Assembly (NCBI GenBank): GCA_944323045.1
Contig: CALUQX010000016.1
Coordinates: 1-63,787 of the forward strand
Origin: Candidatus Gastranaerophilales bacterium
GTDB taxonomy: Bacteria; Cyanobacteriota; Vampirovibrionia; Gastranaerophilales; Gastranaerophilaceae
DNA length: 63,787 bases
Reading direction: 5' to 3'
The notes beneath the pieces were generated by a model. The model saw only the letters and a list, made by a program, of their open reading frames with translations, was not told where the DNA came from and searched no databases. Position numbers and translations under genes: made by a program. Positions 1 through 63,787 of the stretch are shown piece after piece (positions within the stretch are counted from its first letter, which is position 1; each line of letters opens with the position of its first letter).

Positions 1-46
1 TTAATTTTTTAGCATTGTTAATAAGTTCTCTATCGTGTTTATCCAT
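1..46 (-). CDS. Start of a gene running off the left edge (unidentified)
   Basis: Reading the minus strand from an ATG at 46, fifteen codons stay open to the window edge (MDKHDRELINNAKKL). An AAGG sits about ten bases upstream of the ATG. The upstream DNA is an inverted copy of the DNA upstream of the radical SAM gene at 250, which supports a real divergent start. Too little is visible to name a product. Confidence 0.4.
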   Translation of the reverse strand, partial: MDKHDRELINNAKKL

Positions 47-59
47 ATAAACATAACCT

Positions 60-232
60 TTTATTTAAAATGTGATATAATATTTGTATCATAAAAATAC
101 TGAAATGACCAGTAAAATAAATATTATTTTTAATAATTAGTGTATTATAGGAAATAGTTTTTTATATCATATAATTCAATAATACTTATACTGTAATACT
201 TTTAGGGGCTGTTTTATCACATTTTAAATAAA
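60..232. promoter_or_regulatory. Divergent intergenic region with an 18-bp perfect inverted repeat
   Basis: The sequence at 60-77 (ending AAATGTGATA) is the exact reverse complement of 215-232. The two arms lie just upstream of the two divergent starts at 46 and 250. Similarity continues imperfectly toward both start codons. A TATAAT lies at 76-81. This looks like a duplicated promoter or operator that lets one factor act on both genes; the factor is unknown. Confidence 0.55.
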
Positions 233-249
233 TTGTTATAGGTGTTCAT

Positions 250-1227
250 ATGGATAAAATAGAATTTGAATTATATAAAAACAACAATATTAAACAAGTT
301 TGGAAAGTTTGTCGTATTCCGTGGATAAATGAATTGTTTGATTTTAAAGCTGTAAATTTTCTTTCTAAATTCAAATTTGGAGAAAAAATTTTTAATAAAT
401 ATATATCAGTTAGATTTGCAATAACTCATAAACCAGTTCTTCCGTATTTTGCATTTTTTGTTACAACAAAGTGTACTTTGAATTGTAAACATTGTAATTC
501 TATGATGCCCAAATATACTGAAAAAACTCATTCTAAACCAATCGATTTTAAATCATTTAAGGATGATTTAGACACATTACTAAGGGCGGTTGATTATATT
601 AATGTTTTTGTTCTGGTTGGTGGTGAACCAATGCTTGCTCATGATTTGCCTGAAATTATCAAATATGCGGCAAGTCAAAAACAACTAAAACATATTGTGC
701 TGGCAACAAACTGTACAATTTTACCATCAGATGAACTTTTGAAGGTAATGAAGAATCCTAAAATTTCTGTTCAAATTTCGGATTATTCTCATGTTAAAAA
801 TATTAAAAATGGTGTAAAAGTAAAATATGACGAATTTAAAAAGTTATTAATTCAAAATAAAATCCGATTTAATAATTATCAAGAAAAACGAGGAGCTGTT
901 ACCTGGTTTTCAATGCCAAAAATTTATAAGGATAAACAAACGCCACTAACTCTAACCAAAACATTTAATGAGTGTTTTGGAAATTACTGCCCGACCATTA
1001 GTGACGGAATCATCTCCCAGGATTTTATTGCGGTGTATATACAAAGAAATCTTGAGCTTACACCGGAAATTAAAAAAGAAATTGTTAATATTAGAGAAGC
1101 AAAATCAAGTAAAGATTTGACAAACGAAATAATTAATTTTTACGCTAAACCTTACTCCGCATTCTGTCACTACTGTCATATGGATAACATCCAACACGGG
1201 TTGCCTTGTGGTGAGCAGGTTGAATAA
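250..1227 (+). CDS. Radical SAM protein
   Basis: A 325-residue radical SAM enzyme. The [4Fe-4S] motif CTLNCKHC (CxxxCxxC) lies near residues 76-83, followed by the SAM-contacting GGEP at about 124. A C-terminal cysteine cluster (CHYCHMDN plus a later Cys) may hold part of an auxiliary cluster, as in SPASM-like proteins, but it is short. The first 60 residues precede the barrel and are unassigned. AGGTG lies about seven bases before the ATG. Substrate is unknown. It diverges from the left-edge gene and shares its upstream inverted repeat. The family call is firm; the reaction cannot be named. Confidence 0.85.
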   Translation: MDKIEFELYKNNNIKQVWKVCRIPWINELFDFKAVNFLSKFKFGEKIFNKYISVRFAITHKPVLPYFAFFVTTKCTLNCKHCNSMMPKYTEKTHSKPIDFKSFKDDLDTLLRAVDYINVFVLVGGEPMLAHDLPEIIKYAASQKQLKHIVLATNCTILPSDELLKVMKNPKISVQISDYSHVKNIKNGVKVKYDEFKKLLIQNKIRFNNYQEKRGAVTWFSMPKIYKDKQTPLTLTKTFNECFGNYCPTISDGIISQDFIAVYIQRNLELTPEIKKEIVNIREAKSSKDLTNEIINFYAKPYSAFCHYCHMDNIQHGLPCGEQVE

Positions 1228-1237
1228 ATAAAAATTT

Positions 1238-2440
1238 TTACATCTCAACCGGTTCGAAGTCGTATTTGCGTGTTTTTAAATCCCGAACAATTAGTTCTAT
1301 CAATTTCGGGTGTCCGCGCAATAATTTCAAAAAGCAATACACCGGTTTTTGGGTAATATATTTCCCCAGTTCCTGTGGATGGGTCAGCACTTCCTTAATC
1401 TTCATCCCGCGGCAGGAATTCCTTAAATCCTCAAGATAAAATCTATTAAACATTATAACATTTGAATAGTCCTGCGTCTCTTTTTCAAAAAGCATTGCGT
1501 CTTTTATTTCATCCGGCAATATATTTTCTGATATCTTTTGTATAAATTTTATCGCAAAATTCATCTGGACTTCAGTTTTCGTCTTTTTCGCATTTTCTAT
1601 AACTATTTTCCAATCAAAATCAGGCTTTCTCATTAAAAATTCACAGTCAAATAATGCGTATAAAAGTCCAGCCTTACTTGTATTATTTCTCAAGTTTCTT
1701 GATAAATTTACCAGCGTGATAAACATCAAATCTTCATGACACGGAACAAGTGATTTTACGCCGAAAACATTTTCTTCCCGCGCGCGTTTGAAAAGCCCGC
1801 CAAGAAATTTTTCTTCGTTTCCGGTTTCCATATAAATGAATTTGTGCAAATCTAATGCACCGGCTTCACTTCCAATCTCATGGAAATCAACTGAATGAAT
1901 ATCTATTTTTTCGTATTCATATCCGCCTAATTTCATTACTATGTCAATCGAATTCATAAAATCTTTTTCCGGCACAAGCGCATCAATATCACCCATTACT
2001 CTCGGCAGTTCCTGACGCAGATATTTCATTGCGCCGCCTTTTAATATCATAGGAATGATGCCGTTGGCGTTCAGAGCCTTGCCGATTTTTGTATAATGCG
2101 CAATGACTTTTAAGTTTTGGAATCTGAAGTAATTGATAAGACCTTTCAATCTTGGCGCTTCGTATGATGAAAATTTTAGATTCGGATGTTGTTTCATAAA
2201 ATATGCAAGCAGTAAAGCTTTTGCACTGCCTTTTACTTCAATATCCCATTCTTTTAACAAATCGTCCAACTCTTTTTGTGTCGGATTTTCTGAGAAAAAT
2301 AATTCTAACAATTTTCTATCCTCAGGTTTGAGAATTTCGTTGTAAAAATTCTCAATCAATGCATCTGTAATTGAGACATTACCTTTAAGATATCCGCTGT
2401 CTTTTATTTCTTCAATAGTTTTTTTCCATAGGGCTGGCAT
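1238..2440 (-). CDS. Nucleotidyltransferase family protein
   Basis: A 400-residue protein resembling the uncharacterised nucleotidyltransferase family (NTP_transf_5 type). The core is ILKGGAMKYL followed by MGDIDALV, giving the lysine/glycine turn and paired acidic residues expected for metal binding in this fold, at roughly residues 132-155. The rest is mostly helical. It converges on the radical SAM gene with a ten-base gap. In other bacteria such proteins often sit in sugar or peptide biosynthesis clusters, and here the operon ending at 2561 is a nucleotide-sugar operon. The donor and acceptor are unknown. Confidence 0.7.
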   Translation of the reverse strand: MPALWKKTIEEIKDSGYLKGNVSITDALIENFYNEILKPEDRKLLELFFSENPTQKELDDLLKEWDIEVKGSAKALLLAYFMKQHPNLKFSSYEAPRLKGLINYFRFQNLKVIAHYTKIGKALNANGIIPMILKGGAMKYLRQELPRVMGDIDALVPEKDFMNSIDIVMKLGGYEYEKIDIHSVDFHEIGSEAGALDLHKFIYMETGNEEKFLGGLFKRAREENVFGVKSLVPCHEDLMFITLVNLSRNLRNNTSKAGLLYALFDCEFLMRKPDFDWKIVIENAKKTKTEVQMNFAIKFIQKISENILPDEIKDAMLFEKETQDYSNVIMFNRFYLEDLRNSCRGMKIKEVLTHPQELGKYITQKPVYCFLKLLRGHPKLIELIVRDLKTRKYDFEPVEM

Positions 2441-2560
2441 ATTTATATATCCTTTTAAATTATCTTAACCTTTAAATTTTTTTCATCACTGCAAGAATAA
2501 GTTTAACATAAATAAGAATTTATTTATATTAGACTATTAAGCATTATTAAATGTTTCCGC

Positions 2561-3874
2561 CTATTTTTTGTAGCTTTGTTTTCCTATGCAGGTGTAATCA
2601 AAACCGCGTTCAAATATTCTTTTTGTATCATAGAGGTTTCGACCGTCAAAGATTACCGGCGCCTTCAGCAGTGATTTCATTTTATCAAAATCAGGACGTC
2701 TGAATTCGTTCCATTCGGTCAGAACAATCAGACAGTCTGCATTTTCTAAGGCTTCGTATGCGGATTTTGAATAAGTTATTTTGTCTTGAAAATAGAATTT
2801 AGCACAGTCAAAAGCCTTAGGGTCATATGCCTGAATTTTTGCTCCGCGTTCTAATAGTGCATTTATAACGGTGATAGAAGGAGCTTCGCGCATGTCATTT
2901 GTTTTTGGCTTGAAGGCAAGTCCCCAGACTGCAAATGTTTTTCCGTTGAGATTTTCGCCGAATTTTTTCAGAATTTTGTCAATGAATAACAAACGCTGCC
3001 TTTTGTTAACGTCATCTGCTGCCTGTAAAAGCTGATAGTCGCAATGGTTGTCTTTTGCCGTTTTTAATAAAGCTTTTACGTCTTTAGGGAAACAGCTTCC
3101 GCCGTATCCCACACCCGGGAAAAGGAATTTTGCGCCGATACGTTTGTCCGCACACATTCCTATACGTACCATTTCAGCATCCGCACCTACTTTTTCGCAT
3201 ATATTTGCTATTTCATTTGCATAAGATATTTTTACTGCAAGAAAAGAATTTGCTGCATATTTTGTCATTTCAGCGGATTTGACGTCCATAATTATAACAG
3301 GGTTTCCTGTACGTAAAAACGGAGAATACAATTCCTGCATAATTTCGGTTGCTCTTTGTGAATTTGAGCCGATAACAACTCTGTCCGGTCTCAAAAAGTC
3401 GTCAACAGCAGCACCTTGTTTTAGAAATTCCGGATTTGATACAACATCAAATTCTTCATCTGTCTGTGACTTAATTATTTCAGTAACTTTTTCTGCAGTT
3501 CCGACCGGTACTGTGGATTTGTCTACAATAACTTTGTAGCCGTTCATCGCTTTTCCAATCTGTTCTGCTACCTGATAAACGTACTGCAAATCAGCGGAGC
3601 CGTCTTCTCCTTGAGGGGTTCCTACTGCAATAAAACATACCTGAGAATTCTGCACTCCGTAATTTATATCATCTGAAAAGATTAAACGATTTTCAGAAAC
3701 ATTCACTTTAATTAACTCTTCCAATCCCGGTTCATAAATCGGGATAATACCGTTTCTAAGCTGTTCTAATTTGTTTTCATCTTTATCAACACAAATTACA
3801 TTATTTCCCATTTCTGCAAGACAGGTGCCGACGACCAGACCAACATATCCTGTGCCTATTACACAAACTTTCAT
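2561..3874 (-). CDS. ugd: UDP-glucose 6-dehydrogenase
   Basis: A 437-residue NAD-dependent dehydrogenase that oxidises UDP-glucose to UDP-glucuronate. The N-terminal Rossmann motif is GTGYVGLVVG, and the catalytic cysteine lies in GYGGSCFPKD at about residue 260. The C-terminal UDP-binding domain is present and length is normal. It is the last gene of galE-GT2-UXS-ugd. Its ATG overlaps the stop of the decarboxylase gene by one base (TAATG). Its product is the substrate of the preceding gene, so the pair should deliver UDP-xylose for envelope glycans. Confidence 0.95.
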   Translation of the reverse strand: MKVCVIGTGYVGLVVGTCLAEMGNNVICVDKDENKLEQLRNGIIPIYEPGLEELIKVNVSENRLIFSDDINYGVQNSQVCFIAVGTPQGEDGSADLQYVYQVAEQIGKAMNGYKVIVDKSTVPVGTAEKVTEIIKSQTDEEFDVVSNPEFLKQGAAVDDFLRPDRVVIGSNSQRATEIMQELYSPFLRTGNPVIIMDVKSAEMTKYAANSFLAVKISYANEIANICEKVGADAEMVRIGMCADKRIGAKFLFPGVGYGGSCFPKDVKALLKTAKDNHCDYQLLQAADDVNKRQRLLFIDKILKKFGENLNGKTFAVWGLAFKPKTNDMREAPSITVINALLERGAKIQAYDPKAFDCAKFYFQDKITYSKSAYEALENADCLIVLTEWNEFRRPDFDKMKSLLKAPVIFDGRNLYDTKRIFERGFDYTCIGKQSYKK

Positions 3875-4818
3875 TATTTATTCTCCTTTAATTTTTTGTC
3901 GAAATATTCTATTGTTTTGGTTAATCCTTCCTTGATATCAACTTTAGGCTCCCAGTTCAATTCTTTTTTAGCGAGCGAGATATCAGGTTTTCTCTGTGTC
4001 GGGTCATCACCCGGAAGAGGTTTGTAGACTATTTTAGAATTTGAATTTGTCATTTCAATAATCAATTTTGCAAAATCAAGAATTGTTCTTTCGGAAGGAT
4101 TTCCGAGATTAACCGGTCCGATAAATTTTTGGGTGTTGTTCATCATTTTTATCATGCCATCTACCAGATCTGAGACATAGCAGAATGAGCGGGTTTGAGA
4201 GCCGTCGCCATAAATTGTTATGTCATGATTTTGCAGAGCTTGCACTATGAAATTTGAAACGACACGCCCGTCATTCATATCCATATTTGGACCGTAAGTA
4301 TTAAAGATACGGATTATTCTTGTGTCGACATTATTTTGTCTGTGATAATCCATCATGAGCGTTTCAGCACAGCGTTTGCCTTCATCGTAGCAGCTTCTGA
4401 TGCCTATAGGGTTGACATTACCCCAGTAATCTTCTCTTTGCGGGTGAACTTTCGGATCTCCGTAAACTTCGCTTGTAGATGCCTGTAAAATAGTTGCCTT
4501 ACAGCGTTTGGCAAGCCCGAGCATATTAGTAACTCCGATTACAGATGTTTTTATTGTTTTAATCGCATTGTATTGATAATGCGGCGGGCTTGCAGGACAG
4601 GCAAGATTGTAAATCTGATCGACTTCTGCAAAATATTCTTTTGTGATGTCGTGTCTTACCAGTTCAAAATGGTCATTTTGTAAAAGATGTCTTATATTAT
4701 CTTTTGAACCGGTGAAAAAATTATCAAGACAAATAACCTCATTGCCTTCGTTCAATAATCTTTCACACAAATGGCTCCCTATAAATCCTGCGCCGCCGGT
4801 TACTAATATTCTTTTCAT
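3874..4818 (-). CDS. UDP-glucuronate decarboxylase (UDP-xylose synthase)
   Basis: A 314-residue extended SDR enzyme. [10 protein letters not shown] near the N-terminus binds NAD, and the catalytic YDEGK (YxxxK) follows the TSEVYGDP stretch typical of UDP-xylose synthase. It converts UDP-glucuronate made by ugd into UDP-xylose. It overlaps the upstream glycosyltransferase gene by four bases (ATGA) and ugd by one base, so translation is probably coupled. A UDP-glucuronate epimerase is a less likely alternative given the YDEGKR signature. Confidence 0.9.
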
Positions 4819-5870
4819 TTATTCTCCTTTGATTTTCTGATTCTTTTTCTTGCCAGTTTTAAGCCTAAAAATCTGTAAATCTGGCAGTCCGGTGTCTTTT
4901 TGACAGATAACAATTTCTCTGCCAATCCGTATTCTGTTACAAAATTTAGTTTGTTATACTGTTTGTTTTTTAATGCTTTTATGAATAATGAGTTGTTAAG
5001 CAAACCTAAATTTAACCCGTTAAAAATTTCTGAAGCCTGCTGCAAAATTTCACCGCGTAATTTTTCTGATGAATTAAAATAATCAAGGTATACAAAGCTT
5101 TTTATCTGTTTTTGCAGCATAAAGAAATATTTTTTAGTAAGATTATTTTCATTGTAGTAATTTACAAGCTGAGGGATTAATTTCAGACATTCAGTGGACT
5201 TGTTTAATTTCTGGTATTTAGTTCCCATGATAGAATTCTGACGCTGAATATAGTGATAAAAACATTTATCAATGTAATAGCCGTTTTTTGCCCATACAGA
5301 ATACATAAGCCAGAAGGCAGTATCTTCATTTTTTGACATACTTGTGAAACGGATATTTTTATCTTTTATGATAGATGTTTTGAAAATTTTGCCCCACATT
5401 GTTGCCGGTGTTTTTTGAATAACCTTGCTGTCGACTTTTGTTTTGCCTTTATATTTAATTTTAAGATATTTTTTCATAGCATGAACAGTGTCAGATTCGT
5501 ATTCCTGTACAATGTTTGCGCCGAAACAAACATAATCGACATCGTTGTTAATCATTGCGTTGTAAGCTGTTTCAAATGTTTCGGGTTCAATCCAATCATC
5601 TGCATCAACAAATCCGACATATTTGCTTGATACAATATCAAGTCTGGAATTCCATGCAGCGGATACTCCTTCATTTTCTTTGTTGATGATTTTTATCCTG
5701 CTGTCTTTTTGCGCAAATTCATTTAAAATTGAGAGAGAATTATCAGTAGAGCCGTCATTAACACAAATTATTTCTATGTCTTTAAAAGTTTGATTAACAA
5801 CGCTGTCCAGACATTTGCGCAAATATTTTTCGACATTATATACAGGAATTATTACAGATAAATCGGTCAT
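4815..5870 (-). CDS. Glycosyltransferase family 2
   Basis: A GT-A fold glycosyltransferase. It has [19 protein letters not shown] at the N-terminus, NDGSTD for the nucleotide pocket and a DADDW metal-binding motif near residue 92. It probably adds a sugar during capsule, O-antigen or other surface glycan assembly. I place the start at the ATG at 5870 because it overlaps the galE stop as TAATG, the same junction used at 3874 and in the rfb operon. An upstream ATG at 5882 would overlap galE more. The short basic C-terminus and lack of membrane segments suggest a cytoplasmic peripheral enzyme. Confidence 0.85.
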
Positions 5871-6868
5871 TATTTTACGCAAACTCCATTCATAAATTTT
5901 TCCCAGTTATATGCGGATTGTACACTTTCTTGAATTGTTTTTTCAGGTTTCCAGCCGAGTATTTTTTGTGCTTTTTGAGAATCCGCATACAATTTTGCCG
6001 GATCACCTGCACGGCGATTAACGACTTCAACCGGTATTTTTTTATCAAGAACCTGTTCGCACACATCAAAGATATTTTTCACACTGTCGCCGTGTTCTGT
6101 TCCAAGGTTAAAAACATCGGATTTGTTTTCTTTGTACAAATATTCAAGTGCCAGCCTGTGCACTTCAGCAAGGTCTTCTACATTAACATAATCGCGTATA
6201 CATGTGCCATCGGGTGTATCATAATCATCGCCGAATATTTTAAATGTTTGACCGCCGGTAAAGGTTGATTTTAGAATATTAGGGATTAAATGAGTTTCAG
6301 GTTCATGCCATTCGCCGACTCTGTTTTTCGAATCACATCCTGCAACGTTAAAATATCTCAGTTTAATTGATTTTAGTCCGTAAGCCCTGTCGTAATCTTC
6401 CATAATTCGTTCGACCATCAATTTAGATGCGCCGTAAGGATTTATTGGATTTTGCGGATGTTTTTCGTCAATCGGGGTGTATTCAGGCTCACCGTAAGTT
6501 GCACAGGTTGAGGAAAATACAATTTTTTTCACATTATGTTTAATCATTGTATCAAGAAGATTCAATGTGCCGAATGTATTATTCCTATAATATTTTGCCG
6601 GATTTTCTACACTTTCGCCGACAAGTGCAAATGCTGCAAAATGTATTACAGCATCAATATCATACTTTTCAAAAACTTTTTCTATATCTTCAATATTTCT
6701 CAAGTCTCCTTTTTCAAACTTTACACTGCCGATTTTTTGCAGAGTTTGAACAGTTTCAATATGACCGTTTTCAAGATTATCAAAGATAACAATATCTTTT
6801 CCTGCATTCAAAAAATTTATAACTGTATGACTTCCGATATAACCTGCCCCGCCGGTAATTAATATCAT
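5870..6868 (-). CDS. galE: UDP-glucose 4-epimerase
   Basis: Interconverts UDP-glucose and UDP-galactose. The protein starts MILITGGAGYIGSHT, the NAD-binding fingerprint. It has SSTCATYGEP followed by the YGASK catalytic tyrosine and lysine and the RYFNVAGCD stretch characteristic of GalE. The open frame extends 22 codons further upstream to 6934, but AGGATAAAAAAT directly precedes the ATG at 6868 and the fold begins there, so I use that start. It is first in the operon galE-GT2-UXS-ugd. Confidence 0.93.
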   Translation of the reverse strand: MILITGGAGYIGSHTVINFLNAGKDIVIFDNLENGHIETVQTLQKIGSVKFEKGDLRNIEDIEKVFEKYDIDAVIHFAAFALVGESVENPAKYYRNNTFGTLNLLDTMIKHNVKKIVFSSTCATYGEPEYTPIDEKHPQNPINPYGASKLMVERIMEDYDRAYGLKSIKLRYFNVAGCDSKNRVGEWHEPETHLIPNILKSTFTGGQTFKIFGDDYDTPDGTCIRDYVNVEDLAEVHRLALEYLYKENKSDVFNLGTEHGDSVKNIFDVCEQVLDKKIPVEVVNRRAGDPAKLYADSQKAQKILGWKPEKTIQESVQSAYNWEKFMNGVCVK

Positions 6869-7008
6869 ATTTTTTATCCTCAAAAATGTCGACAATCCCT
6901 CTATTATTAAACCATAGTAAATAATAAAATTCAACTTTAATAAGTGTTTGTAATAATGATGATGCTTAACATAATATGCAAAAAAAAATTAACAGCTATA
7001 ATAAGATT

Positions 7009-7557
7009 ATGGCAAAGATTTTAAAGAGAGATTTTTATTCAGAAGAAACAACAGAGGTTGCCCGCAATATGCTGGGAAAAGTTTTGTGCCGTGAAATAAA
7101 CGGAGCAATATACCGCGGACTGATTGTAGAAACCGAAGCTTATACTCAGGACGAACCTTCCTGCCATGCATACAATGGGATTACAAAGCGTTCAAAAACA
7201 CTGTTTGAAAAGCCCGGATTGGCATATGTTTATATGACATACGGTATGTATCACTGTTTGAATATAACAACCGAACGCGAAGGGTTTGGTGCCAGCGCGC
7301 TTATCCGTGCAATAGAGCCGTTGAGTGCAAATTTTACCAACACAAACGGACCCGCCAAAATGTGCCGCGAACTTAACATTACCCGTGAACTAAACGGGGT
7401 TGATGTCACAAATAGACAAAGCGGTTTATGGCTGGAAGAGGGAACAGCAGTTGAGGCTGAAAATATTGTTCAAACTACACGTATAGGAATAAAACTCGCC
7501 GCCGAACTTCCGTGGCGCTTTTACATAAAAGATAACAAATGGGTCTCTAAAAAATAA
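7009..7557 (+). CDS. 3-methyladenine DNA glycosylase (AAG/MPG family)
   Basis: A base-excision repair enzyme that removes alkylated purines. Family hallmarks are ARNMLGKVL, GLIVETEAYTQDEPSCHAY (the catalytic glutamate lies in VETEAY), YMTYGMYHCLNI and the GPAKMCREL stretch. About 182 residues from the ATG at 7009, normal for bacterial members. An ATG at 6976 is also in frame. Neither start has a clear ribosome-binding site, and TATAAT at 6997-7002 would place transcription at or near the 7009 ATG. The gene diverges from galE and stands alone. Confidence 0.92.
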   Translation: MAKILKRDFYSEETTEVARNMLGKVLCREINGAIYRGLIVETEAYTQDEPSCHAYNGITKRSKTLFEKPGLAYVYMTYGMYHCLNITTEREGFGASALIRAIEPLSANFTNTNGPAKMCRELNITRELNGVDVTNRQSGLWLEEGTAVEAENIVQTTRIGIKLAAELPWRFYIKDNKWVSKK

Positions 7558-7559
7558 TT

Positions 7560-7793
7560 TTAAACTTCTATAAAAAGTCTCTGCCCGACAATATTTTGTT
7601 TGCCATTATAGTAGCCGGCAAAATATCCGCCTCTTACAGGGGCATTTTTAGCATAATTATTCAGGCTGTTGCCATTATAATTCATAAACGGATTATTGCT
7701 GTAAGGTTTGGATATATTTGACCTTACCGGTGCTGTAATCTGTGGCGTTGCCGGTGCCAGTACCTGATTTAATAAAGATATCAAACTTGCCAT
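7560..7793 (-). CDS. Small hypothetical protein
   Basis: A 77-residue protein rich in Asn, Tyr, Pro and Gly, with a hydrophobic start (MASLISLLNQVLAP) and no recognisable domain. AAGGTAG lies just before the ATG, a good ribosome-binding site, and the gene ends two bases after the convergent glycosylase gene. The low-complexity, probably disordered middle suggests a small surface or scaffold peptide, but nothing visible fixes a role. Confidence 0.5.
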   Translation of the reverse strand: MASLISLLNQVLAPATPQITAPVRSNISKPYSNNPFMNYNGNSLNNYAKNAPVRGGYFAGYYNGKQNIVGQRLFIEV

Positions 7794-7924
7794 TCTACCT
7801 TGAACCTCTCTTACGGAATAAATTTAATGATTTATATTCCTTTGTCATTATTATAGCACAACTTTACAATAAAATTTAACTAATCTTAATAAAAATCATC
7901 TTTTTTATGTAGTATAATAATTCT

Positions 7925-9178
7925 ATGCAAAATGAAAAAAAGAAAAAAATCTTAATAGTCGGCAGTTCTGCAAAAGAACATGCGCTTGCAATAAAATTCA
8001 GTCAGTATGACAATATTGAAAAAATTTTCGCGGCTCCGGGTAATGACGCAATAAAAGAAGTCGCAGAAGTCGTTGATATTCGTGAAGAAAATATTGAAGA
8101 ACTTTTGAAATTTGTTATTGAAAACGAAATTGACCTGACAATTGCAAGTTCTGAAACCGCAATAAAAAATGACATTGCAGAAGTCTTTCAGGCAAACGGG
8201 CAGATGATTTTTGCCCCGTCTGCACAAAGTTCTAAATTTGCAATTAATAAAGCTTTTTGTAAGAAATTCCTGTATAAATTGCATATACCAACCCCGCGTT
8301 TCGGGATTTTTGAAAAACAGCAGGCAGCATGTGATTACCTGTCGGATGCGAATTTTCCTGTAGTCGTGCGAAGCGAAGAAACAATTAACGGAAAAGACAG
8401 ACTTGTCTGTCCAAAACAAAATATTGCTCAAATTTTTGTTGAAGATTTATTCGCAAGAGATGAGAAAAAAGTGCTTATTGAAGAATACGTTTACGGGCAT
8501 GAATTTACACTTTATGTAATCACTGACGGCTATCACGCTCTGCCATTGAGTGCTGCTGCAAATTACAAATTCCTATCAGAAGGCGATGGCGGTTTGCTTA
8601 CAGACGGTATAGGCGCTTTTGCTCCTGATTACAAAATTTCAAACGAAATTATTGACCATATTATGAAAAATGTTGTCATGAATATATTAAATGCGCTTGA
8701 GCGTCAACAGATTGCTTATCTTGGAATTCTCGGAATTGACTGTGTTCTTAAAAATGACGGCAAGTATTCTGTGCTGGAATTCAAACCGTTCTTTCAAGAC
8801 CATGACTGTGCCTGTATGCTTGAGTTGATTGAAGAAAATCTGTATACACTTTTTGAAGCCTGTGCTGTAGGCTCATTTGCAGATGATTACGAACATATTG
8901 CATTTTCTGACAATTCTGCGATATCCTGTGTTATTTCTTCTCAATCAGAAGGTAAAATAATAAGCGGTCTGGATATGGTTGAAAGCAGTCAGATAAACCA
9001 TTTCAATACGCATAAAAATACTTATCTTGAATACGAAACGCCAAAAGGTAAAGCTTTAACTGTCACAGCCTGTGCCAGAACACTCAGCCGTGCAAAGAAA
9101 AAGCTTTATGATGACATTGAACAAATAACATTTGACGGGAAAAAATACCGCAAAGATATTTGTGCGGAAGCAAATTAA
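7925..9178 (+). CDS. PurD-like protein (diverged glycinamide ribonucleotide synthetase fold)
   Basis: Full-length homologue of phosphoribosylamine-glycine ligase with ATP-grasp and C-terminal PurD domains. Matching landmarks are GSSAKEHALA for GxGxREHA, EEYVYGHEFTLYVITDG, GDGGLLTDGIGAFAPD, and a C-terminal ITFDGKKYRKDI. Key positions differ. The usual EFNxRFGDPE metal-binding stretch reads EFKPFFQDHD, so the Asn is Lys, and the ATP-loop stretch KADGLAAGKG reads RSEETINGKD. It may have altered specificity, be regulatory, or be a fast-evolving true PurD. No other purine gene is in the window. There is no ribosome-binding site, and TATAAT at 7913-7918 suggests a leaderless transcript. Confidence 0.75.
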   Translation: MQNEKKKKILIVGSSAKEHALAIKFSQYDNIEKIFAAPGNDAIKEVAEVVDIREENIEELLKFVIENEIDLTIASSETAIKNDIAEVFQANGQMIFAPSAQSSKFAINKAFCKKFLYKLHIPTPRFGIFEKQQAACDYLSDANFPVVVRSEETINGKDRLVCPKQNIAQIFVEDLFARDEKKVLIEEYVYGHEFTLYVITDGYHALPLSAAANYKFLSEGDGGLLTDGIGAFAPDYKISNEIIDHIMKNVVMNILNALERQQIAYLGILGIDCVLKNDGKYSVLEFKPFFQDHDCACMLELIEENLYTLFEACAVGSFADDYEHIAFSDNSAISCVISSQSEGKIISGLDMVESSQINHFNTHKNTYLEYETPKGKALTVTACARTLSRAKKKLYDDIEQITFDGKKYRKDICAEAN

Positions 9179-9179
9179 T

Positions 9180-10037
9180 CTACCATTCTAAATCGTCTCT
9201 GCGCAAATAATCCATGTTACCGTTTGTGACAACCCATGCCGTGCAGCCATAACCGTTATATTGGTTGTTTCCATTTATATTACAGTGTTCAGAAAAACTT
9301 CTGACGGTATTGTCTTTTGTCCCTAGAGGAACTACGGAATTTTGGGTTATATAAAAATAGAACATATCTTTCCCGTAATAATATTTGTCCTTGCCGCTGT
9401 TACTTACGATTATCGCAAAATCGCCGCACACATGTTGTAATTCTCTTGATGAACCTCTGACATTATTACAGTTAGCAGAACTTATAAAACCACCCCATAA
9501 AATAGTGCCGTCGTGTAATCTTATCGCAGTAAATTTTTCTTCAGAAAGATTGCGACCTACTGAACCTCCGTCAAGCGAATACATTTTAGTATCGTCTTTA
9601 AATATGCTGCAATTGTCGTCACCTGCAAGGCATATTTCATCGACCTTCATATAAGGAAGAAGATTAGTCCAAAATTTATTTATGCTGTCATACCCCTCAT
9701 CTGAAATACTGCCATCATCTGGATTAAGTGTAACATTTTGCATGCCCCATGTGTCAAATGTGCCGTGTTCTGCAATAGCCAGATTATAAGCATTCATCAC
9801 TACGCTATAAGCTTTTTTCAGTTTCGTAACCGCTACTCGTTCCTGATATTTCTGTACAAGCGACGGAATTGTCATAGCTGCCACGACGCCGATGATTGCC
9901 AGCGTTATGAGGGTTTCGGCGAGGGTAAACGCGGATTTTTGGGAAGTGATTAAGTGAGTGAAGTGAGTACGGTGAGTACCGTTGTTTCTGGAATGGGTCT
10001 GAGCCATTGCTTCATTGATTTTGTTGTTGGTTCTCAT
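9180..10037 (-). CDS. Prepilin-like protein (type IV pilin/pseudopilin N-terminus)
   Basis: A 285-residue prepilin. A charged leader of about 36 residues ends at SQKSA, then FTLAETLITLAIIGVVAAMT. This gives a prepilin peptidase site with Ala at -1, Phe at +1 and Glu at +5, then a membrane helix. The globular part contains cysteines and ends with a CTAWVVTNGNMDYL-type tail. The leader carries a THR-THF-THL tripeptide repeat, encoded by a 9-bp tandem array. The 5' leader (GAAAGGAGCAACTCCAAATG) is also found before the prepilin at the right edge. Probably a minor pilin or pseudopilin exported and assembled by machinery encoded elsewhere. Confidence 0.85.
   Translation of the reverse strand: MRTNNKINEAMAQTHSRNNGTHRTHFTHLITSQKSAFTLAETLITLAIIGVVAAMTIPSLVQKYQERVAVTKLKKAYSVVMNAYNLAIAEHGTFDTWGMQNVTLNPDDGSISDEGYDSINKFWTNLLPYMKVDEICLAGDDNCSIFKDDTKMYSLDGGSVGRNLSEEKFTAIRLHDGTILWGGFISSANCNNVRGSSRELQHVCGDFAIIVSNSGKDKYYYGKDMFYFYITQNSVVPLGTKDNTVRSFSEHCNINGNNQYNGYGCTAWVVTNGNMDYLRRDDLEW
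9946..9980. repeat. 9-bp tandem array inside a prepilin leader
   Basis: On the plus strand GTGATTAA, GTGAGTGAA, GTGAGTACG and GTGAGTACC follow each other. On the coding (minus) strand they encode the Thr-His-X repeat ahead of the prepilin cleavage site. The same GTGAG-core 9-mers form the terminal repeats of the S23 cassette at 56.9-57.3 kb. Confidence 0.8.
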
Positions 10038-10039
10038 TT

Positions 10040-10050
10040 GGAGTTGCTCC
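10040..10050 (-). promoter_or_regulatory. Ribosome-binding site inside a small hairpin
   Basis: On the coding strand GGAGCAACTCC precedes the prepilin ATG by two bases. GGAG can pair with CTCC across a CAA loop. The identical element precedes the prepilin at 63732, which argues that it is conserved rather than accidental. Confidence 0.55.
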
Positions 10051-10230
10051 TTTCCTGTTTTATCTATCTTCCTTGGTCTTGTTTGTCAAAGTCTCATTCG
10101 TATTTTTTAATTAAAAATGAGTATTACACATATATACTACAAGTTATACTAATTTTTGTCAAGATATTATGTGTGAAACTCTGTTTTATAACTTCGACTT
10201 TTTATTCAGAATAATAAATGAGGATACTAT

Positions 10231-10551
10231 ATGTGTTTGAAAAAAATGTTCGGGCAAAATTTACAAAAATATCGCAAGTTAAGACGGTTTACACAAGAAA
10301 GTCTTGCTGAAAAAGTCGGAGTTGACGCCACTAGTATTAGTTCTATAGAAACAGGAAAATTTTTCCCGACTGCAGATAATTTGCAAAAAATTGCCAATGC
10401 TTTGAACATTAAATTAGAAACTCTGTTTTGTTTTGACAACCTTAACTCAAATGAAGATATTTATAACGAAATAACAGGAATTATAACAGAATTCAAAGAT
10501 GATTCTGTTAAATTGAATGCAATAAGATGTTTTTTGCGTACTTTAGTTTAA
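10231..10551 (+). CDS. XRE-family transcriptional regulator
   Basis: A 106-residue protein with an N-terminal Cro/CI-type helix-turn-helix. FGQNLQKYRKLRRFTQESLA leads into the recognition helix VDATSISSIETGKFFPTADN, then ANALNIKLETLF. The C-terminal 40 residues are helical and acidic and may dimerise. AGGA at 10221-10224 precedes the ATG by six bases. It is divergent from the prepilin at 10037, so it could control that gene, itself, or both through the AT-rich 190-bp spacer. Confidence 0.88.
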   Translation: MCLKKMFGQNLQKYRKLRRFTQESLAEKVGVDATSISSIETGKFFPTADNLQKIANALNIKLETLFCFDNLNSNEDIYNEITGIITEFKDDSVKLNAIRCFLRTLV

Positions 10552-10552
10552 A

Positions 10553-11041
10553 TTAATATCCAATCATCCAATTGAACGGAACTGATTTTGCAGGTTGTTT
10601 TTGTACGCTAATAACAGATTTTACAGCAGGAACTTCAATAACTTTTTCAGCTTTTTGCAAAATGTTCTGCTGCATCATTGTTGTATCTACATTGTTGAAT
10701 GATTTGAGTTTGTCTAAACTGCTTTGCAGTTCAGCGTTTTCATCATTCAAAGTAGTAATCTGTCTTGAAAGCGTGTTCAATGTTAATTCGCAGCTCATCG
10801 CAAAATAATAACTAACAAATGCTGCAATAACCAGTACACCTAACAAAGCACATAATGTTTTATTGACTTTTCTAATCGCCATAGCTTTAACCGAATTTTC
10901 TTGTTGAAAATAACCTTCAATAACCGGTGCATTCTGCCTTACAGGTGTTTCCACATACTGTTGTGTATATCTGTAAGCATATGCTTCATTGTCCAATCTT
11001 ACTCTTGCTGTGTTCAAAATTCCTACCCCAATTTTGTTCAA
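10553..11041 (-). CDS. ftsL: FtsL-like cell division protein
   Basis: A bitopic protein with a cytoplasmic N-terminus of about 60 residues, one membrane helix (LCALLGVLVIAAFVSYYFAM) and a predicted coiled coil (LSRQITTLNDENAELQSSLD) with a short periplasmic tail. Topology and position directly after rsmH match FtsL/DivIC-type divisome proteins, which are poorly conserved in sequence. The open frame begins with TTG at 11041. A second TTG at 11017, preceded by GGGGTAGG, is an equally good start. It is the last gene of the gltX-to-ftsL block. The name is by context and topology, not by residue matches. Confidence 0.65.
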   Translation of the reverse strand: MNKIGVGILNTARVRLDNEAYAYRYTQQYVETPVRQNAPVIEGYFQQENSVKAMAIRKVNKTLCALLGVLVIAAFVSYYFAMSCELTLNTLSRQITTLNDENAELQSSLDKLKSFNNVDTTMMQQNILQKAEKVIEVPAVKSVISVQKQPAKSVPFNWMIGY

Positions 11042-11055
11042 AAAGGTTTACACTA

Positions 11056-12003
11056 CTATTTAGTTGTTTCCCGTCTTATACACTTTGCTATTCTAAGTTT
11101 AGCGCTTCTTGAAGGCGGATTTTCTTTTATCTCCTCATCACTTGCAATTATTGGCTTTTTGTTAACCAGTTCCAGTATTGGCGGCGGACAGTGGCAAATC
11201 ATTTCGTTTTTGCCGCAGTGGCACTTTTGCGAGTGATATTTGAATAAGTGTTTCACCAACCTATCCTCAAGCGAGTGAAAACTTATCACACTTATTATAG
11301 CACCAAAGTCTAATAAATCCAACACATCATTTAATGTATTTTTTACATTTGTTAACTCTTGATTAACTTCTATTCTAATTGCCTGAAATACACGCGTAGC
11401 AGGGTGGATAGTGGATTTTATATGCGGGGTGGAATTTATTATCAAATCTGCCAGTTCGCAGGTTGTTTCAAGCTTTTTCACTTTTCTTTTTTCTACTATT
11501 GCTTTTGCGATTCTTTTGGAGAATCTTTCTTCGCCGTATTCTGAAAAAATTCGGACTAAATCAGCTTCTGAATATCCATTAACAACATCATATGCAGAAA
11601 AATCGGCATCCTGATTAAAGCGCATATCAAGCGGGGCGTCTTTAGAGAAAGAAAACCCGCGTTCTGCCTTGTTAAACTGGTGATATGATGCACCTAAATC
11701 AAACAGTACTCCGCCGGTTATTTTTTCTATACCTAAATTATGTAAAACTTTCTTAATATTAGTGTAAGAATCTTTTACAATTGTTAAGTTTTTGTAATCT
11801 TTTAGACGTTCTGATGCTGCTTTTATTGCGTCTTCATCAACATCAAAGGCAATAAGTCTGCCATCCGGCTGAATCCTGCTTAATATAAGACCGCTGTGCC
11901 CGCCGCCGCCAAGGGTACAGTCAACATAAATTTTACCGTTCTGACACTCAAGCGCATCCACAGCCTCATTTTTCATCACAGTATAGTGTTTAAATTCTTC
12001 CAT
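11056..12003 (-). CDS. rsmH: 16S rRNA (cytosine-1402-N4)-methyltransferase
   Basis: A 315-residue SAM-dependent enzyme that methylates N4 of C1402 in the ribosomal P site. The N-terminus HYTVMKNEAVDAL and the SAM motif DCTLGGGGHS are diagnostic. FDLGASYHQF, APLDMRF, FQAIRIEVN and SFHSLEDRLVK follow in family order. The usual mraZ is not upstream; a short gene takes its place. An ftsL-like gene follows 14 bases downstream, the usual division-cluster order. Confidence 0.96.
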   Translation of the reverse strand: MEEFKHYTVMKNEAVDALECQNGKIYVDCTLGGGGHSGLILSRIQPDGRLIAFDVDEDAIKAASERLKDYKNLTIVKDSYTNIKKVLHNLGIEKITGGVLFDLGASYHQFNKAERGFSFSKDAPLDMRFNQDADFSAYDVVNGYSEADLVRIFSEYGEERFSKRIAKAIVEKRKVKKLETTCELADLIINSTPHIKSTIHPATRVFQAIRIEVNQELTNVKNTLNDVLDLLDFGAIISVISFHSLEDRLVKHLFKYHSQKCHCGKNEMICHCPPPILELVNKKPIIASDEEIKENPPSRSAKLRIAKCIRRETTK

Positions 12004-12026
12004 AATAAAAATTTATCACAAAATAT

Positions 12027-12272
12027 TTAGTTAACAAATCCGCCTAATCCGTAATTGTCAAATATTTCAATAAATTTTTCGCTGCTATACATTTTTTCTA
12101 TTCCATTGCTTACAGAGTCTATTACACGTACGACTTCATTTACTTCTTCCATGCGCGTGGCGGCTAATCTGTTCAGCACCATATCCCAATCTTCGCCGGT
12201 TGGCTGGAATTTAACCGCACTATCGTCAATACATTGCATCAATATGAGTAATATATTTTCTCTAAACGCCAT
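12027..12272 (-). CDS. Small hypothetical protein upstream of rsmH
   Basis: An 81-residue, mostly helical, acidic protein with no recognised domain (EDWDMVLNRL, NEVVRVIDSV). I start at the ATG at 12272. The frame stays open upstream to a TTG at 12347, but that TTG lies inside the apparent gltX terminator. A strong AGGAGG at 12321-12326 stands six bases before an in-frame ATT at 12312-12314, so a rare AUU start giving about 95 residues is possible. It sits 23 bases before rsmH in the position often held by mraZ, but it does not resemble MraZ. Confidence 0.6.
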   Translation of the reverse strand: MAFRENILLILMQCIDDSAVKFQPTGEDWDMVLNRLAATRMEEVNEVVRVIDSVSNGIEKMYSSEKFIEIFDNYGLGGFVN

Positions 12273-12335
12273 TTTTCTCTTAATATCCTTTTTAAGACCA
12301 GTTAGGTAAGTAATGATTCTCCTCCTATAAAAACG

Positions 12336-12375
12336 ACAAACCTCCAAAAAATATTTAAACTTTTTAGAGGTTTGT
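12336..12375 (-). terminator. Rho-independent terminator after gltX
   Basis: ACAAACCTC at 12336-12344 pairs with GAGGTTTGT at 12367-12375, with an A/T-rich inner stem. Read on the minus strand it is followed by GTCGTTTTTATA. It separates gltX from the small gene and rsmH. Confidence 0.65.
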
Positions 12376-12432
12376 TAAGATTTTTTTACAATACAATTTA
12401 TAAAGTCGTCTTTTTTGTTTTGCGGACGAGCC

Positions 12433-13905
12433 TTAAACAGTTACTTTAATAGCGTTTTTGATACGTTTCATAGATCTTTCTTTGCCTAAAATAGCAAGAA
12501 TTGCTGTCATATCAGCACCACAGGTTCTGCCGGTTACGGCGGCTCTTATTGCCCACATTGTGATTTTTGGTTTTATACCCTGTTCTTTGAACTGAGCACG
12601 GAACGCTTCAAGTTTTTCATGAAGAGTTTCTTCATCAAAACTCCAGCCTTCAGCCTGTTTTACAAATTCTTTTAACACATTTTGTGAAACTTCAGTATCA
12701 AGAACTTCAGTTTGGGCTTTCGGATCTATTTCAACTGTTTCGCCAAAGAAATACGGCACAGCATCTGTTATATCGGAAAGGATAGTCAACGGTTCGCGTG
12801 TAACTTCAACCATTCTTGTATACTGTGCATCGGTCATTTCTGACAAATCATATTGTGTTAAATACGGTTTAAGTCTTTCTTTCAGATCTTCAATATCAAG
12901 CATTTTGATATAGTGGCTGTTCATCCAGTTCAATTTGTCGTATTCAAAGATTGAATTTGAAGATGAAACATCGCCTATTCTGAAATCTTGCGCAATTTCA
13001 TCAACAGTTTTAATTTCTTGACCGTCAGACGGAGACCAGCCGAGAAGGGCAACAAAGTTGATTAATGCTTCGGTTAAATAACCTTTTTCAACGAATTCAG
13101 AAACAGCGGTTGCGCCGTGGCGTTTTGAGAGTTTACTTCTGTCAGGGGCAAGAATCATGCCTAAGTGACCGAAACGCGGAACTTCAGCGCCGAGTGCTTC
13201 ATAGATAAGAATTTGTTTGAATGTATTAGAAATATGGTCTTCACCGCGGATGATGTGAGATATTTTCATCAGCATATCATCGATTACAACTGCAAAGTTG
13301 TAAGTCGGTGTACCATTTGATTTCATAATAACAAAATCACCCAGAAGAGATGTATCCATATGTAATTCACCTTTTACAAGGTCATCAAATTTTAAGATTG
13401 AAGAATCGTGGAAGGCTTTTTGAGCTTTCGCGATGTTGAATCTTATGGCTGGTTTTCTGCCTTCTGCGCGGAGTTTTGCTTTTTGTTCTTCTGTTAAATT
13501 TTCACATTTTTTTGAATATACATAAGGTTTTTTATTTTTAGTTGCTTCTTCTTTTTCTGCATCAAGTTCTTCCGGAGTGCAAAAACATTCGTATGCAAAT
13601 CCGCTTTCCAGAAGTTTTTGAGCGTATTTCGGGTAAATATCAAATCTTTCGGATTGTGTATAAGGACCGTAAGCGCCTCCTACATCCGGACCTTCGTCCC
13701 AGTTTAATCCTAAAGCTTTCAGACTGTCGAATATATTATCTATATAAGCCTGACTAGTACGTTCAGCATCAGTATCTTCAATTCTTAAAATAAATTTACC
13801 GTTATTTTTTTTAGCGAAAAGATAATTAAAAAGAGCAGTACGTGCTGTTCCGATGTGTAAATTACCGCTTGGTGACGGTGCTATTCTAACTCTAACTTCT
13901 GACAT
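12433..13905 (-). CDS. gltX: Glutamyl-tRNA synthetase
   Basis: A 490-residue class I aminoacyl-tRNA synthetase that charges tRNA-Glu. The HIGH-type motif is HIGTARTALFN near the N-terminus, preceded by RIAPSPSG and followed by RIEDTD. The KMSKS-type motif is KLSKRHGA at about residue 250. The C-terminal anticodon-binding helices are present and length is normal. Whether it also charges tRNA-Gln cannot be told here; no gatCAB or glnS is in view. A terminator follows. Confidence 0.97.
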   Translation of the reverse strand: MSEVRVRIAPSPSGNLHIGTARTALFNYLFAKKNNGKFILRIEDTDAERTSQAYIDNIFDSLKALGLNWDEGPDVGGAYGPYTQSERFDIYPKYAQKLLESGFAYECFCTPEELDAEKEEATKNKKPYVYSKKCENLTEEQKAKLRAEGRKPAIRFNIAKAQKAFHDSSILKFDDLVKGELHMDTSLLGDFVIMKSNGTPTYNFAVVIDDMLMKISHIIRGEDHISNTFKQILIYEALGAEVPRFGHLGMILAPDRSKLSKRHGATAVSEFVEKGYLTEALINFVALLGWSPSDGQEIKTVDEIAQDFRIGDVSSSNSIFEYDKLNWMNSHYIKMLDIEDLKERLKPYLTQYDLSEMTDAQYTRMVEVTREPLTILSDITDAVPYFFGETVEIDPKAQTEVLDTEVSQNVLKEFVKQAEGWSFDEETLHEKLEAFRAQFKEQGIKPKITMWAIRAAVTGRTCGADMTAILAILGKERSMKRIKNAIKVTV

Positions 13906-13985
13906 AAAATATCCTTCTTTCTTTGTATGGCATTAGTGCAAAAACAGAATATCACGGGCACAGATTAAATTCAAGGGGGCACCGG

Positions 13986-14039
13986 TTGACAATTGTTACT
14001 TTATACTTTATACTTTTAAAATAAGCAAACTATAAAGTA
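13986..14039 (+). promoter_or_regulatory. Promoter and palindromic operator of the Fic gene
   Basis: TTGACA at 13986-13991, a 17-base spacer and TATACT at 14009-14014 make a near-consensus promoter. TACTTTATA at 13997-14005, inside the spacer, is inverted as TATAAAGTA at 14031-14039, and ACTTTATA is also repeated directly. A repressor bound here would block transcription. The Fic protein itself has a C-terminal helix-turn-helix and is the obvious candidate. Confidence 0.7.
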
Positions 14040-14048
14040 CGAGGTCAA

Positions 14049-14939
14049 ATGCAAAATATATTATCTGAAATTGAAGAAAATAAGAAGAAATTGTCAAAGC
14101 TACTGAAAATTGACGGGAATAAAAAAGAACTCTACAGGTGGCTTAAAACTGAGCTTACATACACCTCCAATGCGATTGAAGGCAATACATTAACACGAAA
14201 AGAAACGCAGCTTGTTATTGAAGATAATTTAACATCTTCTTCAAAATCATTAAAAGACTATATTGAGGCTGTAAATCATGCACGCGCTTTTGATACAATT
14301 TTTGAATTAATTTCTAATAAATGCAGTATTGACGAAAAAACAGTGCTTGATATTCACAAGATTATATTAACCGGAATTGACGATATGAATGCAGGATTCT
14401 ATAGAAATTGCAGGGTGCGTATTGCTGGTGCCGATGTCATTTTGCCTAACCCGTTGAAAGTTCCTGTACTGATGGAGGAATTTTATCACTGGTTAAAAGA
14501 AAATATAAACAAGGAACCTTTAACTGCAATTCTTGCGCATTATAAATTTGTGTCCATTCATCCGTTTACGGACGGTAACGGGCGTACCGCCAGACTGCTT
14601 ATGAATGCATTGTTAATTCAGGCAGGATATGCTCCTATAATTATTAGACCGACAGACAGAAAAAAATACTTATCAGTAATTGAACAATATCAAATTAAAA
14701 ATTCAGAAGAACCTTATATAGATTTTATGCTCCGGCTGTTAAATCGTACCATGAAGGTTGTTGTCAGCATGCTGGAAGTTTCGACGGAAAACTGTGACTC
14801 TAATTTGTTGACGATATCAAAATTCGCGAGCGTAAAAGGTGTGCCTGCATCAACAATAAGATATTGGGTGCAGACAGGTAAAATAAAACCTGTGGGGTAT
14901 ACAAATTCTGGTTATATGTTGTTTAGTAAAGATCAATAG
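14049..14939 (+). CDS. Fic family protein with C-terminal helix-turn-helix
   Basis: A 296-residue Fic enzyme. The catalytic motif HPFTDGNGRTAR near residues 174-185 has the His, acidic residue and GNGR needed for AMP transfer. An N-terminal SNAIEGN stretch matches the inhibitory helix motif that auto-inhibits such proteins. The C-terminal 45 residues (SKFASVKGVPASTIRYWVQT) form a likely DNA-binding winged or MerR-like helix-turn-helix. GAGG at 14041-14044 is the ribosome-binding site. It probably modifies a cellular protein by AMPylation and may regulate its own palindrome-containing promoter. No separate antitoxin gene is adjacent. Confidence 0.9.
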   Translation: MQNILSEIEENKKKLSKLLKIDGNKKELYRWLKTELTYTSNAIEGNTLTRKETQLVIEDNLTSSSKSLKDYIEAVNHARAFDTIFELISNKCSIDEKTVLDIHKIILTGIDDMNAGFYRNCRVRIAGADVILPNPLKVPVLMEEFYHWLKENINKEPLTAILAHYKFVSIHPFTDGNGRTARLLMNALLIQAGYAPIIIRPTDRKKYLSVIEQYQIKNSEEPYIDFMLRLLNRTMKVVVSMLEVSTENCDSNLLTISKFASVKGVPASTIRYWVQTGKIKPVGYTNSGYMLFSKDQ

Positions 14940-14988
14940 TAGTCAAATAATTTTATAAAAATCTCTCATTTCTTTTCTCTCCAATCTA

Positions 14989-15017
14989 TTGCAAATAAAT
15001 TTAAATCAGAATATAAT
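14989..15017 (+). promoter_or_regulatory. Promoter of the alcohol dehydrogenase gene
   Basis: TTGCAA at 14989-14994 and TATAAT at 15012-15017 are separated by 17 bases. The ribosome-binding site AAAGGAG follows, upstream of the ATG at 15052. Confidence 0.7.
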
Positions 15018-15051
15018 ATTACTGTAGAAGTGTTAAGAAAGGAGAGCTATT

Positions 15052-16260
15052 ATGTGGGAAAAAGATATTAATATCCACGAAGTTCGTGAAATACGTACAA
15101 GAACAAGCGTGTTCTTCGGCGTTGGTGCAATTAAAAAGATTGATGACATTGCACGTGATTTAAAAGCTAAAGGCATTGATAAGGTTATTGTAATGTCCGG
15201 TCGTAATGCGTACAAAGCAACCGGCGCATGGGATTATGTAGAAAAAGCGCTTAAAGATAACGGCATTGGTTATGTTAACTTTGATCAGGTTACACCGAAC
15301 CCTACAACACACCATGTTAATGACGCAACAAAAATCGCAAGAGAATTTGGTGCCAAAGCTGTTGTGGCTATTGGCGGCGGATCTCCTACAGATGCCGGCA
15401 AATCAGTTGCAATTTTGCTTGAATATCCGGACAAAACTGCAAATGATATTTATGAATTTACTTTTACACCGGAAAAGGCAGCCCCGATTGTTTCTATCAA
15501 CCTGACACACGGTACAGGTACAGAAACAAACAGATTTGCGGTTGTTACTGTTCCGGAAAAGAATTTCAAACCGGCTATTGCTTACGATTGTATTTATCCG
15601 ATGTATGCAATTGATGATCCGCAGTTAATGACAAAACTGTCTCCAAAACAGACAAGATATGTTTCTATCGACGCGGTAAACCATGTTGTAGAAGCCGCTA
15701 CAAGTGCTGTACTTTCTCCTTATTGTGTAACTTTAGCAAGAGAAGTTATTGCACTTGTTCATCAGTATCTGCCAAAAGCTTTGGAAAATCCTGATGATTT
15801 AGAGGCAAGATATTTCCTCGCTTATGCAGCGATGATGGGTGGTGTATGTTTTGATAACGGGTTATTGCATTATACACACGCACTGGAACATCCGCTCAGT
15901 GCCGTTAAACCGGATCTTTCTCACGGGTTAGGACTTGCAATTCTGTTACCTGCTGTAATCAAAACTATTTATAAAGACAAAGCAAATATCTTAGCAGATA
16001 TTCTTTCATCGCTTGTACCTGATTTGAAAGGTGATGCTTCAGAAGCTGAAAAAGCTGCTAAAGGTGTACAGGCATGGCTTGCATCAGTTGGAGTACCTGA
16101 AAAACTTACTGATGAAGGATTCTCTGATGATGATGTTGAAAAACTCGTAAATCTTGTTTATACAACACCTTCCTTGAGCGGACTTTTGGATATTGCTCCG
16201 AGCGGCAACGGAAGAGATGTTGTAGAAACTATTTACAAAGAGTCTTTAAGACCTCTATAA
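15052..16260 (+). CDS. Iron-containing alcohol dehydrogenase
   Basis: A 402-residue group III alcohol dehydrogenase. GGGSPTDAGKSVA binds NAD(P). The metal ligands come from IDAVNHVVEA (Asp and His) and the two histidines in ALEHPLSAVKPDLSHG. It should interconvert an aldehyde and an alcohol, fitting fermentative redox balancing in an anaerobe; the substrate cannot be deduced. A strong promoter, a good ribosome-binding site (AAAGGAGAGC) and an efficient terminator make it a highly expressed single-gene unit. Confidence 0.93.
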   Translation: MWEKDINIHEVREIRTRTSVFFGVGAIKKIDDIARDLKAKGIDKVIVMSGRNAYKATGAWDYVEKALKDNGIGYVNFDQVTPNPTTHHVNDATKIAREFGAKAVVAIGGGSPTDAGKSVAILLEYPDKTANDIYEFTFTPEKAAPIVSINLTHGTGTETNRFAVVTVPEKNFKPAIAYDCIYPMYAIDDPQLMTKLSPKQTRYVSIDAVNHVVEAATSAVLSPYCVTLAREVIALVHQYLPKALENPDDLEARYFLAYAAMMGGVCFDNGLLHYTHALEHPLSAVKPDLSHGLGLAILLPAVIKTIYKDKANILADILSSLVPDLKGDASEAEKAAKGVQAWLASVGVPEKLTDEGFSDDDVEKLVNLVYTTPSLSGLLDIAPSGNGRDVVETIYKESLRPL

Positions 16261-16278
16261 TAAGTTTTTTTACAATTT

Positions 16279-16315
16279 AAGAAGACTTCTTTTAAAAAAG
16301 AGGTCTTCTTTTTTT
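16279..16315 (+). terminator. Rho-independent terminator after the alcohol dehydrogenase
   Basis: AAGAAGAC at 16279-16286 pairs with GTCTTCTT at 16303-16310, extended by a TTCTTTT/AAAAGAG inner stem, and a run of T follows. Confidence 0.85.
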
Positions 16316-16381
16316 ATTTTTGGGTTATAATTATCTCACGAAGTTTAAAATAGATTTAGAATAAAGGAAGAATGAATAATT

Positions 16382-16675
16382 ATGAAAATCGCCCCGAAAT
16401 TAGCCCCTGAAAAAGTTGTTATTAAAGCTAATGCAATAGTTAAAAAATTCTATGATAAAAAAGGTGTTTTAACACTCGCGTCAGAATATGACAGAAAAAG
16501 CGGGCGCCTTAAAAAAGATGTGTTTATGAATTCTGCCGGTACAGGACCTGTCAGAATTTCTAAATATGATAAAAATGAAAATCTTGTGCATGATTCTTTT
16601 TATAAGGCTGACGGAAAATTAATAGGTACTGTTGATTATACTGACTTAACCCATAATCTGGATTTGATGATATAA
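16382..16675 (+). CDS. Small hypothetical protein
   Basis: A 97-residue basic protein with a repeated pattern of short beta-type segments (SEYDRKSGRLKKDVFM, SKYDKNENLVHDSFYK). It recalls YD- or MORN-like repeats, but too few units are present for a family call. AAGGAAG lies eleven bases before the ATG and TATAAT lies at 16326-16331. It sits seven bases upstream of the U32 gene, so the two are probably cotranscribed. Confidence 0.55.
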   Translation: MKIAPKLAPEKVVIKANAIVKKFYDKKGVLTLASEYDRKSGRLKKDVFMNSAGTGPVRISKYDKNENLVHDSFYKADGKLIGTVDYTDLTHNLDLMI

Positions 16676-16682
16676 TTGTTTT

Positions 16683-18461
16683 ATGAAAAAGACAGAACTT
16701 CTTGCGCCTGCTAAAGATAAAAATACCGCGATTAGTGCGATTAATTGCGGGGCTGATGCTGTTTATATCGGAGCAATTAATTTCGGGGCGAGAAAAAATG
16801 CCGCCAATTCACTTGAGGATATCAAAGAAATCGTTGATTATGCTCACAAGTTTTATGTAAAAGTGCATGTAACTATTAATACAATTTTGAATGATGAAGA
16901 GTTAGAACAGGCAAAAGCACTGATAAAAGAACTTTATGATATCGGTGTTGATGCAATAATTGTGCAGGATGCAGGAATACTGGAACTTGCGCTTTGCAAA
17001 GAACTTCCTCCTATTGTTTTACATGCCAGTACACAGTGCAATAACAGAACACTTGAAAAAGCTGAATTTTTTGATAAAATTGGTATTTCGCGGGTAATTC
17101 TCGCCCGTGAATTGTCACTTGAAAAGATAAAAGAAATCTGTTCTGATATTAATGCTGAGGTTGAAACATTTGTACATGGAGCTTTGTGCGTCTCTTATAG
17201 TGGGCAGTGCTATTTGAGCCAGTATATAGGCGGACGTTCGGCAAACAGAGGTGAGTGCGCCCAGCCTTGCAGAAAAAAATATTCACTAATTGATGAGCGG
17301 GGGAATATAATTGCCAGCGGTAAACATTTGTTGAGTTTACGTGATTTTAATGCATCAAAACATCTTAAAAATCTTGTAGATGCCGGCGTGAAATCCTTTA
17401 AAATAGAAGGGCGGCTTAAGGACGAGAATTATGTAAAAAATGTCGCGGCTTACTATCGTCAAGAATTGGATAAAATTTCTGAAAAAAGTTCTTCAGGCAA
17501 ATGTTTTTATGACTTTGAACCCGATGTATATAAGAGTTTTAACCGGGGGTTTACGGATTATTTTCTGGAGGGACGGAAAAAATGTTTCAACTTTGACAGT
17601 CCAAAGTCTACCGGTGAAAAATTAGGCAGGATTAAAAAAGTTTATAATGACTGCTTTGAGATTGAATTTAGCGGCGAAACTAAAAAGATAAATCCACAGG
17701 ATGGGCTGTGTTTTTTCAGCAATGATGAACTCTCAGGCTGCCTTGTTAATAAAGCGGCTGGCAGAAAGATTTATCCGAATAAAATGGATGATATTGCTGC
17801 CGGCATGATTGTTTACAGAAATTTTGATGTTGAATTTGAAAAGCAGCTTACCAATACCCGCACAAAACGCCGTATCAAAGTGGATTTTATATATTCTGAC
17901 GGCATTTTGACCGCAGTTGATGAGGACTGTAATAGAGTCCATATCAATCTGCCGGAAAATGAAATGCCGAAAAATCCGGACAAAATGAAGGAAAACTTTA
18001 TTAGTCAGCTCCAAAAAACAGGCGAGAGTGATTTTTATGTTGGGAAAATAGAAATTAATTCAGAATTGCCGTTTCTGCCTTTGTCAGAAATAAATAAAAT
18101 AAGACGTGATATTCTGGATGAATTAATGCAGGAACGTTTAAAAAATTATCCGCACGAAATTCAACAGCCGTTGCATTATACAAAATTCCCGCATGAAGAG
18201 TACGATTACCATGCGAATGTTCACAATAAAAAGGCTCTGGAATTCTATGAAAAATGCGGTTGTAAAATTACGGAAAAATCATTTGAAAGTTGTGTGCCGG
18301 CTCATTCTGGGGTGGAACTTATGCGCTGCAAACACTGTTTGAAATTCGCTTTTGACATGTGCAAATCGCCTGAAAAACTTTTTCTAGTTGATGAAAAAGG
18401 CAAAAAATATCCGCTTAAATTTGACTGCAAAAATTGTGAAATGGTTGTCTTAAAGCCGTAA
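16683..18461 (+). CDS. U32 peptidase-family protein, RlhA-like (rRNA/tRNA hydroxylation)
   Basis: A 592-residue protein with an N-terminal U32 TIM-barrel domain: ELLAPAKDKNTAISAINCGA, VETFVHGALCVSYSGQCYLS, NRGECAQPCRKKY, SFKIEGRLKDENYV. A DUF3656-like region follows, ending PLSEINKIRRDILDELMQER. This order matches E. coli RlhA, which makes 5-hydroxycytidine in 23S rRNA; related U32 proteins hydroxylate tRNA uridine. The cysteines in the barrel fit an iron-sulfur cluster. The C-terminus adds a CKHC/CKNC zinc-like cluster. RNA modification is therefore likelier than proteolysis, despite the family name. Confidence 0.8.
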   Translation: MKKTELLAPAKDKNTAISAINCGADAVYIGAINFGARKNAANSLEDIKEIVDYAHKFYVKVHVTINTILNDEELEQAKALIKELYDIGVDAIIVQDAGILELALCKELPPIVLHASTQCNNRTLEKAEFFDKIGISRVILARELSLEKIKEICSDINAEVETFVHGALCVSYSGQCYLSQYIGGRSANRGECAQPCRKKYSLIDERGNIIASGKHLLSLRDFNASKHLKNLVDAGVKSFKIEGRLKDENYVKNVAAYYRQELDKISEKSSSGKCFYDFEPDVYKSFNRGFTDYFLEGRKKCFNFDSPKSTGEKLGRIKKVYNDCFEIEFSGETKKINPQDGLCFFSNDELSGCLVNKAAGRKIYPNKMDDIAAGMIVYRNFDVEFEKQLTNTRTKRRIKVDFIYSDGILTAVDEDCNRVHINLPENEMPKNPDKMKENFISQLQKTGESDFYVGKIEINSELPFLPLSEINKIRRDILDELMQERLKNYPHEIQQPLHYTKFPHEEYDYHANVHNKKALEFYEKCGCKITEKSFESCVPAHSGVELMRCKHCLKFAFDMCKSPEKLFLVDEKGKKYPLKFDCKNCEMVVLKP

Positions 18462-18462
18462 T

Positions 18463-19437
18463 TTATCCATTTTTCTTGTAGTTCATAATTTTATCTCTTA
18501 CTTTGATGCCGCCCCATGTGCTTGCAGTAAACGCAATGGCGACAGCACAATAACTGAGCCATGCCAGCCCGTAGCCTCCGGCAAGTTTTTTAAGTTTATC
18601 CGGCTGCAGGTATTTTTTTGCAAATTTCAGTCCATTAATTGATGCCAGTCCTTCTTCTGCGAGCATCGGGACAAATGACGCAAGGGTTAATTTTCCTGCA
18701 TTGTTTTTGATAAAATCTTTTGTTTTTTCTAATTTAGATTTTTCATTTTTCGGTGTATTTTTTACGTCATGACAAAGTCCCACAGCCACCAATGCAGGCA
18801 TGATTAGAGGAAGACCATAAGGGGTTAAATTACGCGCCTTTTGTAAAAATTTCCCGATTTTGCTGAAAGCGGCGTTATAAGCATGACCCGCTTCATGATA
18901 AGCTGACATATAACTTTGAGTTTCCGGTATAATTATATGTTTGGTGGCAGGAGAAAAACACGCATTCAACCCTTCCGTAATTTTTTGCTTAAAGCTTTCT
19001 CTTATAGCTTTTGGAATATAAGAATTTCCCTTAACAGCTTTAGATAAAATTTGGGATAATTCTTCTTGATTAGCTCCGGTTGCGACAAAAAGTTTAACCC
19101 CTTTTTCTTTCAATCCTGTTTCTTGTAAAATATTTTCAATGTTGGATTTCGTTTTTGCAAAAGAGTCAAGATTCGGCAGTATCTTAAGCATTACATTTTT
19201 ATAGATATAAAGATCTGATGGTGAAATTTTCTTAAGATATTCATTTGCAAGATATATGGTTGGTGAGATAGCTAAAGCCGCCCCTGTTGTAATTGCCGCA
19301 GCTTTTTTAAGCACAGAAAGACTACCTTTGGCTTTCGTGGTATTTTGAGGGGGTTGTGGAGTTGTATTTAAAAAATATTTTGAATTATCTGTATTGCAAC
19401 CTGAGAATGAAATGTCCATATCTGGTCTAAAAAACAA
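18463..19437 (-). CDS. Membrane protein with HEAGH metallopeptidase motif
   Basis: About 324 residues, with membrane segments near residues 45-65, 215-230 and 290-310. Between the first two lies AYHEAGHAYNA, a HExxH-type zinc site. EEGLAS further on could supply the third ligand. The N-terminus MDISFSGCNT is short and polar. A membrane-bound zinc protease is the natural reading, but overall similarity to a named family is not evident. The frame begins with TTG at 19437; ATG at 19419 is equally possible, and neither has a clear ribosome-binding site. It follows rfbD by about 16 bases and may rely on coupling. Confidence 0.65.
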   Translation of the reverse strand: MFFRPDMDISFSGCNTDNSKYFLNTTPQPPQNTTKAKGSLSVLKKAAAITTGAALAISPTIYLANEYLKKISPSDLYIYKNVMLKILPNLDSFAKTKSNIENILQETGLKEKGVKLFVATGANQEELSQILSKAVKGNSYIPKAIRESFKQKITEGLNACFSPATKHIIIPETQSYMSAYHEAGHAYNAAFSKIGKFLQKARNLTPYGLPLIMPALVAVGLCHDVKNTPKNEKSKLEKTKDFIKNNAGKLTLASFVPMLAEEGLASINGLKFAKKYLQPDKLKKLAGGYGLAWLSYCAVAIAFTASTWGGIKVRDKIMNYKKNG

Positions 19438-19452
19438 ACAAAATATTTTTTG

Positions 19453-20274
19453 CTATACATCTCTGAGCGCCAAATAGTCATGCAGTGCGACCTGCCAGTT
19501 TCTGCAAATGCCGCCGTTATCCATTACGCTGTAATGCGGGCGTTTTGCAGGACGCGGAAATTCGTCGGTTGTACACGGTTTTACGTCTACATCAATATTG
19601 GTTTGTTTGAATATTTCTTTTGCAAACCCACACCAGCTTGTACTACCCGAACCACAGACATGATAAGTACCAAACGGCTTTGAAAGGAGATGTAAAATTC
19701 CGTTGGCAAGTTCAACAGTCCAGGTCGGGCAGCCAATCTGGTCGTCTACGACGAGTAATTCTTTTTTCGTTTTAGAAAGGTTAATCATGGTTTCAACAAA
19801 GTTTTTGCCGTGATGTCCGTATAACCAGCTTGTGCGGGCTATATAATATTTTTCACAGTATTTTTTAACCATTTCTTCGCCGCGGAGTTTAGTAAGCCCG
19901 TAATTATTCAGAGGTTTGGTATCATCCAGCGGTGTATAAGGTGTTGTTTTAGTGCCGTCAAATACATAATCTGTTGAAATATATACCATAGGAATATCTA
20001 TTTTAGCACAGGCTTTTGCAATATTTTCAGTGCCGAGAATGTTGATTTTTTCTGCAGTTTCATAATCTTCTTCAGCTTTATCAACATTTGTGTAAGCAGC
20101 ACAATGGATTACCATATCCGGATGAGTTTGTTCTATTATTGACATAGCCGCCTCATCATCTGTAATATCAAGGTTATTGATATCTGTTTCAATAACAAAC
20201 ATGCCTGCATCTTCTAATATCGGACATAAATCTTTGCCTAACATTCCGTTAGCGCCGGTTACTAAAACTTTCAT
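19453..20274 (-). CDS. rfbD: dTDP-4-dehydrorhamnose reductase
   Basis: A 273-residue SDR enzyme that makes dTDP-L-rhamnose in the last step of the pathway. It has GANGMLGKDLC for the dinucleotide, STDYVFDGTK, and YGLTKLRGEE with the catalytic Tyr and Lys. TSWLYGHHGKNFV is typical of RmlD. It overlaps rfbB by one base (TAATG). The order rfbC-rfbB-rfbD lacks rfbA, which must lie elsewhere. Confidence 0.95.
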   Translation of the reverse strand: MKVLVTGANGMLGKDLCPILEDAGMFVIETDINNLDITDDEAAMSIIEQTHPDMVIHCAAYTNVDKAEEDYETAEKINILGTENIAKACAKIDIPMVYISTDYVFDGTKTTPYTPLDDTKPLNNYGLTKLRGEEMVKKYCEKYYIARTSWLYGHHGKNFVETMINLSKTKKELLVVDDQIGCPTWTVELANGILHLLSKPFGTYHVCGSGSTSWCGFAKEIFKQTNIDVDVKPCTTDEFPRPAKRPHYSVMDNGGICRNWQVALHDYLALRDV

Positions 20275-21254
20275 TATACCAGACTCGCTTTCTTGTTTTC
20301 AATATTTTTAATCCATTGCTGATTGTTCAAATACCAGTCAATAGTCAGTTTTATACCCTGTTCAAAAGTTACTGAAGGCATCCAGCCGAGTTCTGACTGA
20401 ATTTTGTCGTTGCAGATAGCATATCTTCTGTCGTGTCCTAATCTGTCATCAACATATTTGATGTAACTTTCATCTTTACCCATTGCATCAAGAATAATTT
20501 TGGTAATTTCGAGGTTTGTTTTTTCGTTATGACCGCCTATATTGTAAACTTCCCCAATACGTCCTTTATGCAGTACAGTATCAATTGCCGCACAGTGATC
20601 ATAAACATAAAGCCAGTCGCGGACATTTAGTCCGTCGCCGTAAACAGGGACTTTTTCACCTTTAAGGAGCTGTGAAATAAAGAATGGGATTAATTTTTCC
20701 GGATACTGATAAGGTCCGTAGTTGTTAGAACAGCGGGTTGTTAAAACAGGCATCTTGTAAGTTTCATAATAAGCACGCACAAGCATATCCGCACTTGCCT
20801 TAGAGGCTGAATACGGGCTGTTTGGCGCAAGCGGAGTTGTTTCGTAGAAATAGCCGTCTTTGTCCAGTGTGCCGTAAACTTCATCAGTAGAAACCTGCAA
20901 ATATCTTTGAATTTTACATTCTTTTGCTGCCTGTAAAAGATTCAATGTGCCTTTTACATTAGTTTCAATAAATATTTCCGGACCTGTAATTGAGCGGTCA
21001 ACGTGGCTTTCTGCTGCAAAGTTAACGACTGCGTCAACCTGTTCAACAAGTTCCGGAACTAAATTTTTGTCGCAGATATTTCCGTGTACAAACGTATAAT
21101 TCGGATTGCCTTTTACATCATCAAGATTTTCTATATTGCCGGCATAAGTAAGTGCATCAAGATTTATTACTTTATAATCAGGGTATTTATTCAAGATGTG
21201 TCTTACAAAACAACTGCCTATAAATCCGGCGCCGCCTGTTACGAGAAGTTTCAT
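20274..21254 (-). CDS. rfbB: dTDP-glucose 4,6-dehydratase
   Basis: A 326-residue NAD-dependent dehydratase. [13 protein letters not shown] binds NAD, NFAAESHVDRSI and STDEVYGTL carry active-site residues, and YSASKASADML has the Tyr-xxx-Lys pair. It converts dTDP-glucose to the 4-keto-6-deoxy sugar, the substrate for rfbC. It shares one-base TAATG overlaps with rfbC upstream and rfbD downstream. Confidence 0.96.
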   Translation of the reverse strand: MKLLVTGGAGFIGSCFVRHILNKYPDYKVINLDALTYAGNIENLDDVKGNPNYTFVHGNICDKNLVPELVEQVDAVVNFAAESHVDRSITGPEIFIETNVKGTLNLLQAAKECKIQRYLQVSTDEVYGTLDKDGYFYETTPLAPNSPYSASKASADMLVRAYYETYKMPVLTTRCSNNYGPYQYPEKLIPFFISQLLKGEKVPVYGDGLNVRDWLYVYDHCAAIDTVLHKGRIGEVYNIGGHNEKTNLEITKIILDAMGKDESYIKYVDDRLGHDRRYAICNDKIQSELGWMPSVTFEQGIKLTIDWYLNNQQWIKNIENKKASLV

Positions 21255-21811
21255 TATTTCAATTCCTCCAGATTAATGTTTTTTAAAGCAGGCTGTACTT
21301 TGTCTTTTTCGCTCAAAATAGGGTCAAAATCAATTTCCCAGTCAATATTAATATCTTTATCACACCAGAGAACGCCTCTGTCATGTGCCGGTGAGTATTC
21401 GCCGCTTGCTTTGTATAAGAGTTCAGCCTCATCAGAAAGTACGACAAATCCGTGCCCGAAGCCTTCCGGAATATATAACATCTGTTTATTTTCTTCAGAG
21501 AGTTCAACTTTTACGTATTTGCCGAAAGTTTTGGACTCAGGTCTCAAATCCACTGCCACATCGTAAATTCTTCCGCGTGCACATCTGACAAGTTTTGCCT
21601 GCCCGTAAGGTTTTGCCTGATAGTGCAAGCCTCTTAAGACATGTGCGGTTGATTTTGAATGGTTATCCTGATTAAATTCAACAGTAATTCCGTTTGCAAA
21701 AAAGTCTGATTTTTTATAACTTTCCAGAAAAAAACCACGGTTGTCACCGAAAACTTTAGGCGTTACAAGAATTACATCTTCAATCTCTAATCTTTTAAAT
21801 TCAAAAGGCAT
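21254..21811 (-). CDS. rfbC: dTDP-4-dehydrorhamnose 3,5-epimerase
   Basis: About 185 residues from the ATG at 21811, cupin-fold RmlC. It has FGDNRGFFLESYKK, FNQDNHSKSTAHVLRGLHYQ with the catalytic His, and YIPEGFGHGFVVLSD. I prefer 21811 over the open-frame start at 21832 because GGGAAGAG directly precedes it and the family normally begins MPFEFKRL-like. It is first in the rfbC-rfbB-rfbD operon, which supplies rhamnose for surface polysaccharide. Confidence 0.95.
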   Translation of the reverse strand: MPFEFKRLEIEDVILVTPKVFGDNRGFFLESYKKSDFFANGITVEFNQDNHSKSTAHVLRGLHYQAKPYGQAKLVRCARGRIYDVAVDLRPESKTFGKYVKVELSEENKQMLYIPEGFGHGFVVLSDEAELLYKASGEYSPAHDRGVLWCDKDINIDWEIDFDPILSEKDKVQPALKNINLEELK

Positions 21812-21896
21812 ATTCTCTTCCCTTCTATTCAAATAATATCATAAATAAAATAATATGTACAGTAAATTATTCTGTAATATAACCTTTATGGAGCTG

Positions 21897-21926
21897 TTGA
21901 CAATGAATAATTTTTTATGGTAGCAT
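21897..21926 (+). promoter_or_regulatory. Candidate promoter of the RND efflux operon
   Basis: TTGACA at 21897-21902 and TAGCAT at 21921-21926 are 18 bases apart. A short inverted repeat (TGTTGT...ACAACA) follows immediately, just before the ribosome-binding site, and could be an operator. Confidence 0.45.
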
Positions 21927-21959
21927 TGTTGTAAAAACAACAGACATAAGGGAGAGAAA

Positions 21960-23141
21960 ATGAAAAAAAATATAATAATTCTGGTTGCAATAGTAATTGC
22001 CGCTGTAATTTTCCGCCTTGGTTATACAAAAGTTACCCGTTTTATGGCAGGACGCGCTGCCCTGAGCAAGCCGGCGCCGCAGGTTCTGGCTGAAACTATT
22101 GGCGAAGAAGATATAATAAGAAGTTATCAAGTACAGGGTAGAGTGATGTCAAAGTATCGAGTTGACGTACTTGCACGTATTTCCGGATACCTGCAAAAGA
22201 GTTTCTTTAAAGAAGGTGACTTTGTAAAAGCAGGTCAGACACTGTTTTTGATAGAACCTACAGAATTTTCTAATGCGGCAAAAGTTGCAGGGGCAAATGT
22301 TGCAAATCTTAAGGCACAATTAGTTTATGCAGAAAAACAGCTTGCACGTGCAGAAGATCTTGTTAAAAAGGATTATATAGCTAAGTCCCAGTACGATAAC
22401 TTGTTGTCTCAACGCGATTCATTGCGTGCGCAACTGGCATCAGCACAGGCGGCTTACAGTGATGCAAACCGCAATCTGAGTTATACAAATGTTAAATCTC
22501 CGGTTGACGGACGCGTAGGTATTATATCAGTTACTTTAGGAAACTATGTTTCCCCGTCATCAGGTGCGCTGACAACAATTTACAGCACCAACCCTATTTA
22601 TGTGACTTTCCCGTTGGATTCGGCTGATTTTGCGGCTATTTCGGCTTCTGACAAAGAAGATAATAAAAACAGAAAAGTTGAAATAATTCTTCCTAACGGA
22701 CAGCAGTATAACAAAACAGGTGTACAGGATTTTCAGGACAACAAGGTTGACCAGTCTACAGGTACGGTTACAATGCGTGCAACTTTTGACAATCCTGATA
22801 ATGCACTTATTCACGGGGAATTTGTCACAGTAAAACTCTATGCAAATCGTCCGTCACTTGTCCCTGTTGTTCCGCAGACTGCTGTTCAGGAAAATCAGGC
22901 AGGTAAATATGTTTATAAACTCGATGAAAACGAACTGCCGCAATTGACTTATATCAAAACAATCGGTCAAAGCGGCGACAAATGGATTGTTGATGAAGGA
23001 CTTGTAAAAGGCGACAGAGTCATAGTTGACGGATTACAAAAAGTCACCCCGGGTAAGCCGGTTAGACTTGTAAGTGCCGAAGAAATGGCTAAAATTAGAA
23101 AAGCAGAAAACACTGATAACGACAAAAAGAAGAAAAAATAA
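21960..23141 (+). CDS. RND efflux periplasmic adaptor (HlyD/AcrA family)
   Basis: A 393-residue adaptor that joins the inner-membrane pump to the outer-membrane channel. The N-terminus MKKNIIILVAIVIAAVIF is a membrane anchor or signal. RISGYLQKSFFKEGDFVKAG is the lipoyl half-motif, followed by a coiled-coil hairpin (about 95-155) and the second half NVKSPVDGRVG. Membrane-proximal beta domains and a Lys-rich tail finish it. GGGAGAG precedes the ATG. First of three genes in the pump operon. Confidence 0.93.
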   Translation: MKKNIIILVAIVIAAVIFRLGYTKVTRFMAGRAALSKPAPQVLAETIGEEDIIRSYQVQGRVMSKYRVDVLARISGYLQKSFFKEGDFVKAGQTLFLIEPTEFSNAAKVAGANVANLKAQLVYAEKQLARAEDLVKKDYIAKSQYDNLLSQRDSLRAQLASAQAAYSDANRNLSYTNVKSPVDGRVGIISVTLGNYVSPSSGALTTIYSTNPIYVTFPLDSADFAAISASDKEDNKNRKVEIILPNGQQYNKTGVQDFQDNKVDQSTGTVTMRATFDNPDNALIHGEFVTVKLYANRPSLVPVVPQTAVQENQAGKYVYKLDENELPQLTYIKTIGQSGDKWIVDEGLVKGDRVIVDGLQKVTPGKPVRLVSAEEMAKIRKAENTDNDKKKKK

Positions 23142-23163
23142 TTATTTACAGTAAGGGAAACAG

Positions 23164-26100
23164 ATGTCAGAACAACAAAAATCTAATTTATTTATACAAA
23201 GACCTAAACTTGCGATAGTAATCTCACTGGTTATTGTACTTGCAGGTCTTTTGATGATAAAAATGCTTCCGCTGGAAGAGTATCCGTCAATCACACCTCC
23301 TCAAGTTGTTGTAACGGCAACTTACGCAGGTGCAAGTTCTGATGTTGTGGAATCCACCATTGCTGCCCCTGTTGAGGCTCAATTGAACGGGGTTGAAGAT
23401 ATGATTTACATGTCTTCTACATCCCAAAACGGGCAATATCAGCTTACATTATACTTTAATATCGGCTCAGACCCTGATATGGCGGTTGTAAACGTTCAAA
23501 ACCAGTTACAGCTTGTAACTCCACGTCTGCCGGAAGAGGTCAGAAGATACGGGCTTTCTGTTAAGAAATCAACCGGTGGTCCGGGGCTTTTGATGATATC
23601 AGTAAATTCTCCGACAGGGACATACGACAACTTATACATTGCAAACTACGCATCTATCTATATCAAAGATGAACTCGCACGTATCAAAGGGGTTGGTAAA
23701 GTAAGTGTATTCGGCTCTTCTGAATATTCAATGCGTGTCTGGCTCGACGCTGCTAAAATGGCTGGATTAGGTATTTCAATCAGTGAGGTTAATTCTGCCA
23801 TAACCCAGCAAAACACTCAGGCACCTGCCGGGGATTTAGGTGTTGAACCTATGGCTAATAAGCAGATGATTAAACTGACTCTCCGCACCCCGGGGCGTTT
23901 GAAAGATGTTGAAGATTTTGAAAATATTATAGTCCGCTCAAAACCTGACGGCTCTCAAATAAAAATTAAAGATATAGCAAGAGTGGAACTCGGGGCGGAA
24001 AGCTATTCGTACTTCTCACGTATAAAAGGTAAAAACGCCGCAATTATTTCGATTCAACAACTTCCTGAAGCTAATGCTATTGATTTGTCTAACAAAATTC
24101 AGGCAAAAATGAAAGAACTCAGCAAAGGGTTTCCGCAGGGGATTGAATATAAAATTCAGCACGATGAAACTGAGTTTGTGCGTGAATCTATTAATGAAGT
24201 TGTAAATGCCATAGGGCTTGCAATTATCCTTGTAGGTATTGTTACTTATCTGTTTCTTGGAAGTGCAAGGGCTGCATTTATCCCGTTCTGTGCAATTCCT
24301 GTTTCATTAATCGGTGTATTCATATTTATGAATCTTTTAGGGTTTTCAATAAACTTACTGATTTTATTCGGGTTAGTTCTTGCAGTAGGGCTGGTTGTTG
24401 ACGATGCTATTGTTGTATTGGAAAACACGCAGCGTCATATTCAGGAGGGCAAGCTGCCGCGTGAAGCAACAGAAGTTACAATGCAGGAAGTTTTCGGCGC
24501 TGTACTTGCAACTTCACTTGTTTTGATGGCAGTATTTGTACCAGTTTCATTTATGGCAGGTATCACAGGGCAGATGTTCAGGCAGTTCGCACTATGTATT
24601 GCCACATCTATCGGGCTTTCTACCCTCGTTGCTTTGACGCTTGCGCCTGCACTCTGTTCAATGATTCTTAAAACTAATGACCAGCAGAATGAAATTAAAT
24701 TTATACAAAAGTTCAACGAATGGTTTAATAAAGTCAGAGACAAGTATTTAACCGGCGCTCAAGTCTTTATTAACTCGCCAAAAACTACATTAATTACATT
24801 CTTTTCAATAATTGCTTTTATTCTTTTCATGTTTAATATTATACCAACCGGATTTTTGCCGACAGAAGACAAAGGCGCTATATTCTCACAAATACAGTTA
24901 CCGGAAGGATCTTCTGCCTCAAGAACAGATATTGTTGCAACAGAAATTGAACAACGAATGATGGCTATGGACGGTGTTCACAGTACAATTACAATGGTTG
25001 GCTATTCAGGTGAAAATACGGCACTTATTGTTGCAGAACTTGATGAATACAAATACCGTAAGAAAAAATCGCTTTCAATGCAGAGTATTTTAACAAAAAT
25101 GCAAAAAGAATTTGCAAATTATCCTTCTGCGACTATCGCTACTTTTGCACCGCCTGCAATTTCAGGTCTTGGTATGTTCGGCGGGTTTGAATATCAGTTA
25201 CTCGACAAGGGCAACAGAAATCCGCAAGAATTGTACGATGAGGCTGTAAAAGTAATTGCTGAAGCAAATAAAGATCCCGCTTTTTCACTTGTATACACTT
25301 CTTACACAGCCAATCTGCCTCAAATGCTTATTGATATAGACGAGGCTAAAGCAATGGCGCAGAATGTCGCAATTTCTGAAATTTATTCAGCACTTGCAGG
25401 GTATTTCGGTAAATCTTATGTAAACGACTTTAATAAATACGGTCGTGTTTATCGTGTTTATTTGCAGGCAGACTCGCAATTCAGAGAAAAACCTTCTGAT
25501 ATAGACCGAATTTATGTGAAAAACACGCTCGGACATATGGTGCCGTTATCATCTGTTATTACTGTTAAAAACATCGTCGGACCTTACAGTTTAACCCGTT
25601 TTAATATGTATCCGGCAATTACAATTAACGGTATGGCATCAGAGGGCGTAAGCTCCGGTCAGGCAATGAACGCTATGCAGGCGCTTTCAGACAGAATTTT
25701 GCCTAAGGATATGGGGTATGCATGGTCAGGAAGTTCACTGCAGGAACATGAATCCGAAGGACAAATCGGACCAATTCTTGCAATGTCACTTGTGTTTGTA
25801 TACTTGTTCCTTGTAGCATTGTATGAAAGCTGGATGCTGCCGGTTGCCGTACTTTTAATTTCTCCGGTTGCACTTGTTGGCGCTCTGTTCTTCCAGTATG
25901 TTGCAGGATATTCACTCGACCTGTATTCTCAAATCGGGCTTGTTATGTTAATCGGGTTAAGTACAAAGCAGGCGATTTTGATTATTGAGTTTGCAAAAGA
26001 TGCACACGAAGCAGGCATGGGAATTAAAGAGGCAGCATTGCAGGCAGCTAAACTAAGATTCCGTGCTGTTATGATGACAAATATTGCATTTATCTTAGGG

Positions 26101-26298
26101 CTTTTGCCTCTGGTATTTGCATCAGGAGCCGGTGCTGCCAGCCGTCATTCAGTCGGAATGACCGTATTCGGCGGTATGATGGCTGTTGCCTTCATCGGTA
26201 CTTTCCTTGTGCCGGCTTTCTATGTAATGGTAGAAGAAATGAAAATTAATCTCGCTGAAAAACTAAAAGAGAGAAAAAATAAAAAAGATAATAAATAA
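23164..26298 (+). CDS. RND efflux transporter (AcrB/HAE1 family)
   Basis: A 1044-residue inner-membrane proton antiporter with twelve expected membrane helices and two large periplasmic loops. The proton-relay pair is the DD in GLVVDDAIVVLEN, and the partner lysine is in STKQAILIIEFAKD. The N-terminus RPKLAIVISLVIVLAG and PLEEYPSITPPQVVV are classic for the family. It should export hydrophobic compounds or drugs through the adjacent channel; substrate range is not deducible. It begins 22 bases after the adaptor gene. Confidence 0.96.
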   Translation: MSEQQKSNLFIQRPKLAIVISLVIVLAGLLMIKMLPLEEYPSITPPQVVVTATYAGASSDVVESTIAAPVEAQLNGVEDMIYMSSTSQNGQYQLTLYFNIGSDPDMAVVNVQNQLQLVTPRLPEEVRRYGLSVKKSTGGPGLLMISVNSPTGTYDNLYIANYASIYIKDELARIKGVGKVSVFGSSEYSMRVWLDAAKMAGLGISISEVNSAITQQNTQAPAGDLGVEPMANKQMIKLTLRTPGRLKDVEDFENIIVRSKPDGSQIKIKDIARVELGAESYSYFSRIKGKNAAIISIQQLPEANAIDLSNKIQAKMKELSKGFPQGIEYKIQHDETEFVRESINEVVNAIGLAIILVGIVTYLFLGSARAAFIPFCAIPVSLIGVFIFMNLLGFSINLLILFGLVLAVGLVVDDAIVVLENTQRHIQEGKLPREATEVTMQEVFGAVLATSLVLMAVFVPVSFMAGITGQMFRQFALCIATSIGLSTLVALTLAPALCSMILKTNDQQNEIKFIQKFNEWFNKVRDKYLTGAQVFINSPKTTLITFFSIIAFILFMFNIIPTGFLPTEDKGAIFSQIQLPEGSSASRTDIVATEIEQRMMAMDGVHSTITMVGYSGENTALIVAELDEYKYRKKKSLSMQSILTKMQKEFANYPSATIATFAPPAISGLGMFGGFEYQLLDKGNRNPQELYDEAVKVIAEANKDPAFSLVYTSYTANLPQMLIDIDEAKAMAQNVAISEIYSALAGYFGKSYVNDFNKYGRVYRVYLQADSQFREKPSDIDRIYVKNTLGHMVPLSSVITVKNIVGPYSLTRFNMYPAITINGMASEGVSSGQAMNAMQALSDRILPKDMGYAWSGSSLQEHESEGQIGPILAMSLVFVYLFLVALYESWMLPVAVLLISPVALVGALFFQYVAGYSLDLYSQIGLVMLIGLSTKQAILIIEFAKDAHEAGMGIKEAALQAAKLRFRAVMMTNIAFILGLLPLVFASGAGAASRHSVGMTVFGGMMAVAFIGTFLVPAFYVMVEEMKINLAEKLKERKNKKDNK

Positions 26299-26307
26299 AG
26301 GACAAAA

Positions 26308-27720
26308 ATGTTAAAAAAAATATTATTGTTAAGTTTAATAATCTTAGTCGGAACCCGTGGATTTTGTGCCGGCGATATTGGCAACAAAATTAAAGAGGAT
26401 GAATACCCCCATGCTGACGCTGTATTACCCCAAAAAACTGATTCCAATTTTATTATTCAAGGCGGTGTAGAAAAAAATATAGATATGACCCTTGACAGGT
26501 GTTTGGAACTCGCTCTCGGCAACAATCCGCAGATAAATTCAGCATTCCACGATATACTTGCATCCGATTCAAGAATTAAACAGGTCTGGTCAAACTACTT
26601 CCCTAAAGTAAGCTGGCAGACAGGCTACACAAGAATCCGCCAATTACAATTGTCTGACGCTTTAGGACAAAACTTGACATTTAATTACTATGTTCTAGGT
26701 CAAATCACTTTGCAGCAGATGCTCTACGATTTCGGTGTAACCCAGAATCAGGCTACAATTAGACGTTTGGACTATGAAGGCTATAAAACGACCCTTGCTG
26801 CCACTATTAATGATGTTATTTATCAGACAAAGGACGCATATTACAACCTTTTATATGCATTTGAAAACAGAAGGGTTGCGCAGGATACTGTGGATAAATT
26901 TGAACTTTTTTACAATCAGGCAAAAGCTTTTTACGAAATTGGCATGAATCCGAAAGTCGATGTTACAATTGCAGAAGCAAACCTTAGTGATGCAAAATTG
27001 AAATATATACAGGCAGACAACGCGGTTAATCTTGCAGTTGCAAGGCTTAACAACGTAATGGGAGTTCCATTCATTGACAAATACAATGTGCAGGACAAAT
27101 TACGCTACCAGCCGGTTGATATTTCATTTGAACAGGCTATAGAAATAGCGCGTGACGCCCGTCCCGAACTTAAACTCGCTGAACTGAAAGTAGAAACAGC
27201 TAATCAGACTCTAAAACTGGTTAAAAAGTCGTATTATCCGACTCTGTCAGTAGAAGGGCAGTTACAAATAGGTGGTAAACACTGGACATCTAACCACGGT
27301 TATAATATCGGCGGTTACTTAAACTTTCCGACTGTAAATGGTATGCTTATTAAAAACGAAATAAGTGAGGCAAGATATCTTTATGACAAAGAAATTGCCA
27401 ATGCCAAAAATACACAGAATACTATATATCTGGAAATTCAAAACGCATTTTTGATGTTGCAAGAAAAGAAAAACCAGATGCCGGTTGCGCTTTTGCAGGT
27501 AAAACAGGCTAAAGAAAACTATGAACTGTCTTACGGCAGATACAGAGTTGGCGAGGCTAGCCCGACAGAGTTGAAAGACGCTCAAATCCTTTATCAGAAT
27601 GCACAGTTGAATTATTATAGCGCCTTGTATCAGTATAATTCCGCAAAAGCACAGTTGGAAAAATCCATCGGCAAGAACATTAATCCCGAAAATGACGAAA
27701 TTATTGAACTGAATTCCTGA
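26308..27720 (+). CDS. TolC-family outer membrane channel
   Basis: A 470-residue outer-membrane factor. A signal peptide (KKILLLSLIILVGTRGFCA) is followed by the two repeated coiled-coil/beta halves of the family, e.g. LDRCLELALGNNPQINSAF and the VGEASPTELKDAQ region. It completes the adaptor-pump-channel complex and shows that the organism has an outer membrane. It starts nine bases after the pump gene. Confidence 0.93.
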   Translation: MLKKILLLSLIILVGTRGFCAGDIGNKIKEDEYPHADAVLPQKTDSNFIIQGGVEKNIDMTLDRCLELALGNNPQINSAFHDILASDSRIKQVWSNYFPKVSWQTGYTRIRQLQLSDALGQNLTFNYYVLGQITLQQMLYDFGVTQNQATIRRLDYEGYKTTLAATINDVIYQTKDAYYNLLYAFENRRVAQDTVDKFELFYNQAKAFYEIGMNPKVDVTIAEANLSDAKLKYIQADNAVNLAVARLNNVMGVPFIDKYNVQDKLRYQPVDISFEQAIEIARDARPELKLAELKVETANQTLKLVKKSYYPTLSVEGQLQIGGKHWTSNHGYNIGGYLNFPTVNGMLIKNEISEARYLYDKEIANAKNTQNTIYLEIQNAFLMLQEKKNQMPVALLQVKQAKENYELSYGRYRVGEASPTELKDAQILYQNAQLNYYSALYQYNSAKAQLEKSIGKNINPENDEIIELNS

Positions 27721-27787
27721 TATATCAAGGATATCCGGTAATGTAAAGAAATCGTTACAATTCATCTCTCAAAAAAGCAATTTTTTT

Positions 27788-27851
27788 AACCTTAAAAACT
27801 TTATATATATGTAAGTAATATAGAGTATATAAAGAGAGAAGAGAGCGAATT
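27788..27851 (+). promoter_or_regulatory. Leader shared with the coiled-coil gene at 54576
   Basis: The stretch CCTTAA...ATATATAT...AAG...AGTAATA and the final GAGAGCGAATT before the ATG recur, nearly base for base, at 54522-54575. Both genes may share a promoter class or a regulator. Confidence 0.55.
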
Positions 27852-28094
27852 ATGACAACCAACACATTTGGGACAATCACAAGAAGAAGACAACCTGTAA
27901 AGAAAGAATTTAAAATTGAAGATATAAAATATTTGGAAAAGAAAGATAAACGAATGCGCTTCAACAATGCACAGGATCCAATATATTATGTATTTGAGTG
28001 TATTGAAAACAGACCGATAAAAACGTTGGCAAAAGAATTTGTTAGAGATTCATTTTTTGAAATAGCAAATTTCGTAACAAAAGTTGTAAGATAA
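27852..28094 (+). CDS. Small hypothetical protein
   Basis: An 80-residue, lysine-rich protein (FGTITRRRQPVKKEFKIED) with a helical C-terminus (NRPIKTLAKEFVRDSFFEIA). There is no known domain. The ribosome-binding region is GAGAGCGAATT, identical in layout to that of the coiled-coil protein at 54576. A rho-independent terminator follows at 28139. The conserved leader and terminator make it a convincing single-gene unit of unknown function. Confidence 0.65.
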   Translation: MTTNTFGTITRRRQPVKKEFKIEDIKYLEKKDKRMRFNNAQDPIYYVFECIENRPIKTLAKEFVRDSFFEIANFVTKVVR

Positions 28095-28138
28095 GTTGGA
28101 AAATCAATTAGGAAATTAGGATACAGGAAAAGATTACG

Positions 28139-28163
28139 GGCGGTAAAGATACCGCCTTTTTTA
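28139..28163 (+). terminator. Rho-independent terminator
   Basis: GGCGGTA at 28139-28145 pairs with TACCGCC at 28150-28156 across an AAGA loop, followed by six T. It ends the small gene at 27852. Confidence 0.85.
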
Positions 28164-28531
28164 TTGTAAATTTGTGTTTGTAGCAAAGGTTGGCACAGGC
28201 GGGTCGGCGCGCTGATAAACGGAGTAGGTAGCGCACCGAACCCGAAGTCTGCCGGACTATTACGTGCAGACTCCACAAAATCTGCCATAAAAATAGCCGT
28301 TTTCACGGCCAAACTCATATTGGTAAAAGGTTAGTGTGTGTAGGAGAAAATAAAGAAAAAGAAAATGGTTTATATTACATGTATTCCACACATACATATA
28401 TCCATAACATATACATCACATATATTTTACATATCTTAATGATAGATTCGATTTGCGTAATCGTAATTCTTCAAGAGCCGTAAGTCTAAAAGTATCATGG
28501 GGAATGTAGTTTTAATGTAAAAAAATAAAAT
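28164..28531. other. Noncoding stretch with a GC-rich island
   Basis: About 28190-28300 is much richer in G and C than its surroundings. On the minus strand it is part of an open frame (28318 down to 27986) that reads into the terminator and the opposing small gene, with no ribosome-binding site. It could be a short gene, a structured RNA or a repeat copy. From 28340 to 28450 the DNA is low-complexity, rich in ACATA. The rest shows nothing clear. Confidence 0.4.
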
Positions 28532-28556
28532 AAGGATAGGTAAAAACCCTATCCTT
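28532..28556 (-). terminator. Terminator of the tRNA cluster
   Basis: AAGGATAGG at 28532-28540 pairs with CCTATCCTT at 28548-28556. Read on the minus strand a T-rich tail (ATTTTATTTTTT) follows, as expected downstream of the three minus-strand tRNA genes. Confidence 0.8.
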
Positions 28557-28564
28557 TATTTATT

Positions 28565-28647
28565 TGGGCAGGGGTGGATTCGAACCACCGTAGTCTCGCG
28601 ACGGCAGATTTACAGTCTGCTCCCTTTAGCCACTCGGGCACCTACCC
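28565..28647 (-). tRNA. tRNA-Tyr (GTA)
   Basis: An 83-nt cloverleaf with acceptor GGGTAGG/CCTGCCC, anticodon loop CTGTAAA giving GTA, T-arm GGTTCGAATCC and a long variable arm as expected for a bacterial class II tRNA-Tyr. The 3' CCA is not encoded. Confidence 0.95.
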
Positions 28648-28666
28648 TTATTAAATTTTCAAAAAT

Positions 28667-28738
28667 TGCCTTTGACGGGATTTGAACCCGTGGCCTCTCC
28701 CTTACCAAGGGAGTGCGCTACCCCTGCGCCACAAAGGC
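28667..28738 (-). tRNA. tRNA-Thr (GGT)
   Basis: A 72-nt cloverleaf with acceptor GCCTTTG/CAAAGGC, anticodon stem around CTTGGTAAG giving GGT, and T-loop TTCAAAT. Second gene of the cluster. Confidence 0.94.
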
Positions 28739-28764
28739 TAACTGCCACAAGGGCTTAAAATAAT

Positions 28765-28836
28765 AGCCGGCAATAGGAATCGAACCTACAACCTACGGTT
28801 TACAAAACCGTTGCTCTACCGTTGAGCTATGCCGGC
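28765..28836 (-). tRNA. tRNA-Thr (TGT)
   Basis: A 72-nt cloverleaf with acceptor GCCGGCA/TGCCGGC, anticodon loop TTTGTAA giving TGT, and T-loop TTCGATT. First gene of the minus-strand cluster Thr-Thr-Tyr. The third Thr isoacceptor (CGT) is at 44470. Confidence 0.94.
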
Positions 28837-28936
28837 GTCACATGTTTATTTTATTAAGAAAATTTTAGAATGTCAAGCTTTTTTTACTTTGATGTATAAT
28901 TATTCTTGTAATATACAAGATTTATGAGGTTTTGAT

Positions 28937-29278
28937 ATGTTTAGACACCTTGCTCCGGTGCTTTTATTGACTATTTCTAATATATTTATGACATTTGCGT
29001 GGTACGGGCACTTAAGGCATAAAAGTACGGCATTATGGCTTGTTATACTTATTAGCTGGGGCATTGCGTTTTTTGAATACTGTTTTCAGGTGCCTGCTAA
29101 CAGAATCGGGCATGAAGTTTATAATGCCACCCAGTTGAAAACTATTCAGGAAGTTATTACACTTATTGTTTTCAGTTTTTTCAGTGTGCTCTATCTGAAA
29201 GAACAATTTAAATGGAATTATTTAGTAGGATTTTTGTTCATTATCCTCGCCGTGTTCTTTATTTTTAAAAAATGGTAA
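28937..29278 (+). CDS. DMT-superfamily membrane protein (DUF486 type)
   Basis: A 113-residue protein with four membrane helices. The ISNIFMTFAWYGHLR start, the FFEYCFQVPANRIGHE centre and the TLIVFSFFSVLYLKEQFKWNY end match the small DUF486 family of the drug/metabolite transporter superfamily. It probably works as a dimer; substrate unknown. TGAGG precedes the ATG by about seven bases. It diverges from the tRNA cluster. Confidence 0.82.
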   Translation: MFRHLAPVLLLTISNIFMTFAWYGHLRHKSTALWLVILISWGIAFFEYCFQVPANRIGHEVYNATQLKTIQEVITLIVFSFFSVLYLKEQFKWNYLVGFLFIILAVFFIFKKW

Positions 29279-29367
29279 AGGTATTTATTAAAAAGTTGCT
29301 AAAGTATAATATTTGTGATATCTTTTGAAAATAGAATTAACATTAATACTAATGGAGTTAAGAATTT

Positions 29368-30855
29368 ATGAAAATTAAGTTGATAATTTTAGCAATATGC
29401 ACATTATTCTCGCTACCAAGCTTTTCAGCTATAAATGAAAATATTGGAATATATATATATTCTTATTATCCACCGTACATTAAAAATTATGGTGAAAGTA
29501 AAACTGCCGTAATTAGCGGAATATTGGATCAAGGTTATCGTGTTAAAGAAATTAATAACTTCCCGTTAAAAGGTAATTGTAATGAAGTGACTGTAAATAA
29601 TCTTATAAATGGTAAAGATTTATATGTGTTTACATTATCATATTACGGGGATATTTATGTATATGATTTTTTCAGTGACCGTACAAGTATTGCTTTGCTA
29701 TTTGGTAATTATTTAAATGAATTACCTAAACAAATATTTTCCGCTAATTCAGTAGATGCAAAGATGATTGAAAATCGTAAGGCACAAATTACATATGATA
29801 ATTATTATGATATTGATTATGATAATTTAGCTATTACAGATAAAAAGTTAACTTGGGGAACTAAAAGAGAATATAAAAAAGCAAATGAGAATGAATACAA
29901 GAAAATAACAGAAATAAAAAAACATAGTAAAGCGAAACGTTATACTGATGCAATTGAGTTGGATAATGATTTTATTCCAATATACTTGCATATGTATCAG
30001 CAGTCATTAGAGGATCACAGATATGGTACCACTTTATATGCACTTAACAGATTGAAAGAGATTAATAAAACTGAAAACTTATTCAACGAAAAGATTATAA
30101 ATTACAAATTAGGTTTATTATACTTAATGTTTTGTCAATATGATAAAGCGCTTGAATATCTGAGAGAATTCGCAGAATATGCGCCGGCTACTGATAATCA
30201 ATATCTGTCTTTAGCATTGTCATGTTCTCATTTTCATAGTGGAAACTTCAGTACTTCTATATTTTATGCAGAGCATGTTAAACCAGATTCAAAATATTAT
30301 TTAGAGGCATTAGATATAATTATTAAATGTTATCAAAAGTTAAACAATAATTCAAAAACAAAAGAATATATAATTAAAATGATAAATGTAAATCCAAAAG
30401 AAGAATTCTATATAAAATATGCGGAAACCTGTACTGATAAGAAGGAAAAACTTGATTGGTATTATAAGGCACGAAAACTCTATTATAGTAATACTGCAAA
30501 TTCTTCAATTATTAAGATTGAACAGGAAAAAATAGACAATTCTATCAAAAATTCTAAATCTTTTATAGAAGTGCCTAATTGGAACAAATATTACAGAATG
30601 TTGCGTTCAATGTCATACAATAATGGCTATATATATGAATTACAGGATGAATTTTTTCAAAAATCCAATAATTGTATAAGTCGTTACAAAGGAACTGATT
30701 TGTCAAAATGTTTTGCCTCTCTTATTAAGGAATATGATGATATAATTATGGTAAATCAGAATGAGTATAACTTGAATAAGCAGAAGCAAATGCAAAGTGA
30801 CTATATAGATGAGTTACGGCGTATACGTCAAAACATGGATAGTCTGTCTCATTAG
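29368..30855 (+). CDS. Secreted TPR-containing hypothetical protein
   Basis: A 495-residue protein. The N-terminus MKIKLIILAICTLFSLPSFS is a signal peptide, with likely cleavage before INENIG. A 120-residue region of unknown fold follows (GIYIYSYYPPYI), then helical repeats from about residue 185 to 360 resembling TPRs (YKLGLLYLMFCQYDKALEYL, YLSLALSCSHFHSGNFSTSI). Several cysteines suggest disulfides. It is more AT-rich than its neighbours. Probably a periplasmic or surface scaffold protein; function unknown. Confidence 0.65.
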   Translation: MKIKLIILAICTLFSLPSFSAINENIGIYIYSYYPPYIKNYGESKTAVISGILDQGYRVKEINNFPLKGNCNEVTVNNLINGKDLYVFTLSYYGDIYVYDFFSDRTSIALLFGNYLNELPKQIFSANSVDAKMIENRKAQITYDNYYDIDYDNLAITDKKLTWGTKREYKKANENEYKKITEIKKHSKAKRYTDAIELDNDFIPIYLHMYQQSLEDHRYGTTLYALNRLKEINKTENLFNEKIINYKLGLLYLMFCQYDKALEYLREFAEYAPATDNQYLSLALSCSHFHSGNFSTSIFYAEHVKPDSKYYLEALDIIIKCYQKLNNNSKTKEYIIKMINVNPKEEFYIKYAETCTDKKEKLDWYYKARKLYYSNTANSSIIKIEQEKIDNSIKNSKSFIEVPNWNKYYRMLRSMSYNNGYIYELQDEFFQKSNNCISRYKGTDLSKCFASLIKEYDDIIMVNQNEYNLNKQKQMQSDYIDELRRIRQNMDSLSH

Positions 30856-30900
30856 CAGATTACGTTCGGATTATAGTAGTGTATGTAATAAGAGGAAAGT

Positions 30901-31518
30901 ATGAAAGATTTTATTTTTAAACATTTGAATTTTAAGTTTTATCCGGTATTATGGCTGCCTTTAATAGTTTTTATTTTGACAGCTCCTGCAGCGGCTTTTC
31001 TGCCTGAACCTTTTTCTTACGAAACAGGTCCGCTTGAAAATTTACAGCTTGTGATTCTTTTATTGGCGTTTGCTTTTGCGCTTAAGGCTAAAGTTAACAA
31101 GACTTTTTTCAAATCCATGGCAATGATAATTATTATTCTGATGTTACGCGAAGTTAATTGCGGCAGAACTATATTTTTCCCGATACCCGGTACGGTAAAT
31201 GAATATTACTCCTGGCATGATATAAAATACGGCTGGCTTGCCCATCCTTTATACGGGTTGTATATGGCTGTAACAGCAATTTATTTTCTAAAAAACAAGT
31301 TATTTATCACACTATGGCAATATATTAAAAATGTCGGATTCCCGTTATGGCATATGTTATTTATTTTGGTAGGGATGACTGTCGGACTCTATGCAGAACA
31401 TTCGCTCAACAATCCTATACTTGAAGAAATGGCAGAACTTCTGTTTTACACTTCTTTGATGGGAATTGTATATCTTTACGGATTTAATAAAGATTTTGAA
31501 CTTCCTGCAGATAAATAA
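30901..31518 (+). CDS. Integral membrane protein of unknown function
   Basis: A 205-residue protein with about five membrane helices. Conserved-looking polar residues lie in or near the membrane: LREVNCGRTIFFP, SWHDIKYGW, AEHSLNNPILEEMAELLFY. Buried Glu, His and Asn of this kind suggest an enzyme or channel rather than a simple anchor, but I cannot assign a family. AAGAGGAAAGT just before the ATG is the ribosome-binding site. It follows the TPR gene in the same direction. Confidence 0.6.
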   Translation: MKDFIFKHLNFKFYPVLWLPLIVFILTAPAAAFLPEPFSYETGPLENLQLVILLLAFAFALKAKVNKTFFKSMAMIIIILMLREVNCGRTIFFPIPGTVNEYYSWHDIKYGWLAHPLYGLYMAVTAIYFLKNKLFITLWQYIKNVGFPLWHMLFILVGMTVGLYAEHSLNNPILEEMAELLFYTSLMGIVYLYGFNKDFELPADK

Positions 31519-31541
31519 TTCCAAAAGATAAATAACAAGGA

Positions 31542-32243
31542 TTATATTCCAACACTCAGACCGGCACATAAATTTATGCCCTGACCGGTTATGCCGCGTG
31601 CATCTTCTGAAATTAAATACCGGCATAATTTAGCTATTTCATCAGGGGTTACAAACCTGCGCTGCGGAATACTTTCCAGAATCTCATCTTTAGAAAACTC
31701 GCTTTCTTCAATTGATTCATTGCCGAGTTCTGTGTCTACCCAGCCCGGATTTATCGTATTTACGGTTATATTATACTGTGCAAGTTCAAGTGCAAGTGCC
31801 CTTGTTAAGCCAAGAAGTCCGGCTTTGCTCGCACTATAAAGACTTGCATTTGCCTCGCCCATTACCCCTGATATTGAACCTATGTTTATAATTCTGCCCC
31901 ATTTTTGTTCTTTCATGTGTGGAACTGCATTGCTTATCAAATATGACGGTGCAATAAGATTTGTTTGATAAATTCTTTGAATATCTTCTACATTCACTGA
32001 TTCTATATTATGGTAAATGTATTCTCCTGCATTGTTAATCAACACATCTATTTTGTTTTCTTTTATGAAATTTGCCAGTTTATTAATATCTTTTGACAGG
32101 TCACAGACACAGAAGCCTTTTGCATTACAGGCTATTAGGGCATGTTCGTTGCGTCCGGTAACATAGACATTTCCTATAGATTTAAGTTCTTCTGCAATTA
32201 CATTTCCTATGCCTTTTGATGCACCTGTTACAAGTATATTCAT
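31542..32243 (-). CDS. Short-chain dehydrogenase/reductase
   Basis: A 233-residue classical SDR. It has GASKGIG at the N-terminus, NNAG in the middle, a catalytic serine in NIGSISG, and YSASK as the Tyr-xxx-Lys pair. It is similar in style to 3-oxoacyl-ACP reductases, but no fatty acid genes adjoin it and the substrate is open. It ends the operon nudix-secG-tcdA-SDR, two bases after tcdA. Confidence 0.88.
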   Translation of the reverse strand: MNILVTGASKGIGNVIAEELKSIGNVYVTGRNEHALIACNAKGFCVCDLSKDINKLANFIKENKIDVLINNAGEYIYHNIESVNVEDIQRIYQTNLIAPSYLISNAVPHMKEQKWGRIINIGSISGVMGEANASLYSASKAGLLGLTRALALELAQYNITVNTINPGWVDTELGNESIEESEFSKDEILESIPQRRFVTPDEIAKLCRYLISEDARGITGQGINLCAGLSVGI

Positions 32244-32245
32244 AT

Positions 32246-33004
32246 TTATTCCTTTGCAATTAATTCTTTCACAATAAAATATGCCATATAAATTCCGGCA
32301 CAGCTTGCCACAAATGGTGTAGATGCCGGTGTTATTTTGGTAAATTCGATTTTTTCCCCGTCTTTTGTCATAATTTTTTCATTCTGACTGATTTTTTCAG
32401 TACAATGCGGCTTTTCATGGCTTGCGACAACTGTAATTCCTGTTTCTATGCCTCTTTTTTTTAGCTGATAGATAATGTTTGAAACAAATGGCGCATTTTT
32501 TGATTTTATGTCTTTTATGTCACAAATATAAAGTTGTGTTGGATCTATCCTGTTGCCTGCTCCCATTGAACTTATTACAGGAATATTATTTTTTATACAG
32601 GTTTCAAGGAGTGAAATTTTGGAACGCATCGTATCAATTGCGTCTGCAACATAGTCAATGCCGGTTGGTAAAAGGCTTTTTTCAGTATAAAAATCATCAA
32701 TAACATTCAGTTTAATCTGCGGATTAATATCTGTTAGTCTTTGTTTAAATAGTTCTGCCTTGTTTTTGCCTACAGTAGAATGCAAAGCTACTATTTGACG
32801 GTTTATGTTGGAAATTGAAACATTGTCAAAATCCACAATAGTAAGCCTGCCGATACCTGCCCGTGCAAGTGTTTCTGCGCAAAAGCCTCCTACGCCGCCA
32901 AGACCGTATATGGCAACATGTTTTGCGGCAAGCATATTTTGAACAGTTTTCCCCCAGAAAAGTTCATTGCGGGAAAATATTTCATCTTCTTGTGAATCGC
33001 ACAC
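32246..33004 (-). CDS. tcdA: tRNA threonylcarbamoyladenosine dehydratase
   Basis: A 252-residue ThiF/MoeB/E1-like ATP-binding enzyme. It has GLGGVGGFCAETLARAGIG, DFDNVSISNINRQ and the TVGKNKAE stretch of this subfamily, then DAIDTMRSKISL. TcdA cyclises the t6A base at position 37 of ANN-decoding tRNAs to ct6A. No sulfur-carrier gene adjoins it, supporting TcdA over ThiF or MoeB. It lies 15 bases after secG. Confidence 0.9.
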   Translation of the reverse strand: MCDSQEDEIFSRNELFWGKTVQNMLAAKHVAIYGLGGVGGFCAETLARAGIGRLTIVDFDNVSISNINRQIVALHSTVGKNKAELFKQRLTDINPQIKLNVIDDFYTEKSLLPTGIDYVADAIDTMRSKISLLETCIKNNIPVISSMGAGNRIDPTQLYICDIKDIKSKNAPFVSNIIYQLKKRGIETGITVVASHEKPHCTEKISQNEKIMTKDGEKIEFTKITPASTPFVASCAGIYMAYFIVKELIAKE

Positions 33005-33019
33005 GAACTTGTTCCCTTA

Positions 33020-33244
33020 TTATTTGACTATTCCATAACCGAGAAGGAATGTACAAATAATAAATATTGCAGCTATTATACCTGTTAATTTATTTAAGCC
33101 TTTTTCTGCACTTTTTTGAGATGCAAAAACATGTGATGCGCCGCCCATCCCTGCGATGCCGTCACCTTTTGGTGAGTGCAGCAAGATTAAAACGATAAGT
33201 AATATTGCAGAAACAATTTGGATTGTCCATATAAATGTAATCAT
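33020..33244 (-). CDS. secG: Preprotein translocase subunit SecG
   Basis: A 74-residue protein with two membrane helices flanking the family loop HSPKGDGIAGMGGASHVF. SecG assists SecYE in protein export across the inner membrane. The order nudix-secG with a three-base gap suggests cotranscription. Confidence 0.93.
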   Translation of the reverse strand: MITFIWTIQIVSAILLIVLILLHSPKGDGIAGMGGASHVFASQKSAEKGLNKLTGIIAAIFIICTFLLGYGIVK

Positions 33245-33247
33245 TTT

Positions 33248-33934
33248 TTATTTTTTCTCCTTTTTATTTGAAATGAAATGGGCGCGTTTTGAATTAAGTT
33301 TAATGCTTTCAAAAGTATACAGTCTTGCAGGACGTTTGGAAGAAGATTTTGTAAATTCGTTGAGTTCAATAAGTCCTTCTGTTGAAAGCGCTTTTTTTCT
33401 GAAATTGCGTTTATCGAGTTTTTTGCCCATGATAAGCTCGTAGGATTTTTGCATTTCAGTCAGGGTAAATTTTTCGTTTAACAATTGATAAGCAACCGGA
33501 CAAATTTCTAATCTTTCGCGGGTGCGTTTGAGGGAATATTCAATAATTTCTTTGTGGTCAAACGCCAGAGGCGGCAGGTCAGATACCTTATGCCAGCCGA
33601 TTTCCGGAGAGGTGTTAATTTGAATATCTTCAGCTCTCACGAGTGCAAAGTATGCACAGGTTATAACTCTGGAATTCGGGTGGCGGAGCGGGTCTCCGAA
33701 TGTATACAACTGTTCAAGATAAATGTTATCTACGGCTGTACGTTCTTTTAATACTCTTAATGCTGCCTGATCAAGGTTTTCAGACAATCTTACATAACCG
33801 CCCGGTATTGCCCATTTATCTTTAAAAGGTTCATTTAAACGTTTAACAAGAAGCACATGCAATGCGTTGTTTTTTAGTGTTAAAATAACAACGTCGACTG
33901 TAATTTCGTGTGTTTTTGTCTCATTAAATATCAT
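33248..33934 (-). CDS. Nudix-domain regulator (NrtR-like)
   Basis: A 228-residue protein with an N-terminal nudix fold (VDVVILTLKNNALHVLLVKR, WAIPGGYV) and a C-terminal winged helix. In the nudix box GGYVRLSENLDQAALRVLKE the second half lacks the usual REUxEExGU glutamates: RVLKERTAV replaces it. Loss of these metal ligands with retention of the fold is the mark of NrtR-type repressors that sense ADP-ribose-like ligands rather than hydrolysing them. The regulon is not visible; no NAD genes are nearby. Confidence 0.8.
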   Translation of the reverse strand: MIFNETKTHEITVDVVILTLKNNALHVLLVKRLNEPFKDKWAIPGGYVRLSENLDQAALRVLKERTAVDNIYLEQLYTFGDPLRHPNSRVITCAYFALVRAEDIQINTSPEIGWHKVSDLPPLAFDHKEIIEYSLKRTRERLEICPVAYQLLNEKFTLTEMQKSYELIMGKKLDKRNFRKKALSTEGLIELNEFTKSSSKRPARLYTFESIKLNSKRAHFISNKKEKK

Positions 33935-34081
33935 ATCTTCTACCCATAGATAATATTATAATAAACAAAGTATTAAGTCTTAGTCAAGTGTTATTATTTG
34001 TTAACATAAATTTACACAATTTTTTACAAATCAGGCAATTTTTATATGCATTAATACTTTATATAAATACGGGGAATATAA

Positions 34082-35089
34082 ATGGGGAATATAAAAATGT
34101 ATTATCAATGGGGATTAAATTTAAACAACTGTGCCAATCCGCTTCAAAACTGGGGGATTTCGATGCAGTCGCAGCAGGTATACAATCCTGTGTATCAGAA
34201 ACCGGTATTTGTTCCGTTTCCAAACTTTCCGGTTTCACAAATAGTAAATCTAAACCAATTGCCGGTGTGGAATTATTCGCCGGAACCATTGAACATGGCA
34301 TTGTATCAAAATTCTGTTAGTGATTTTAATAACTTGTATAATATAGATTTTTCACCTAAGAACAATTATGGAACAGTTGCTCCGCAGCCAACAATTCCAC
34401 TTGAAGATTGGGCAAAGAGTTTAAATATCAGATATGGCACTAAGAATTCAACCTCATCTGCCACTGTTAGTGAGGATTTAGTTCAGCAAAAACATTCAAA
34501 ACAGGTAGAAAACCAAATTGCACAGAACTTGAAAAAGAAACAAAAGGAACAGGTTGAAATACCGTCATACAACGGGGCAAGAACAACCAGAACACTAAGC
34601 GTAGAATTTCTGGACAGAGTAAAAGAAATTGCTAAAAAAGTGAAATGCGATTATAGAGACCTTTTAGGGGTAATGAACAGCGAATCCGGATTGAATCCTA
34701 AAGCAAGAAACAAACATTCCGGTGCAATAGGGCTTATACAATTTACAGGAATTGCAATAAAAGATTTAAATCAGGCTTATGGTATGAATCTTACTAAAGA
34801 AAAAATAGCCAATATGTCTGCAATGGAACAGTTAGACCTTGTTGAAAAATATTTGACAAGAAGTAAAAGCTTCAAGTTTGATTCATCTGAAAAACTAGAC
34901 AGTGCAGATTTATATGCAATAGTTTACCGCCCTGCATTTGCCGGTAAAAAGGTTATTGCAACAAAAGCAGACGGGAAGACTTACAGTTTAAACAGAGGGC
35001 TGGATCTTGATAAAGACGGAGTAATTTCTGATAAAGATCTGGCGCAGGTAGTCCGCAACAAACACATAAATGTAAATCTGGTTGCTTAA
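34082..35089 (+). CDS. Lytic transglycosylase-like protein with SLT domain
   Basis: A 335-residue protein. The C-terminal half has the goose-lysozyme/SLT signature: LLGVMNSESGLNPKARN with the catalytic Glu, then HSGAIGLIQFTG. It ends with DLDKDGVISDKDL, an EF-hand or dockerin-like calcium loop. The N-terminal 180 residues are Pro/Asn/Gln-rich and probably disordered. There is no signal peptide, so export would need another route. ATG at 34082 and ATG at 34097 are each preceded by GGGGAATATAAA, a direct duplication of the ribosome-binding region. Confidence 0.8.
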   Translation: MGNIKMYYQWGLNLNNCANPLQNWGISMQSQQVYNPVYQKPVFVPFPNFPVSQIVNLNQLPVWNYSPEPLNMALYQNSVSDFNNLYNIDFSPKNNYGTVAPQPTIPLEDWAKSLNIRYGTKNSTSSATVSEDLVQQKHSKQVENQIAQNLKKKQKEQVEIPSYNGARTTRTLSVEFLDRVKEIAKKVKCDYRDLLGVMNSESGLNPKARNKHSGAIGLIQFTGIAIKDLNQAYGMNLTKEKIANMSAMEQLDLVEKYLTRSKSFKFDSSEKLDSADLYAIVYRPAFAGKKVIATKADGKTYSLNRGLDLDKDGVISDKDLAQVVRNKHINVNLVA

Positions 35090-35105
35090 ATAGGATATAA
35101 AGCGC

Positions 35106-35756
35106 TTATTGTTGTAAATATATACCTGCGATTGCAATATCATTGCGTGTTGTTATTTTAATATTTTTATAACTTCCGTCAAGAATATAGACGCTTTGTC
35201 CTAAATCTTCCAGCATGCCTGCATCATCAGTATAATCTTTGCCGGCGAATTTTATATGGGCATCCATTATAAGTTTATATTCAAAAGCCTGCGGAGTCTG
35301 TGTATTGTACAATTTTGCACGATCTATTGTACGGATTATTTTGCCGTCCTGAACTTCTTTAATAGTATCAATTGTTTTTGTTGCAACAGTAATGGCTTTT
35401 TTTTCCTGTACAAGTTCTATGGTGCGGTTCACAAGCTCAACCGATATCATAGGTCGTGCACCGTCATGGATAAGCACATAGTCGCATTCTCCTGCACGCA
35501 ATCCATTAAACACAGAACGCTGGCGGCAGTCCCCGCCTTCAATAATTCTAACTTTTTTAAAATCCTTAAATATTTCATTCAATTCCTGCATAATTGAAGG
35601 GTTTGCACAAACTATTATTTCATCAACATTTGATTGTTCAAAAACTTCTACAGTATAGCGGATAACCTCTTTTCCGTTGATTTTTTCTATAAGTTTATTT
35701 TTTGAGCCAAATCTTGAAGATGTTCCGCCTGCCGGAATAATTGCATTAAATTTCAT
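35106..35756 (-). CDS. ispD: 2-C-methyl-D-erythritol 4-phosphate cytidylyltransferase
   Basis: A 216-residue enzyme of the MEP isoprenoid pathway that makes CDP-methylerythritol. It has IIPAGGTSSRFGSKNKL for CTP binding, LIHDGARPMIS, and TPQAFEYKLIMDAH, with TDDAGMLEDLG near the end. It overlaps thiL by four bases and ends the long minus-strand run that starts at bioF. Confidence 0.94.
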   Translation of the reverse strand: MKFNAIIPAGGTSSRFGSKNKLIEKINGKEVIRYTVEVFEQSNVDEIIVCANPSIMQELNEIFKDFKKVRIIEGGDCRQRSVFNGLRAGECDYVLIHDGARPMISVELVNRTIELVQEKKAITVATKTIDTIKEVQDGKIIRTIDRAKLYNTQTPQAFEYKLIMDAHIKFAGKDYTDDAGMLEDLGQSVYILDGSYKNIKITTRNDIAIAGIYLQQ

Positions 35757-36661
35757 AAATTCTCCTTAAAATGGTTAAAAAGTTTGTTTTCAATTTCTTC
35801 TGATGAGTATAAAACTTGTTTATCAGTATAATTAATTTCGACTCCTGTTCCGGATTTTACCTCACCGATGACAAATCCTTGAACATATTTTTCAGGAACT
35901 GCAGCCACAAGTTCATAATCTTCACCGCCGTATAAAATTAAATCCTGATAGTTGTCAAAACTCTTTAAATCTTTATCAAAAGGTATTTTGTCAAAGTCAA
36001 TGCTCATCAAGACATTACTTTCTTTTGATATTGCAGCAAGTGCATCCATTAATCCATCGGATGTGTCCATCATCGCATAGTCTTCAATTATATTTTCTGC
36101 TAATTTTTTAGAAAAATCAATACGTGCATCAGGCATGAGATGTGCATTTATAAATTTGCTCTGTTTTTCACCATTTATAAGCTGACTTAATCCTGCAGCG
36201 CTTGACCCATGATTACCGGAAAGAATAATTTTATAGCCGGTTTTTGCATTTGCGCGGGAGGAAATACGTCGATTTCTGACACTTCCTATTGCTGTAATTG
36301 AAATATAAATTTTTTCAGCGCCTGTAATATCGCCGCCTACAATTTCAGCGTTTTTGCAGGCTTTTTTTGCGCCTTCATAAAACTGTTTTACAAACTCTGC
36401 CCCGATATCCGGCGGCAATGACAGCGACACTGTAAGATACAAAGGTTCTGCACCGCTTGCGCATATATCACTTATATTAACCATGACAGACTTATATCCG
36501 AGTTGATAAGGTGTTGCGAAATCTCTTCTGAAATGTATACCTTCTACAAGACTGTCCTGAGTTACAACTATACCTAAATCTTTTAAATAAGCACAGTCAT
36601 CCCCTATATACTTTGAATGCAGTGTGTTTTTTATTATGTTTATAAATTCTTTTTCTTTCAT
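35753..36661 (-). CDS. thiL: Thiamine-monophosphate kinase
   Basis: A 302-residue ATP-dependent kinase that makes thiamine diphosphate. GDDCAYLKD, TQDSLVEGIHFRRDFATPYQ, MVNISDICASGAEPLYLTVS and MDTSDGLMDAL are the family motifs with the metal-binding aspartates. The start is nine bases after the GGDEF gene. Confidence 0.94.
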   Translation of the reverse strand: MKEKEFINIIKNTLHSKYIGDDCAYLKDLGIVVTQDSLVEGIHFRRDFATPYQLGYKSVMVNISDICASGAEPLYLTVSLSLPPDIGAEFVKQFYEGAKKACKNAEIVGGDITGAEKIYISITAIGSVRNRRISSRANAKTGYKIILSGNHGSSAAGLSQLINGEKQSKFINAHLMPDARIDFSKKLAENIIEDYAMMDTSDGLMDALAAISKESNVLMSIDFDKIPFDKDLKSFDNYQDLILYGGEDYELVAAVPEKYVQGFVIGEVKSGTGVEINYTDKQVLYSSEEIENKLFNHFKENL

Positions 36662-36670
36662 AGCTGAATG

Positions 36671-38563
36671 TTAATTCAAATCGTGGTCAATAAGCGAAAC
36701 GAATTCCTGTACAAGTGCCTGATTCCATTTTTTCCCTGCGTCTTGTTTGATAATTTCAACAGCTTCTTTAGGACTTAGTTTGGATCTGTACGGACGCTGT
36801 TCAGTTAGCGCAAAATACGCATCAACAATCAATATTATCTGGGAAGTCATAGGTATTTCATCTTTTGAAATTTTTCCCGGATACCCTGTACCGTCCCAGT
36901 TTTCGTGGTGGTGTTCAATTATTGGAATAACATCCTGAATATAGGATATTGGTTTAAGAATTTCTCGTGCAGCGATAACAGGGTGTTCCTGCATTTTTAT
37001 ATGTTCAACATCGGTAAGCGGTCCGCGTTTGAGAAGAATCTCAGGCGGCAGCATAAGATTTCCGATATCATATAAAAGTGTTGCAATTCTTAAGTTGTCA
37101 ATCTGTTCTTTAGGAAGGTCAAAACGTTTGGCAAGACTTACTGCAAGGAGGACTTTTGATTTCATAATACCGTCTGAATGCAGCGGATTATAAACACTGT
37201 TAATCATATCCGCGGCAGAATACAATGAATCTTTTGTACTGTTTGCATTTCTAAGTTTAGTGCATATTTCCTCTGCCATACCGGTATCAATCGGCACATT
37301 ATGTTTAGATAGAATATCCATAAATGTATTGACTGCAATTTCCTGCCAGCTTGTTTCTGTTATTGGTTTTGCCAGTGTAACCTGATTTCTGCCGTTGCGT
37401 TTAGACATATACATTGCCTGATCTGTTAATTCCAGAACTTCTTCAATGTTGTCAGAGTGTTCAAGATAAGTCGCAACCCCGATACTAGCCGTAATATGTC
37501 CGATAGTTTCAATTTCTTCGGATTCAATAGCTTTTCTTATACGTTCGGCGGCTATCATTGCGCCTTTAGATTCAATGCCCGGAAGCAGTACATTGAATTC
37601 TTCACCGCCCATTCGTGCAGCAACATCTATTGAACGTGCATTTTTTTTCAATATGTTTGCAATAGTTTTAATTGCTAAATCCCCGTATGCATGCCCGTAA
37701 ACATCGTTTATTTTTTTTAGAAAGTCCAAATCCAACCCTATAATACTAAACGGCTGGTTCTGACGCTGCGCACGGGTGACTTCTTTTTTAAGATATTCTT
37801 CAAAATATCTGCGGTTATAAAGTCCGGTAAGTCCATCGGTTACTGCCTGAGATTTTACGGTCTCAAACAAATCCGCGATAGTAATTGCAACTTCAATCTG
37901 CTGAGCATAAGTTGACAGAAAATCAGTTTCACTTTCGGTTAATTCTTCTCTGCTGGAAAATACACAAAACAGCCCGAAAGGAACATTTCTCGTATAAAGC
38001 GGGATAATAATCAAAGATTTGCTATATCGTTCGCTCAATGCCTCTTCAACAATTTTATCATCCATATCAGGCAGAATATATTTTAAGGCTTTTTCAAAAT
38101 TCTTTGTCTGTACAATTTTCTTTTCATTCAGTGCCTCAGCATAAAAACTTTCCGGTGCAAACGCGAGTCTTCTTTTCTGCATCGGGTCGTGAATTATGTC
38201 ATTTATCCGTTGGATAGCAGCATCTTTTGACTGTGCAAGCACTGTCATAAATTTACCTTTTTCATCGCTGTCGACTTTTATAATGTTGCTGTGCAGATAA
38301 CCGAGTTCGCCCTGAATGCTATTAACTATATTATCAAGAACACTTTGCAAAGGTCTGGCAGAATTCATCATATCTAAAATATGCTGCAAGGTCAGTATTC
38401 TTTTGTTTGCAAGGTTTAATTCTTTTGTGCGTTGTTCTATTTCTTTTTCTAACTGCAGGTTTCTTTCATAAATTTCAAGGTAATCAGTTTTGCCGCTGTA
38501 GATGCTGTTTTCTACTTCGGAAATTTTTATACTAAATTCTTTTATTTTATCAAAAAAACCCAT
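36671..38563 (-). CDS. GAF-GGDEF-HD-GYP signalling protein (diguanylate cyclase with degenerate HD-GYP)
   Basis: A 630-residue cytoplasmic protein. An N-terminal coiled coil (about 25-60) leads to a GAF-like sensor (about 65-235), a GGDEF domain (LTGLYNRRYFEE, GGEEF near 320) and an HD-GYP region (about 400-625). GGEEF is intact and is preceded by an RSID inhibitory site (RxxD), so c-di-GMP synthesis with feedback control is expected. In the HD-GYP part HHENWDGTGYP is kept, but the first motif HDxGK reads YDIGN, losing a metal ligand. Phosphodiesterase activity may be absent. It lies inside a metabolic operon. Confidence 0.9.
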   Translation of the reverse strand: MGFFDKIKEFSIKISEVENSIYSGKTDYLEIYERNLQLEKEIEQRTKELNLANKRILTLQHILDMMNSARPLQSVLDNIVNSIQGELGYLHSNIIKVDSDEKGKFMTVLAQSKDAAIQRINDIIHDPMQKRRLAFAPESFYAEALNEKKIVQTKNFEKALKYILPDMDDKIVEEALSERYSKSLIIIPLYTRNVPFGLFCVFSSREELTESETDFLSTYAQQIEVAITIADLFETVKSQAVTDGLTGLYNRRYFEEYLKKEVTRAQRQNQPFSIIGLDLDFLKKINDVYGHAYGDLAIKTIANILKKNARSIDVAARMGGEEFNVLLPGIESKGAMIAAERIRKAIESEEIETIGHITASIGVATYLEHSDNIEEVLELTDQAMYMSKRNGRNQVTLAKPITETSWQEIAVNTFMDILSKHNVPIDTGMAEEICTKLRNANSTKDSLYSAADMINSVYNPLHSDGIMKSKVLLAVSLAKRFDLPKEQIDNLRIATLLYDIGNLMLPPEILLKRGPLTDVEHIKMQEHPVIAAREILKPISYIQDVIPIIEHHHENWDGTGYPGKISKDEIPMTSQIILIVDAYFALTEQRPYRSKLSPKEAVEIIKQDAGKKWNQALVQEFVSLIDHDLN

Positions 38564-38603
38564 TTTGCCCTAAATATATCAATTAAGTCTGTCTGTATTT
38601 TTA

Positions 38604-39659
38604 TTATACACTATTATTGGCAGTTTTTAACAAATTATTTACAATATTTATTATTTCACCGGCATCAGGAAGTTTGCGGCAGGCTTCAAATTCTGATTGT
38701 TTGAGCGGGCATTTTTGTTTGTAACACGGCTGACAAGGAAAATTACCGATTACTCTAAAATATTTTTTATCATCGCCAAACGGACCGTACAAATGCGGAG
38801 GAGTAATTGTAAATATCGAAATTACAGCAGGTACGCCGCATGCCCAGGCAATATGTGAGCTTCCTGCATCCGGTGAAATTACTATTGCGGCACGGCTGAA
38901 CAATTCTATTAAATCTGTAATTGTTGTTTTTCCTGTCAGGTCGATAAATTTATTGCCACCAATGGCATCTATTAATACTCTGTCATTTTTAGTCGCTGTA
39001 AACACCGGATTACAAATATCTTTAATACCGTTGATTAATTTTATCCAGTTGTCATTATGCCAGAATTTCAAATGTCTGGTTGTTGCAGGTGATATTACAA
39101 CTATAGGTTTTGTTTTGTCAATATCTGCCAGCAGGTTGTCAATTTTTTCTTTAGTTTCTACGGTCGAAGGAGGCAGTGTGAACTTTATTTCCGGTTCAAT
39201 ACCGAGATATCTGGCAAAGCCCAGATACTTATCCACTGAATGACCTCCTTGTATAAATGATTTTGGGACAAATTCGTTTATACCGAGCCATGATAGTTCT
39301 TTTGCGCCTGTATATGTAATTCTGCGTTTAGCCCCGCTAAATAGCTGCCATATCATACTTTTAAACATACACTGGGCGTCTATAACTATATCAAATTTTT
39401 CCTTGCGGATTTTTCTAATTATTTTTATATATTCAATGAAATTTTTTATTCCGGCTATGCTTATTTCCCATTTTATATCAGGAGCCAGATAGGTTTTACT
39501 CACTGCCAGATTATTATTTACAACGTCATAACCTTTTGAAGACACAAGCCAGCTCACTTCATAACCTGCATCTTTCAGTGAATTTGCAAGCGGAATATTA
39601 AAAATTACATCTCCGAGTGATGTTAATTTTATAATTAAGACTTTTTTCTTATCAGACAT
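38604..39659 (-). CDS. Glycosyltransferase family 9 (heptosyltransferase-like)
   Basis: A 351-residue GT-B enzyme. It has LIIKLTSLGDVIFNIPLANS at the N-terminus, VIDAQCMFKSMIW, and ISPDAGSSHIAWACGVP in the donor domain. FPCQPCYKQKCPL is the cysteine motif common in GT9. In diderms these enzymes add heptose or a related sugar to the LPS core. It begins three bases after the ROK gene, which may help supply an activated sugar. Confidence 0.88.
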   Translation of the reverse strand: MSDKKKVLIIKLTSLGDVIFNIPLANSLKDAGYEVSWLVSSKGYDVVNNNLAVSKTYLAPDIKWEISIAGIKNFIEYIKIIRKIRKEKFDIVIDAQCMFKSMIWQLFSGAKRRITYTGAKELSWLGINEFVPKSFIQGGHSVDKYLGFARYLGIEPEIKFTLPPSTVETKEKIDNLLADIDKTKPIVVISPATTRHLKFWHNDNWIKLINGIKDICNPVFTATKNDRVLIDAIGGNKFIDLTGKTTITDLIELFSRAAIVISPDAGSSHIAWACGVPAVISIFTITPPHLYGPFGDDKKYFRVIGNFPCQPCYKQKCPLKQSEFEACRKLPDAGEIINIVNNLLKTANNSV

Positions 39660-39662
39660 TTT

Positions 39663-40622
39663 TTAGTATCCTCTATCTTCTAAAAAAGCAGCGCCTATAA
39701 CGCCGGAATAATCTCCGAGCGAGGCTTTTTTAAATTCTATTTTTGCGGCAGGTACAGGCAGAGACTTTGCGCGTGCCTTTTTAATCGTTTTTTGATAGAA
39801 AAAGTCAACCGCATTGATTAACCCGCCGCCCAGAACTATTAATTCAGGGTTTATAAAGTTTATTATACTGGCAAGACCGCCGGACAAATATTCAGCCGCC
39901 TCACTAACACATTGTGTGACTAAATCATCTTCTCTTTCGATTGACTTTTGAATCATACTTGATGTAATTGCTTTGCCTTCTTCAAGGTATTCAGAAATAC
40001 AGGATTTTCTCCCCTTTTTCAAAGCACCTTCAATACGGGTTTCTATTGCGGAGCGTGATGCATAAGCCTCAAGACATCCGTGGGCGCCGCAGGCACAAGG
40101 GCGACCGTTCAAATCCACAATAACATGTCCAATCTCTCCTGCTGTACCTGTTGCACCGGTTATCAATTGACCGTTTTTAACAATTGCAGAACCAATACCG
40201 GTTCCTACAAATACGCATACAAAATCTTTGCATCCCTTTGCCGCACCGAATTTCATTTCGCCTATCGCGGCTATCTCAACGTCATTCCCCAGATAAACAG
40301 GAATATTAAAATGTTTTTGTAACTCTTCTCTGATATTTAGATTATAACAGTCAAGGTTAGGGGCAGCAATAAGAATACCATTTGCTCTGTCATTTTGTCC
40401 TGCTGCGCCAACACCTATTGAACTTATATCTTCCTGATTCAGGTTGTTATCAACAAGCAGTTCTTCAATGCTCTCAACCATTTTGCGGATGATATTTTGA
40501 GCGCCTTTTTCTTTTTTAGTTTTCTTTTTGACGTGTGCAGCAACCTCACCGGTTTCACGGTTAACCAGTGCTGTAAGAATCTTTGTTCCGCCTAAGTCTA
40601 TTCCTATTGCATATCTTTTCAT
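39663..40622 (-). CDS. ROK-family sugar kinase (glucokinase-like)
   Basis: A 319-residue ROK protein with no DNA-binding domain, hence a kinase. It has GIDLGGTKI for ATP, GNDVEIAAIGE with the catalytic Asp, and TGATGTAGEIGH followed by the zinc-binding CACGAHGCLE. Glucose is the commonest substrate, with N-acetylmannosamine or other hexoses as alternatives. It lies between bioC and the GT9 gene. Confidence 0.9.
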   Translation of the reverse strand: MKRYAIGIDLGGTKILTALVNRETGEVAAHVKKKTKKEKGAQNIIRKMVESIEELLVDNNLNQEDISSIGVGAAGQNDRANGILIAAPNLDCYNLNIREELQKHFNIPVYLGNDVEIAAIGEMKFGAAKGCKDFVCVFVGTGIGSAIVKNGQLITGATGTAGEIGHVIVDLNGRPCACGAHGCLEAYASRSAIETRIEGALKKGRKSCISEYLEEGKAITSSMIQKSIEREDDLVTQCVSEAAEYLSGGLASIINFINPELIVLGGGLINAVDFFYQKTIKKARAKSLPVPAAKIEFKKASLGDYSGVIGAAFLEDRGY

Positions 40623-40680
40623 ATACTTTTATTATATATAAAAAATAAAAATTGGTCTAGTGTTTTTATTATCCGTCAGG

Positions 40681-41415
40681 TTAATATTTGTGCGCAATTA
40701 CTATTATTGGAGTGTATGTGAGAGTCAAATCAGGATATTTTTGCAAATATTTACCGCAAAACTCTTTTACATCTTTAAATGTCCAGTTTGAGGCGAGCGA
40801 ATTTACACCGGTATTTTTCATATGTGCAAGAATCTCCAGAGGCGAGTTGAATGTGAGAATTTTTGTATATTGCTCCGTGTATAAAATCTCATATTTCTTT
40901 TCTAAAACTTGTCTTAATTCCTCCATAGACTTGTAATCCAGAGATAGCCCGCAAAGTTCCCTTATTTCTTTGAAGTTGTCCGGTGCAAAAGTCGTAAATG
41001 CAAGTATTCCGTCTTTTTCAAGCATATTATAGAAATTATCAAAGCTTTTTTCTAAATCATTAAGCCATTGAAACATTGCATTTGATATAATTAAATCAAC
41101 TTTTGAACCTGTTTTTATTTTGTCTATATTGCCTGTTATAAACATATAATCAGACAATATTTTATTAAGATAGTTTTTAGATTTTGAAACAATGTCGTTG
41201 GCAAAATATTTATTAAATGAAATTTTGCGGGACAATTCTTCTGTCAAAAATCCTGTACCACATCCTGCTTCTAAAACTCTATCAAATTGCGTTCTGTATT
41301 GAATCAGCGCTGCTGCAAGTTTTTGCGCAAGTTCTTTTTGTACAAGCGCATTCCGGTTGTATTTTGATATATTTTTTTCAAACTGTTTTTTAACTGTTTT
41401 AGGGTTTATTTGCAT
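40681..41415 (-). CDS. bioC: Malonyl-ACP O-methyltransferase
   Basis: A 244-residue class I methyltransferase. VLEAGCGTGFLTEELSRKI is the SAM site and DLIISNAMFQWL is typical of BioC. It methylates malonyl-ACP so that fatty acid synthesis can build the pimeloyl chain for biotin. It overlaps bioG by ten bases, and the set bioF-bioG-bioC confirms the pathway. Confidence 0.9.
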   Translation of the reverse strand: MQINPKTVKKQFEKNISKYNRNALVQKELAQKLAAALIQYRTQFDRVLEAGCGTGFLTEELSRKISFNKYFANDIVSKSKNYLNKILSDYMFITGNIDKIKTGSKVDLIISNAMFQWLNDLEKSFDNFYNMLEKDGILAFTTFAPDNFKEIRELCGLSLDYKSMEELRQVLEKKYEILYTEQYTKILTFNSPLEILAHMKNTGVNSLASNWTFKDVKEFCGKYLQKYPDLTLTYTPIIVIAHKY

Positions 41416-42062
41416 TTTAGTATATTTTCCCAGCTATTAAACATATAAAACGGAAAATGTCCGCATTCAAGTTTCACGGCAATATCTTTCCAGCAATTCA
41501 ATTGATTTTTTGCCGGTATAATTCTGTCGTTAATGCCTACAAGCGCGCAATCATAAAATTTCCCGTTATAAGTCTGTTCTGTTGATTTTATTAGTTTATC
41601 AAGACTTATAAGTTCATCTATGCGGTTTTGGATTGTGCGCTCTACAGGATTTTTCTGATATTGCGCTAAAAATTCCTCATTAGAAAATACATTCTGATAA
41701 AATTTCCCCTGCAAACCGGTTTCTGCATGTTTAAGGGTTAATTCAAATGTACGCAAAGGAATGCCAAATGTATCATCAACAGGAAAAGGAGTTCCGTTCA
41801 CTGCTATTTTCCGGCTGAATTCCGGAAGTTTATTGCGGAGGGAATATGCAGCGAACACACCCATTGACCAGCCAATCAGACTAATTGTTTTGTAACCTGA
41901 AAAGTTTATCACAGGCATCTCAAGAGTCGTATAGTCATAAAACATTAAAACATCGTAGTGTGTACACTCAAGCTGTTCAAAAGGTTTGTAATCAAAGCTC
42001 CAGCCGCCGAAAAATATTATTAAATCCTCATTTTTATTTTGGTTTAACCAGTGATATTGCAT
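41406..42062 (-). CDS. bioG: Pimeloyl-ACP methyl ester esterase BioG
   Basis: A 218-residue alpha/beta hydrolase of the DUF452/BioG family. It has FFGGWSFDYKPFEQL, the nucleophile elbow GWSMGV and VNGTPFPVDDTFGIP. It removes the methyl group from pimeloyl-ACP methyl ester and ends the BioC-started cycle. It overlaps bioF upstream by 19 bases and bioC downstream by ten. Confidence 0.9.
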   Translation of the reverse strand: MQYHWLNQNKNEDLIIFFGGWSFDYKPFEQLECTHYDVLMFYDYTTLEMPVINFSGYKTISLIGWSMGVFAAYSLRNKLPEFSRKIAVNGTPFPVDDTFGIPLRTFELTLKHAETGLQGKFYQNVFSNEEFLAQYQKNPVERTIQNRIDELISLDKLIKSTEQTYNGKFYDCALVGINDRIIPAKNQLNCWKDIAVKLECGHFPFYMFNSWENILKCK

Positions 42063-43174
42063 TTTATAAGCTCCATAAGATTTTTTAAATCATTTTCTTC
42101 TATTTCAGTTGTCAAAGAAATTCTTATACGTGAAGTTCCTTGCGGCACGGTAGGCGGGCGGATTGGCAGGGTAAAATATCCGTTTTGATATAAAATATCA
42201 CACATTTCAACAGTTTTATCATTTTCACCGATAATAACAGGAATTATATGACTTTGGCTGTTAAATTTTCTGCCCAATTCAAGCATTTTTTGCCGTTTTG
42301 CAAAAGTATAAGGCAATTCATTTTCTATAATCCATTTTGTAAAAGCGATATTGACAGGCGGCAGTGCTGTAGAAAATATAAATGAACGGGCTTTGTTAAT
42401 CAAATAATCAATCAGAATTTTATTACCTGTTGCGAAAGCGCCCATTGAGCCAATAGCTTTGCCAAAAGTACCTATAATCAAATCCACATCTTTTATGACA
42501 TCTAATTTTTCGCACACGCCGAGTCCCTGTCTGCCAAAAACTCCAAATGCATGCGCCTCATCAAAAACAAGTATACAATCGTATTTATTCTTCAATTCAA
42601 TAAGTCTTACTATATCTGCAACATCCCCATCCATACTGAAAACACTTTCGGAAACTATTATTGCATTATTAAAATTCTTGCGTTCTCTAATTATTAGTTT
42701 TTCCAGTGCATCCATATCATTGTGGGGATATCTGAAAAATTTTCCTTTAGCAAGCTGCATACCGTCAATTATACTGGCATGATTCAGTTTGTCAGAAAAA
42801 ATAACATCATCTTTACCTGCAAGTGTACTGTTAACCCCGACATTAGCGTGATATCCGCTGTTAAAAAGGATTGTGCCATCTGTATGATACAATTCAGAAA
42901 TAAGGTTTTCCAGAGCCTTATAAACAGGCAGAGTCCCTGTCAAAAGCCGCGCGGAGGCGCTTCCAAAAGAGTATCTACCGCCTTCAGCACTCAAAAACTT
43001 TTCTGTAATCCGTTTATTATCAGCCAGACCAAGATAATTATTTGAGGAAAGATTTAAAAGTTTTTTCCCGTTAAAATATATATACTTTTCGTCTTTGTCA
43101 GAAAAATCTTTTATATCCCTGAAATGTGCGTGATTTTTAAGTTTTTCCAATTGTTGTTTGTAAACATTATACAT
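42044..43174 (-). CDS. bioF: 8-amino-7-oxononanoate synthase
   Basis: A 376-residue PLP enzyme of the alpha-oxoamine synthase family. It has NNYLGLADN, FNSGYHANVG, VFDEAHAFGVFG, and GTFGKAIGSMGAF with the PLP lysine. It condenses pimeloyl-ACP with alanine in biotin synthesis. It is first in the long minus-strand run. bioA, bioB and bioD are not in the window. Confidence 0.92.
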   Translation of the reverse strand: MYNVYKQQLEKLKNHAHFRDIKDFSDKDEKYIYFNGKKLLNLSSNNYLGLADNKRITEKFLSAEGGRYSFGSASARLLTGTLPVYKALENLISELYHTDGTILFNSGYHANVGVNSTLAGKDDVIFSDKLNHASIIDGMQLAKGKFFRYPHNDMDALEKLIIRERKNFNNAIIVSESVFSMDGDVADIVRLIELKNKYDCILVFDEAHAFGVFGRQGLGVCEKLDVIKDVDLIIGTFGKAIGSMGAFATGNKILIDYLINKARSFIFSTALPPVNIAFTKWIIENELPYTFAKRQKMLELGRKFNSQSHIIPVIIGENDKTVEMCDILYQNGYFTLPIRPPTVPQGTSRIRISLTTEIEENDLKNLMELIKCNITG

Positions 43175-43264
43175 ACACTAAATGTATGACAAACATCGGC
43201 GTATGTCATCTAAATGTACCAATTTTTTAACTTTTTGTTTAAATTTTAAAAAAAATGGGAATAC

Positions 43265-44008
43265 ATGAATTATATATCGTTTTTATTGAGCAATTTAATA
43301 CATTGGGAGAATAACTTGAAACACTTAATATCACGAGGAGATTTTCGGAAATTTTCTGTAAAGTCGGCATTTTCGCTGTCCGAATTGCTTGTCGCGCTTA
43401 CCATAATTGGAGTTATTGCAGCACTTGTAATAACAAATATTGTTTCAGCGATTGATGAAAAAAAGAATATGGTGGCATTGAGAAAAATTCAGAATTCGCT
43501 TACGCAGGTTACACAGTTAGTTATTGTTGATAACATGTCACCGCTTTATTGGAACTTGAGTGAATATGATTACAATTCAGCGCAAAAAGCATATTCATAT
43601 TACAGACCATATTTTAAAGTTTTGCGGGAATGTTCCAATCAGGAAGGCTGCTGGAAATATCCGACAAAATACTTAAGCGGCAGAGTCTATCTTACGCATA
43701 CAGAACCTTACCAGTATATGTTTACTCTGACAGACGGTATGAATGTTTTGATAAATGTATTTTCAAAAGAAATTATTGAAGAGGAATTTGGCGTAAGGGT
43801 TGATGCTCCGTCTGTTGTGTTTATCGTGGATGTGAATGGTGACAGAAGACCGAATCAGGTAGGCTCAGATATTTTTGCCTTTGTTCTGGATGAAGATAGA
43901 ATACTGCCTGCCGGTGCTGATTCTACATACAACTGTAACACCGCAGGTTTTGGACTTGCTTGTACTGCTCGTGTTATGAGCGATAACTGGAAAATAAGTT
44001 ATTACTAA
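43265..44008 (+). CDS. Prepilin-like protein
   Basis: A 247-residue prepilin. A leader of about 36 residues ends KSA, then FSLSELLVALTIIGVIAALV, with Glu at +5 of the mature protein. The globular part carries a cysteine pair (CSNQEGC) and an NPxxYxF-like soluble fold. The tail ACTARVMSDNW resembles the CTAWVVTNGN tail of the prepilin at 9180, so the two are one subfamily. The calcium-like DVNGDRRPNQVGSD stretch is shared with pseudopilins of type II systems. Likely a minor pilin or pseudopilin. Confidence 0.82.
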   Translation: MNYISFLLSNLIHWENNLKHLISRGDFRKFSVKSAFSLSELLVALTIIGVIAALVITNIVSAIDEKKNMVALRKIQNSLTQVTQLVIVDNMSPLYWNLSEYDYNSAQKAYSYYRPYFKVLRECSNQEGCWKYPTKYLSGRVYLTHTEPYQYMFTLTDGMNVLINVFSKEIIEEEFGVRVDAPSVVFIVDVNGDRRPNQVGSDIFAFVLDEDRILPAGADSTYNCNTAGFGLACTARVMSDNWKISYY

Positions 44009-44025
44009 AACTTGACTTGTTTGGA

Positions 44026-44439
44026 TTAGTTTTGTTTAACCTGTCCGATTTTGTGAATCGGATTGTAGTTGTCTTGCAAATTGTTATTAATCAAATTTTG
44101 GTAGTAATTCTCTTTGTAATCCAGCAAATCTAATTGCTGCTGCAGTGTCTGCATTTGTTCAATAGCGTGTTTTTTCGTTGCTTTGATAATATCAAATCTT
44201 TCAGGGATTGTAGAGTCACCTTCAATGCACAAATCAATATATTTTTTAATATCTTTATTTTGAGTTCCGACAGCGCGCAGGCATTTAACAATTTGCACCC
44301 AGCCGAGATCGTTTTCGTTAAACATACGGATGTTATTTTTATCTCTTACAATAGACGGGAAAAAACCGCTTTTAGCCCAGAAACGCAATGTATGCACAGA
44401 AACCCCCGTCTTGTCTGAAACGTCCTTAATTGTATACAT
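44026..44439 (-). CDS. MerR-family regulator
   Basis: About 137 residues. YTIKDVSDKTGVSVHTLRFW is the MerR winged-helix DNA-binding start, followed by FNENDLGWVQIVKCLRAVG and a coiled-coil dimer helix (EQMQTLQQQLDLL). The start is the ATG at 44439, preceded by AGGAGGTATA. A GTG five codons earlier lies within that ribosome-binding site and is unlikely. The effector domain is too short to show a ligand. It is convergent with the prepilin at 43265. Confidence 0.85.
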   Translation of the reverse strand: MYTIKDVSDKTGVSVHTLRFWAKSGFFPSIVRDKNNIRMFNENDLGWVQIVKCLRAVGTQNKDIKKYIDLCIEGDSTIPERFDIIKATKKHAIEQMQTLQQQLDLLDYKENYYQNLINNNLQDNYNPIHKIGQVKQN

Positions 44440-44469
44440 TATACCTCCTGACACTTAATATAAATAACA

Positions 44470-44542
44470 AGCCGATGAAGGGGTTTGAACCCTTGACCTG
44501 CTCATTACGAATGAGCTGCTCTGCCAGCTGAGCTACATCGGC
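44470..44542 (-). tRNA. tRNA-Thr (CGT)
   Basis: A 73-nt cloverleaf with acceptor GCCGATG/CATCGGC, anticodon loop TTCGTAA giving CGT, and T-loop TTCAAAC. With the GGT and TGT genes at 28.7 kb this completes Thr decoding inside one window. Confidence 0.94.
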
Positions 44543-44599
44543 TTTTTATTTTATTATAATCTAAAGAATATTTGATAATCAAGTGGAAAATATTAAAAA

Positions 44600-44624
44600 A
44601 TGCGCGATTTTTAAAATCGCGCAT
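44600..44624 (-). terminator. Terminator after hsp20
   Basis: ATGCGCGATTTT pairs with AAAATCGCGCAT over a single-base centre. Read on the minus strand TTTTTTAATATTTT follows. Confidence 0.85.
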
Positions 44625-44656
44625 CAAATTCACTATTAAATAATAATTATTTGTTA

Positions 44657-45112
44657 TTATTCAACTGTTAATTTTTTAATATTACCTTTTTCCGCTGCCA
44701 ATTTTGGGGCGTCAATAGACAATATACCGTGTTCCAGTTTGGCTTTTGTTTTTTCAACATCGATTTCCATTGGGAAATAAACTGTTCTTGCAAATTCGCC
44801 ATATCTAAATTCTGATTTTCTGAAGCCTTTTGTATCTTCTTTGTGTTCTTCTTCTTTTTTGGCGTTAATAGTTATGTGATTTTTATCAATATCTATATCC
44901 AGATTTTCTTTTTTAACACCCGGTAATTCAGCTTTTACACTGTATTCATTGTCTTTTTCGTGGATTTCTACCGGCATTGCATATTTGTCCATTTCTTCAT
45001 TGAAAATATATTCAGGGAAGAAGCTGTCAAAATTTCTGTTTAATATAGAACTGATTTCGTCATTTACTGATTTAATAAATCCATCCGGTGATTTTTTAAT
45101 TAAGAATTTCAT
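44657..45112 (-). CDS. Hsp20/alpha-crystallin small heat-shock protein
   Basis: A 151-residue chaperone that holds unfolding proteins. The alpha-crystallin domain runs from about residue 45 to 140, with KAELPGVKKENLDIDIDKN and the C-terminal LEHGILSIDAP (GxL-type) motif. The promoter region has two direct ACTCCGG repeats, but no CIRCE element is recognisable. A strong terminator follows. Confidence 0.93.
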   Translation of the reverse strand: MKFLIKKSPDGFIKSVNDEISSILNRNFDSFFPEYIFNEEMDKYAMPVEIHEKDNEYSVKAELPGVKKENLDIDIDKNHITINAKKEEEHKEDTKGFRKSEFRYGEFARTVYFPMEIDVEKTKAKLEHGILSIDAPKLAAEKGNIKKLTVE

Positions 45113-45279
45113 AATATTCTCCTTTCTTCTTTGGTTCTACCATTTACTTCTTACATTTATATTATTACTCCGGTTTGTATAAACTCCGGCTTTTTTAACC
45201 AATTTTTAACAATTGATAGCAAATTATTTTTTTATACGTTTTAATATAAAAACTGGTATTCTTTTAATGGGAAAATAAA

Positions 45280-45591
45280 ATGTATATAAACAAAGTAGAT
45301 AACGGACAGCCATCATTTCAAAAATTTATAAAAATCAAAGGACACCCGCACGAAATACAGCATTTTCGCAAAGAACTGCTGAATAAAACAGACAAATTCT
45401 TGACTTTAGGGGTTAAAAAAGAACCGTACAAAAGTGTTTTATATCTTTTTAGCGGCAAGGATTTTGACGAATTTATAGATTGGACAAAGAAACTTTATTT
45501 CAGAGAATTTCGAACCCACATAGAAAAATATATGTCCAAAAAACCGAAGGTTATGGATGTGGACGAGGCTAAAAAACTATTAAAGAAGTAG
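45280..45591 (+). CDS. Small hypothetical protein
   Basis: A 103-residue basic protein, starting MYINKVDNGQPSFQKFIKIK and ending in a lysine-rich helix (VDEAKKLLKK). It has no known domain; the middle (PYKSVLYLFSGKDFDEFIDW) alternates strand and helix. It stands between divergent hsp20 and tRNA-Pro. There is no ribosome-binding site stronger than GGGAAAAT. Real by length and codon pattern; role unknown. Confidence 0.55.
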   Translation: MYINKVDNGQPSFQKFIKIKGHPHEIQHFRKELLNKTDKFLTLGVKKEPYKSVLYLFSGKDFDEFIDWTKKLYFREFRTHIEKYMSKKPKVMDVDEAKKLLKK

Positions 45592-45610
45592 TTTTATTGA
45601 AATAAAAAAA

Positions 45611-45684
45611 TCGGAATGACAGGATTTGAACCTGCGACCCCCGCGACCCGAACACGGTGCGCTACCAAGCTGCGCTACATTCCG
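45611..45684 (-). tRNA. tRNA-Pro (CGG)
   Basis: A 74-nt cloverleaf with acceptor CGGAATG/CATTCCG, anticodon loop TTCGGGT giving CGG, and T-loop TTCAAAT. Its first eleven bases are copied at the head of each of the two repeat units immediately upstream. Confidence 0.93.
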
Positions 45685-45789
45685 ATAATTTTAAGTTGTC
45701 ATCAAGTATTGTCATACTTGAAGGTGCGCTACCCCTCTCCTAAAAAATGTTCCCCGAACATTTTTCAGTCGGCAGAGTGCTACATTCCG
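45685..45789 (-). repeat. tRNA-Pro-derived repeat unit 2
   Basis: About 105 bases. It opens CGGAATGTAGC, exactly as tRNA-Pro does, then has a hairpin around TGTTCGGGGAACA, then GGTAGCGCACC (again tRNA-Pro sequence), then a second hairpin CAAGTAT/ATACTTG. It abuts the tRNA 5' end directly. It cannot fold as a normal tRNA. Confidence 0.75.
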
Positions 45790-45909
45790 AAAGTTGTATT
45801 CTGATAAGTTTTAAGTTGTCATCAAGTATTGTCATACTTGAAGGTGCGCTACCCCTCTCCTGAAAAATGTTCCCCGAACATTTTTTAGTCGGCAGAGTGC
45901 TACATTCCG
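45790..45909 (-). repeat. tRNA-Pro-derived repeat unit 1
   Basis: About 120 bases, near-identical to the neighbouring unit over its first 100, with a 20-base extra tail. The same CGGAATGTAGC head, TGTTCGGGG hairpin, GGTAGCGCACC block and CAAGTAT hairpin are present. Differences in the hairpin stem are few. Confidence 0.75.
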
Positions 45910-45967
45910 ATACATCTTTGTAAGATGCAATGAAATTATAGAACAGCCGCAATAAAAAATCAAGCAG

Positions 45968-46462
45968 TTATTTTAAACCTAGTGCATATTTATTACTTAC
46001 TGATATCATATTCATTGCATTGAAGATATCATTGCTCTTGTCTATTTCTGTAGAATATCTGCTGTCAATGCTGGCGAGTTCTCGCTGGTAATCCTCAAGT
46101 ACACTCATTTTTGCGCCGTCATTTCCATATTGCGATGCAAGTTGTTCTATTTTTTCGGATATTTTTTTACACAACTCATCAAGATTATCTTTATATGAGT
46201 ACTGAACCCCGACATCTTCAGCCAAACTCTGCGCTTTGGTAAGCAAGGATTGATCCGATGAATTCGGGCGTGCCTGATCACTTTTTGACATTGCCTCAAC
46301 CTGCGCTATCAAGCTTTGCGCTTCTGATTCCGAACTTACTGTTGACGGGTCTATCCCGAGTGCTTGCAGTTTCGCTTTTGTTTCTTCACTAAGTTCATTT
46401 GTTTTAAACGCATACGCACTGCTAATCGCGGTGCTTGCGCTGATTGAATCTATTGTAGACAT
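45968..46462 (-). CDS. Hypothetical helical protein
   Basis: A 164-residue Ser/Ala-rich protein. MSTIDSISASTAISSAYAFK at the start and SNKYALGLK at the end frame a helical middle with predicted coiled-coil character (LDELCKKISEKIEQLASQ). The ends loosely recall small flagellar or secretion-related proteins, but I cannot assign one. AAGGA lies about nine bases before the ATG. It lies about 176 bases downstream of the TonB-like operon on the same strand. Confidence 0.6.
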   Translation of the reverse strand: MSTIDSISASTAISSAYAFKTNELSEETKAKLQALGIDPSTVSSESEAQSLIAQVEAMSKSDQARPNSSDQSLLTKAQSLAEDVGVQYSYKDNLDELCKKISEKIEQLASQYGNDGAKMSVLEDYQRELASIDSRYSTEIDKSNDIFNAMNMISVSNKYALGLK

Positions 46463-46638
46463 ATCCGTAATCCTTTTTATTATTGACTTAATGTTTGTTA
46501 GACAAAAGTCAATATATATATCGGATATTTTGCAAAAAACTTTAATCTTTTGGGGATATTTTTTTGAAAAAAATTGTCAAACAGGAAAATAAATATTGTA
46601 ATTACCCCGCCAACTCTAAAGGCTGTAAAATTCCCGTT

Positions 46639-47562
46639 TTATTGGAAACTTATTTCATATGCACCATTATTTATGTGAAATTTGATTCTTATTGCTTCGC
46701 CCTTGTAAGCTGCAGGCGGCGGCTGGAATTTCGGTACCCGCATAAGCATATAATAAATAGCATCATTCATCGCCTTATTATCAGCATATTGGACAAATTT
46801 TCTGTTAATGAGTTTTCCTGTAGAGTCCACGCTGAATTCAATTACACATGTTCCGCCTCCGGGTATACTGCTTACTGTAAGTTTTGATAAAAGAACTTCC
46901 CGTAATATGTTTTTGTATTTAGTTACAGCAGGATCATTAGATACAGCCGGTTTGGCTGGTTTTGTCTGCTGCGGGGCAGTTTTTTGCTCTTTTTTAACCT
47001 CAGACTTTGCCGTTGTCTGCGTTTTAGGCTGGGAATTAACCTGTGTCTTTGGTTTAGTCTGCTTTTGAACAGGTTTGTTTACAGTTTGCGTTTTGGGAAC
47101 AGATGTTTGCTGTACCGGTTTGGAAATATTTTGTGTTTTGGGCTGAGAAACAGGTGTTTCTATTCGTTTAATAATTTTTTGGATAATCACAACCGGAGCA
47201 GGCTCCGACGGTTCTACAGGCTGCGCCGCTGGCTGTGGTTCCGGATCTTTCCAGATTTTTTCTATATCCGGAATATCCTTTTTTTCAGCCTTTTGTTCTT
47301 CATTTTTAAGCGGCATAGTTGTTTGTACCGGATTATTGCCGCCAGTACTGTTTGGTATTACAAACAGTATTATCAGCGAAAGTATCAGGCAAAAAGAAAA
47401 TATGCCCCATGAAACAATTTCACCCTTTTCCGGCGGTGTCTTTTCGCGGCTGAACATTTTTTCTACAGGCGGCTCAATTATTTCAAACGTATTGTTTCCG
47501 CATTCACAGTATTCAATTTTTCTATCATAAACTGCTCCGCAGTCTAAACATCTGTATTTCAA
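46639..47562 (-). CDS. Zinc-ribbon membrane protein with TonB-like C-terminus
   Basis: A 307-residue protein. It has an N-terminal zinc ribbon (CLDCGAVYDRKIEYCECG, four cysteines, cytoplasmic), a membrane helix at about 50-70 (FSFCLILSLIILFVIPN), a long Pro/Lys/Gln/Thr linker (about 90-215) and a C-terminal TonB-type domain (GTCVIEFSVDSTGKLINRKF, MLMRVPKFQPPP). TonB spans the periplasm to energise outer-membrane receptors; the ribbon is unusual. The start is TTG at 47562, directly after the stop of the 43-residue gene. Last gene of the envelope operon. Confidence 0.8.
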   Translation of the reverse strand: MKYRCLDCGAVYDRKIEYCECGNNTFEIIEPPVEKMFSREKTPPEKGEIVSWGIFSFCLILSLIILFVIPNSTGGNNPVQTTMPLKNEEQKAEKKDIPDIEKIWKDPEPQPAAQPVEPSEPAPVVIIQKIIKRIETPVSQPKTQNISKPVQQTSVPKTQTVNKPVQKQTKPKTQVNSQPKTQTTAKSEVKKEQKTAPQQTKPAKPAVSNDPAVTKYKNILREVLLSKLTVSSIPGGGTCVIEFSVDSTGKLINRKFVQYADNKAMNDAIYYMLMRVPKFQPPPAAYKGEAIRIKFHINNGAYEISFQ

Positions 47563-47694
47563 TTAATTAGCGCCTTTCTTTATGATAATACGTTCAATCT
47601 GGAAAGTCTTATGCATTTGAGGATTTATTTTTGCGACAACTGCTGTCATTATGATTAGTGCAAGAATTATTAATATTGCTGTATATTTTTTCAT
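47563..47694 (-). CDS. 43-residue single-pass membrane protein
   Basis: A short gene with ATG at 47692-47694, overlapping the upstream stop as TAATG, and a TAA that abuts the TTG of the next gene. The N-terminus MKKYTAILIILALIIMTAVV is one membrane helix, followed by a basic tail (HKTFQIERIIIKK). Exact packing between two TonB-like genes argues that it is translated. It may be a small subunit of the same envelope complex; no family recognised. Confidence 0.7.
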   Translation of the reverse strand: MKKYTAILIILALIIMTAVVAKINPQMHKTFQIERIIIKKGAN

Positions 47695-48521
47695 TATCTA
47701 ATCCTTTCGTAATCAGAATAGTCACCCGGTGTTGAATATCTGTCTGTATTAGACATTGTATAACCGCCTGTAACATTCACTATTGTTCTTTTGGTACGCG
47801 GCGGAAATTTCAATATTGCTGTATGCTGATAGCTTGTTAAAATAGGTTTTATAACCCGTTTGGCAAGTGGTGTGTAATTGTTGTCATCAGACCATGTATT
47901 AATATTGGAAATATTCCCGTTTTTGTCTACTGTGAATGAGAAATTAAAGGTTGTGCCATACGGGGCGGAGATTTTTGAATCTCTCATCACCTGATTTTGT
48001 AAATCGCTGCGCCACTTGTTCCAGACAATAATTTCTTCTTCCTCAGTCAAAGGCTTGTCTTCAATTTTTATTGTTTTAACCGGTTGTGAAGGTTTAACCG
48101 CAGTTTGCGTTTTAGGCTGTTCTTTTACTGTTGTTGCCGGTGTTTGTGCATTTTGCAAAACTCTGTTAAGAAGTTCTTGATTTGTGTTTTGCACCTGCGG
48201 CTGAGTTTGTTTTACAACATGCGTTGAAGGTTTTTGAATTGTTGTAGTGACGACAGTTTGCGGCTGTGTTTTTACGTGTTCTTCAATAACCTGAACAATT
48301 ACTTTTTGCTGCGGCTGTGCAGCCGTTTTAACCTCCTGTGTTACAGGTTGAACATTATATGCAGGTTTAACTTCAGCCTTTTGCGTTGGCTGTGTTTGTT
48401 CTGATATTTGATAATTTGTTCCTGTAACCATAACCGGCTTATGCATTTTGGAATCAGTTGAAAATGCATAAGCTGTGAACAATATGAATAATACTATTAA
48501 AGTTATTTTTATTATATTCAT
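47694..48521 (-). CDS. TonB-like protein
   Basis: A 275-residue protein. It has an N-terminal membrane anchor or signal (NIIKITLIVLFILFTAYAFS), a Gln/Thr/Pro/Val-rich linker (about 35-150) and a C-terminal TonB-type fold (FNFSFTVDKNGNISNINTWS, ILKFPPRTKRTIV). It has the same architecture as the ribbon protein two genes downstream but with a different N-terminus. It starts two bases after the FHA-like gene. No ExbB or ExbD gene is recognisable in the window. Confidence 0.75.
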   Translation of the reverse strand: MNIIKITLIVLFILFTAYAFSTDSKMHKPVMVTGTNYQISEQTQPTQKAEVKPAYNVQPVTQEVKTAAQPQQKVIVQVIEEHVKTQPQTVVTTTIQKPSTHVVKQTQPQVQNTNQELLNRVLQNAQTPATTVKEQPKTQTAVKPSQPVKTIKIEDKPLTEEEEIIVWNKWRSDLQNQVMRDSKISAPYGTTFNFSFTVDKNGNISNINTWSDDNNYTPLAKRVIKPILTSYQHTAILKFPPRTKRTIVNVTGGYTMSNTDRYSTPGDYSDYERIR

Positions 48522-48523
48522 AA

Positions 48524-50137
48524 TTAGTCTTTATCTACTTTAGAAAGGAGTTCATCGCAGGAGTTAATTTCAAATTTTGTCTGACTGAGCATAAGCGTTT
48601 CTGCTATCAACAAAGCAGTAGGCACAAGTGCTGCAACCAAACTCAAAAACATGCCTTGCAGGTCGCCGCCAATTTCTGTCATAAAGTAAGAAACATTCAT
48701 CGCAAATTCAATAAAAATTATTGCGCAGGCAATTGCTAGTGCGCGATTTTTTTCTGTTTCAATCTTTTTAACCCCTTCAAGCCCGTAAATTGAAACGCCG
48801 TGTTCAATATAATCACTGAATCCATCCTGTTTAATCACCTGTGAGCCTTGAATTTTTTTAGCAGAGAAAAATGCGTTTACAAATGAGAAAAATGCAAAGA
48901 TGATTAAGAAAGTCGCAAGCACAAGAAATACAGGGCTGAATCTCAAACCTGAAATTCTTATCCAGCCGGCAGCTTCCGGAAAACACATAGCAAGAGTGTT
49001 AGAAACACCATATGCAAGAAACGGAGCCGTGATGATGCCAATTACTGTTTCGCCGACTGATTTCAATTGCAGATTGAACAATTTGTCTTTGATATATTGC
49101 AGCTTTGTATTGCTTAAGCTGTTGATATATCTGTCAATCCACAATCTGTATTTTTTCAAAACATCTTCAAAATCTTCGCGGTACTCATACTTATCCAGTG
49201 CTGCAGAACTTTCTGCCCCCGTGCTTTTAAAGTATCCGCAAGAAATTGCAAGCACTGCCATTATACCTGTAAAAAACAGTGCCATAAACAATGCAAAAGT
49301 TATAAAATCGCTTACATTTTTATAATAAATAAGATTGATTACATAAATTCCTATTATAAAAAGCAGTGAAAATCCAATCAAAAAATTCTGCGCAATAGGA
49401 GCTGTTTTTGACATGTTGTCGTTTATTTTTCCCTGTAAAAACAGATACACTCCCTGTTTTAAGAGCAGACAAATTCCATACACAATAAGTGTATAAACAA
49501 TCCACACTTTTATATTTGTCGGAAGATGCAAATATGTTGATGTTTCTTTTATTTGAAGTCCCATTAAATAATTTGACAATCCAAAAGAAGATAAAAGTGC
49601 CGCAAAAAACATCAATATGTGTAGAAATATTCCCGTGCGCCTGTTTGAGGTCAGTTTTTGTTTCAGATTTGATATTGTGAAACCCACCTGTTTAATTATT
49701 GCAACGCGGTCTTTTTCTATTTCTTCTTTTTGTTTCTCTATTTTTACACGGGTAACCGCATTAACATCTTTGCCGTAAAGCCCTTTTAAATCATCTTCTG
49801 TAAAATCTTCTTTAGCAATTGAAGAAACAGTTTTTACCTGAGTCTGCTCTTCAGCCAGTATCTTAACGCTGATAAAGTCATCAGAATCCGCAATCATAAG
49901 TTTGCAGACACTGCCGACTTCAACTTTTTGGACAGGCTGACCTCTGAAAAGTACACGGTCGTTATGAAATGTATTTATTATTGTGCATCTGTTGTTAACT
50001 CTGTCATTTTGTATGGTCAACAGCAGGTCAAAATCAAAATCAAGTCTAAAGTCGCAGTTCGGATTTGTTCCGACATTAATCATGTCTTTATCAGTAAATA
50101 CTTTTTCTTGTTTTGATGTTGAAATAATTATAGCCAT
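48524..50137 (-). CDS. Polytopic membrane protein with FHA-like N-terminus
   Basis: A 537-residue protein. The first 95 residues pattern like an FHA domain (MINVGTNPNCDFRLDFDFDL, then VLFRGQPVQKVEVGSVCKLM), but the Arg, Ser and His that bind phosphothreonine are not evident, so it may be degenerate. About eight membrane helices follow in three groups (180-280, 365-420, 470-520), with a long helical cytoplasmic loop near 300-360. The last group (LVAALVPTALLIAETLML) could be a channel helix. Function unknown. It lies between the VWA and TonB-like genes. Confidence 0.65.
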   Translation of the reverse strand: MAIIISTSKQEKVFTDKDMINVGTNPNCDFRLDFDFDLLLTIQNDRVNNRCTIINTFHNDRVLFRGQPVQKVEVGSVCKLMIADSDDFISVKILAEEQTQVKTVSSIAKEDFTEDDLKGLYGKDVNAVTRVKIEKQKEEIEKDRVAIIKQVGFTISNLKQKLTSNRRTGIFLHILMFFAALLSSFGLSNYLMGLQIKETSTYLHLPTNIKVWIVYTLIVYGICLLLKQGVYLFLQGKINDNMSKTAPIAQNFLIGFSLLFIIGIYVINLIYYKNVSDFITFALFMALFFTGIMAVLAISCGYFKSTGAESSAALDKYEYREDFEDVLKKYRLWIDRYINSLSNTKLQYIKDKLFNLQLKSVGETVIGIITAPFLAYGVSNTLAMCFPEAAGWIRISGLRFSPVFLVLATFLIIFAFFSFVNAFFSAKKIQGSQVIKQDGFSDYIEHGVSIYGLEGVKKIETEKNRALAIACAIIFIEFAMNVSYFMTEIGGDLQGMFLSLVAALVPTALLIAETLMLSQTKFEINSCDELLSKVDKD

Positions 50138-50159
50138 AATATTTATACCCCTTATTTTG

Positions 50160-50834
50160 TTATCTTCCGATAGCTGTTAAAAATTTTCTTATTGCCTTAT
50201 CACTTGTCTGTTCCGGCGCAACGATTAAATGAGTTTCTCCCAGCACAGGTGTGAGAGTTTCTTTTGCCAAATCCAGTTTTGCGGGATGAGCGTTCAAAAA
50301 CATCATTGATAAATCCGGTGCGTATTCAAGAACATTTTTAACGTTTTCAGGCAGAAGTTTCCAGTCAATCTGTTTTTCTACAGCCCCTTCGTTTTCCAAA
50401 TCGCCGATTACTACAATTGCCGGAACATAACCTGATTTTTTCATGTTTAAACAGTGGTTGAAAGCTTTTTTCAACCCCAGACCATACGCTGTACCATAAT
50501 CATTTGCGTCATATTGCGTGAATGCATCCATTGCTTTTGTAATACCGCTTCCGTTAGTCGGAGCACCTTCATAGATTAGATAAGCGTCTTCTGATACCCT
50601 TAATATTTTTATCTGATCTTCAGGATCAAGAATATTGCAGATTTGTTTCAGCAATTTTTTTTGTTCGGGAAGTTTTTCCTGATTTGACGCAGAAGAATCT
50701 ATTACAAAAACAATTCCTGCCGGCTTAAAGTCATCGATTTTAATATGAGACAAACCAACCCATAAAAGTTTTAAAACTACCGCCAGTGCCAGAACTATCA
50801 GCCCTAAAGTTATTATTCTTTTATTTAATTTCAT
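50160..50834 (-). CDS. Membrane-anchored VWA-domain protein
   Basis: A 224-residue protein with an N-terminal membrane helix (IITLGLIVLALAVVLKLLWV) and a von Willebrand A fold. The MIDAS motif DSSAS lies in GIVFVIDSSAS at about residue 47, with later GTAYGLGL and VVIGDLEN positions able to complete the metal site. VWA domains bind protein partners through the metal. It is 22 bases upstream of the FHA-like gene and probably part of one complex. Confidence 0.75.
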   Translation of the reverse strand: MKLNKRIITLGLIVLALAVVLKLLWVGLSHIKIDDFKPAGIVFVIDSSASNQEKLPEQKKLLKQICNILDPEDQIKILRVSEDAYLIYEGAPTNGSGITKAMDAFTQYDANDYGTAYGLGLKKAFNHCLNMKKSGYVPAIVVIGDLENEGAVEKQIDWKLLPENVKNVLEYAPDLSMMFLNAHPAKLDLAKETLTPVLGETHLIVAPEQTSDKAIRKFLTAIGR

Positions 50835-50889
50835 AAACTTATTTTTCCTTTTTTGCTTAATGTAACATATTTTTCAGATTAAATCAAAT

Positions 50890-51762
50890 TTATATAGGCT
50901 GATAAACAGCGGCATTTACGGGCTGAGTAAGGATAAGCTGCAAAATGGCATCCGGCTGAATGCTGGCATCAGTCCCTCTTTGCATAGACCCTCTGAGAAT
51001 CCCTGCAGCAGCCCCTGCTCCGCCAAGAATCGCCATATTCCTGCCCCAGTTGTCCCCTCCGGATAAAGAAGACCCGACTATTGCGGCAAGAATACCTATT
51101 GCAGCACCTATAAGGGTGTCACGTGTCATATATTTTGCGCGTTCACTTTTACTTGCTATTCTTATCGGTTGGGTTGAAATATCATAAGAGACCCCTTCCG
51201 GAGTTGTAACGCGGTTAAAAGTTATTTCTAATTCCCCGCTGCCATAAGCATATCCGGCTGAATTTACATCGGTTACCACACCATAAACAACACTGCCGGC
51301 AGGCGCAAATACCTGACCTTTATATTCCCAGTTCTGATAAAGTGCGGCGGTAATCGAATCATTTACATCCAAACTGCCTGAACTTATACCTGATTGTAGT
51401 TTTACGTTCAAAATATTTCCCTGCGGAATAGTGACCAGATGCCCCTGATAAACCGGTTCTATAGGCTTTGTTCCATGAATTTCCGGCAGGACGTAATCCT
51501 CAGGCAGGCTTAACTCAACAGGCTGTTCCAGAGGTATACTGCTTTGATTGCGTTTTATAATATGTTTTTCTTGTTTAAGTTTGTTTTTCTGTTCAACAGG
51601 AATAGTTTGAGATTCTAAAGGTTCGGTCTGTTCAAGAAATTGTCTGTCAAATTCTGCCTGCGCCTCGTCTGAAAAATCGTACTCGGTAAAAGTATCTGAC
51701 GCATATGAAACTTGCGCCAATCCAAGTAATATACAGAATAAACAAGCCAAAATTTTTTTCAT
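50890..51762 (-). CDS. Secreted glycine-zipper protein, TrbI/VirB10-like core
   Basis: A 290-residue protein with a signal peptide (KKILACLFCILLGLAQVSYA). A central region (GNILNVKLQSGISSGSLDVN to FNRVTTPEGVSYDIS) resembles the beta-rich core of TrbI/VirB10-type and related envelope proteins. Near 215-255 a glycine-zipper hairpin (GAAIGILAAIVGSSLSGG) could insert in a membrane. The gap to the VWA gene is 55 bases, so it may be the first gene of the operon or have its own unit. Confidence 0.65.
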   Translation of the reverse strand: MKKILACLFCILLGLAQVSYASDTFTEYDFSDEAQAEFDRQFLEQTEPLESQTIPVEQKNKLKQEKHIIKRNQSSIPLEQPVELSLPEDYVLPEIHGTKPIEPVYQGHLVTIPQGNILNVKLQSGISSGSLDVNDSITAALYQNWEYKGQVFAPAGSVVYGVVTDVNSAGYAYGSGELEITFNRVTTPEGVSYDISTQPIRIASKSERAKYMTRDTLIGAAIGILAAIVGSSLSGGDNWGRNMAILGGAGAAAGILRGSMQRGTDASIQPDAILQLILTQPVNAAVYQPI

Positions 51763-51900
51763 ACAAACCTTCTAGATAAATATTACTAAAAAAATTTGCT
51801 TTTTTCAATCATTCATTATTTTATTGCCACAATTTGTTAAGCATGTTATAATTTAAACGGAAACAAGAGAGTAAATGTTCATTTTTTAAGAGGACTAATA

Positions 51901-52506
51901 ATGGAAAAAGCTATAGAATTATTAATGACTGCAATTGGTGCATATTTAATCGGTTCAATACCAACAGGATATATTATAGTAAAAGCATTTAAAGGCGAAG
52001 ATATACGCAATATAGGCTCAGGTTCGACCGGTGCAACAAACGTAAAAAGAGTCATGGGGAAAAAATGGTTTTTCATAACACTTTTACTTGATGCATTCAA
52101 GGGGGCTTTGCCGGTAATACTGGCGTCTGTATTTGCAACAACATTTACCGAAATAGGTTTGCTGCCTGTTGTAGCGGCTATTGCGGTAATTCTGGGGCAC
52201 AGTAAATCAATTTTTCTTGGCTTTACCGGCGGAAAATCTGTTGCATCAGGTGTTGGAACTATTTTAGCGCTTAACTGGCTGGTAGGATTGGTTATCGCAG
52301 TTGTCTGGGCTGTAATCACTTATTTTTCAAAATATGTATCTCTCGGGTCTATTATTGCACTGGCAATTGCTCCTGTGTGGATGTCTTTTCTTGACGGAAG
52401 ACCGGCGTATGTTGGATATTGCGTGCTCGGGGCAATTTATATAATATATTTGCATAGAGAAAACATTGGACGCCTGTTGCGCGGAGAAGAAAACAAAGTC
52501 AGATAA
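51901..52506 (+). CDS. plsY: Acyl-phosphate glycerol-3-phosphate acyltransferase
   Basis: A 201-residue polytopic enzyme that starts phospholipid synthesis from acyl-phosphate. The three PlsY motifs are present: GSIPTGYIIVK, GSGSTGATNVKRV, and GHSKSIFLGFTGGKSVASGVG. Five to seven membrane helices. It is convergent with the small HTH gene, with which it shares a boundary at 52506/52507. Confidence 0.93.
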   Translation: MEKAIELLMTAIGAYLIGSIPTGYIIVKAFKGEDIRNIGSGSTGATNVKRVMGKKWFFITLLLDAFKGALPVILASVFATTFTEIGLLPVVAAIAVILGHSKSIFLGFTGGKSVASGVGTILALNWLVGLVIAVVWAVITYFSKYVSLGSIIALAIAPVWMSFLDGRPAYVGYCVLGAIYIIYLHRENIGRLLRGEENKVR

Positions 52507-52713
52507 TTAGAGACTTTTGTATTCAATGGAAAAATTGAGGATTTTTGCAATAAGTTTCATTTCTTTAACGGATAAACTTTCGCGATAGAATTTTCCGTTT
52601 ATGCTGTCGCGTGTGTATTTTTTGCCTGAAAGTTCTGACATTTTTTCAGCAAGCTTGCTCATTGTCATTTGTTTAAGGGCAAGTTGTGCTTTTATATAGC
52701 TTTTTTCATCCAT
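52507..52713 (-). CDS. Small helix-turn-helix protein
   Basis: A 68-residue protein. LKQMTMSKLAEKMSELSGKK and TRDSINGKFYRESLSVKEMK form a likely XRE-type helix-turn-helix. It is divergent from the long prepilin at 52827. The spacer contains a promoter and nested palindromes, so it is a plausible regulator of that prepilin. Confidence 0.7.
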   Translation of the reverse strand: MDEKSYIKAQLALKQMTMSKLAEKMSELSGKKYTRDSINGKFYRESLSVKEMKLIAKILNFSIEYKSL

Positions 52714-52731
52714 ATATTCATTATATTTGAC

Positions 52732-52799
52732 TTGACAAATCCAGAAAAAGAATTTATGATATGTGTTGTATTTGACACATACAAGTTAAATGCAACACA
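52732..52799 (+). promoter_or_regulatory. Prepilin promoter with nested palindromic operator
   Basis: TTGACA at 52732-52737 and TATGAT at 52755-52760 are 17 bases apart. Just downstream TGTGTTGTATTT at 52762-52773 is inverted, with one mismatch, as AAATGCAACACA at 52788-52799, and TTGTAT/ATACAA is nested inside. The divergent small HTH gene could encode the binding protein. Confidence 0.65.
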
Positions 52800-52826
52800 A
52801 TATGTACATTTTGACAGGAGGAAATT

Positions 52827-53906
52827 ATGTCTCAAAAAGCTTTCACTTTGGCAGAAGTTTTGATCACACTGGCGATAATCGGCGTTGTTGCGGCGATAAC
52901 GATACCAAGCCTCGTTAAGAATTACAACGAAAAGGCATGGGCAACGGCACAGGATGTGTTTACGAAACGTCTAGAAGTCGCAACCCGCCAAATGAACACC
53001 GAGGAAAAACTTGCGGGTTACTCAAGCACCATGGACTTTGTGAACGAACTTAAGAAGTACATAAAAATAACCCGCGTATGCGACAACAAAAACATTACAA
53101 AATGTTTTAATAAAGAGGTAATTTGGAACGAGGGCGAAGACCCGATAGATATGTCCACAATCAAGAATGCCGCATCCCTCGGACAGGATGACTGGGATAC
53201 AGATACAGTAGCAGTTCAGTTTGCGAACGGTGTAAATGCAGTAATCGCCTACAATCCGAATGCAACCCAAGACCCGTTTAATAATACATTTGCGGCGACA
53301 GCAGCAAGCATGGCGATTCTGTATGATGTGTCAGGCAACAAGAACCCGAATATGAAAGGCAAAGACATCGCCCATAACGCAAATGTAAAACAACTTGCAG
53401 GAGTAACAGGATGCTTGTTACCAGAAGACGAAGTAGGATTTTGCATAAGCCAGATACTAGGACCACAGAATGGCGGCTATGGACCATTAACCAAAGCACA
53501 ATGTGAAGAGATAGCAGATGCAGGTTATGGTAACAAGAAAGAATGGTGTGGCAAATATACAAGTGATTATTGGGCAGATGCGGTGAAAGCATGTGGCGGC
53601 GTAGATAACATGCCAACAATGGCGCAGTTAGCTGAATTAGCGGCATATTTATATGACTACGACGGCTCAATAGAGCTAGTTGGTGGAGTCTTTGTTCTAC
53701 CTCCATTGAACATGGATAAAGCGAGTCAATTCATTTCAGCTACACCATTAAGTCATAATATATTCTATATTTGGTCAGTACCAGAGATTGATGAGTTTGG
53801 GGCAGACTTTTTGGTCTACCTATATGATAGCATTCTTTATGGCAGATGTGATGGTGATAATGACCGTGGCGAAAGTAAGATGCTCGCGGTTTGTGTGGAC
53901 AACTAA
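52827..53906 (+). CDS. Long prepilin with variable C-terminal domain (paralog 1)
   Basis: A 359-residue prepilin with a minimal leader, MSQKA, then FTLAEVLITLAIIGVVAAIT. Residues 30-190 are almost identical to the paralog at 61762. The rest diverges but keeps a scaffold: KACGG, MPTMAQLAELAAYLYDYDG, ASQFISAT, WS, and LAVCV at the end. That pattern recalls the DUF1566/formylglycine-type, C-lectin-like fold used for display of variable surfaces. Many cysteines occur. Probably an adhesive minor or tip pilin. GGAGG precedes the ATG. Confidence 0.83.
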   Translation: MSQKAFTLAEVLITLAIIGVVAAITIPSLVKNYNEKAWATAQDVFTKRLEVATRQMNTEEKLAGYSSTMDFVNELKKYIKITRVCDNKNITKCFNKEVIWNEGEDPIDMSTIKNAASLGQDDWDTDTVAVQFANGVNAVIAYNPNATQDPFNNTFAATAASMAILYDVSGNKNPNMKGKDIAHNANVKQLAGVTGCLLPEDEVGFCISQILGPQNGGYGPLTKAQCEEIADAGYGNKKEWCGKYTSDYWADAVKACGGVDNMPTMAQLAELAAYLYDYDGSIELVGGVFVLPPLNMDKASQFISATPLSHNIFYIWSVPEIDEFGADFLVYLYDSILYGRCDGDNDRGESKMLAVCVDN

Positions 53907-53922
53907 GAGGCAGAGGCTCTTA
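53904..53922 (+). repeat. Hairpin at the prepilin stop codon, followed by GAAGGCACTA
   Basis: TAAGAG at 53904-53909, starting with the stop codon, pairs with CTCTTA at 53917-53922. TGAAGGCACTA follows. The same arrangement, with a longer stem, lies at 63043 after the other long prepilin. Confidence 0.55.
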
Positions 53923-53957
53923 CTGAAGGCACTATCGCACTAAGGAATTACAAGAAT

Positions 53958-53992
53958 AAGGCAATGCATGAATAGAGCGTTGCCTTATTTTT
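53958..53992 (+). terminator. Terminator after prepilin paralog 1
   Basis: AAGGCAATGC at 53958-53967 pairs with GCGTTGCCTT at 53977-53986 (one G-T pair), followed by ATTTTTATT. Confidence 0.8.
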
Positions 53993-54001
53993 ATTAACTA
54001 C

Positions 54002-54033
54002 TTAGTGCCTCAGCGCCCTAGCCTCTTAGTGCC
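54002..54033. repeat. Octamer array A
   Basis: Four 8-mers: TTAGTGCC, TCAGCGCC, CTAGCCTC, TTAGTGCC. On the minus strand the units end TAA, TAG, TGA and TAA, all stop triplets. Confidence 0.8.
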
Positions 54034-54041
54034 TTATATGA

Positions 54042-54066
54042 GTCAATGTGGATATTCTATGTTGAC
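54042..54066. repeat. 25-nt hairpin, copy 1
   Basis: GTCAATGTG...TATGTTGAC folds along its whole length. A second version at 63479-63503 keeps the fold with base-pair changes on both sides. Confidence 0.6.
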
Positions 54067-54081
54067 TGTTGTTGTAACTAC

Positions 54082-54113
54082 TTAGCCCCCTAGCCCCCTA
54101 GTGCCTTAGTGCC
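54082..54113. repeat. Octamer array B
   Basis: Four 8-mers: TTAGCCCC, CTAGCCCC, CTAGTGCC, TTAGTGCC. On the minus strand the units end TAA, TAG, TAG, TAA. Confidence 0.8.
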
Positions 54114-54128
54114 TTTTATCAGAGAACC

Positions 54129-54155
54129 GGTGCGTCGAAACGACAGCACCCTACG
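54129..54155 (-). repeat. REP-like hairpin (CGTAGGGTG type)
   Basis: On the minus strand CGTAGGGTGCTGTCG runs into a stem closing with CGACGCACC. A related CGTAGGGTG hairpin is at 63326. REP-like palindromes with this head occur in many bacteria. Confidence 0.6.
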
Positions 54156-54208
54156 ACTCTTTTGGTACGCATTTTTTTGACCCCTCACCAAGTTATAACA
54201 TTGCCTGT

Positions 54209-54255
54209 ACTTCTTTAGCGGTCACCCAAAGTGTAAAAGCGGACTTGTCCGCCCC
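54209..54255. repeat. ACTTCTTTAGC element, copy 1
   Basis: ACTTCTTTAGC, then CCCAAAGTGTAAAA, then hairpin GCGGAC-TT-GTCCGC and CCC. Copy 2 is at 63549. The hairpin stems differ at two pairs and both changes are compensated. Confidence 0.7.
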
Positions 54256-54300
54256 GCAAGGGTCGAGGAAAAGTGGCGTTGGCTGATTCATGTAACCCGC

Positions 54301-54332
54301 TTAATCACCTAATCACTCAGTCACTTAATCAC
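54301..54332. repeat. Octamer array C
   Basis: Four 8-mers: TTAATCAC, CTAATCAC, TCAGTCAC, TTAATCAC. On the minus strand units read GTGATTAA, GTGACTGA, GTGATTAG, GTGATTAA, each ending in a stop triplet. Confidence 0.8.
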
Positions 54333-54345
54333 TTTTGTAACAACC

Positions 54346-54373
54346 GTTCACTGTTCACGGTTCACCGTTCACA
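54346..54373. repeat. Heptamer array
   Basis: Four 7-mers: GTTCACT, GTTCACG, GTTCACC, GTTCACA. Only the last base varies. Confidence 0.8.
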
Positions 54374-54521
54374 GAACATCCTTTATCCCCCTTTACAAAA
54401 TGTTTTATTTTCTAAAAATATGGGCATATAAAATATTAGGGTCGATAATCTCAAAAGTCATGCTGTGTAAGTGTTTGAGGCATGTTAACTTTTGTAACAA
54501 ATGAGGGTATTTATGAAATTG

Positions 54522-54575
54522 CACCTTAATAGAAGTTTTTATATATATAAGAAGTAATAGAAAAGAGAGCGAGTT
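54522..54575 (+). promoter_or_regulatory. Leader shared with the small gene at 27852
   Basis: CCTTAAT...TTTTTATATATATAAGAAGTAATA and GAGAGCGAGTT before the ATG match the upstream region of the 80-residue protein gene at 27852. This suggests co-regulation. Confidence 0.55.
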
Positions 54576-56252
54576 ATGGCACCATTACCAGGACTATCAT
54601 CATCCTATACAAATAAATATCAGGTCACTCGTGATGCAAGCGGGAAGATTGTCACAGGCGATTCTATTTCTACCAAGACAAAGGCGACACTTGCATCATC
54701 TACTCGTTCTACGACTTTTTCTTCAGGAGCTCGTCCAACCAGAATATATGCTGCAAGCACATCCAATAAAGCGTTATCCGGTGCTGGACTTGAAAGAGGA
54801 CCGGATGGAAGATTGCGTTCTAATTTTGATGCTTCAGCTTACCGCCAACATGTACCTTCTTCTTTGAAACCGACGACTATAACTATAACAGGCGGTTCAA
54901 GTTGTAATCATGCTGCAAATACTTCTGGTGCAAGTGTTGCAGATATAGCTACAGCAGTTGTCGGACTTGCTACGGCTATAAATAACAATAAAGAAGTTTT
55001 TGGCGAATTGAATGCTTTATTTAAAGGCAAGACAACAACACCGTCAAGCGATACATCAGGCAAAGACTCATTATCTAAGATGAGTGACTGCAATGATTCT
55101 ACATCATTACGTGCTGCTATAGAAACAGCAAGGGCTGATAAAGCAGACATTGATGCTAATATTGCAAAACTCAAAGGCGGATTAGATGCGAAAAAATCTG
55201 CCGCTGATGCTGCAAAAGAAAAATTAGAAGGCGAAAAAGGTCTTAATGCACAGGTTAAGGCTCAAGAAGATGTTGTTAAACAGAAAACAGATGCATTAGA
55301 CACTGCTAAACAGAGAAAAACTGATGCGGAAGCAACTAAGAAACGCAGTCAGGAAACATTAAATACAGCTAAAGAAGCTGTTGGCGGTGCTAAACAGTCT
55401 GTAGATTCTGCTACAACAAATCTTGCAAATGCTAAATCAGCATTAGCAAGCACTCCGAAAGAAACAATAGGTCCGGATGGAACTGCTGTACCGAATGAAC
55501 CGGCATACTCTAATGCTCAAAAAGCTGTACAAGAAGCTCAAACTCAACTTGATAATGCAATAAATAATTTAAAAACTAAAGAAGATTCTTATAATACAGC
55601 ATTGAACAATTATAAGAAAGCTGCAGAAGGCTTTGCTAATGCTCAAAAAGGTGTTACAGAAGCTGAAAACAATGTTAAGACAGCAACTGACCAGTTAGAA
55701 AAAGAACAGAGCAAGTTGAATGAACTCAAGAAAGAACAGACAAGCTTGCAACAAACTGTTCAGGCATATGAAGATGATCAGGAAGCTATTAAAGACTTAG
55801 AAAAACAGAGCGAAGATTATCAAACTGCTATAGACAAGCAGGACAAACGTCTACTAACATTGCAGACTAAAGAAGCTAATGAATTAAAGAAATTAACAAA
55901 TGAAGTAAACAATGATCTTGCAAAAATTATGAAACGTGAAGGTCAAATCAATGATGATGACGGTATGAGTCTTAGAGAAAAGATTAAGGCGAACAAAAAT
56001 GACCGTGCGAATGAAAAAGTAAGAGAAAAATTGCTTAGACAAGAAGAACTGCAAAGAAAAGTTGATGTTACTAATCTGCTTGCTAAAAATGACGGATTTT
56101 CTTTTGCAGGCAGCGATCTTGTATTCAGAAGCGGCAACTACTCAACAGGTGACAAAGAAGCATTCTATATGATAGGTTCCAAAGTGGTTGATGCTGCAAC
56201 ATATGAAAGAGAATATGAAAAAGCAAAAGCTGCAGCAGAACAGGCGGCTTAA
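54576..56252 (+). CDS. Long coiled-coil hypothetical protein
   Basis: A 558-residue protein. The first 100 residues are Ser/Thr-rich and probably disordered, residues 118-150 form an Ala/Val-rich helix (ASVADIATAVVGLATAINNN), and about 180-490 is continuous coiled coil (DALDTAKQRKTDAEATKKRS, LEKEQSKLNELKKEQTSLQQ). A short globular end follows (GSDLVFRSGNYSTGDKEAFY). There is no signal peptide. It resembles structural or cytoskeletal-type filament proteins by composition only. It has its own conserved leader and a terminator-like hairpin downstream at 56338. Confidence 0.7.
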   Translation: MAPLPGLSSSYTNKYQVTRDASGKIVTGDSISTKTKATLASSTRSTTFSSGARPTRIYAASTSNKALSGAGLERGPDGRLRSNFDASAYRQHVPSSLKPTTITITGGSSCNHAANTSGASVADIATAVVGLATAINNNKEVFGELNALFKGKTTTPSSDTSGKDSLSKMSDCNDSTSLRAAIETARADKADIDANIAKLKGGLDAKKSAADAAKEKLEGEKGLNAQVKAQEDVVKQKTDALDTAKQRKTDAEATKKRSQETLNTAKEAVGGAKQSVDSATTNLANAKSALASTPKETIGPDGTAVPNEPAYSNAQKAVQEAQTQLDNAINNLKTKEDSYNTALNNYKKAAEGFANAQKGVTEAENNVKTATDQLEKEQSKLNELKKEQTSLQQTVQAYEDDQEAIKDLEKQSEDYQTAIDKQDKRLLTLQTKEANELKKLTNEVNNDLAKIMKREGQINDDDGMSLREKIKANKNDRANEKVREKLLRQEELQRKVDVTNLLAKNDGFSFAGSDLVFRSGNYSTGDKEAFYMIGSKVVDAATYEREYEKAKAAAEQAA

Positions 56253-56281
56253 TCTGAACTTAACAATTAATTTACATACGC

Positions 56282-56310
56282 TTTACTTTTAAATTGAGTT
56301 ATTGTATAGT
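56282..56310 (+). promoter_or_regulatory. Promoter of the rimP-nusA operon
   Basis: TTTACT at 56282-56287 and TATAGT at 56305-56310 are 17 bases apart. Transcription would begin near 56317, upstream of the intrinsic terminator at 56338. Confidence 0.55.
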
Positions 56311-56337
56311 AACGATAGAGACAGTATTGTCTAGGAC

Positions 56338-56366
56338 AAAAAGAACGGGCAGCCCCGTTCTTTTTT
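56338..56366 (+). terminator. Intrinsic terminator in the rimP leader (possible attenuator)
   Basis: GAACGGG at 56343-56349 pairs with CCCGTTC at 56354-56360, flanked by five A and six T. It lies downstream of the likely rimP promoter and 25 bases before the rimP ATG, after a small AGACA/TGTCT hairpin. It could also simply end the coiled-coil gene. Confidence 0.75.
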
Positions 56367-56390
56367 CACTAATGTTAGGAAGGTTCAGCT

Positions 56391-56873
56391 ATGAAGCACG
56401 AAATTAACAGGCATGAAATACTTGAAAAGGTAACACCATTAATAGAGAACACGGCGATGCGATTCGGGTTTGTGCCGGTTGAGATCGAGTTTGTAAAGGA
56501 GAATCACCGCTGGTTTTTGCGGATATATCTTTATTCAAGAGAGCGAGACATAACGCTTGATGATTGTGAGAATGTCACAAGAAGTCTGAGTGATTTTCTG
56601 GACGAGCTTATTCCTGTGAAATACTATCTTGAAGTTTCATCACCGGGGCTTGAGCGCAAGTTCAAATCGGAAAAGGAATTTCTTATCTTCAAAGGCAGGC
56701 GGATAAGTGTAAAGTTAAAGCAGCCGTTAGAAGGCGAAGAAGAAAAGATTTTCAAAGGTGAGATACTTGATTATGATACAAACGAAGGCTTGAAACTATT
56801 TAGGTTTGACGACGGGCAGGAGCTCCTCATTCCGCGTAGTAATATTCAGTCTGCTAAGCTGTATATGGATTGA
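56391..56873 (+). CDS. rimP: Ribosome maturation factor RimP
   Basis: A 160-residue factor needed for 30S subunit assembly. VTPLIENTAMRFGFVPVEIE, LRIYLYSRERDITLDDCENV and YYLEVSSPGLERKFKSEKEF are the family's conserved blocks, with an SH3-like C-terminus (GEILDYDTNEGLKLF). AGGAAGG precedes the ATG. It normally abuts nusA; here a small cassette lies between them. Confidence 0.94.
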   Translation: MKHEINRHEILEKVTPLIENTAMRFGFVPVEIEFVKENHRWFLRIYLYSRERDITLDDCENVTRSLSDFLDELIPVKYYLEVSSPGLERKFKSEKEFLIFKGRRISVKLKQPLEGEEEKIFKGEILDYDTNEGLKLFRFDDGQELLIPRSNIQSAKLYMD

Positions 56874-56884
56874 AGGGAATTAAG

Positions 56885-56920
56885 GTGAGTAGAGTGACTA
56901 TAGTGAGTGAGGTGAGTAAT
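56885..56920. repeat. Left terminal repeat of the S23 cassette (four 9-mers)
   Basis: GTGAGTAGA, GTGACTATA, GTGAGTGAG, GTGAGTAAT, preceded by TTAAG. The last unit includes the first two bases of the S23 ATG. The mirror-image set is at 57287-57322. Confidence 0.85.
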
Positions 56921-57278
56921 GTATCATAAAGATTTAGAAATTTACAAAAAATCAATGGATTTTGTTGTTAGTGTTTATGAACTAACAAATAATTTCCCTA
57001 AGGATGAAAATTTTGGGCTTATTAGTCAGTTGAGAAGGGCAGCAATATCAATTCCTTCAAATATTGCTGAAGGATGTGCGCGTGGTTCTGATAAGCAAAT
57101 CTATCATTTTGTAAATATAGCATTAGGTTCCTTAGCAGAAGTTGAAACACAATTAGAAATTTCACAACGATTAGGATATATAAAAGATTTTTCATATATA
57201 GAAAATGATTTTCAAAGTTTAAAATCATTATTATTAGGATTTAGAAAGCATATAATAAAGCGAGTGGACTATGATTAA
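56919..57278 (+). CDS. Four-helix-bundle protein, S23/IVP family
   Basis: A 119-residue protein of the family encoded in intervening sequences of some 23S rRNA genes, also related in fold to the Avd accessory protein of diversity-generating retroelements. FGLISQLRRAAISIPSNIAEG and HFVNIALGSLAEVETQLEIS are diagnostic. Members form rings and bind nucleic acid; their role is poorly known. Here the gene is alone between rimP and nusA, its ATG inside the left terminal repeat and its stop nine bases from the right one. This suggests insertion of a small mobile cassette. Confidence 0.9.
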   Translation: MYHKDLEIYKKSMDFVVSVYELTNNFPKDENFGLISQLRRAAISIPSNIAEGCARGSDKQIYHFVNIALGSLAEVETQLEISQRLGYIKDFSYIENDFQSLKSLLLGFRKHIIKRVDYD

Positions 57279-57286
57279 TTAAATAC

Positions 57287-57322
57287 GTTACTCACTCTAC
57301 TCACTTTACTTACAATACTCAC
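57287..57322. repeat. Right terminal repeat of the S23 cassette (four 9-mers)
   Basis: GTTACTCAC, TCTACTCAC, TTTACTTAC, AATACTCAC, followed by TTAAG. Read on the minus strand these are GTGAGTATT, GTAAGTAAA, GTGAGTAGA, GTGAGTAAC, matching the left end in inverted orientation. Confidence 0.85.
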
Positions 57323-57343
57323 TTAAGTAGAAAGGCAACACAA

Positions 57344-58582
57344 ATGATTAAAATTGGATCAGCATTATTTGAAGCATGTGAAGAACTGGAAAGAGAAAAA
57401 GGGATACCGAAAGAGGTATTGATAAACTCTCTTTGCGACGCAATGGTAACCGCATATAAGAAAAATATGCGCATTAAAGAAGCCGATAATATCGAGTCTA
57501 TTCTCGATGAACAATCCGGCGAAATTGGTGTTTTTAAAACAAAATTGGTAGTAGATTCCGTAGAAAATGAAGATGAAGAAATTTCACTCGCCGAAGCTAA
57601 AGAAATAGTAGAAGATGTAGAAGTCGGCGATGAAGTTAAAATCGAAGTTACTCCAGAACAGTTCGGTCGTATCGCAGCACAAGCCGCTAAACAGGTTATC
57701 ACCCAGAGAATCCGCGAAGCCGAAAAAAATCTTGTAATGCAAGAGTTTCTGGATAAAAAAGGAACACTTACTACCGGTATTATCCAACGCGTAGAAAATA
57801 GAAACGTAATAGTTAATATCGGTAAAATCGACGCTATTATGCCGCAAAAAGAACAAATCCCGGGCGAATACTATAAACCGGGTAATAGAATCAGAGTTTT
57901 CGTACTTAATGTAAAAGAAACAACAAGACTGCCGCAGGTGATAGTTTCCCACGCACACGCAGAAATAGTCAGAGAATTGTTTGAATTGGAAGTCCCGGAA
58001 ATTGAAGACGGTATCGTTGAAATTAAATCAATTTCCCGTGAAGCCGGCTACAGAACAAAAATCGCTGTTTGGTCTAATGACCCTGAAGTTGATTGCGTAG
58101 GGGCTTGTATCGGTCCTCGCGGATCTCGTATCCAGACAATTGTTTCAGAATTAAAAAATGAAAAAATAGATATCGTTAGATACTCTGAAGACCCCGTAGA
58201 ATATATTGTTAATGCACTGTCTCCGGCAAGAGTTGTCTCAGTAGATATCCTCGCTGATGATGAATATTCTCACGAAGCTATGGTTGTCGTTTCTGATGAC
58301 CAGTTGTCTCTGGCTATAGGTCGTGATGGTCAGAATGTACGACTCGCTCATAAATTGACCGGCTGGAAAATAGATATCAAGAGCGTTTCTCAGATGGAAC
58401 GCGCTGAGGCTCAAAATATGCAGAATTACGAAGAAGAACCTCAAGATGATTACGAAGAAGATAGCCAACCTGATGAACTTCAACAGGAAATAGAAGAAGA
58501 AATGAATCAGCAGGCTATTGATGAAGAAGACTTCCCGCAGGAAGAACCCGCTGAAGAAACTTCTGAAGATATAGAAGAATAA
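57344..58582 (+). CDS. nusA: Transcription termination/antitermination factor NusA
   Basis: A 412-residue factor that binds RNA polymerase and nascent RNA. The N-terminal domain is at about 1-125, S1 domain at about 130-200 (GTLTTGIIQRVENRNVIVNI), and two KH domains follow (GACIGPRGSRIQTIVSELKN; DDQLSLAIGRDGQNVRLAHK). It ends in a 40-residue Glu/Asp/Gln tail instead of the acidic repeats of E. coli. AGAAAGG precedes the ATG. It is probably read from the rimP promoter through the S23 cassette. Confidence 0.95.
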   Translation: MIKIGSALFEACEELEREKGIPKEVLINSLCDAMVTAYKKNMRIKEADNIESILDEQSGEIGVFKTKLVVDSVENEDEEISLAEAKEIVEDVEVGDEVKIEVTPEQFGRIAAQAAKQVITQRIREAEKNLVMQEFLDKKGTLTTGIIQRVENRNVIVNIGKIDAIMPQKEQIPGEYYKPGNRIRVFVLNVKETTRLPQVIVSHAHAEIVRELFELEVPEIEDGIVEIKSISREAGYRTKIAVWSNDPEVDCVGACIGPRGSRIQTIVSELKNEKIDIVRYSEDPVEYIVNALSPARVVSVDILADDEYSHEAMVVVSDDQLSLAIGRDGQNVRLAHKLTGWKIDIKSVSQMERAEAQNMQNYEEEPQDDYEEDSQPDELQQEIEEEMNQQAIDEEDFPQEEPAEETSEDIEE

Positions 58583-58603
58583 TTTAATTAAATATCTTGA
58601 TTT

Positions 58604-58633
58604 AAGAATACCCGCAAACAAGCGGGTATTCTT
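58604..58633 (+). terminator. Terminator after nusA
   Basis: AAGAATACCCGC at 58604-58615 pairs perfectly with GCGGGTATTCTT at 58622-58633. The T tract is short (TCTTATTAT). Confidence 0.8.
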
Positions 58634-58693
58634 ATTATGTAACGAATTGTAAAGATGAATTTAAAATAGGCTGAAATCCAGATATACTGCCTC

Positions 58694-58728
58694 ATAGGAT
58701 AGGATAGGATAGGATAGGATAGGATAGG
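58694..58728. repeat. Perfect pentamer array (ATAGG x7)
   Basis: Seven exact ATAGG copies followed by GCGGGGCGAGG. Arrays this regular can change length by slipped replication. It lies about 115 bases before the gene at 58842, where a length change could alter promoter spacing. The rest of 58634-58841 shows nothing else clear. Confidence 0.9.
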
Positions 58729-58841
58729 GCGGGGCGAGGGCAACTATTGTATAAAAAGCGTTTTAATAAAAGAGTAAGGGAAAATTAATTTTCACAAGTA
58801 GAACTAAAATTCACACTCAAAAAAGGAAAGGAAAAAGTATT

Positions 58842-59252
58842 ATGAGTATTGGTAAAATTGTCGGGTTAGTAACAAAAAGTTTGTCATCATCAAAAGCAGT
58901 ACAAAACGCATGCCGCACAGGCGCAAAATATTTTAAAACAGCTCCTGTCACAACACAAAACATTGCAGGTCAGGCACTTAAAACAAATCATATGACAGGT
59001 ACACAGTTTGCAAAATTGGCAGATGGAACAAAAACTGTGGTGCTTGGTTCAGGTAATAGATTGAGCAAAGTACTCGGGGAAGGCACAAGCATTGTTTCAT
59101 ATCCAAAAGGCAGTTTCTTCGGCGGTAAAACCGGCTTGATTCGACTAGCAGGAAAAGATGCAAGCAACCCTATTGGTGCTTTATCATTCACCCCGAAAGA
59201 ATACGGTGACTTTGTAAAATTAATGAAAGATTTAAATAAAATTTATGCATAA
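58842..59252 (+). CDS. Hypothetical protein, possible pair with next gene
   Basis: A 136-residue basic protein. The N-terminus is an amphipathic helix (IGKIVGLVTKSLSSSKAVQN), and the middle is beta-rich (TVVLGSGNRLSKVLGEGTSI, KTGLIRLAGKDASNP), ending in a helix (KEYGDFVKLMKDLNKI). No family recognised. The following gene has the same helix-strands-helix plan, so the two may be distant paralogs. GGAAAGGAAAAAG precedes the ATG. Confidence 0.6.
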   Translation: MSIGKIVGLVTKSLSSSKAVQNACRTGAKYFKTAPVTTQNIAGQALKTNHMTGTQFAKLADGTKTVVLGSGNRLSKVLGEGTSIVSYPKGSFFGGKTGLIRLAGKDASNPIGALSFTPKEYGDFVKLMKDLNKIYA

Positions 59253-59299
59253 GATGCAGGTAAATGTGTAGAAATAATTAATGAAAGGAGTTCAGGCAC

Positions 59300-59644
59300 A
59301 TGATTAACAAGGTTATTAGTAAGTTGGTAACAGCAAACGGAACAACAGTTACAAAATTTTTGGAAGAGCCAATGCGCGCAGGTTACGGTCGTATAGCAAA
59401 ATCAATAAAATATCCGGCAGGTTCTCCTCTGGCAAAAAGTGGAATTGATGAAGTCATTATTAGAGATGCCGGCAAAGAAGGAAAACATATTATGGCATTA
59501 TCAAAAGATGGCAAATGCAGGGCATTAGGATTAACAAAACCTTCCTGGAAAAATGAGCAATCTGTTATTCCACAGCTTAAAGAGTATCTGGAAAGTCTGG
59601 CAACTTTAAAAAATAGATTTAATGTAGATGTCTTTAATAAATAA
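59300..59644 (+). CDS. Hypothetical protein
   Basis: A 114-residue basic protein. It begins MINKVISKLVTANGTTVTKF, has a strand-rich centre (GIDEVIIRDAGKEGKHIMAL) and ends in a helix (VIPQLKEYLESLATLKNR). The layout resembles the preceding 136-residue protein, 47 bases upstream. AAAGGAG precedes the ATG by about nine bases. A long perfect palindrome follows the stop. Function unknown. Confidence 0.6.
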   Translation: MINKVISKLVTANGTTVTKFLEEPMRAGYGRIAKSIKYPAGSPLAKSGIDEVIIRDAGKEGKHIMALSKDGKCRALGLTKPSWKNEQSVIPQLKEYLESLATLKNRFNVDVFNK

Positions 59645-59672
59645 TATAAAAATAAAACAAATCAGATTGAAA

Positions 59673-59710
59673 AACGCGAAAAATGGTCATTAATGACCAT
59701 TTTTCGCGTT
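59673..59710. repeat. 38-bp perfect palindrome
   Basis: Positions 59673-59691 are the exact reverse complement of 59692-59710 with no loop (AACGCGAAAAATGGTCATT and its mirror). It could act as a bidirectional terminator or form a cruciform; the length and perfection exceed the other terminators here. Confidence 0.85.
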
Positions 59711-59738
59711 AAATCATTATGGCGTAAACCCTATAATA

Positions 59739-59765
59739 AAAGGCAGTATCACAAACTGCCTTTTT
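59739..59765 (+). terminator. Rho-independent terminator before tuf
   Basis: AAAGGCAGT at 59739-59747 pairs with ACTGCCTTT at 59755-59763, followed by TT and an AT-rich run. It closes the unit upstream of tuf. Confidence 0.75.
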
Positions 59766-59781
59766 AATTATAATTATTCTG

Positions 59782-59812
59782 TTGACAAAAAATATTGAGC
59801 ATATAAGATAAT
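59782..59812 (+). promoter_or_regulatory. tuf promoter
   Basis: TTGACA at 59782-59787 with GATAAT at 59807-59812, a 19-base spacer. Before the ATG, GAGATTAATCTC (59868-59879) is a palindrome that includes part of the AAAAGGAG ribosome-binding site. Confidence 0.5.
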
Positions 59813-59879
59813 AATATGGCTTAAAAGACCAAAAATCGTAATGTAGTAATATATTAGTAAAAAAAAGGAGATTAATCTC

Positions 59880-61088
59880 ATGGCACGTGAAAAGTATGAA
59901 CGTACGAAACCGCACGTAAACGTAGGTACAATTGGCCACGTTGACCACGGTAAAACAACATTGACAGCAGCAATTACAGCTGTATTGGCTGCTGCAGGTC
60001 AAGCTGCATTGAAAAAATTCGATGAAATCGACGCAGCTCCAGAAGAAAGAGCAAGAGGTATAACCATCTCTACTGCTCACGTAGAATATGAAACTGAATC
60101 AAGACACTATGCACACGTTGACTGCCCGGGGCACGCTGACTATGTTAAAAACATGATTACAGGTGCTGCTCAAATGGACGGCGCAATCCTCGTTGTAGCT
60201 GCAACTGACGGTGCAATGCCTCAGACTCGTGAACACATCCTGTTAGCAAGACAGGTTGGTGTTCCTAACCTCGTTGTATTCTTAAACAAATGCGACATGG
60301 TTGATGACCCTGAATTGTTAGAATTGGTTGAAATGGAAGTTAGAGAACTTCTTTCTTCATACGAATTCGACGGCGACAACATCCCATTCATCCACGGTTC
60401 TGCATTGAAAGCATTGGAAGCTGCTCAAGCTAACCCTGCTATCAAACGCGGTGAAGACAAATGGGTTGACAAAATCTGGGAATTGATGGATGCAATCGAC
60501 AACTACTTCCCAACTCCTGAACGTGACTTAGACAAACCGTTCTTGATGCCTGTTGAAGACGTATTCTCAATCACAGGTCGTGGTACAGTTGCTACAGGTC
60601 GTGTAGAACGTGGTGTTGTTAAAGTTGGTGATGAAGTTGAATTAGTTGGTTTAGGCGAAACTAAGAAAACAACTGTTACCGGTGTTGAAATGTTCAGAAA
60701 ATCACTTGATCAAGGTCAAGCTGGTGATAACATTGGTGCATTGCTTCGTGGTATCGACAAAACTGAAATTCAACGTGGTCAAGTACTTGCTAAACCTGGT
60801 ACAATTCATCCACACACTAAATTTACAGCTAACGTTTACGTATTGACTAAAGAAGAAGGCGGACGTCATACCCCATTCTTCCCTGGTTACAGACCTCAGT
60901 TCTACATCAGAACAACTGACGTAACCGGTTCAATCAAATTTGACGGTCAAATGGTAATGCCTGGTGATAACGTAGTTATGGAAGTTGAACTCATCGCTCC
61001 GGTTGCTATCGAAGAAGGTATGAGATTCGCTATCCGTGAAGGCGGTCACACAGTTGGTGCCGGTGTTGTAGACAAAATTATTGAATAA
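59880..61088 (+). CDS. tuf: Elongation factor Tu
   Basis: A 402-residue GTPase that delivers aminoacyl-tRNA to the ribosome. The G motifs are [19 protein letters not shown] and NKCDMVDD, with SALKALEA. The start [20 protein letters not shown] and the [13 protein letters not shown] region read close to cyanobacterial EF-Tu. Unusually it stands alone, with its own promoter and terminator, not after fusA. Expression is probably high. Confidence 0.97.
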
Positions 61089-61113
61089 TTGGGTTTACAA
61101 TACTTATAAATTT

Positions 61114-61149
61114 AAAAAGCGGTTTGGATAAATTCTAAACCGCTTTTTT
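61114..61149 (+). terminator. Terminator after tuf
   Basis: AAAAAGCGGTTT at 61114-61125 pairs with AAACCGCTTTTT at 61137-61148, with T continuing. Confidence 0.88.
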
Positions 61150-61223
61150 GTGTATATGGGGTTGAAATTTTGGGAGCGATATGTAATAATGGAAGTATGA
61201 GGACGGAACTTAGAGGAGTTTAG

Positions 61224-61436
61224 ATGGCAGGGAAACTGGCAGAAGAACAAAAACATAAAGTCGGTTGGGCATACTTACCCAACAGTGAAAAAGTTGTTGC
61301 GCTGAAAAAGTCTGGTGGTAGTGAAAGTTTGCACGGCGAAAAAACGGCACTCACTCCACTCTCCACACTCACCACTGCCCCGTATGGGGTGCAAACCCGC
61401 ATGAATAGAGCATTTGCGGGGGGGGGGGGTATCTAA
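61224..61436 (+). CDS. Possible phase-variable short protein
   Basis: A strong AGAGGAG five bases before ATG opens a 70-residue frame (MAGKLAEEQKHKVGWAYLPN) that runs into twelve G and stops at once. With one G fewer the frame would continue to 61659, about 145 residues, through a segment (KCNRLNVLADL, SYSLNVFK) that resembles the leader of the prepilin that follows. No known domain. It may be a contingency switch, a decayed prepilin fragment or a homopolymer sequencing error. Confidence 0.4.
   Translation: MAGKLAEEQKHKVGWAYLPNSEKVVALKKSGGSESLHGEKTALTPLSTLTTAPYGVQTRMNRAFAGGGGI
61418..61429. repeat. Poly-G tract (12 G)
   Basis: Twelve consecutive G in an AT-rich genome, inside an open frame. 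Such tracts commonly vary in length and switch genes on or off. Confidence 0.85.
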
Positions 61437-61761
61437 CTCTAAGCCCTACAAGGCTTTCACATACATCATTCAAAAATGTAACCGACTTAACGTCTTAGCG
61501 GATTTGCGTACGGATGTAGCGAACGAATGTGAGCAAATCCGGATAGCGAACGGAATGAGCCGGCTTGTGCGTAAGCACAAAAGGCGAGACTCCGTGAGCG
61601 TGGAGCAAATCCAAGACACGTCTTATAGTCTTAACGTCTTTAAAAGAAACACAAGTTGAAAAGCTTGTGGAAGAATGTATAAAATTCTAAAAGGTAGATT
61701 ATAAACAAGAAAAACGATAAAAAATACAGTTATTAAATAGAATATATGGAGGTAAAACTAA
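61437..61761. other. Region between the poly-G tract and prepilin paralog 2
   Basis: Open in one frame from the tract to 61659 but without its own ribosome-binding site. It includes TTAACGTC-type octamer fragments near 61487 and 61630, and CACAAG/CTTGTG around a TTGAAAAG loop near 61650-61671 that could end transcription. GGAGG at about 61747 serves the next gene. Confidence 0.5.
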
Positions 61762-62907
61762 ATGAAACCAAATTCAACAAAGCTTATTAATCACGTAGAC
61801 ACAAAGCCTAAAAAATGTAAAGGACTTAACGTCCTAACGTCTTATCGTCTTAACGTCTTTAAACACAAACCCGCCTTTACTCTCGCAGAAGTCTTAATCA
61901 CCCTCGCGATAATCGGCGTAGTAGCAGTGCTGACATTACCTGCATTAATCCAGAACTATAACGAAAAGGCATGGGGCACAGCACAAGATGTATTCACCAA
62001 CCGCCTTGAGGTGGCAACAAGACAAATGAATACAGAGGAAAAATTGGCTGGCTATTCAAATACAATGGACTTTGTAAACGAATTGAAGAAATACATAAAA
62101 ATAACAAGAGTATGTGACAATAGCAACATTACAAAATGTTTTAATAAAGAAGTTATTTGGAACGAGGGCGAAGACCCGATAGACATGTCCACAATCAAGA
62201 ATGCGGCATCCCTCGGACAAGACGATTGGGATACGGATACAGTAGCCGTTCAGTTTGCAAATGGTGTGAACGCAATAATTGCATACAATCCAAACACAAC
62301 ACAGGAACCGTTTAATAACCAGTTCAGCGCAACCTCAAACAGTATGGCAATTCTATATGACGTATCCGGAAACAAAAATCCGAATACAAACGGCAAGGAT
62401 ATAAATAATATTAATGTAAGACAATTGGCAGGTACAACAGGCTGTATGATACCGGAATTAGCAGATACGATGTGCATAAGTGAAATATTAGCCCATGGAA
62501 CAGGGTATAGTCCTATGACCTTAGATGAATGTAATCAAGCAGTATCAGAGGGAACCCTGGGAATAAAGCAATGCTACTACAGTAGTGACTATTGGGCAGG
62601 CGCAGTAAAAGCATGCGGAGGAACAAGTAAAATGCCAACAGCTGAACAGCTAGCTCAGCTAGCGACATATGTATACAATTACGACGGAACAATAGGAGCG
62701 GAACAGGATGTTTCAGGACTAGCAATGGACACAACCAAAGCGAGCCAATTCCTCTCAGCCTCACCGTATTCAAACTACTTCTATGTTTGGTCGGGGGAGG
62801 ATTATGGTCACTACGCGTACTTCCGCTACTTTAAATCTACCGACACGGGCTGGTTCTTCTTCACCCGCCACAGCCGCAACCTACTAGCGGTTTGTATTGG
62901 AGAATAA
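61762..62907 (+). CDS. Long prepilin with variable C-terminal domain (paralog 2)
   Basis: A 381-residue prepilin. The leader is about 37 residues (KGLNVLTSYRLNVFKHKPA), much longer than that of paralog 1 (five residues), then FTLAEVLITLAIIGVVAVLT. Residues after the helix match paralog 1 closely over about 160 positions (TAQDVFT.RLEVATRQMNTE, WNEGEDPIDMSTIKNAASLG). The end differs: YFYVWSGEDYGHYAYFRYFK, then LLAVCIGE. The conserved scaffold KACGG, MPT..QLA.LA.Y.Y.YDG, ASQF, WS and LAVC fits a C-lectin-like display fold. Probably an adhesive pilin variant. Confidence 0.83.
   Translation: MKPNSTKLINHVDTKPKKCKGLNVLTSYRLNVFKHKPAFTLAEVLITLAIIGVVAVLTLPALIQNYNEKAWGTAQDVFTNRLEVATRQMNTEEKLAGYSNTMDFVNELKKYIKITRVCDNSNITKCFNKEVIWNEGEDPIDMSTIKNAASLGQDDWDTDTVAVQFANGVNAIIAYNPNTTQEPFNNQFSATSNSMAILYDVSGNKNPNTNGKDINNINVRQLAGTTGCMIPELADTMCISEILAHGTGYSPMTLDECNQAVSEGTLGIKQCYYSSDYWAGAVKACGGTSKMPTAEQLAQLATYVYNYDGTIGAEQDVSGLAMDTTKASQFLSASPYSNYFYVWSGEDYGHYAYFRYFKSTDTGWFFFTRHSRNLLAVCIGE
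61826..61857. repeat. Octamer array inside the prepilin leader
   Basis: Four 8-mers: TTAACGTC, CTAACGTC, TTATCGTC, TTAACGTC. The plus strand is coding; the stop triplets lie on the minus strand. It explains the extra leader length of paralog 2. Confidence 0.8.
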
Positions 62908-62949
62908 TGCACTAATAGACTGCGGCTCGCGTTAAACGGCAACGCTCAC

Positions 62950-62988
62950 AACAACAACGAAAACTCAACGTTTCCGTTGATTGTTGTT
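62950..62988. repeat. Nested hairpin after prepilin paralog 2
   Basis: AACAACAA at 62950-62957 pairs with TTGTTGTT at 62981-62988, and CAACG-TTTC-CGTTG is nested inside at 62966-62979. It sits in a 135-base block absent after paralog 1. Confidence 0.6.
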
Positions 62989-63042
62989 CGTCTCTCGCTG
63001 CGCTCGTGCCTCTGCTCGCCTTGCGGTGTGCTTAGGTGATTC

Positions 63043-63071
63043 CAATTAAGAGGACTTTGTCCTCTTAATTG
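63043..63071. repeat. Hairpin followed by GAAGGCACTA, copy 2
   Basis: CAATTAAGAGGAC pairs perfectly with GTCCTCTTAATTG across TTT. GAAGGCACTAA follows as after paralog 1. Confidence 0.75.
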
Positions 63072-63093
63072 AAGGCACTAAGGGATTAATAAA

Positions 63094-63125
63094 GACGATA
63101 AGACGATAAGACGTTAGGACGATAA
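63094..63125. repeat. Octamer array D
   Basis: Four 8-mers on the plus strand: GACGATAA, GACGATAA, GACGTTAG, GACGATAA. Each ends in a stop triplet. GGCACTAA and GGGATTAA lie just upstream. Confidence 0.8.
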
Positions 63126-63183
63126 GTTCGTTAATAAAAATAGGGCAATTAGGGAAATTCCACATTGCCTTATTTGTTTTCAT

Positions 63184-63295
63184 GTCACCCTGAATTTATT
63201 TCAGGGTCTAACCATTGTTGCATAGGTACAAAGGTTGTAAAAAATACCCCTGACATTTAACAGGTGTCAGATCCTGAAACGAGTTCAGGATGACG
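63184..63295. repeat. Inverted pair of CCCTGAA/TCCTGAA palindromes
   Basis: ACCCTGAA/TTCAGGGT at 63187-63207 and ATCCTGAA/TTCAGGAT at 63271-63291 are related hairpins in opposite orientation around a 60-base centre. This resembles a miniature non-autonomous element built from a REP-like palindrome found in many bacteria. Confidence 0.65.
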
Positions 63296-63325
63296 CAATG
63301 ATTATTGCATAATGCAAACAGTTTC

Positions 63326-63361
63326 GTAGGGTGGGCAAAGCAATGCGTGCCCACCTTTTTT
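63326..63361 (+). repeat. CGTAGGGTG REP-like hairpin
   Basis: GGTGGGCA at 63330-63337 pairs with TGCCCACC at 63348-63355, then six T, so it could also terminate transcription. Confidence 0.7.
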
Positions 63362-63365
63362 ACTT

Positions 63366-63416
63366 GTCGGCTTGGTAAAGCCGACCTACAATGTTTTTGT
63401 CGGGCTAAAGCCCGAC
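63366..63416. repeat. Two GTCGG(G)C hairpins in tandem
   Basis: GTCGGCTT/AAGCCGAC at 63366-63385 and GTCGGGCT/AGCCCGAC at 63399-63416, each followed by CTA, are REP-like palindromes. Confidence 0.7.
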
Positions 63417-63431
63417 CTATTGTTAACTGGG

Positions 63432-63463
63432 GTGACTAAGTGATTAGGTGACTAAGTGCCTAA
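63432..63463. repeat. Octamer array E
   Basis: Four 8-mers on the plus strand: GTGACTAA, GTGATTAG, GTGACTAA, GTGCCTAA. Each ends in a stop triplet. Confidence 0.8.
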
Positions 63464-63478
63464 GAGGTTTCATTTTCA

Positions 63479-63503
63479 GGCAATGTGAATATTCCACGTC
63501 GCC
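63479..63503. repeat. 25-nt hairpin, copy 2
   Basis: GGCAATGTG...CACGTCGCC. Compared with the copy at 54042 it changes one T-A pair to G-C and two G-T pairs to G-C, keeping the stem. Confidence 0.6.
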
Positions 63504-63548
63504 TGATTTATGTAAAGGACTTAACGTCTTAACGTCATTGTTAATTGC

Positions 63549-63594
63549 ACTTCTTTAGCAGTTCCCAGAGTATAAAAGTGGTCTTCGACCACCC
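63549..63594. repeat. ACTTCTTTAGC element, copy 2
   Basis: ACTTCTTTAGC, CCCAGAGTATAAAA, then hairpin GTGGTC-TTC-GACCAC and CCC, as at 54209. Confidence 0.7.
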
Positions 63595-63731
63595 CCCACC
63601 TGAAACACTAAAACTCACATTCGTTCGTTAAGTGTTTCTATCCTCCCCTCAGGAGAGGGCACCAAGCCAACCACGAGGAAACAATCAGTAATACACAAGA
63701 AGATAGAAACAACAGAAAGGAGCAACTCCAA

Positions 63732-63787
63732 ATGAAAACCAAAAACAAAATCAACGAATCAACCGCTCAGACCCATTCCAGAAACAA
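63732..63787 (+). CDS. Prepilin gene, 5' end only
   Basis: ATG at 63732 opens a frame MKTKNKINESTAQTHSRN that runs off the window. It matches the start of the prepilin at 10037 (MRTNNKINEAMAQTHSRN) at most positions, and the upstream GAAAGGAGCAACTCCAA is identical, so the missing part is very probably another prepilin of that subfamily. Confidence 0.75.
   Translation, partial: MKTKNKINESTAQTHSRN

Follow-up and report, generated by a model that had tools for sequence, protein, structure and literature searches.

The evidence gives good support to a conserved trans-envelope device encoded by a six-gene operon of a Candidatus Gastranaerophilales bacterium, because the gene order is kept in 22 genera, the arms are anchored in the inner membrane and a VirB10-like partner is held in common with the canonical Ton cluster. 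We put at roughly 0.5 the probability that the encoded proteins form an envelope-spanning complex peculiar to Gastranaerophilales, which would serve to tether or display VWA proteins without the usual ExbB/ExbD drive; the topology of the proteins, their assembly into a complex, any contact made with the VirB10-like protein and the function are read from sequence evidence. A search of the literature on Gastranaerophilales envelope machinery found no relevant work.

A compact envelope operon

The operon occupies positions 51762 down to 46639 on the minus strand of the window, the whole stretch of 63,787 nucleotides that was analysed. Its six ORFs encode, in gene order, a secreted VirB10-like glycine-zipper protein, a membrane-anchored VWA protein, an FHA-like polytopic protein (FHA-8TM), a TonB-like arm, a 43-aa single-TM protein and a zinc-ribbon arm, with intergenic gaps of 55, 22, 2, -1 and 0 bases. 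All six were found where the earlier note had placed them, and its description of five packed genes (gaps of -1 to 22 bases) preceded by a glycine-zipper gene 55 bases upstream agreed with the coordinates and gaps. Comparison with congeners revealed purifying selection on every gene, the 43-aa gene included, with dN/dS ratios that are rough because several congener pairs are close to saturation at synonymous sites: 0.016-0.039 for the membrane VWA gene, 0.02-0.04 (very strong constraint) for FHA-8TM, and about 0.14-0.15 for the 43-aa ORF in two unsaturated pairs. Promoter and terminator scans gave scores no higher than those of shuffled sequences. An anti-phage defence system was considered and rejected, as PADLOC defence models matched none of the five proteins tested.

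Conservation and spread

Gene order was compared across 107 loci with the FHA-8TM gene as anchor, a redundant set in which some genomes were entered twice via two collections. Within that set the VWA gene lay immediately upstream of FHA-8TM in 104 of 107 loci and the TonB-like gene immediately downstream in 105 of 107; the zinc-ribbon arm gene came next in most loci, and the VirB10-like gene stood ahead in many. Gene-order conservation in relatives had been set beforehand as a refuting test, as had assignment of all six proteins to a known pilus or gliding system: the order VirB10L-VWA-FHA8TM-TonB-(43aa)-ZnTolA was kept across 22 genera, and no known system covers all six. In two-copy genomes, trees of the member genes grouped the copies mostly by operon type and not by genome, indicating that the operon duplicates as a unit. 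The outer flanks of the operon differ between loci and carry plsY, pilin-like genes and others.

FHA-8TM was found in 200 of 382 genomes of the class and in 128 of 386 genomes of the phylum, and co-occurrence of the operon proteins was tested family by family. All listed FHA-8TM matches fell within a single family of gut Vampirovibrionia (Gastranaerophilales), except for one genome of another family, whose match probably reflects contamination. By name, the relatives were Gastranaerophilales MAGs or unnamed bacterial MAGs.

A putative VirB10-like partner in two systems

The first gene (51762-50890, minus strand) encodes the 290-aa protein that had been described as a glycine-zipper protein, in which Pfam and the homologue set place a VirB10/TrbI-like domain ahead of the glycine zipper. 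PF03743 (TrbI) matched the operon's member at 3e-4 and 11 of 22 homologues, with a best value of 7.6e-6 and all matches below the Pfam cut-off; CagY and ComB10 gave weak profile matches. We therefore call the protein VirB10/TrbI-like on the strength of these sub-cut-off and weak matches. A putative C-terminal domain signature of VirB10 type links it to the VirB10/TrbI family (CagY, ComB10), and it differs from that family in having a signal peptide instead of a TM segment, in its glycine zipper and in the lack of secretion ATPases.

The source genome has a paralogue of this protein in a canonical cluster on another contig (C27), which comprises a 197-aa protein, a VirB10-like protein, TonB, ExbB, ExbD and ExbD; the two VirB10-like proteins are 32% identical (E 3e-26; profile-profile E 2e-48). 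Of 20 further loci, two were MotA-type neighbourhoods, one ended inside tonB at a contig end and 17 were intact; together with the source genome's copy these make 18 intact clusters, and in 18/18 of them tonB-exbB-exbD has a VirB10-like gene ahead of it. The canonical VirB10-like protein of the most distant genome was a better match to the operon-type profile than to the canonical-type profile. The presence of VirB10-like genes in both settings ties the same kind of outer partner twice to TonB-type arms, and because the canonical ExbB-ExbD-TonB cluster carries a paralogue of the operon's VirB10-like protein, the operon looks like a trans-envelope system parallel to canonical Ton. The same distribution bears on the proposal that the operon encodes a cut-down type IV secretion or conjugation-like channel with the VirB10-like protein as its basis. 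The TrbI/VirB10-like domain speaks for such a channel, but the operon has no VirB4/VirD4-type ATPase, and members of the VirB10-like family are neighbours of tonB-exbBD all over the class, so that the family is no conjugation marker in the operon; we regard this proposal as highly improbable.

Two arms and a small membrane protein

The last gene (47562-46639, minus strand, TTG start) encodes a 307-aa protein composed of a zinc ribbon, a TM helix, a Pro/Gln/Lys linker and a TonB/TolA-type C-terminal domain. It exceeds the Pfam TonB_2 (PF13103) cut-off (25 versus 22 bits), PF13103 is found in 20 of 22 homologues, and its profile matches TonB structures (6sly, 1.6e-4). The proposed zinc ribbon was borne out by Cys5, Cys8, Cys19 and Cys21 (CxxC...CxC), which are invariant in 22 homologues, and probably lies on the cytoplasmic side. 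The TonB-like arm (275 aa; 48521-47694, minus strand) is built, according to its family alignment, from a TM segment, a PxMHK-type motif that is degenerate in the operon's member, a Q/K/P/T-rich linker and a C-terminal domain, with a conserved YSTPxDYxDxExIR tail in the family. This arm had no Pfam TonB match and is related to the zinc-ribbon arm by profile comparison (hhalign E 5e-6, prob. 86%), a similarity from which a TonB fold may be proposed. Thus, of the two TonB-type proteins claimed earlier, the zinc-ribbon protein is backed by Pfam and PDB profiles, and the 275-aa arm by its profile link to that protein only.

Between the arms lies the gene for a 43-aa single-TM protein with a PxMHKxF motif (47694-47563, minus strand). 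An alignment and profile cross-matches relate this protein both to the c9 peptides that sister operons encode and to the TonB-like arm in its TM part. Its conservation within the genus, with the purifying selection noted above, upholds the claim that this short ORF is a real gene.

In solved structures, TonB and TolA bind their motors (TolQ/ExbB) via the Ser-x3-His of an SHLS motif (PMC12215075). The TM helix contained or adjoined a His in 18/18 canonical TonBs, 0/22 zinc-ribbon arms and 1/26 TonB-like arms, and no TolQ, SHLS motif or TM Asp was seen in the operon proteins. The operon does lack ExbB/ExbD, as had been claimed for the set, but the genome carries one ExbB gene and two ExbD genes in the C27 cluster. 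One alternative is that both arms, as ordinary paralogues of TonB/TolA, borrow the one ExbB/ExbD motor that the genome encodes, with the other operon proteins as accessories. The motor is available, and the C-terminal domain of the zinc-ribbon arm is related to the genome's canonical TonB (E 9e-8); the absence of the TM His from 22/22 and 25/26 arms, set against its presence in every canonical TonB, nevertheless makes such borrowing quite unlikely. The missing Ser-His motif may leave room for another mode of coupling. No TonB-dependent receptor was found in the source genome, and such a receptor was present in just 11 of 59 relatives, so that receptor-driven import is not what the operon is for.

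An FHA-bearing polytopic protein

FHA-8TM (537 aa; 50137-48524, minus strand) consists of an FHA-like domain (residues 1-98), a long helix and about eight hydrophobic segments, likely TM helices, in keeping with the earlier description of an FHA-like polytopic protein. The FHA beta-sandwich fold aligned with 6ccd over 93 residues (Z 13.0, rmsd 2.2), and in the family alignment GTN/GSN replaces GR, so that the phosphothreonine-binding Gly-Arg motif is not in the domain. Stand-alone FHA genes were also seen in genus g48, outside any operon of this type. Residues 114-537 were modelled with a pLDDT of 86 and a pTM of 0.71, and K227, T370, E477, N481, T507 and E513 are predicted to be buried and are invariant in 66/66 FHA-8TM sequences. 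No Pfam or PDB sequence family matched the protein, and neither Foldseek nor VIA-align found any significant match to its TM part among solved structures. FHA-8TM is probably a lineage-specific hub protein. Two further leads were dropped. An internal 4+4 TM duplication gave N-half versus C-half hhalign scores (28.7-30.6) above those of column-shuffled and reversed versions, yet controls with a shifted split did as well through other alignments; a candidate remote relative in G043, at E 8e-6 for a single-sequence query, was gone when a profile query was used.

The earlier note had cast the polytopic protein as a possible motor and advised an HMM search against the MotA/TolQ/ExbB family. That search found no PF01618 match among 30 FHA-8TM members, and hhalign against the genome's ExbB profile returned a probability of 0.1-0.3, that is, no similarity, leading us to reject a MotA/TolQ/ExbB sequence relationship. 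FHA-8TM could still take the place of ExbB/ExbD as an ion-driven motor for both arms, within a second, structurally unrelated system of periplasmic force transduction. The layout of the operon parallels VirB10L-TonB-ExbB-ExbD, the buried residues E477, N481, T507, E513 and K227 are invariant, and constraint on the protein is very strong. However, there is no ExbB homology, transporters and scaffolds have buried Glu too, no coupling motif is known for the arms and the TM part gave no significant solved-structure match, and we judge the idea unlikely. Its more specific form, a new class of inner-membrane motor in which ion flow via the buried glutamates of an FHA-gated 8-TM protein moves the arms, unrelated to the 5:2 ExbBD/TolQR/MotAB complexes, is less likely still. 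An ion-coupled role of FHA-8TM is possible given the invariant buried polar residues, and an energised device, for which Glu477 and Glu513 would be the residues to point to, is likewise possible. What stands of the energised outer-membrane or secretion device proposed earlier is therefore the conserved trans-envelope set; energisation is not borne out, the Ser-His motif being absent, and neither is secretion, with no ATPase or secretin in the operon.

VWA proteins as putative clients

The second gene (50834-50160, minus strand) encodes a 224-aa membrane-anchored VWA protein with an N-terminal TM segment. The match to Pfam VWA_2 (PF13519, 8e-8) and the conserved metal site confirmed the claim of a membrane VWA with the MIDAS sequence DSSAS: the MIDAS is complete (D46-x-S48-x-S50, T115 and D145), with D46 and S48 invariant and S50, T115 and D145 at least 90% conserved in the family alignment. 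Sister-type operons have a divergently oriented, adjoining gene for a secreted VWA (c6), with a small PxMHK peptide gene (c9) upstream. Two genomes, G015 and G018, have second-copy operons without the membrane VWA; one c6 gene adjoins the first of these operons and four adjoin the second. In all secreted VWAs of the c6 type (19/19), a flexible linker leads to a C-terminal Y[EK][FY] tail, which is missing from housekeeping VWA paralogues, including that of the source genome (0/7). This replacement of the membrane VWA by c6 genes, with the conservation of the c6 tail, suggests that VWA proteins are exchangeable clients of the operon device, and the tail may serve to dock them to a TonB-type domain. 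Tailed secreted VWAs are absent from the operon's own genus, so that a display role is extrapolated from sister genera.

Relation to known machines and proposed architecture

The operon has inner-membrane-anchored arms, proline-rich linkers and a TonB/TolA C-terminal domain in common with TonB-ExbB-ExbD and TolA-TolQ-TolR, and a VirB10-like glycine-zipper partner gene in common with the canonical Ton cluster. Unlike Ton and Tol, it lacks ExbB/ExbD and the Ser-His of SHLS and instead has FHA-8TM and a VWA protein. VWA force transducers encoded next to TolQ, one of whose two families is without an ExbD/TolR gene, have been described (PMC12204202); they too are inner-membrane-tethered VWAs in an envelope-spanning gene set, but their VWA domains sit on an SHLS- or Asp-bearing TM helix beside a TolQ homologue, features that the operon lacks. 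In cyanobacteria, the same phylum as the operon's host, the TonB-like proteins SjdR (PMC8262864) and TonB2 (PMC8597729) of Anabaena have no role in siderophore transport and affect envelope structure, which indicates that non-transport roles of TonB-like proteins exist within the phylum; both are single proteins with no known membership of a VWA/FHA operon.

Myxococcus Agl-Glt is likewise a single machine with FHA, TonB-like and envelope-spanning components; its GltG has both an FHA and a TonB domain and is a binding partner of the AglR motor (PMC3169522). That shared domain vocabulary would fit a divergent Agl-Glt-like gliding or focal-adhesion machinery, but GltG joins FHA and TonB on one bitopic protein, the operon's FHA domain sits on an 8-TM protein and not on a TonB arm, and the operon contains no AglRQS, TPR GltD/E or beta-barrel GltA/B/H genes; an Agl-Glt-like machinery is therefore very unlikely. 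In logic, the Glt complexes are nevertheless probably the nearest relatives of the operon device, which is our best reading of the comparison. Because defining features of the Ton/Tol and Glt families were looked for and were absent, we file the operon as a TonB/TolA-type trans-envelope system outside both.

In the tether or display model that we prefer, with topologies assigned from charge distribution and zinc-site logic, FHA-8TM would be an inner-membrane hub whose FHA domain offers a cytoplasmic docking or regulatory surface, the zinc ribbon providing a second cytoplasmic control surface. The membrane VWA domain would lie around the hub and face the periplasm, and the two single-TM arms would cross the periplasm, with their TonB/TolA-type C-terminal domains extending to the outer envelope and the VirB10-like protein there. 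VWA domains that the device keeps on the periplasmic face or farther out could then act in adhesion, envelope organisation or surface contact. Such a device would not be a nutrient importer, and the genome's ExbB/ExbD would not drive it in their usual manner.

Implications

The known partners of TonB- and TolA-type arms are ExbB/TolQ motors. Here a conserved operon combines two arms lacking the motor-binding motif with an unrelated 8-TM FHA protein, which points either to another means of powering the outer membrane or to a VWA-bearing bridge that is passive. Because the VirB10-like protein is a concrete partner common to the operon and the canonical Ton cluster, the hypothesis is testable. 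The operon appears to be previously undescribed, an inner-to-outer membrane bridge that resembles force-transmitting systems without their motor, in a large, uncultured group of gut bacteria whose surface biology is almost unknown.

Genes and motifs associated with the operon

Within the operon set, an N-terminal transmembrane segment and a PxMHK motif recur in three distinct proteins: the 43-aa single-TM protein (window 47563-47694), the 275-aa TonB-like arm (window 47694-48521) and the small peptide c9 that adjoins sister-type operons of relatives (L033-L042). Secreted VWA genes (c6) also adjoin sister operons (L034, L036, L037, L039, L040, L041, L044, L140, L147, L157, L158 and L195); their products share a Y[EK][FY] tail, conserved at the C-terminus, and the gene is present four times in tandem in the relative G018 (L044).

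Pilin-like genes with prepilin-type N-termini lie near both flanks of the window operon (43265-44008 and 52827-53906), and related genes (c7) occur near the operons of some relatives. The conserved 164-aa gene c8 (window 45968-46462) is directly downstream, a position just 3′ of the operon that it holds in the window's genus and some relatives. Two copies of a 102-nt direct repeat (window 45689-45910), 98% identical and with 120-nt spacing, each contain the palindrome AAATGTTCCCCGAACATTT.

In genus g48, a homologue of the operon FHA domain is encoded by a stand-alone 99-aa gene (L191 6039-6338; L192 6021-6320); in two other members, the FHA match is interrupted by stop codons.

Canonical TonB cluster

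No earlier description of the VirB10-like protein adjoining tonB was found in the sources searched. Its gene lies on contig C27 of the source genome, in a canonical 197aa-VirB10L-TonB-ExbB-ExbD-ExbD cluster (L160, G000:C27:8000-20000, at 4055-8888). A TonB-dependent receptor was undetected in most class genomes having this cluster, which is itself conserved class-wide.

What the first reader, a model, noticed from the sequence alone, without database searches (positions are those of the whole stretch)
56880..57327. S23/IVP gene as a small inverted-repeat cassette between rimP and nusA
The four-helix-bundle gene is bounded by inverted ends, each made of exactly four 9-mers with a GTGAG core, and splits a normally adjacent gene pair. 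S23/IVP proteins are known from insertions in 23S rRNA genes, and a related fold serves diversity-generating retroelements. A free-standing, repeat-bounded copy suggests a mobile unit in which S23 is the passenger or the active part.
Basis: partly seen in the sequence, partly recalled or inferred. Interest (0 to 1): 0.7.

Follow-up and report, generated by a model that had tools for sequence, protein, structure and literature searches.

The report
S23 gene cassettes with matched repeat ends
A small gene wedged between two essential bacterial genes carries matched inverted arrays of short repeats at its two ends; the same gene family shows this design in many bacterial phyla, comes and goes at fixed operon junctions, and usually uses a repeat unit that is scattered through its host genome, so it looks like a widespread and largely unrecognised kind of mobile element.

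Summary
The S23/IVP gene (56919-57278, PF05635) lies between rimP and nusA, bounded by inverted arms of four 9-mers each (56885-56920, 57287-57322). In 24 of 30 family genomes the junction is empty, including one of five congeners; the other four congeners carry S23 genes there, in three lineages with three different repeat units. The second S23 gene of this genome sits between groES and groEL with another unit.

The design is general. In 67 loci of the family and 77 from other phyla, the arms of one gene match each other far better than arms of other loci (MWU p about 1e-36); 82% of family S23 loci but 0.35% of ordinary short genes reach the same score. S23 lineages follow insertion site (5 changes) rather than host genus (35). 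One groES|groEL copy is 92.5% identical between genera whose flanks are 84-85%. The arm unit is usually a dispersed repeat of its genome (115 hits here; 354 in Dokdonella; none in an S23-free congener).

Best reading: an IVS-like mobile element of operon junctions with REPIN-like derivatives. How it moves is unknown; reverse transcriptase and Y1 transposase do not track it. No target duplication was resolved.

The parts
56391..56873 (+). rimP, upstream neighbour; its stop codon lies 11 nt before the left arm
   Evidence: PF02576 and PF17384, NCBIfam RimP models
56885..56920 (+). left arm: four tandem 9-mers (GTGAGTAGA GTGACTATA GTGAGTGAG GTGAGTAAT); holds the Shine-Dalgarno-like AGGTG and overlaps the S23 ATG
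   Evidence: sequence; inverted repeat; tandem scan
56919..57278 (+). S23/IVP four-helix-bundle gene, 119 aa
   Evidence: PF05635 128 bits; TIGR02436; 2gsc 1e-23, 2rld 1e-5
57287..57322 (-). right arm: four 9-mers inverted to the left arm (GTGAGTATT GTAAGTAAA GTGAGTAGA GTGAGTAAC on the minus strand)
   Evidence: sequence; inverted repeat; tandem scan; pairs with the left arm in RNA folding
57344..58582 (+). nusA, downstream neighbour; keeps its own AGAAAGG ribosome-binding site outside the cassette
   Evidence: TIGR01953 420 bits
9947..9988 (+). dispersed array of the same GTGAGTNNN unit without an S23 gene
   Evidence: tandem scan; pattern search
54000..54381 (.). cluster of S23-less arrays of three other units (GGCACTAA type, GTGAYTNA type, GTGAACG/C type) after a prepilin gene
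   Evidence: tandem scan and sequence; pattern searches
61816..61865 (-). array of GACGTTAAG/GACGATAAG units inside the leader-coding part of a prepilin gene
   Evidence: tandem scan; ORF 61762-62907
63085..63131 (+). array of the same GACGATAAG unit after that prepilin gene, inverted to the previous one
   Evidence: tandem scan

Best explanation
The cassette is a small mobile element: one S23/IVP gene between two inverted arms, each an array of about four imperfect 7-9 nt tandem repeats. The arm sequence is not conserved between elements, but the two arms of one element match each other and usually match a repeat dispersed through the same genome. SHOWN by comparison: the element sits in operon junctions, mostly co-directional, just after an upstream stop codon and before the ribosome-binding site of the next gene; each S23 lineage keeps largely to its own junction across host genera, is absent from most hosts, and is replaced at the same junction by other lineages with other arm units; the protein is under purifying selection. 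INFERRED: (a) in the operon transcript the arms pair into a stem enclosing the S23 ORF, so that the insert is tolerated and may be cut out by RNase III, as is established for S23-coding intervening sequences in 23S rRNA; (b) S23, a distant relative of the DGR accessory protein Avd, binds its own arms and is needed for copying or insertion; (c) arrays without S23 are non-autonomous derivatives, as REPINs are of RAYTs. The chemistry of movement is unknown.
For: Empty versus occupied rimP|nusA in 30 genomes. In the genus, three different S23 lineages with three arm units at one site, e.g. G004 rimP 97% but S23 49%. groES|groEL in one genus: 12 occupied with at least five arm units, 16 with gaps under 150 nt. 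Arms of one element match: family loci median 46 versus 17 for cross pairs, MWU 1.5e-36; other phyla 34 versus 18, 1.5e-37; 82% of family S23 loci versus 0.35% of other short genes reach score 34. S23 tree: 5 site changes versus 35 genus changes; shuffled site mean about 39 for all groups. L073/L075: S23 DNA 92.5%, flanks 84-85%; L091/L092: flanks 93-98%, S23 70%. Co-directional with both neighbours in 55 of 65 loci versus 579 of 1267 ordinary genes. Arm unit versus genome repeats in six congeners: median 108 hits where an S23 gene with that unit is present, 6 where not, p 0.0007; the S23-free G005 has 0 of all four units. Dokdonella, whose S23 arms are GGGATTC, has 354 hits; nine other S23 genomes have 19, 2 and seven zeros. 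S23-free genomes: 0-1 low-complexity arrays per 100 kb. dN/dS 0.03-0.21. Arm similarity rises with S23 identity between loci at different sites and in different genera (Spearman 0.40, pairs not independent).
Against: No insertion event was seen and no target duplication or exact junction could be read, since one genome per species is held. S23 genes are one or two per genome in most hosts, so the coding element itself is not multiplying. G018 and G011 have S23 but no arrays in the 100 kb sampled; G000 and G001 have many GGCACTAA arrays without a detected S23 gene bearing that unit. About a third of loci from other phyla show neither inverted nor direct matched arms by a strict test, and 12 of 77 show direct ones only. 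Site fidelity with patchy presence could partly be vertical descent with many losses; only a few pairs show transfer clearly. The co-occurrence test uses few, related genomes.
Confidence: 0.72

Rival explanations
1. The short-repeat arrays are the mobile or self-templated things, moved by unknown host or trans-acting machinery, and S23 genes are passengers that happen to lie between two arrays, like the prepilin genes that also have arrays on both sides.
For: Most arrays in G000 and Dokdonella have no S23. Prepilin genes in G000 and G121 have arrays in their leaders and after their stop codons or upstream. G000 has GGCACTAA arrays without an S23 gene of that unit.
Against: Matched arms accompany S23 in many phyla but only 0.35% of ordinary short genes; S23-free genomes examined lack arrays; S23 identity and arm similarity co-vary across sites; the protein is under purifying selection.
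Confidence: 0.15
2. S23 is a domesticated host regulator: a protein encoded in essential operons that binds the stem formed by its own arms and tunes expression of rimP-nusA or groES-groEL.
For: Arms form a long RNA stem around the ORF (z -4.0); co-directional operon position; purifying selection.
Against: Absent from most relatives at the same junction; unrelated S23 lineages and arm units replace each other there; S23 genes also sit in rfb-type, cysE-type, accB-accC and cas operons with no common function.
Confidence: 0.08
3. A retroelement using a reverse transcriptase in trans, with S23 acting like the DGR accessory protein Avd.
For: S23 is a distant relative of Avd (NCBIfam DivGenRetAVD E 9e-6, far below its cut-off); mostly co-directional insertion into transcribed junctions.
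Against: No RVT_1 match in G000 or G001, the two congeners with most GTGAG arrays, while G002-G004 have one or two. The drafts are about 97% complete, so absence is not absolute.
Confidence: 0.04
4. An old vertically inherited operon member lost many times.
For: S23 lineage follows site.
Against: Same-genus loci with 91-98% identical flanks carry 68-70% identical S23 genes, and L073/L075 show the reverse.
Confidence: 0.01

Closest known systems
S23p-coding intervening sequences (IVS) of 23S rRNA (Coxiella, Leptospira; PMC4990558)
   Same: Same protein family; an element of similar size (428 nt in Coxiella, about 440 nt here); complementary ends forming a stem around the ORF; in Coxiella tandem heptamers GACAGAT before the S23 start codon; sporadic, held to be horizontally acquired.
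   Different: Here the element sits in protein-coding operon junctions, not rRNA; the matched-array design and its link to genome-wide repeats are not described there; RNase III excision is shown for IVS, not here.
REPINs and RAYTs (PMC3116915)
   Same: Inverted pairs of short repeats scattered through a genome, and one non-multiplying protein gene flanked by the matching repeat.
   Different: The protein is S23, not a Y1/HUH transposase; Y1_Tnp does not track the arrays here; arms are tandem arrays, not single palindromes; the protein gene itself changes hosts at fixed sites.
GGGNATC heptamer arrays of Xanthomonas and Nostoc (PMC4692102) and cyanobacterial STRR
   Same: 7-nt units, most often four, intergenic between aligned ORFs, 70 inverted convergent pairs in X. 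campestris; X. campestris also has the solved S23 protein (2gsc). Nostoc and Dokdonella S23 arms here are of the same sort.
   Different: That paper does not mention S23 and discusses G-quadruplexes; the 9-mer arms in this window lack G-tracts.
Avd of diversity-generating retroelements
   Same: Distant sequence and fold relation.
   Different: No RT in this genome by RVT_1; NCBIfam score far below the Avd cut-off (25.9 versus 80 bits).
Homing introns and inteins
   Same: Site fidelity across hosts with empty alleles.
   Different: The only ORF is S23, no endonuclease domain was matched; ends not conserved.

Membership tests
S23/IVP protein family (PF05635, TIGR02436) | score above the curated cut-off | tested here: met
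   128.1 versus 33.8 bits; 124.9 versus 24
S23-coding IVS element | inserted in a 23S or 16S rRNA gene | tested here: not met
   lies between rimP and nusA
S23-coding IVS element | complementary ends forming a stem around the S23 ORF | tested here: met
S23-coding IVS element | RNase III excision from the transcript | not testable with these tools
   needs RNA work
REPIN/RAYT | Y1 (HUH) transposase present with the repeats | tested here: not met
   G001 (108 GTGAG hits) has none; G005 (no arrays) has three
REPIN/RAYT | inverted doublets dispersed in the genome with the unit that flanks the protein gene | tested here: met
Classical DNA transposon / MITE | conserved terminal inverted repeat and target-site duplication | tested here: inconclusive
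   ends not conserved between elements; duplication not resolvable at species distance
DGR / retroelement | reverse transcriptase in the genome | tested here: not met
   no RVT_1 match in G000
Avd | NCBIfam DivGenRetAVD cut-off | tested here: not met
   25.9 versus 80 bits

The most novel reading that the evidence does not exclude
S23/IVP genes are the core of a pan-bacterial class of mobile element whose ends are defined by matched inverted tandem arrays rather than by a fixed sequence; the protein recognises its own arm unit, directs copies to particular operon junctions without an RT or known transposase, and spawns the enigmatic 7-9 nt dispersed repeats (STRR, GGGNATC and others) of many genomes.
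Probability: 0.4. Interest if true: 0.93.

Novelty: new variant of a known kind. Interest (0 to 1): 0.82.

Why it matters
It would give a role to a large family annotated only as 'four helix bundle protein' or 'S23 ribosomal protein', explain why such genes turn up inside cas, groE and nusA operons, and join three separate puzzles (rRNA intervening sequences, free-standing S23 genes, dispersed short tandem repeats) in one testable system. Elements whose ends vary freely but must match each other fit no transposition scheme I know of.

Tried and rejected
Operon member by descent: rejected on empty sites and turnover. RAYT and RT as drivers: Y1_Tnp and RVT_1 do not follow the arrays. Chance repeat: rejected. 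Phage cargo: no match in 50,697 phage records. Exact insertion junction and target duplication from the best empty/occupied pairs: gaps too diverged, nothing shown. A Xanthomonadaceae-wide search failed because that centre is not accepted. Literature: no held paper links S23 genes to tandem-array ends; subscription papers, including Ralph and McClelland 1993, are not held. The backwards-pattern control is not informative for GGGAATAA, which reads much the same backwards. The pairwise arm/S23 correlation uses non-independent pairs, and same-site pairs include host flanks, so only different-site pairs are cited. No structure was predicted: the sequence match to 2gsc made it unnecessary.

Full report
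OBSERVATION. The window is one contig (G000:C16) of a draft genome of about 2 Mb. A family member (L123, genome G169) has the same S23 locus as a public record titled Candidatus Gastranaerophilales (L158), so the host belongs to that group. Between rimP (56391-56873) and nusA (57344-58582) lies a 119-aa S23/IVP gene. The arms are 56885-56920 and 57287-57322, four 9-mers each, inverted, with the GTGAG core exact in three of four at each end. The start codon overlaps the last left unit. The arms pair as the outer stem of the RNA (z -4.0).

EMPTY SITES AND TURNOVER. In 30 family genomes the rimP|nusA gap was read. Twenty-four have a short gap without S23. Within the genus, G001 has an 82% identical S23 with GTGAG arms; G002 and G003 have a 52-53% identical one with AAGGGAAT arms; G004 a 49% identical one with GGCACTAA arms although its rimP is 97% identical; G005 is empty. 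G028 of another genus has a 67% identical one with GTGAG arms. The second S23 of the window's genome is between groES and groEL with GTGAYTNAG-type arms, its right arm split by an unrelated insert.

GENERALITY. A family-wide search found matches in 91 of 288 genomes, 66 of them above the curated cut-off. The flanks of 71 such loci were read: nearly all show inverted arrays of 7-10 nt units, and the unit differs between elements (GTGAATA, GACGATAAG, GGCGATAAG, AAGATGCAAAG, GTTGAAAGG, GTCAGGAGG, GCTAAGCAG and others). Own arms beat cross-pairs with median 46 versus 17 in 67 loci. Eighty loci from many phyla repeat this: 39 of 77 exceed the 99th percentile of cross-pairs in inverted orientation and 12 more only in direct orientation, mostly Bacteroidota. 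In Dokdonella (Xanthomonadales) the right arm lies inside the S23 coding end, in what reads as the accB|accC junction. Cyanobacterial plasmids carry S23 inside cas operons, with array flanks, which may explain the S23 genes reported in cas loci (PMC3936711).

SITE FIDELITY AND TRANSFER. Grouping by downstream gene gives rimP|nusA 22 loci, groES|groEL 15, an rfb-type junction 8, a cysE-type junction 6 and others (the rfb and cysE names are my reading of the translations). The S23 tree needs 5 changes of site but 35 of host genus (118 columns, many forks unresolved). L073 and L075, of two genera, share 92.5% of S23 DNA with 84-85% identical flanks; L091/L092, L104/L106 and L081/L118 show the opposite, flanks 91-98% with S23 68-70%. 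In one genus groES|groEL is occupied in 12 and short in 16 of 28 readable loci; a 64-nt gap (L232) resembles the two arms of L250 with the gene gone. Orientation is co-directional with both neighbours in 55 of 65 loci, against 46% of ordinary genes.

LINK TO DISPERSED REPEATS. In six congeners, in the order G000, G001, G002, G003, G004, G005, hits per genome were: GTGAGTNNN 115, 108, 0, 1, 12, 0; GGCACTAN 41, 74, 1, 6, 28, 0; GGGAATAA 12, 1, 96, 188, 6, 0; GTGAYTNA 121, 146, 13, 71, 17, 0. Where an S23 gene bears the unit the median is 108, elsewhere 6 (p 0.0007). Dokdonella has 354 hits of its S23-arm unit, many in inverted pairs of the same polarity; nine other S23 genomes have 19, 2 and seven zeros. 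In 100-kb samples of 16 genomes, four S23-free ones had 0-1 low-complexity arrays; most S23-bearing ones had several with S23-type units, two had none. In G121 the dispersed arrays repeat the same units in the same order as the arms of its S23 gene.

MECHANISM. S23 is under purifying selection (dN/dS 0.03-0.21), so the protein matters to the element or the host. RNase III excision of an S23-coding IVS with heptamer repeats is established in Coxiella (PMC4990558); the same stem design here makes excision from operon mRNA likely but untested. Y1 transposase and reverse transcriptase do not track the arrays. I commit to: an IVS-like mobile element of operon junctions whose S23 protein acts on its own arms, with S23-less arrays as non-autonomous derivatives; the last two steps are inference.

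NOVELTY. IVS, S23 genes and dispersed heptamers are each known. Their connection, the matched-but-variable arms, and the site-keeping behaviour in mRNA operons were not found in the held library, which is partial. I rate it a new variant of a known kind, with a fair chance of being a new class.

Noticed in passing
window 61762-63131; L063 685-1915; L343 13590-14040: Prepilin-type genes carry short-repeat arrays inside the leader-coding part and beyond the stop codon, inverted to each other but with polarity opposite to S23 cassettes; the cleaved leader may be a tolerant landing place.
   Followed up: partly
window 54000-54381: Arrays of three different units are packed in one intergenic region after a prepilin gene.
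   Followed up: partly
L092 and L076 (groES end): The stop codon of groES appears to lie within the first GTGA unit of the left arm, so the insertion reached into the last codon of an essential gene.
   Followed up: no
L042 (G016 rimP|nusA gap): An S23-less hairpin of heptamer arrays (GTGAAAT ... CTCACTT) occupies the same junction where relatives carry S23 cassettes.
   Followed up: no
L144, L145, L166, L179, L186, L193 and others: In several Bacteroidota the arrays on both sides of S23 run in the same direction instead of inverted.
   Followed up: no
L312, L314: S23 genes inside CRISPR-cas operons of cyanobacterial plasmids (between cas6 and cas4; between cas10 and a cmr3-type gene).
   Followed up: partly
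L002 1857-1972: The right arm of the groES|groEL cassette is split by a separate palindrome-rich insert of about 115 nt.
   Followed up: no
window 58683-58740: A pentanucleotide array (GGATA)n after nusA, unlike the S23-type arrays; G129 has a similar (GGTAT)n.
   Followed up: no
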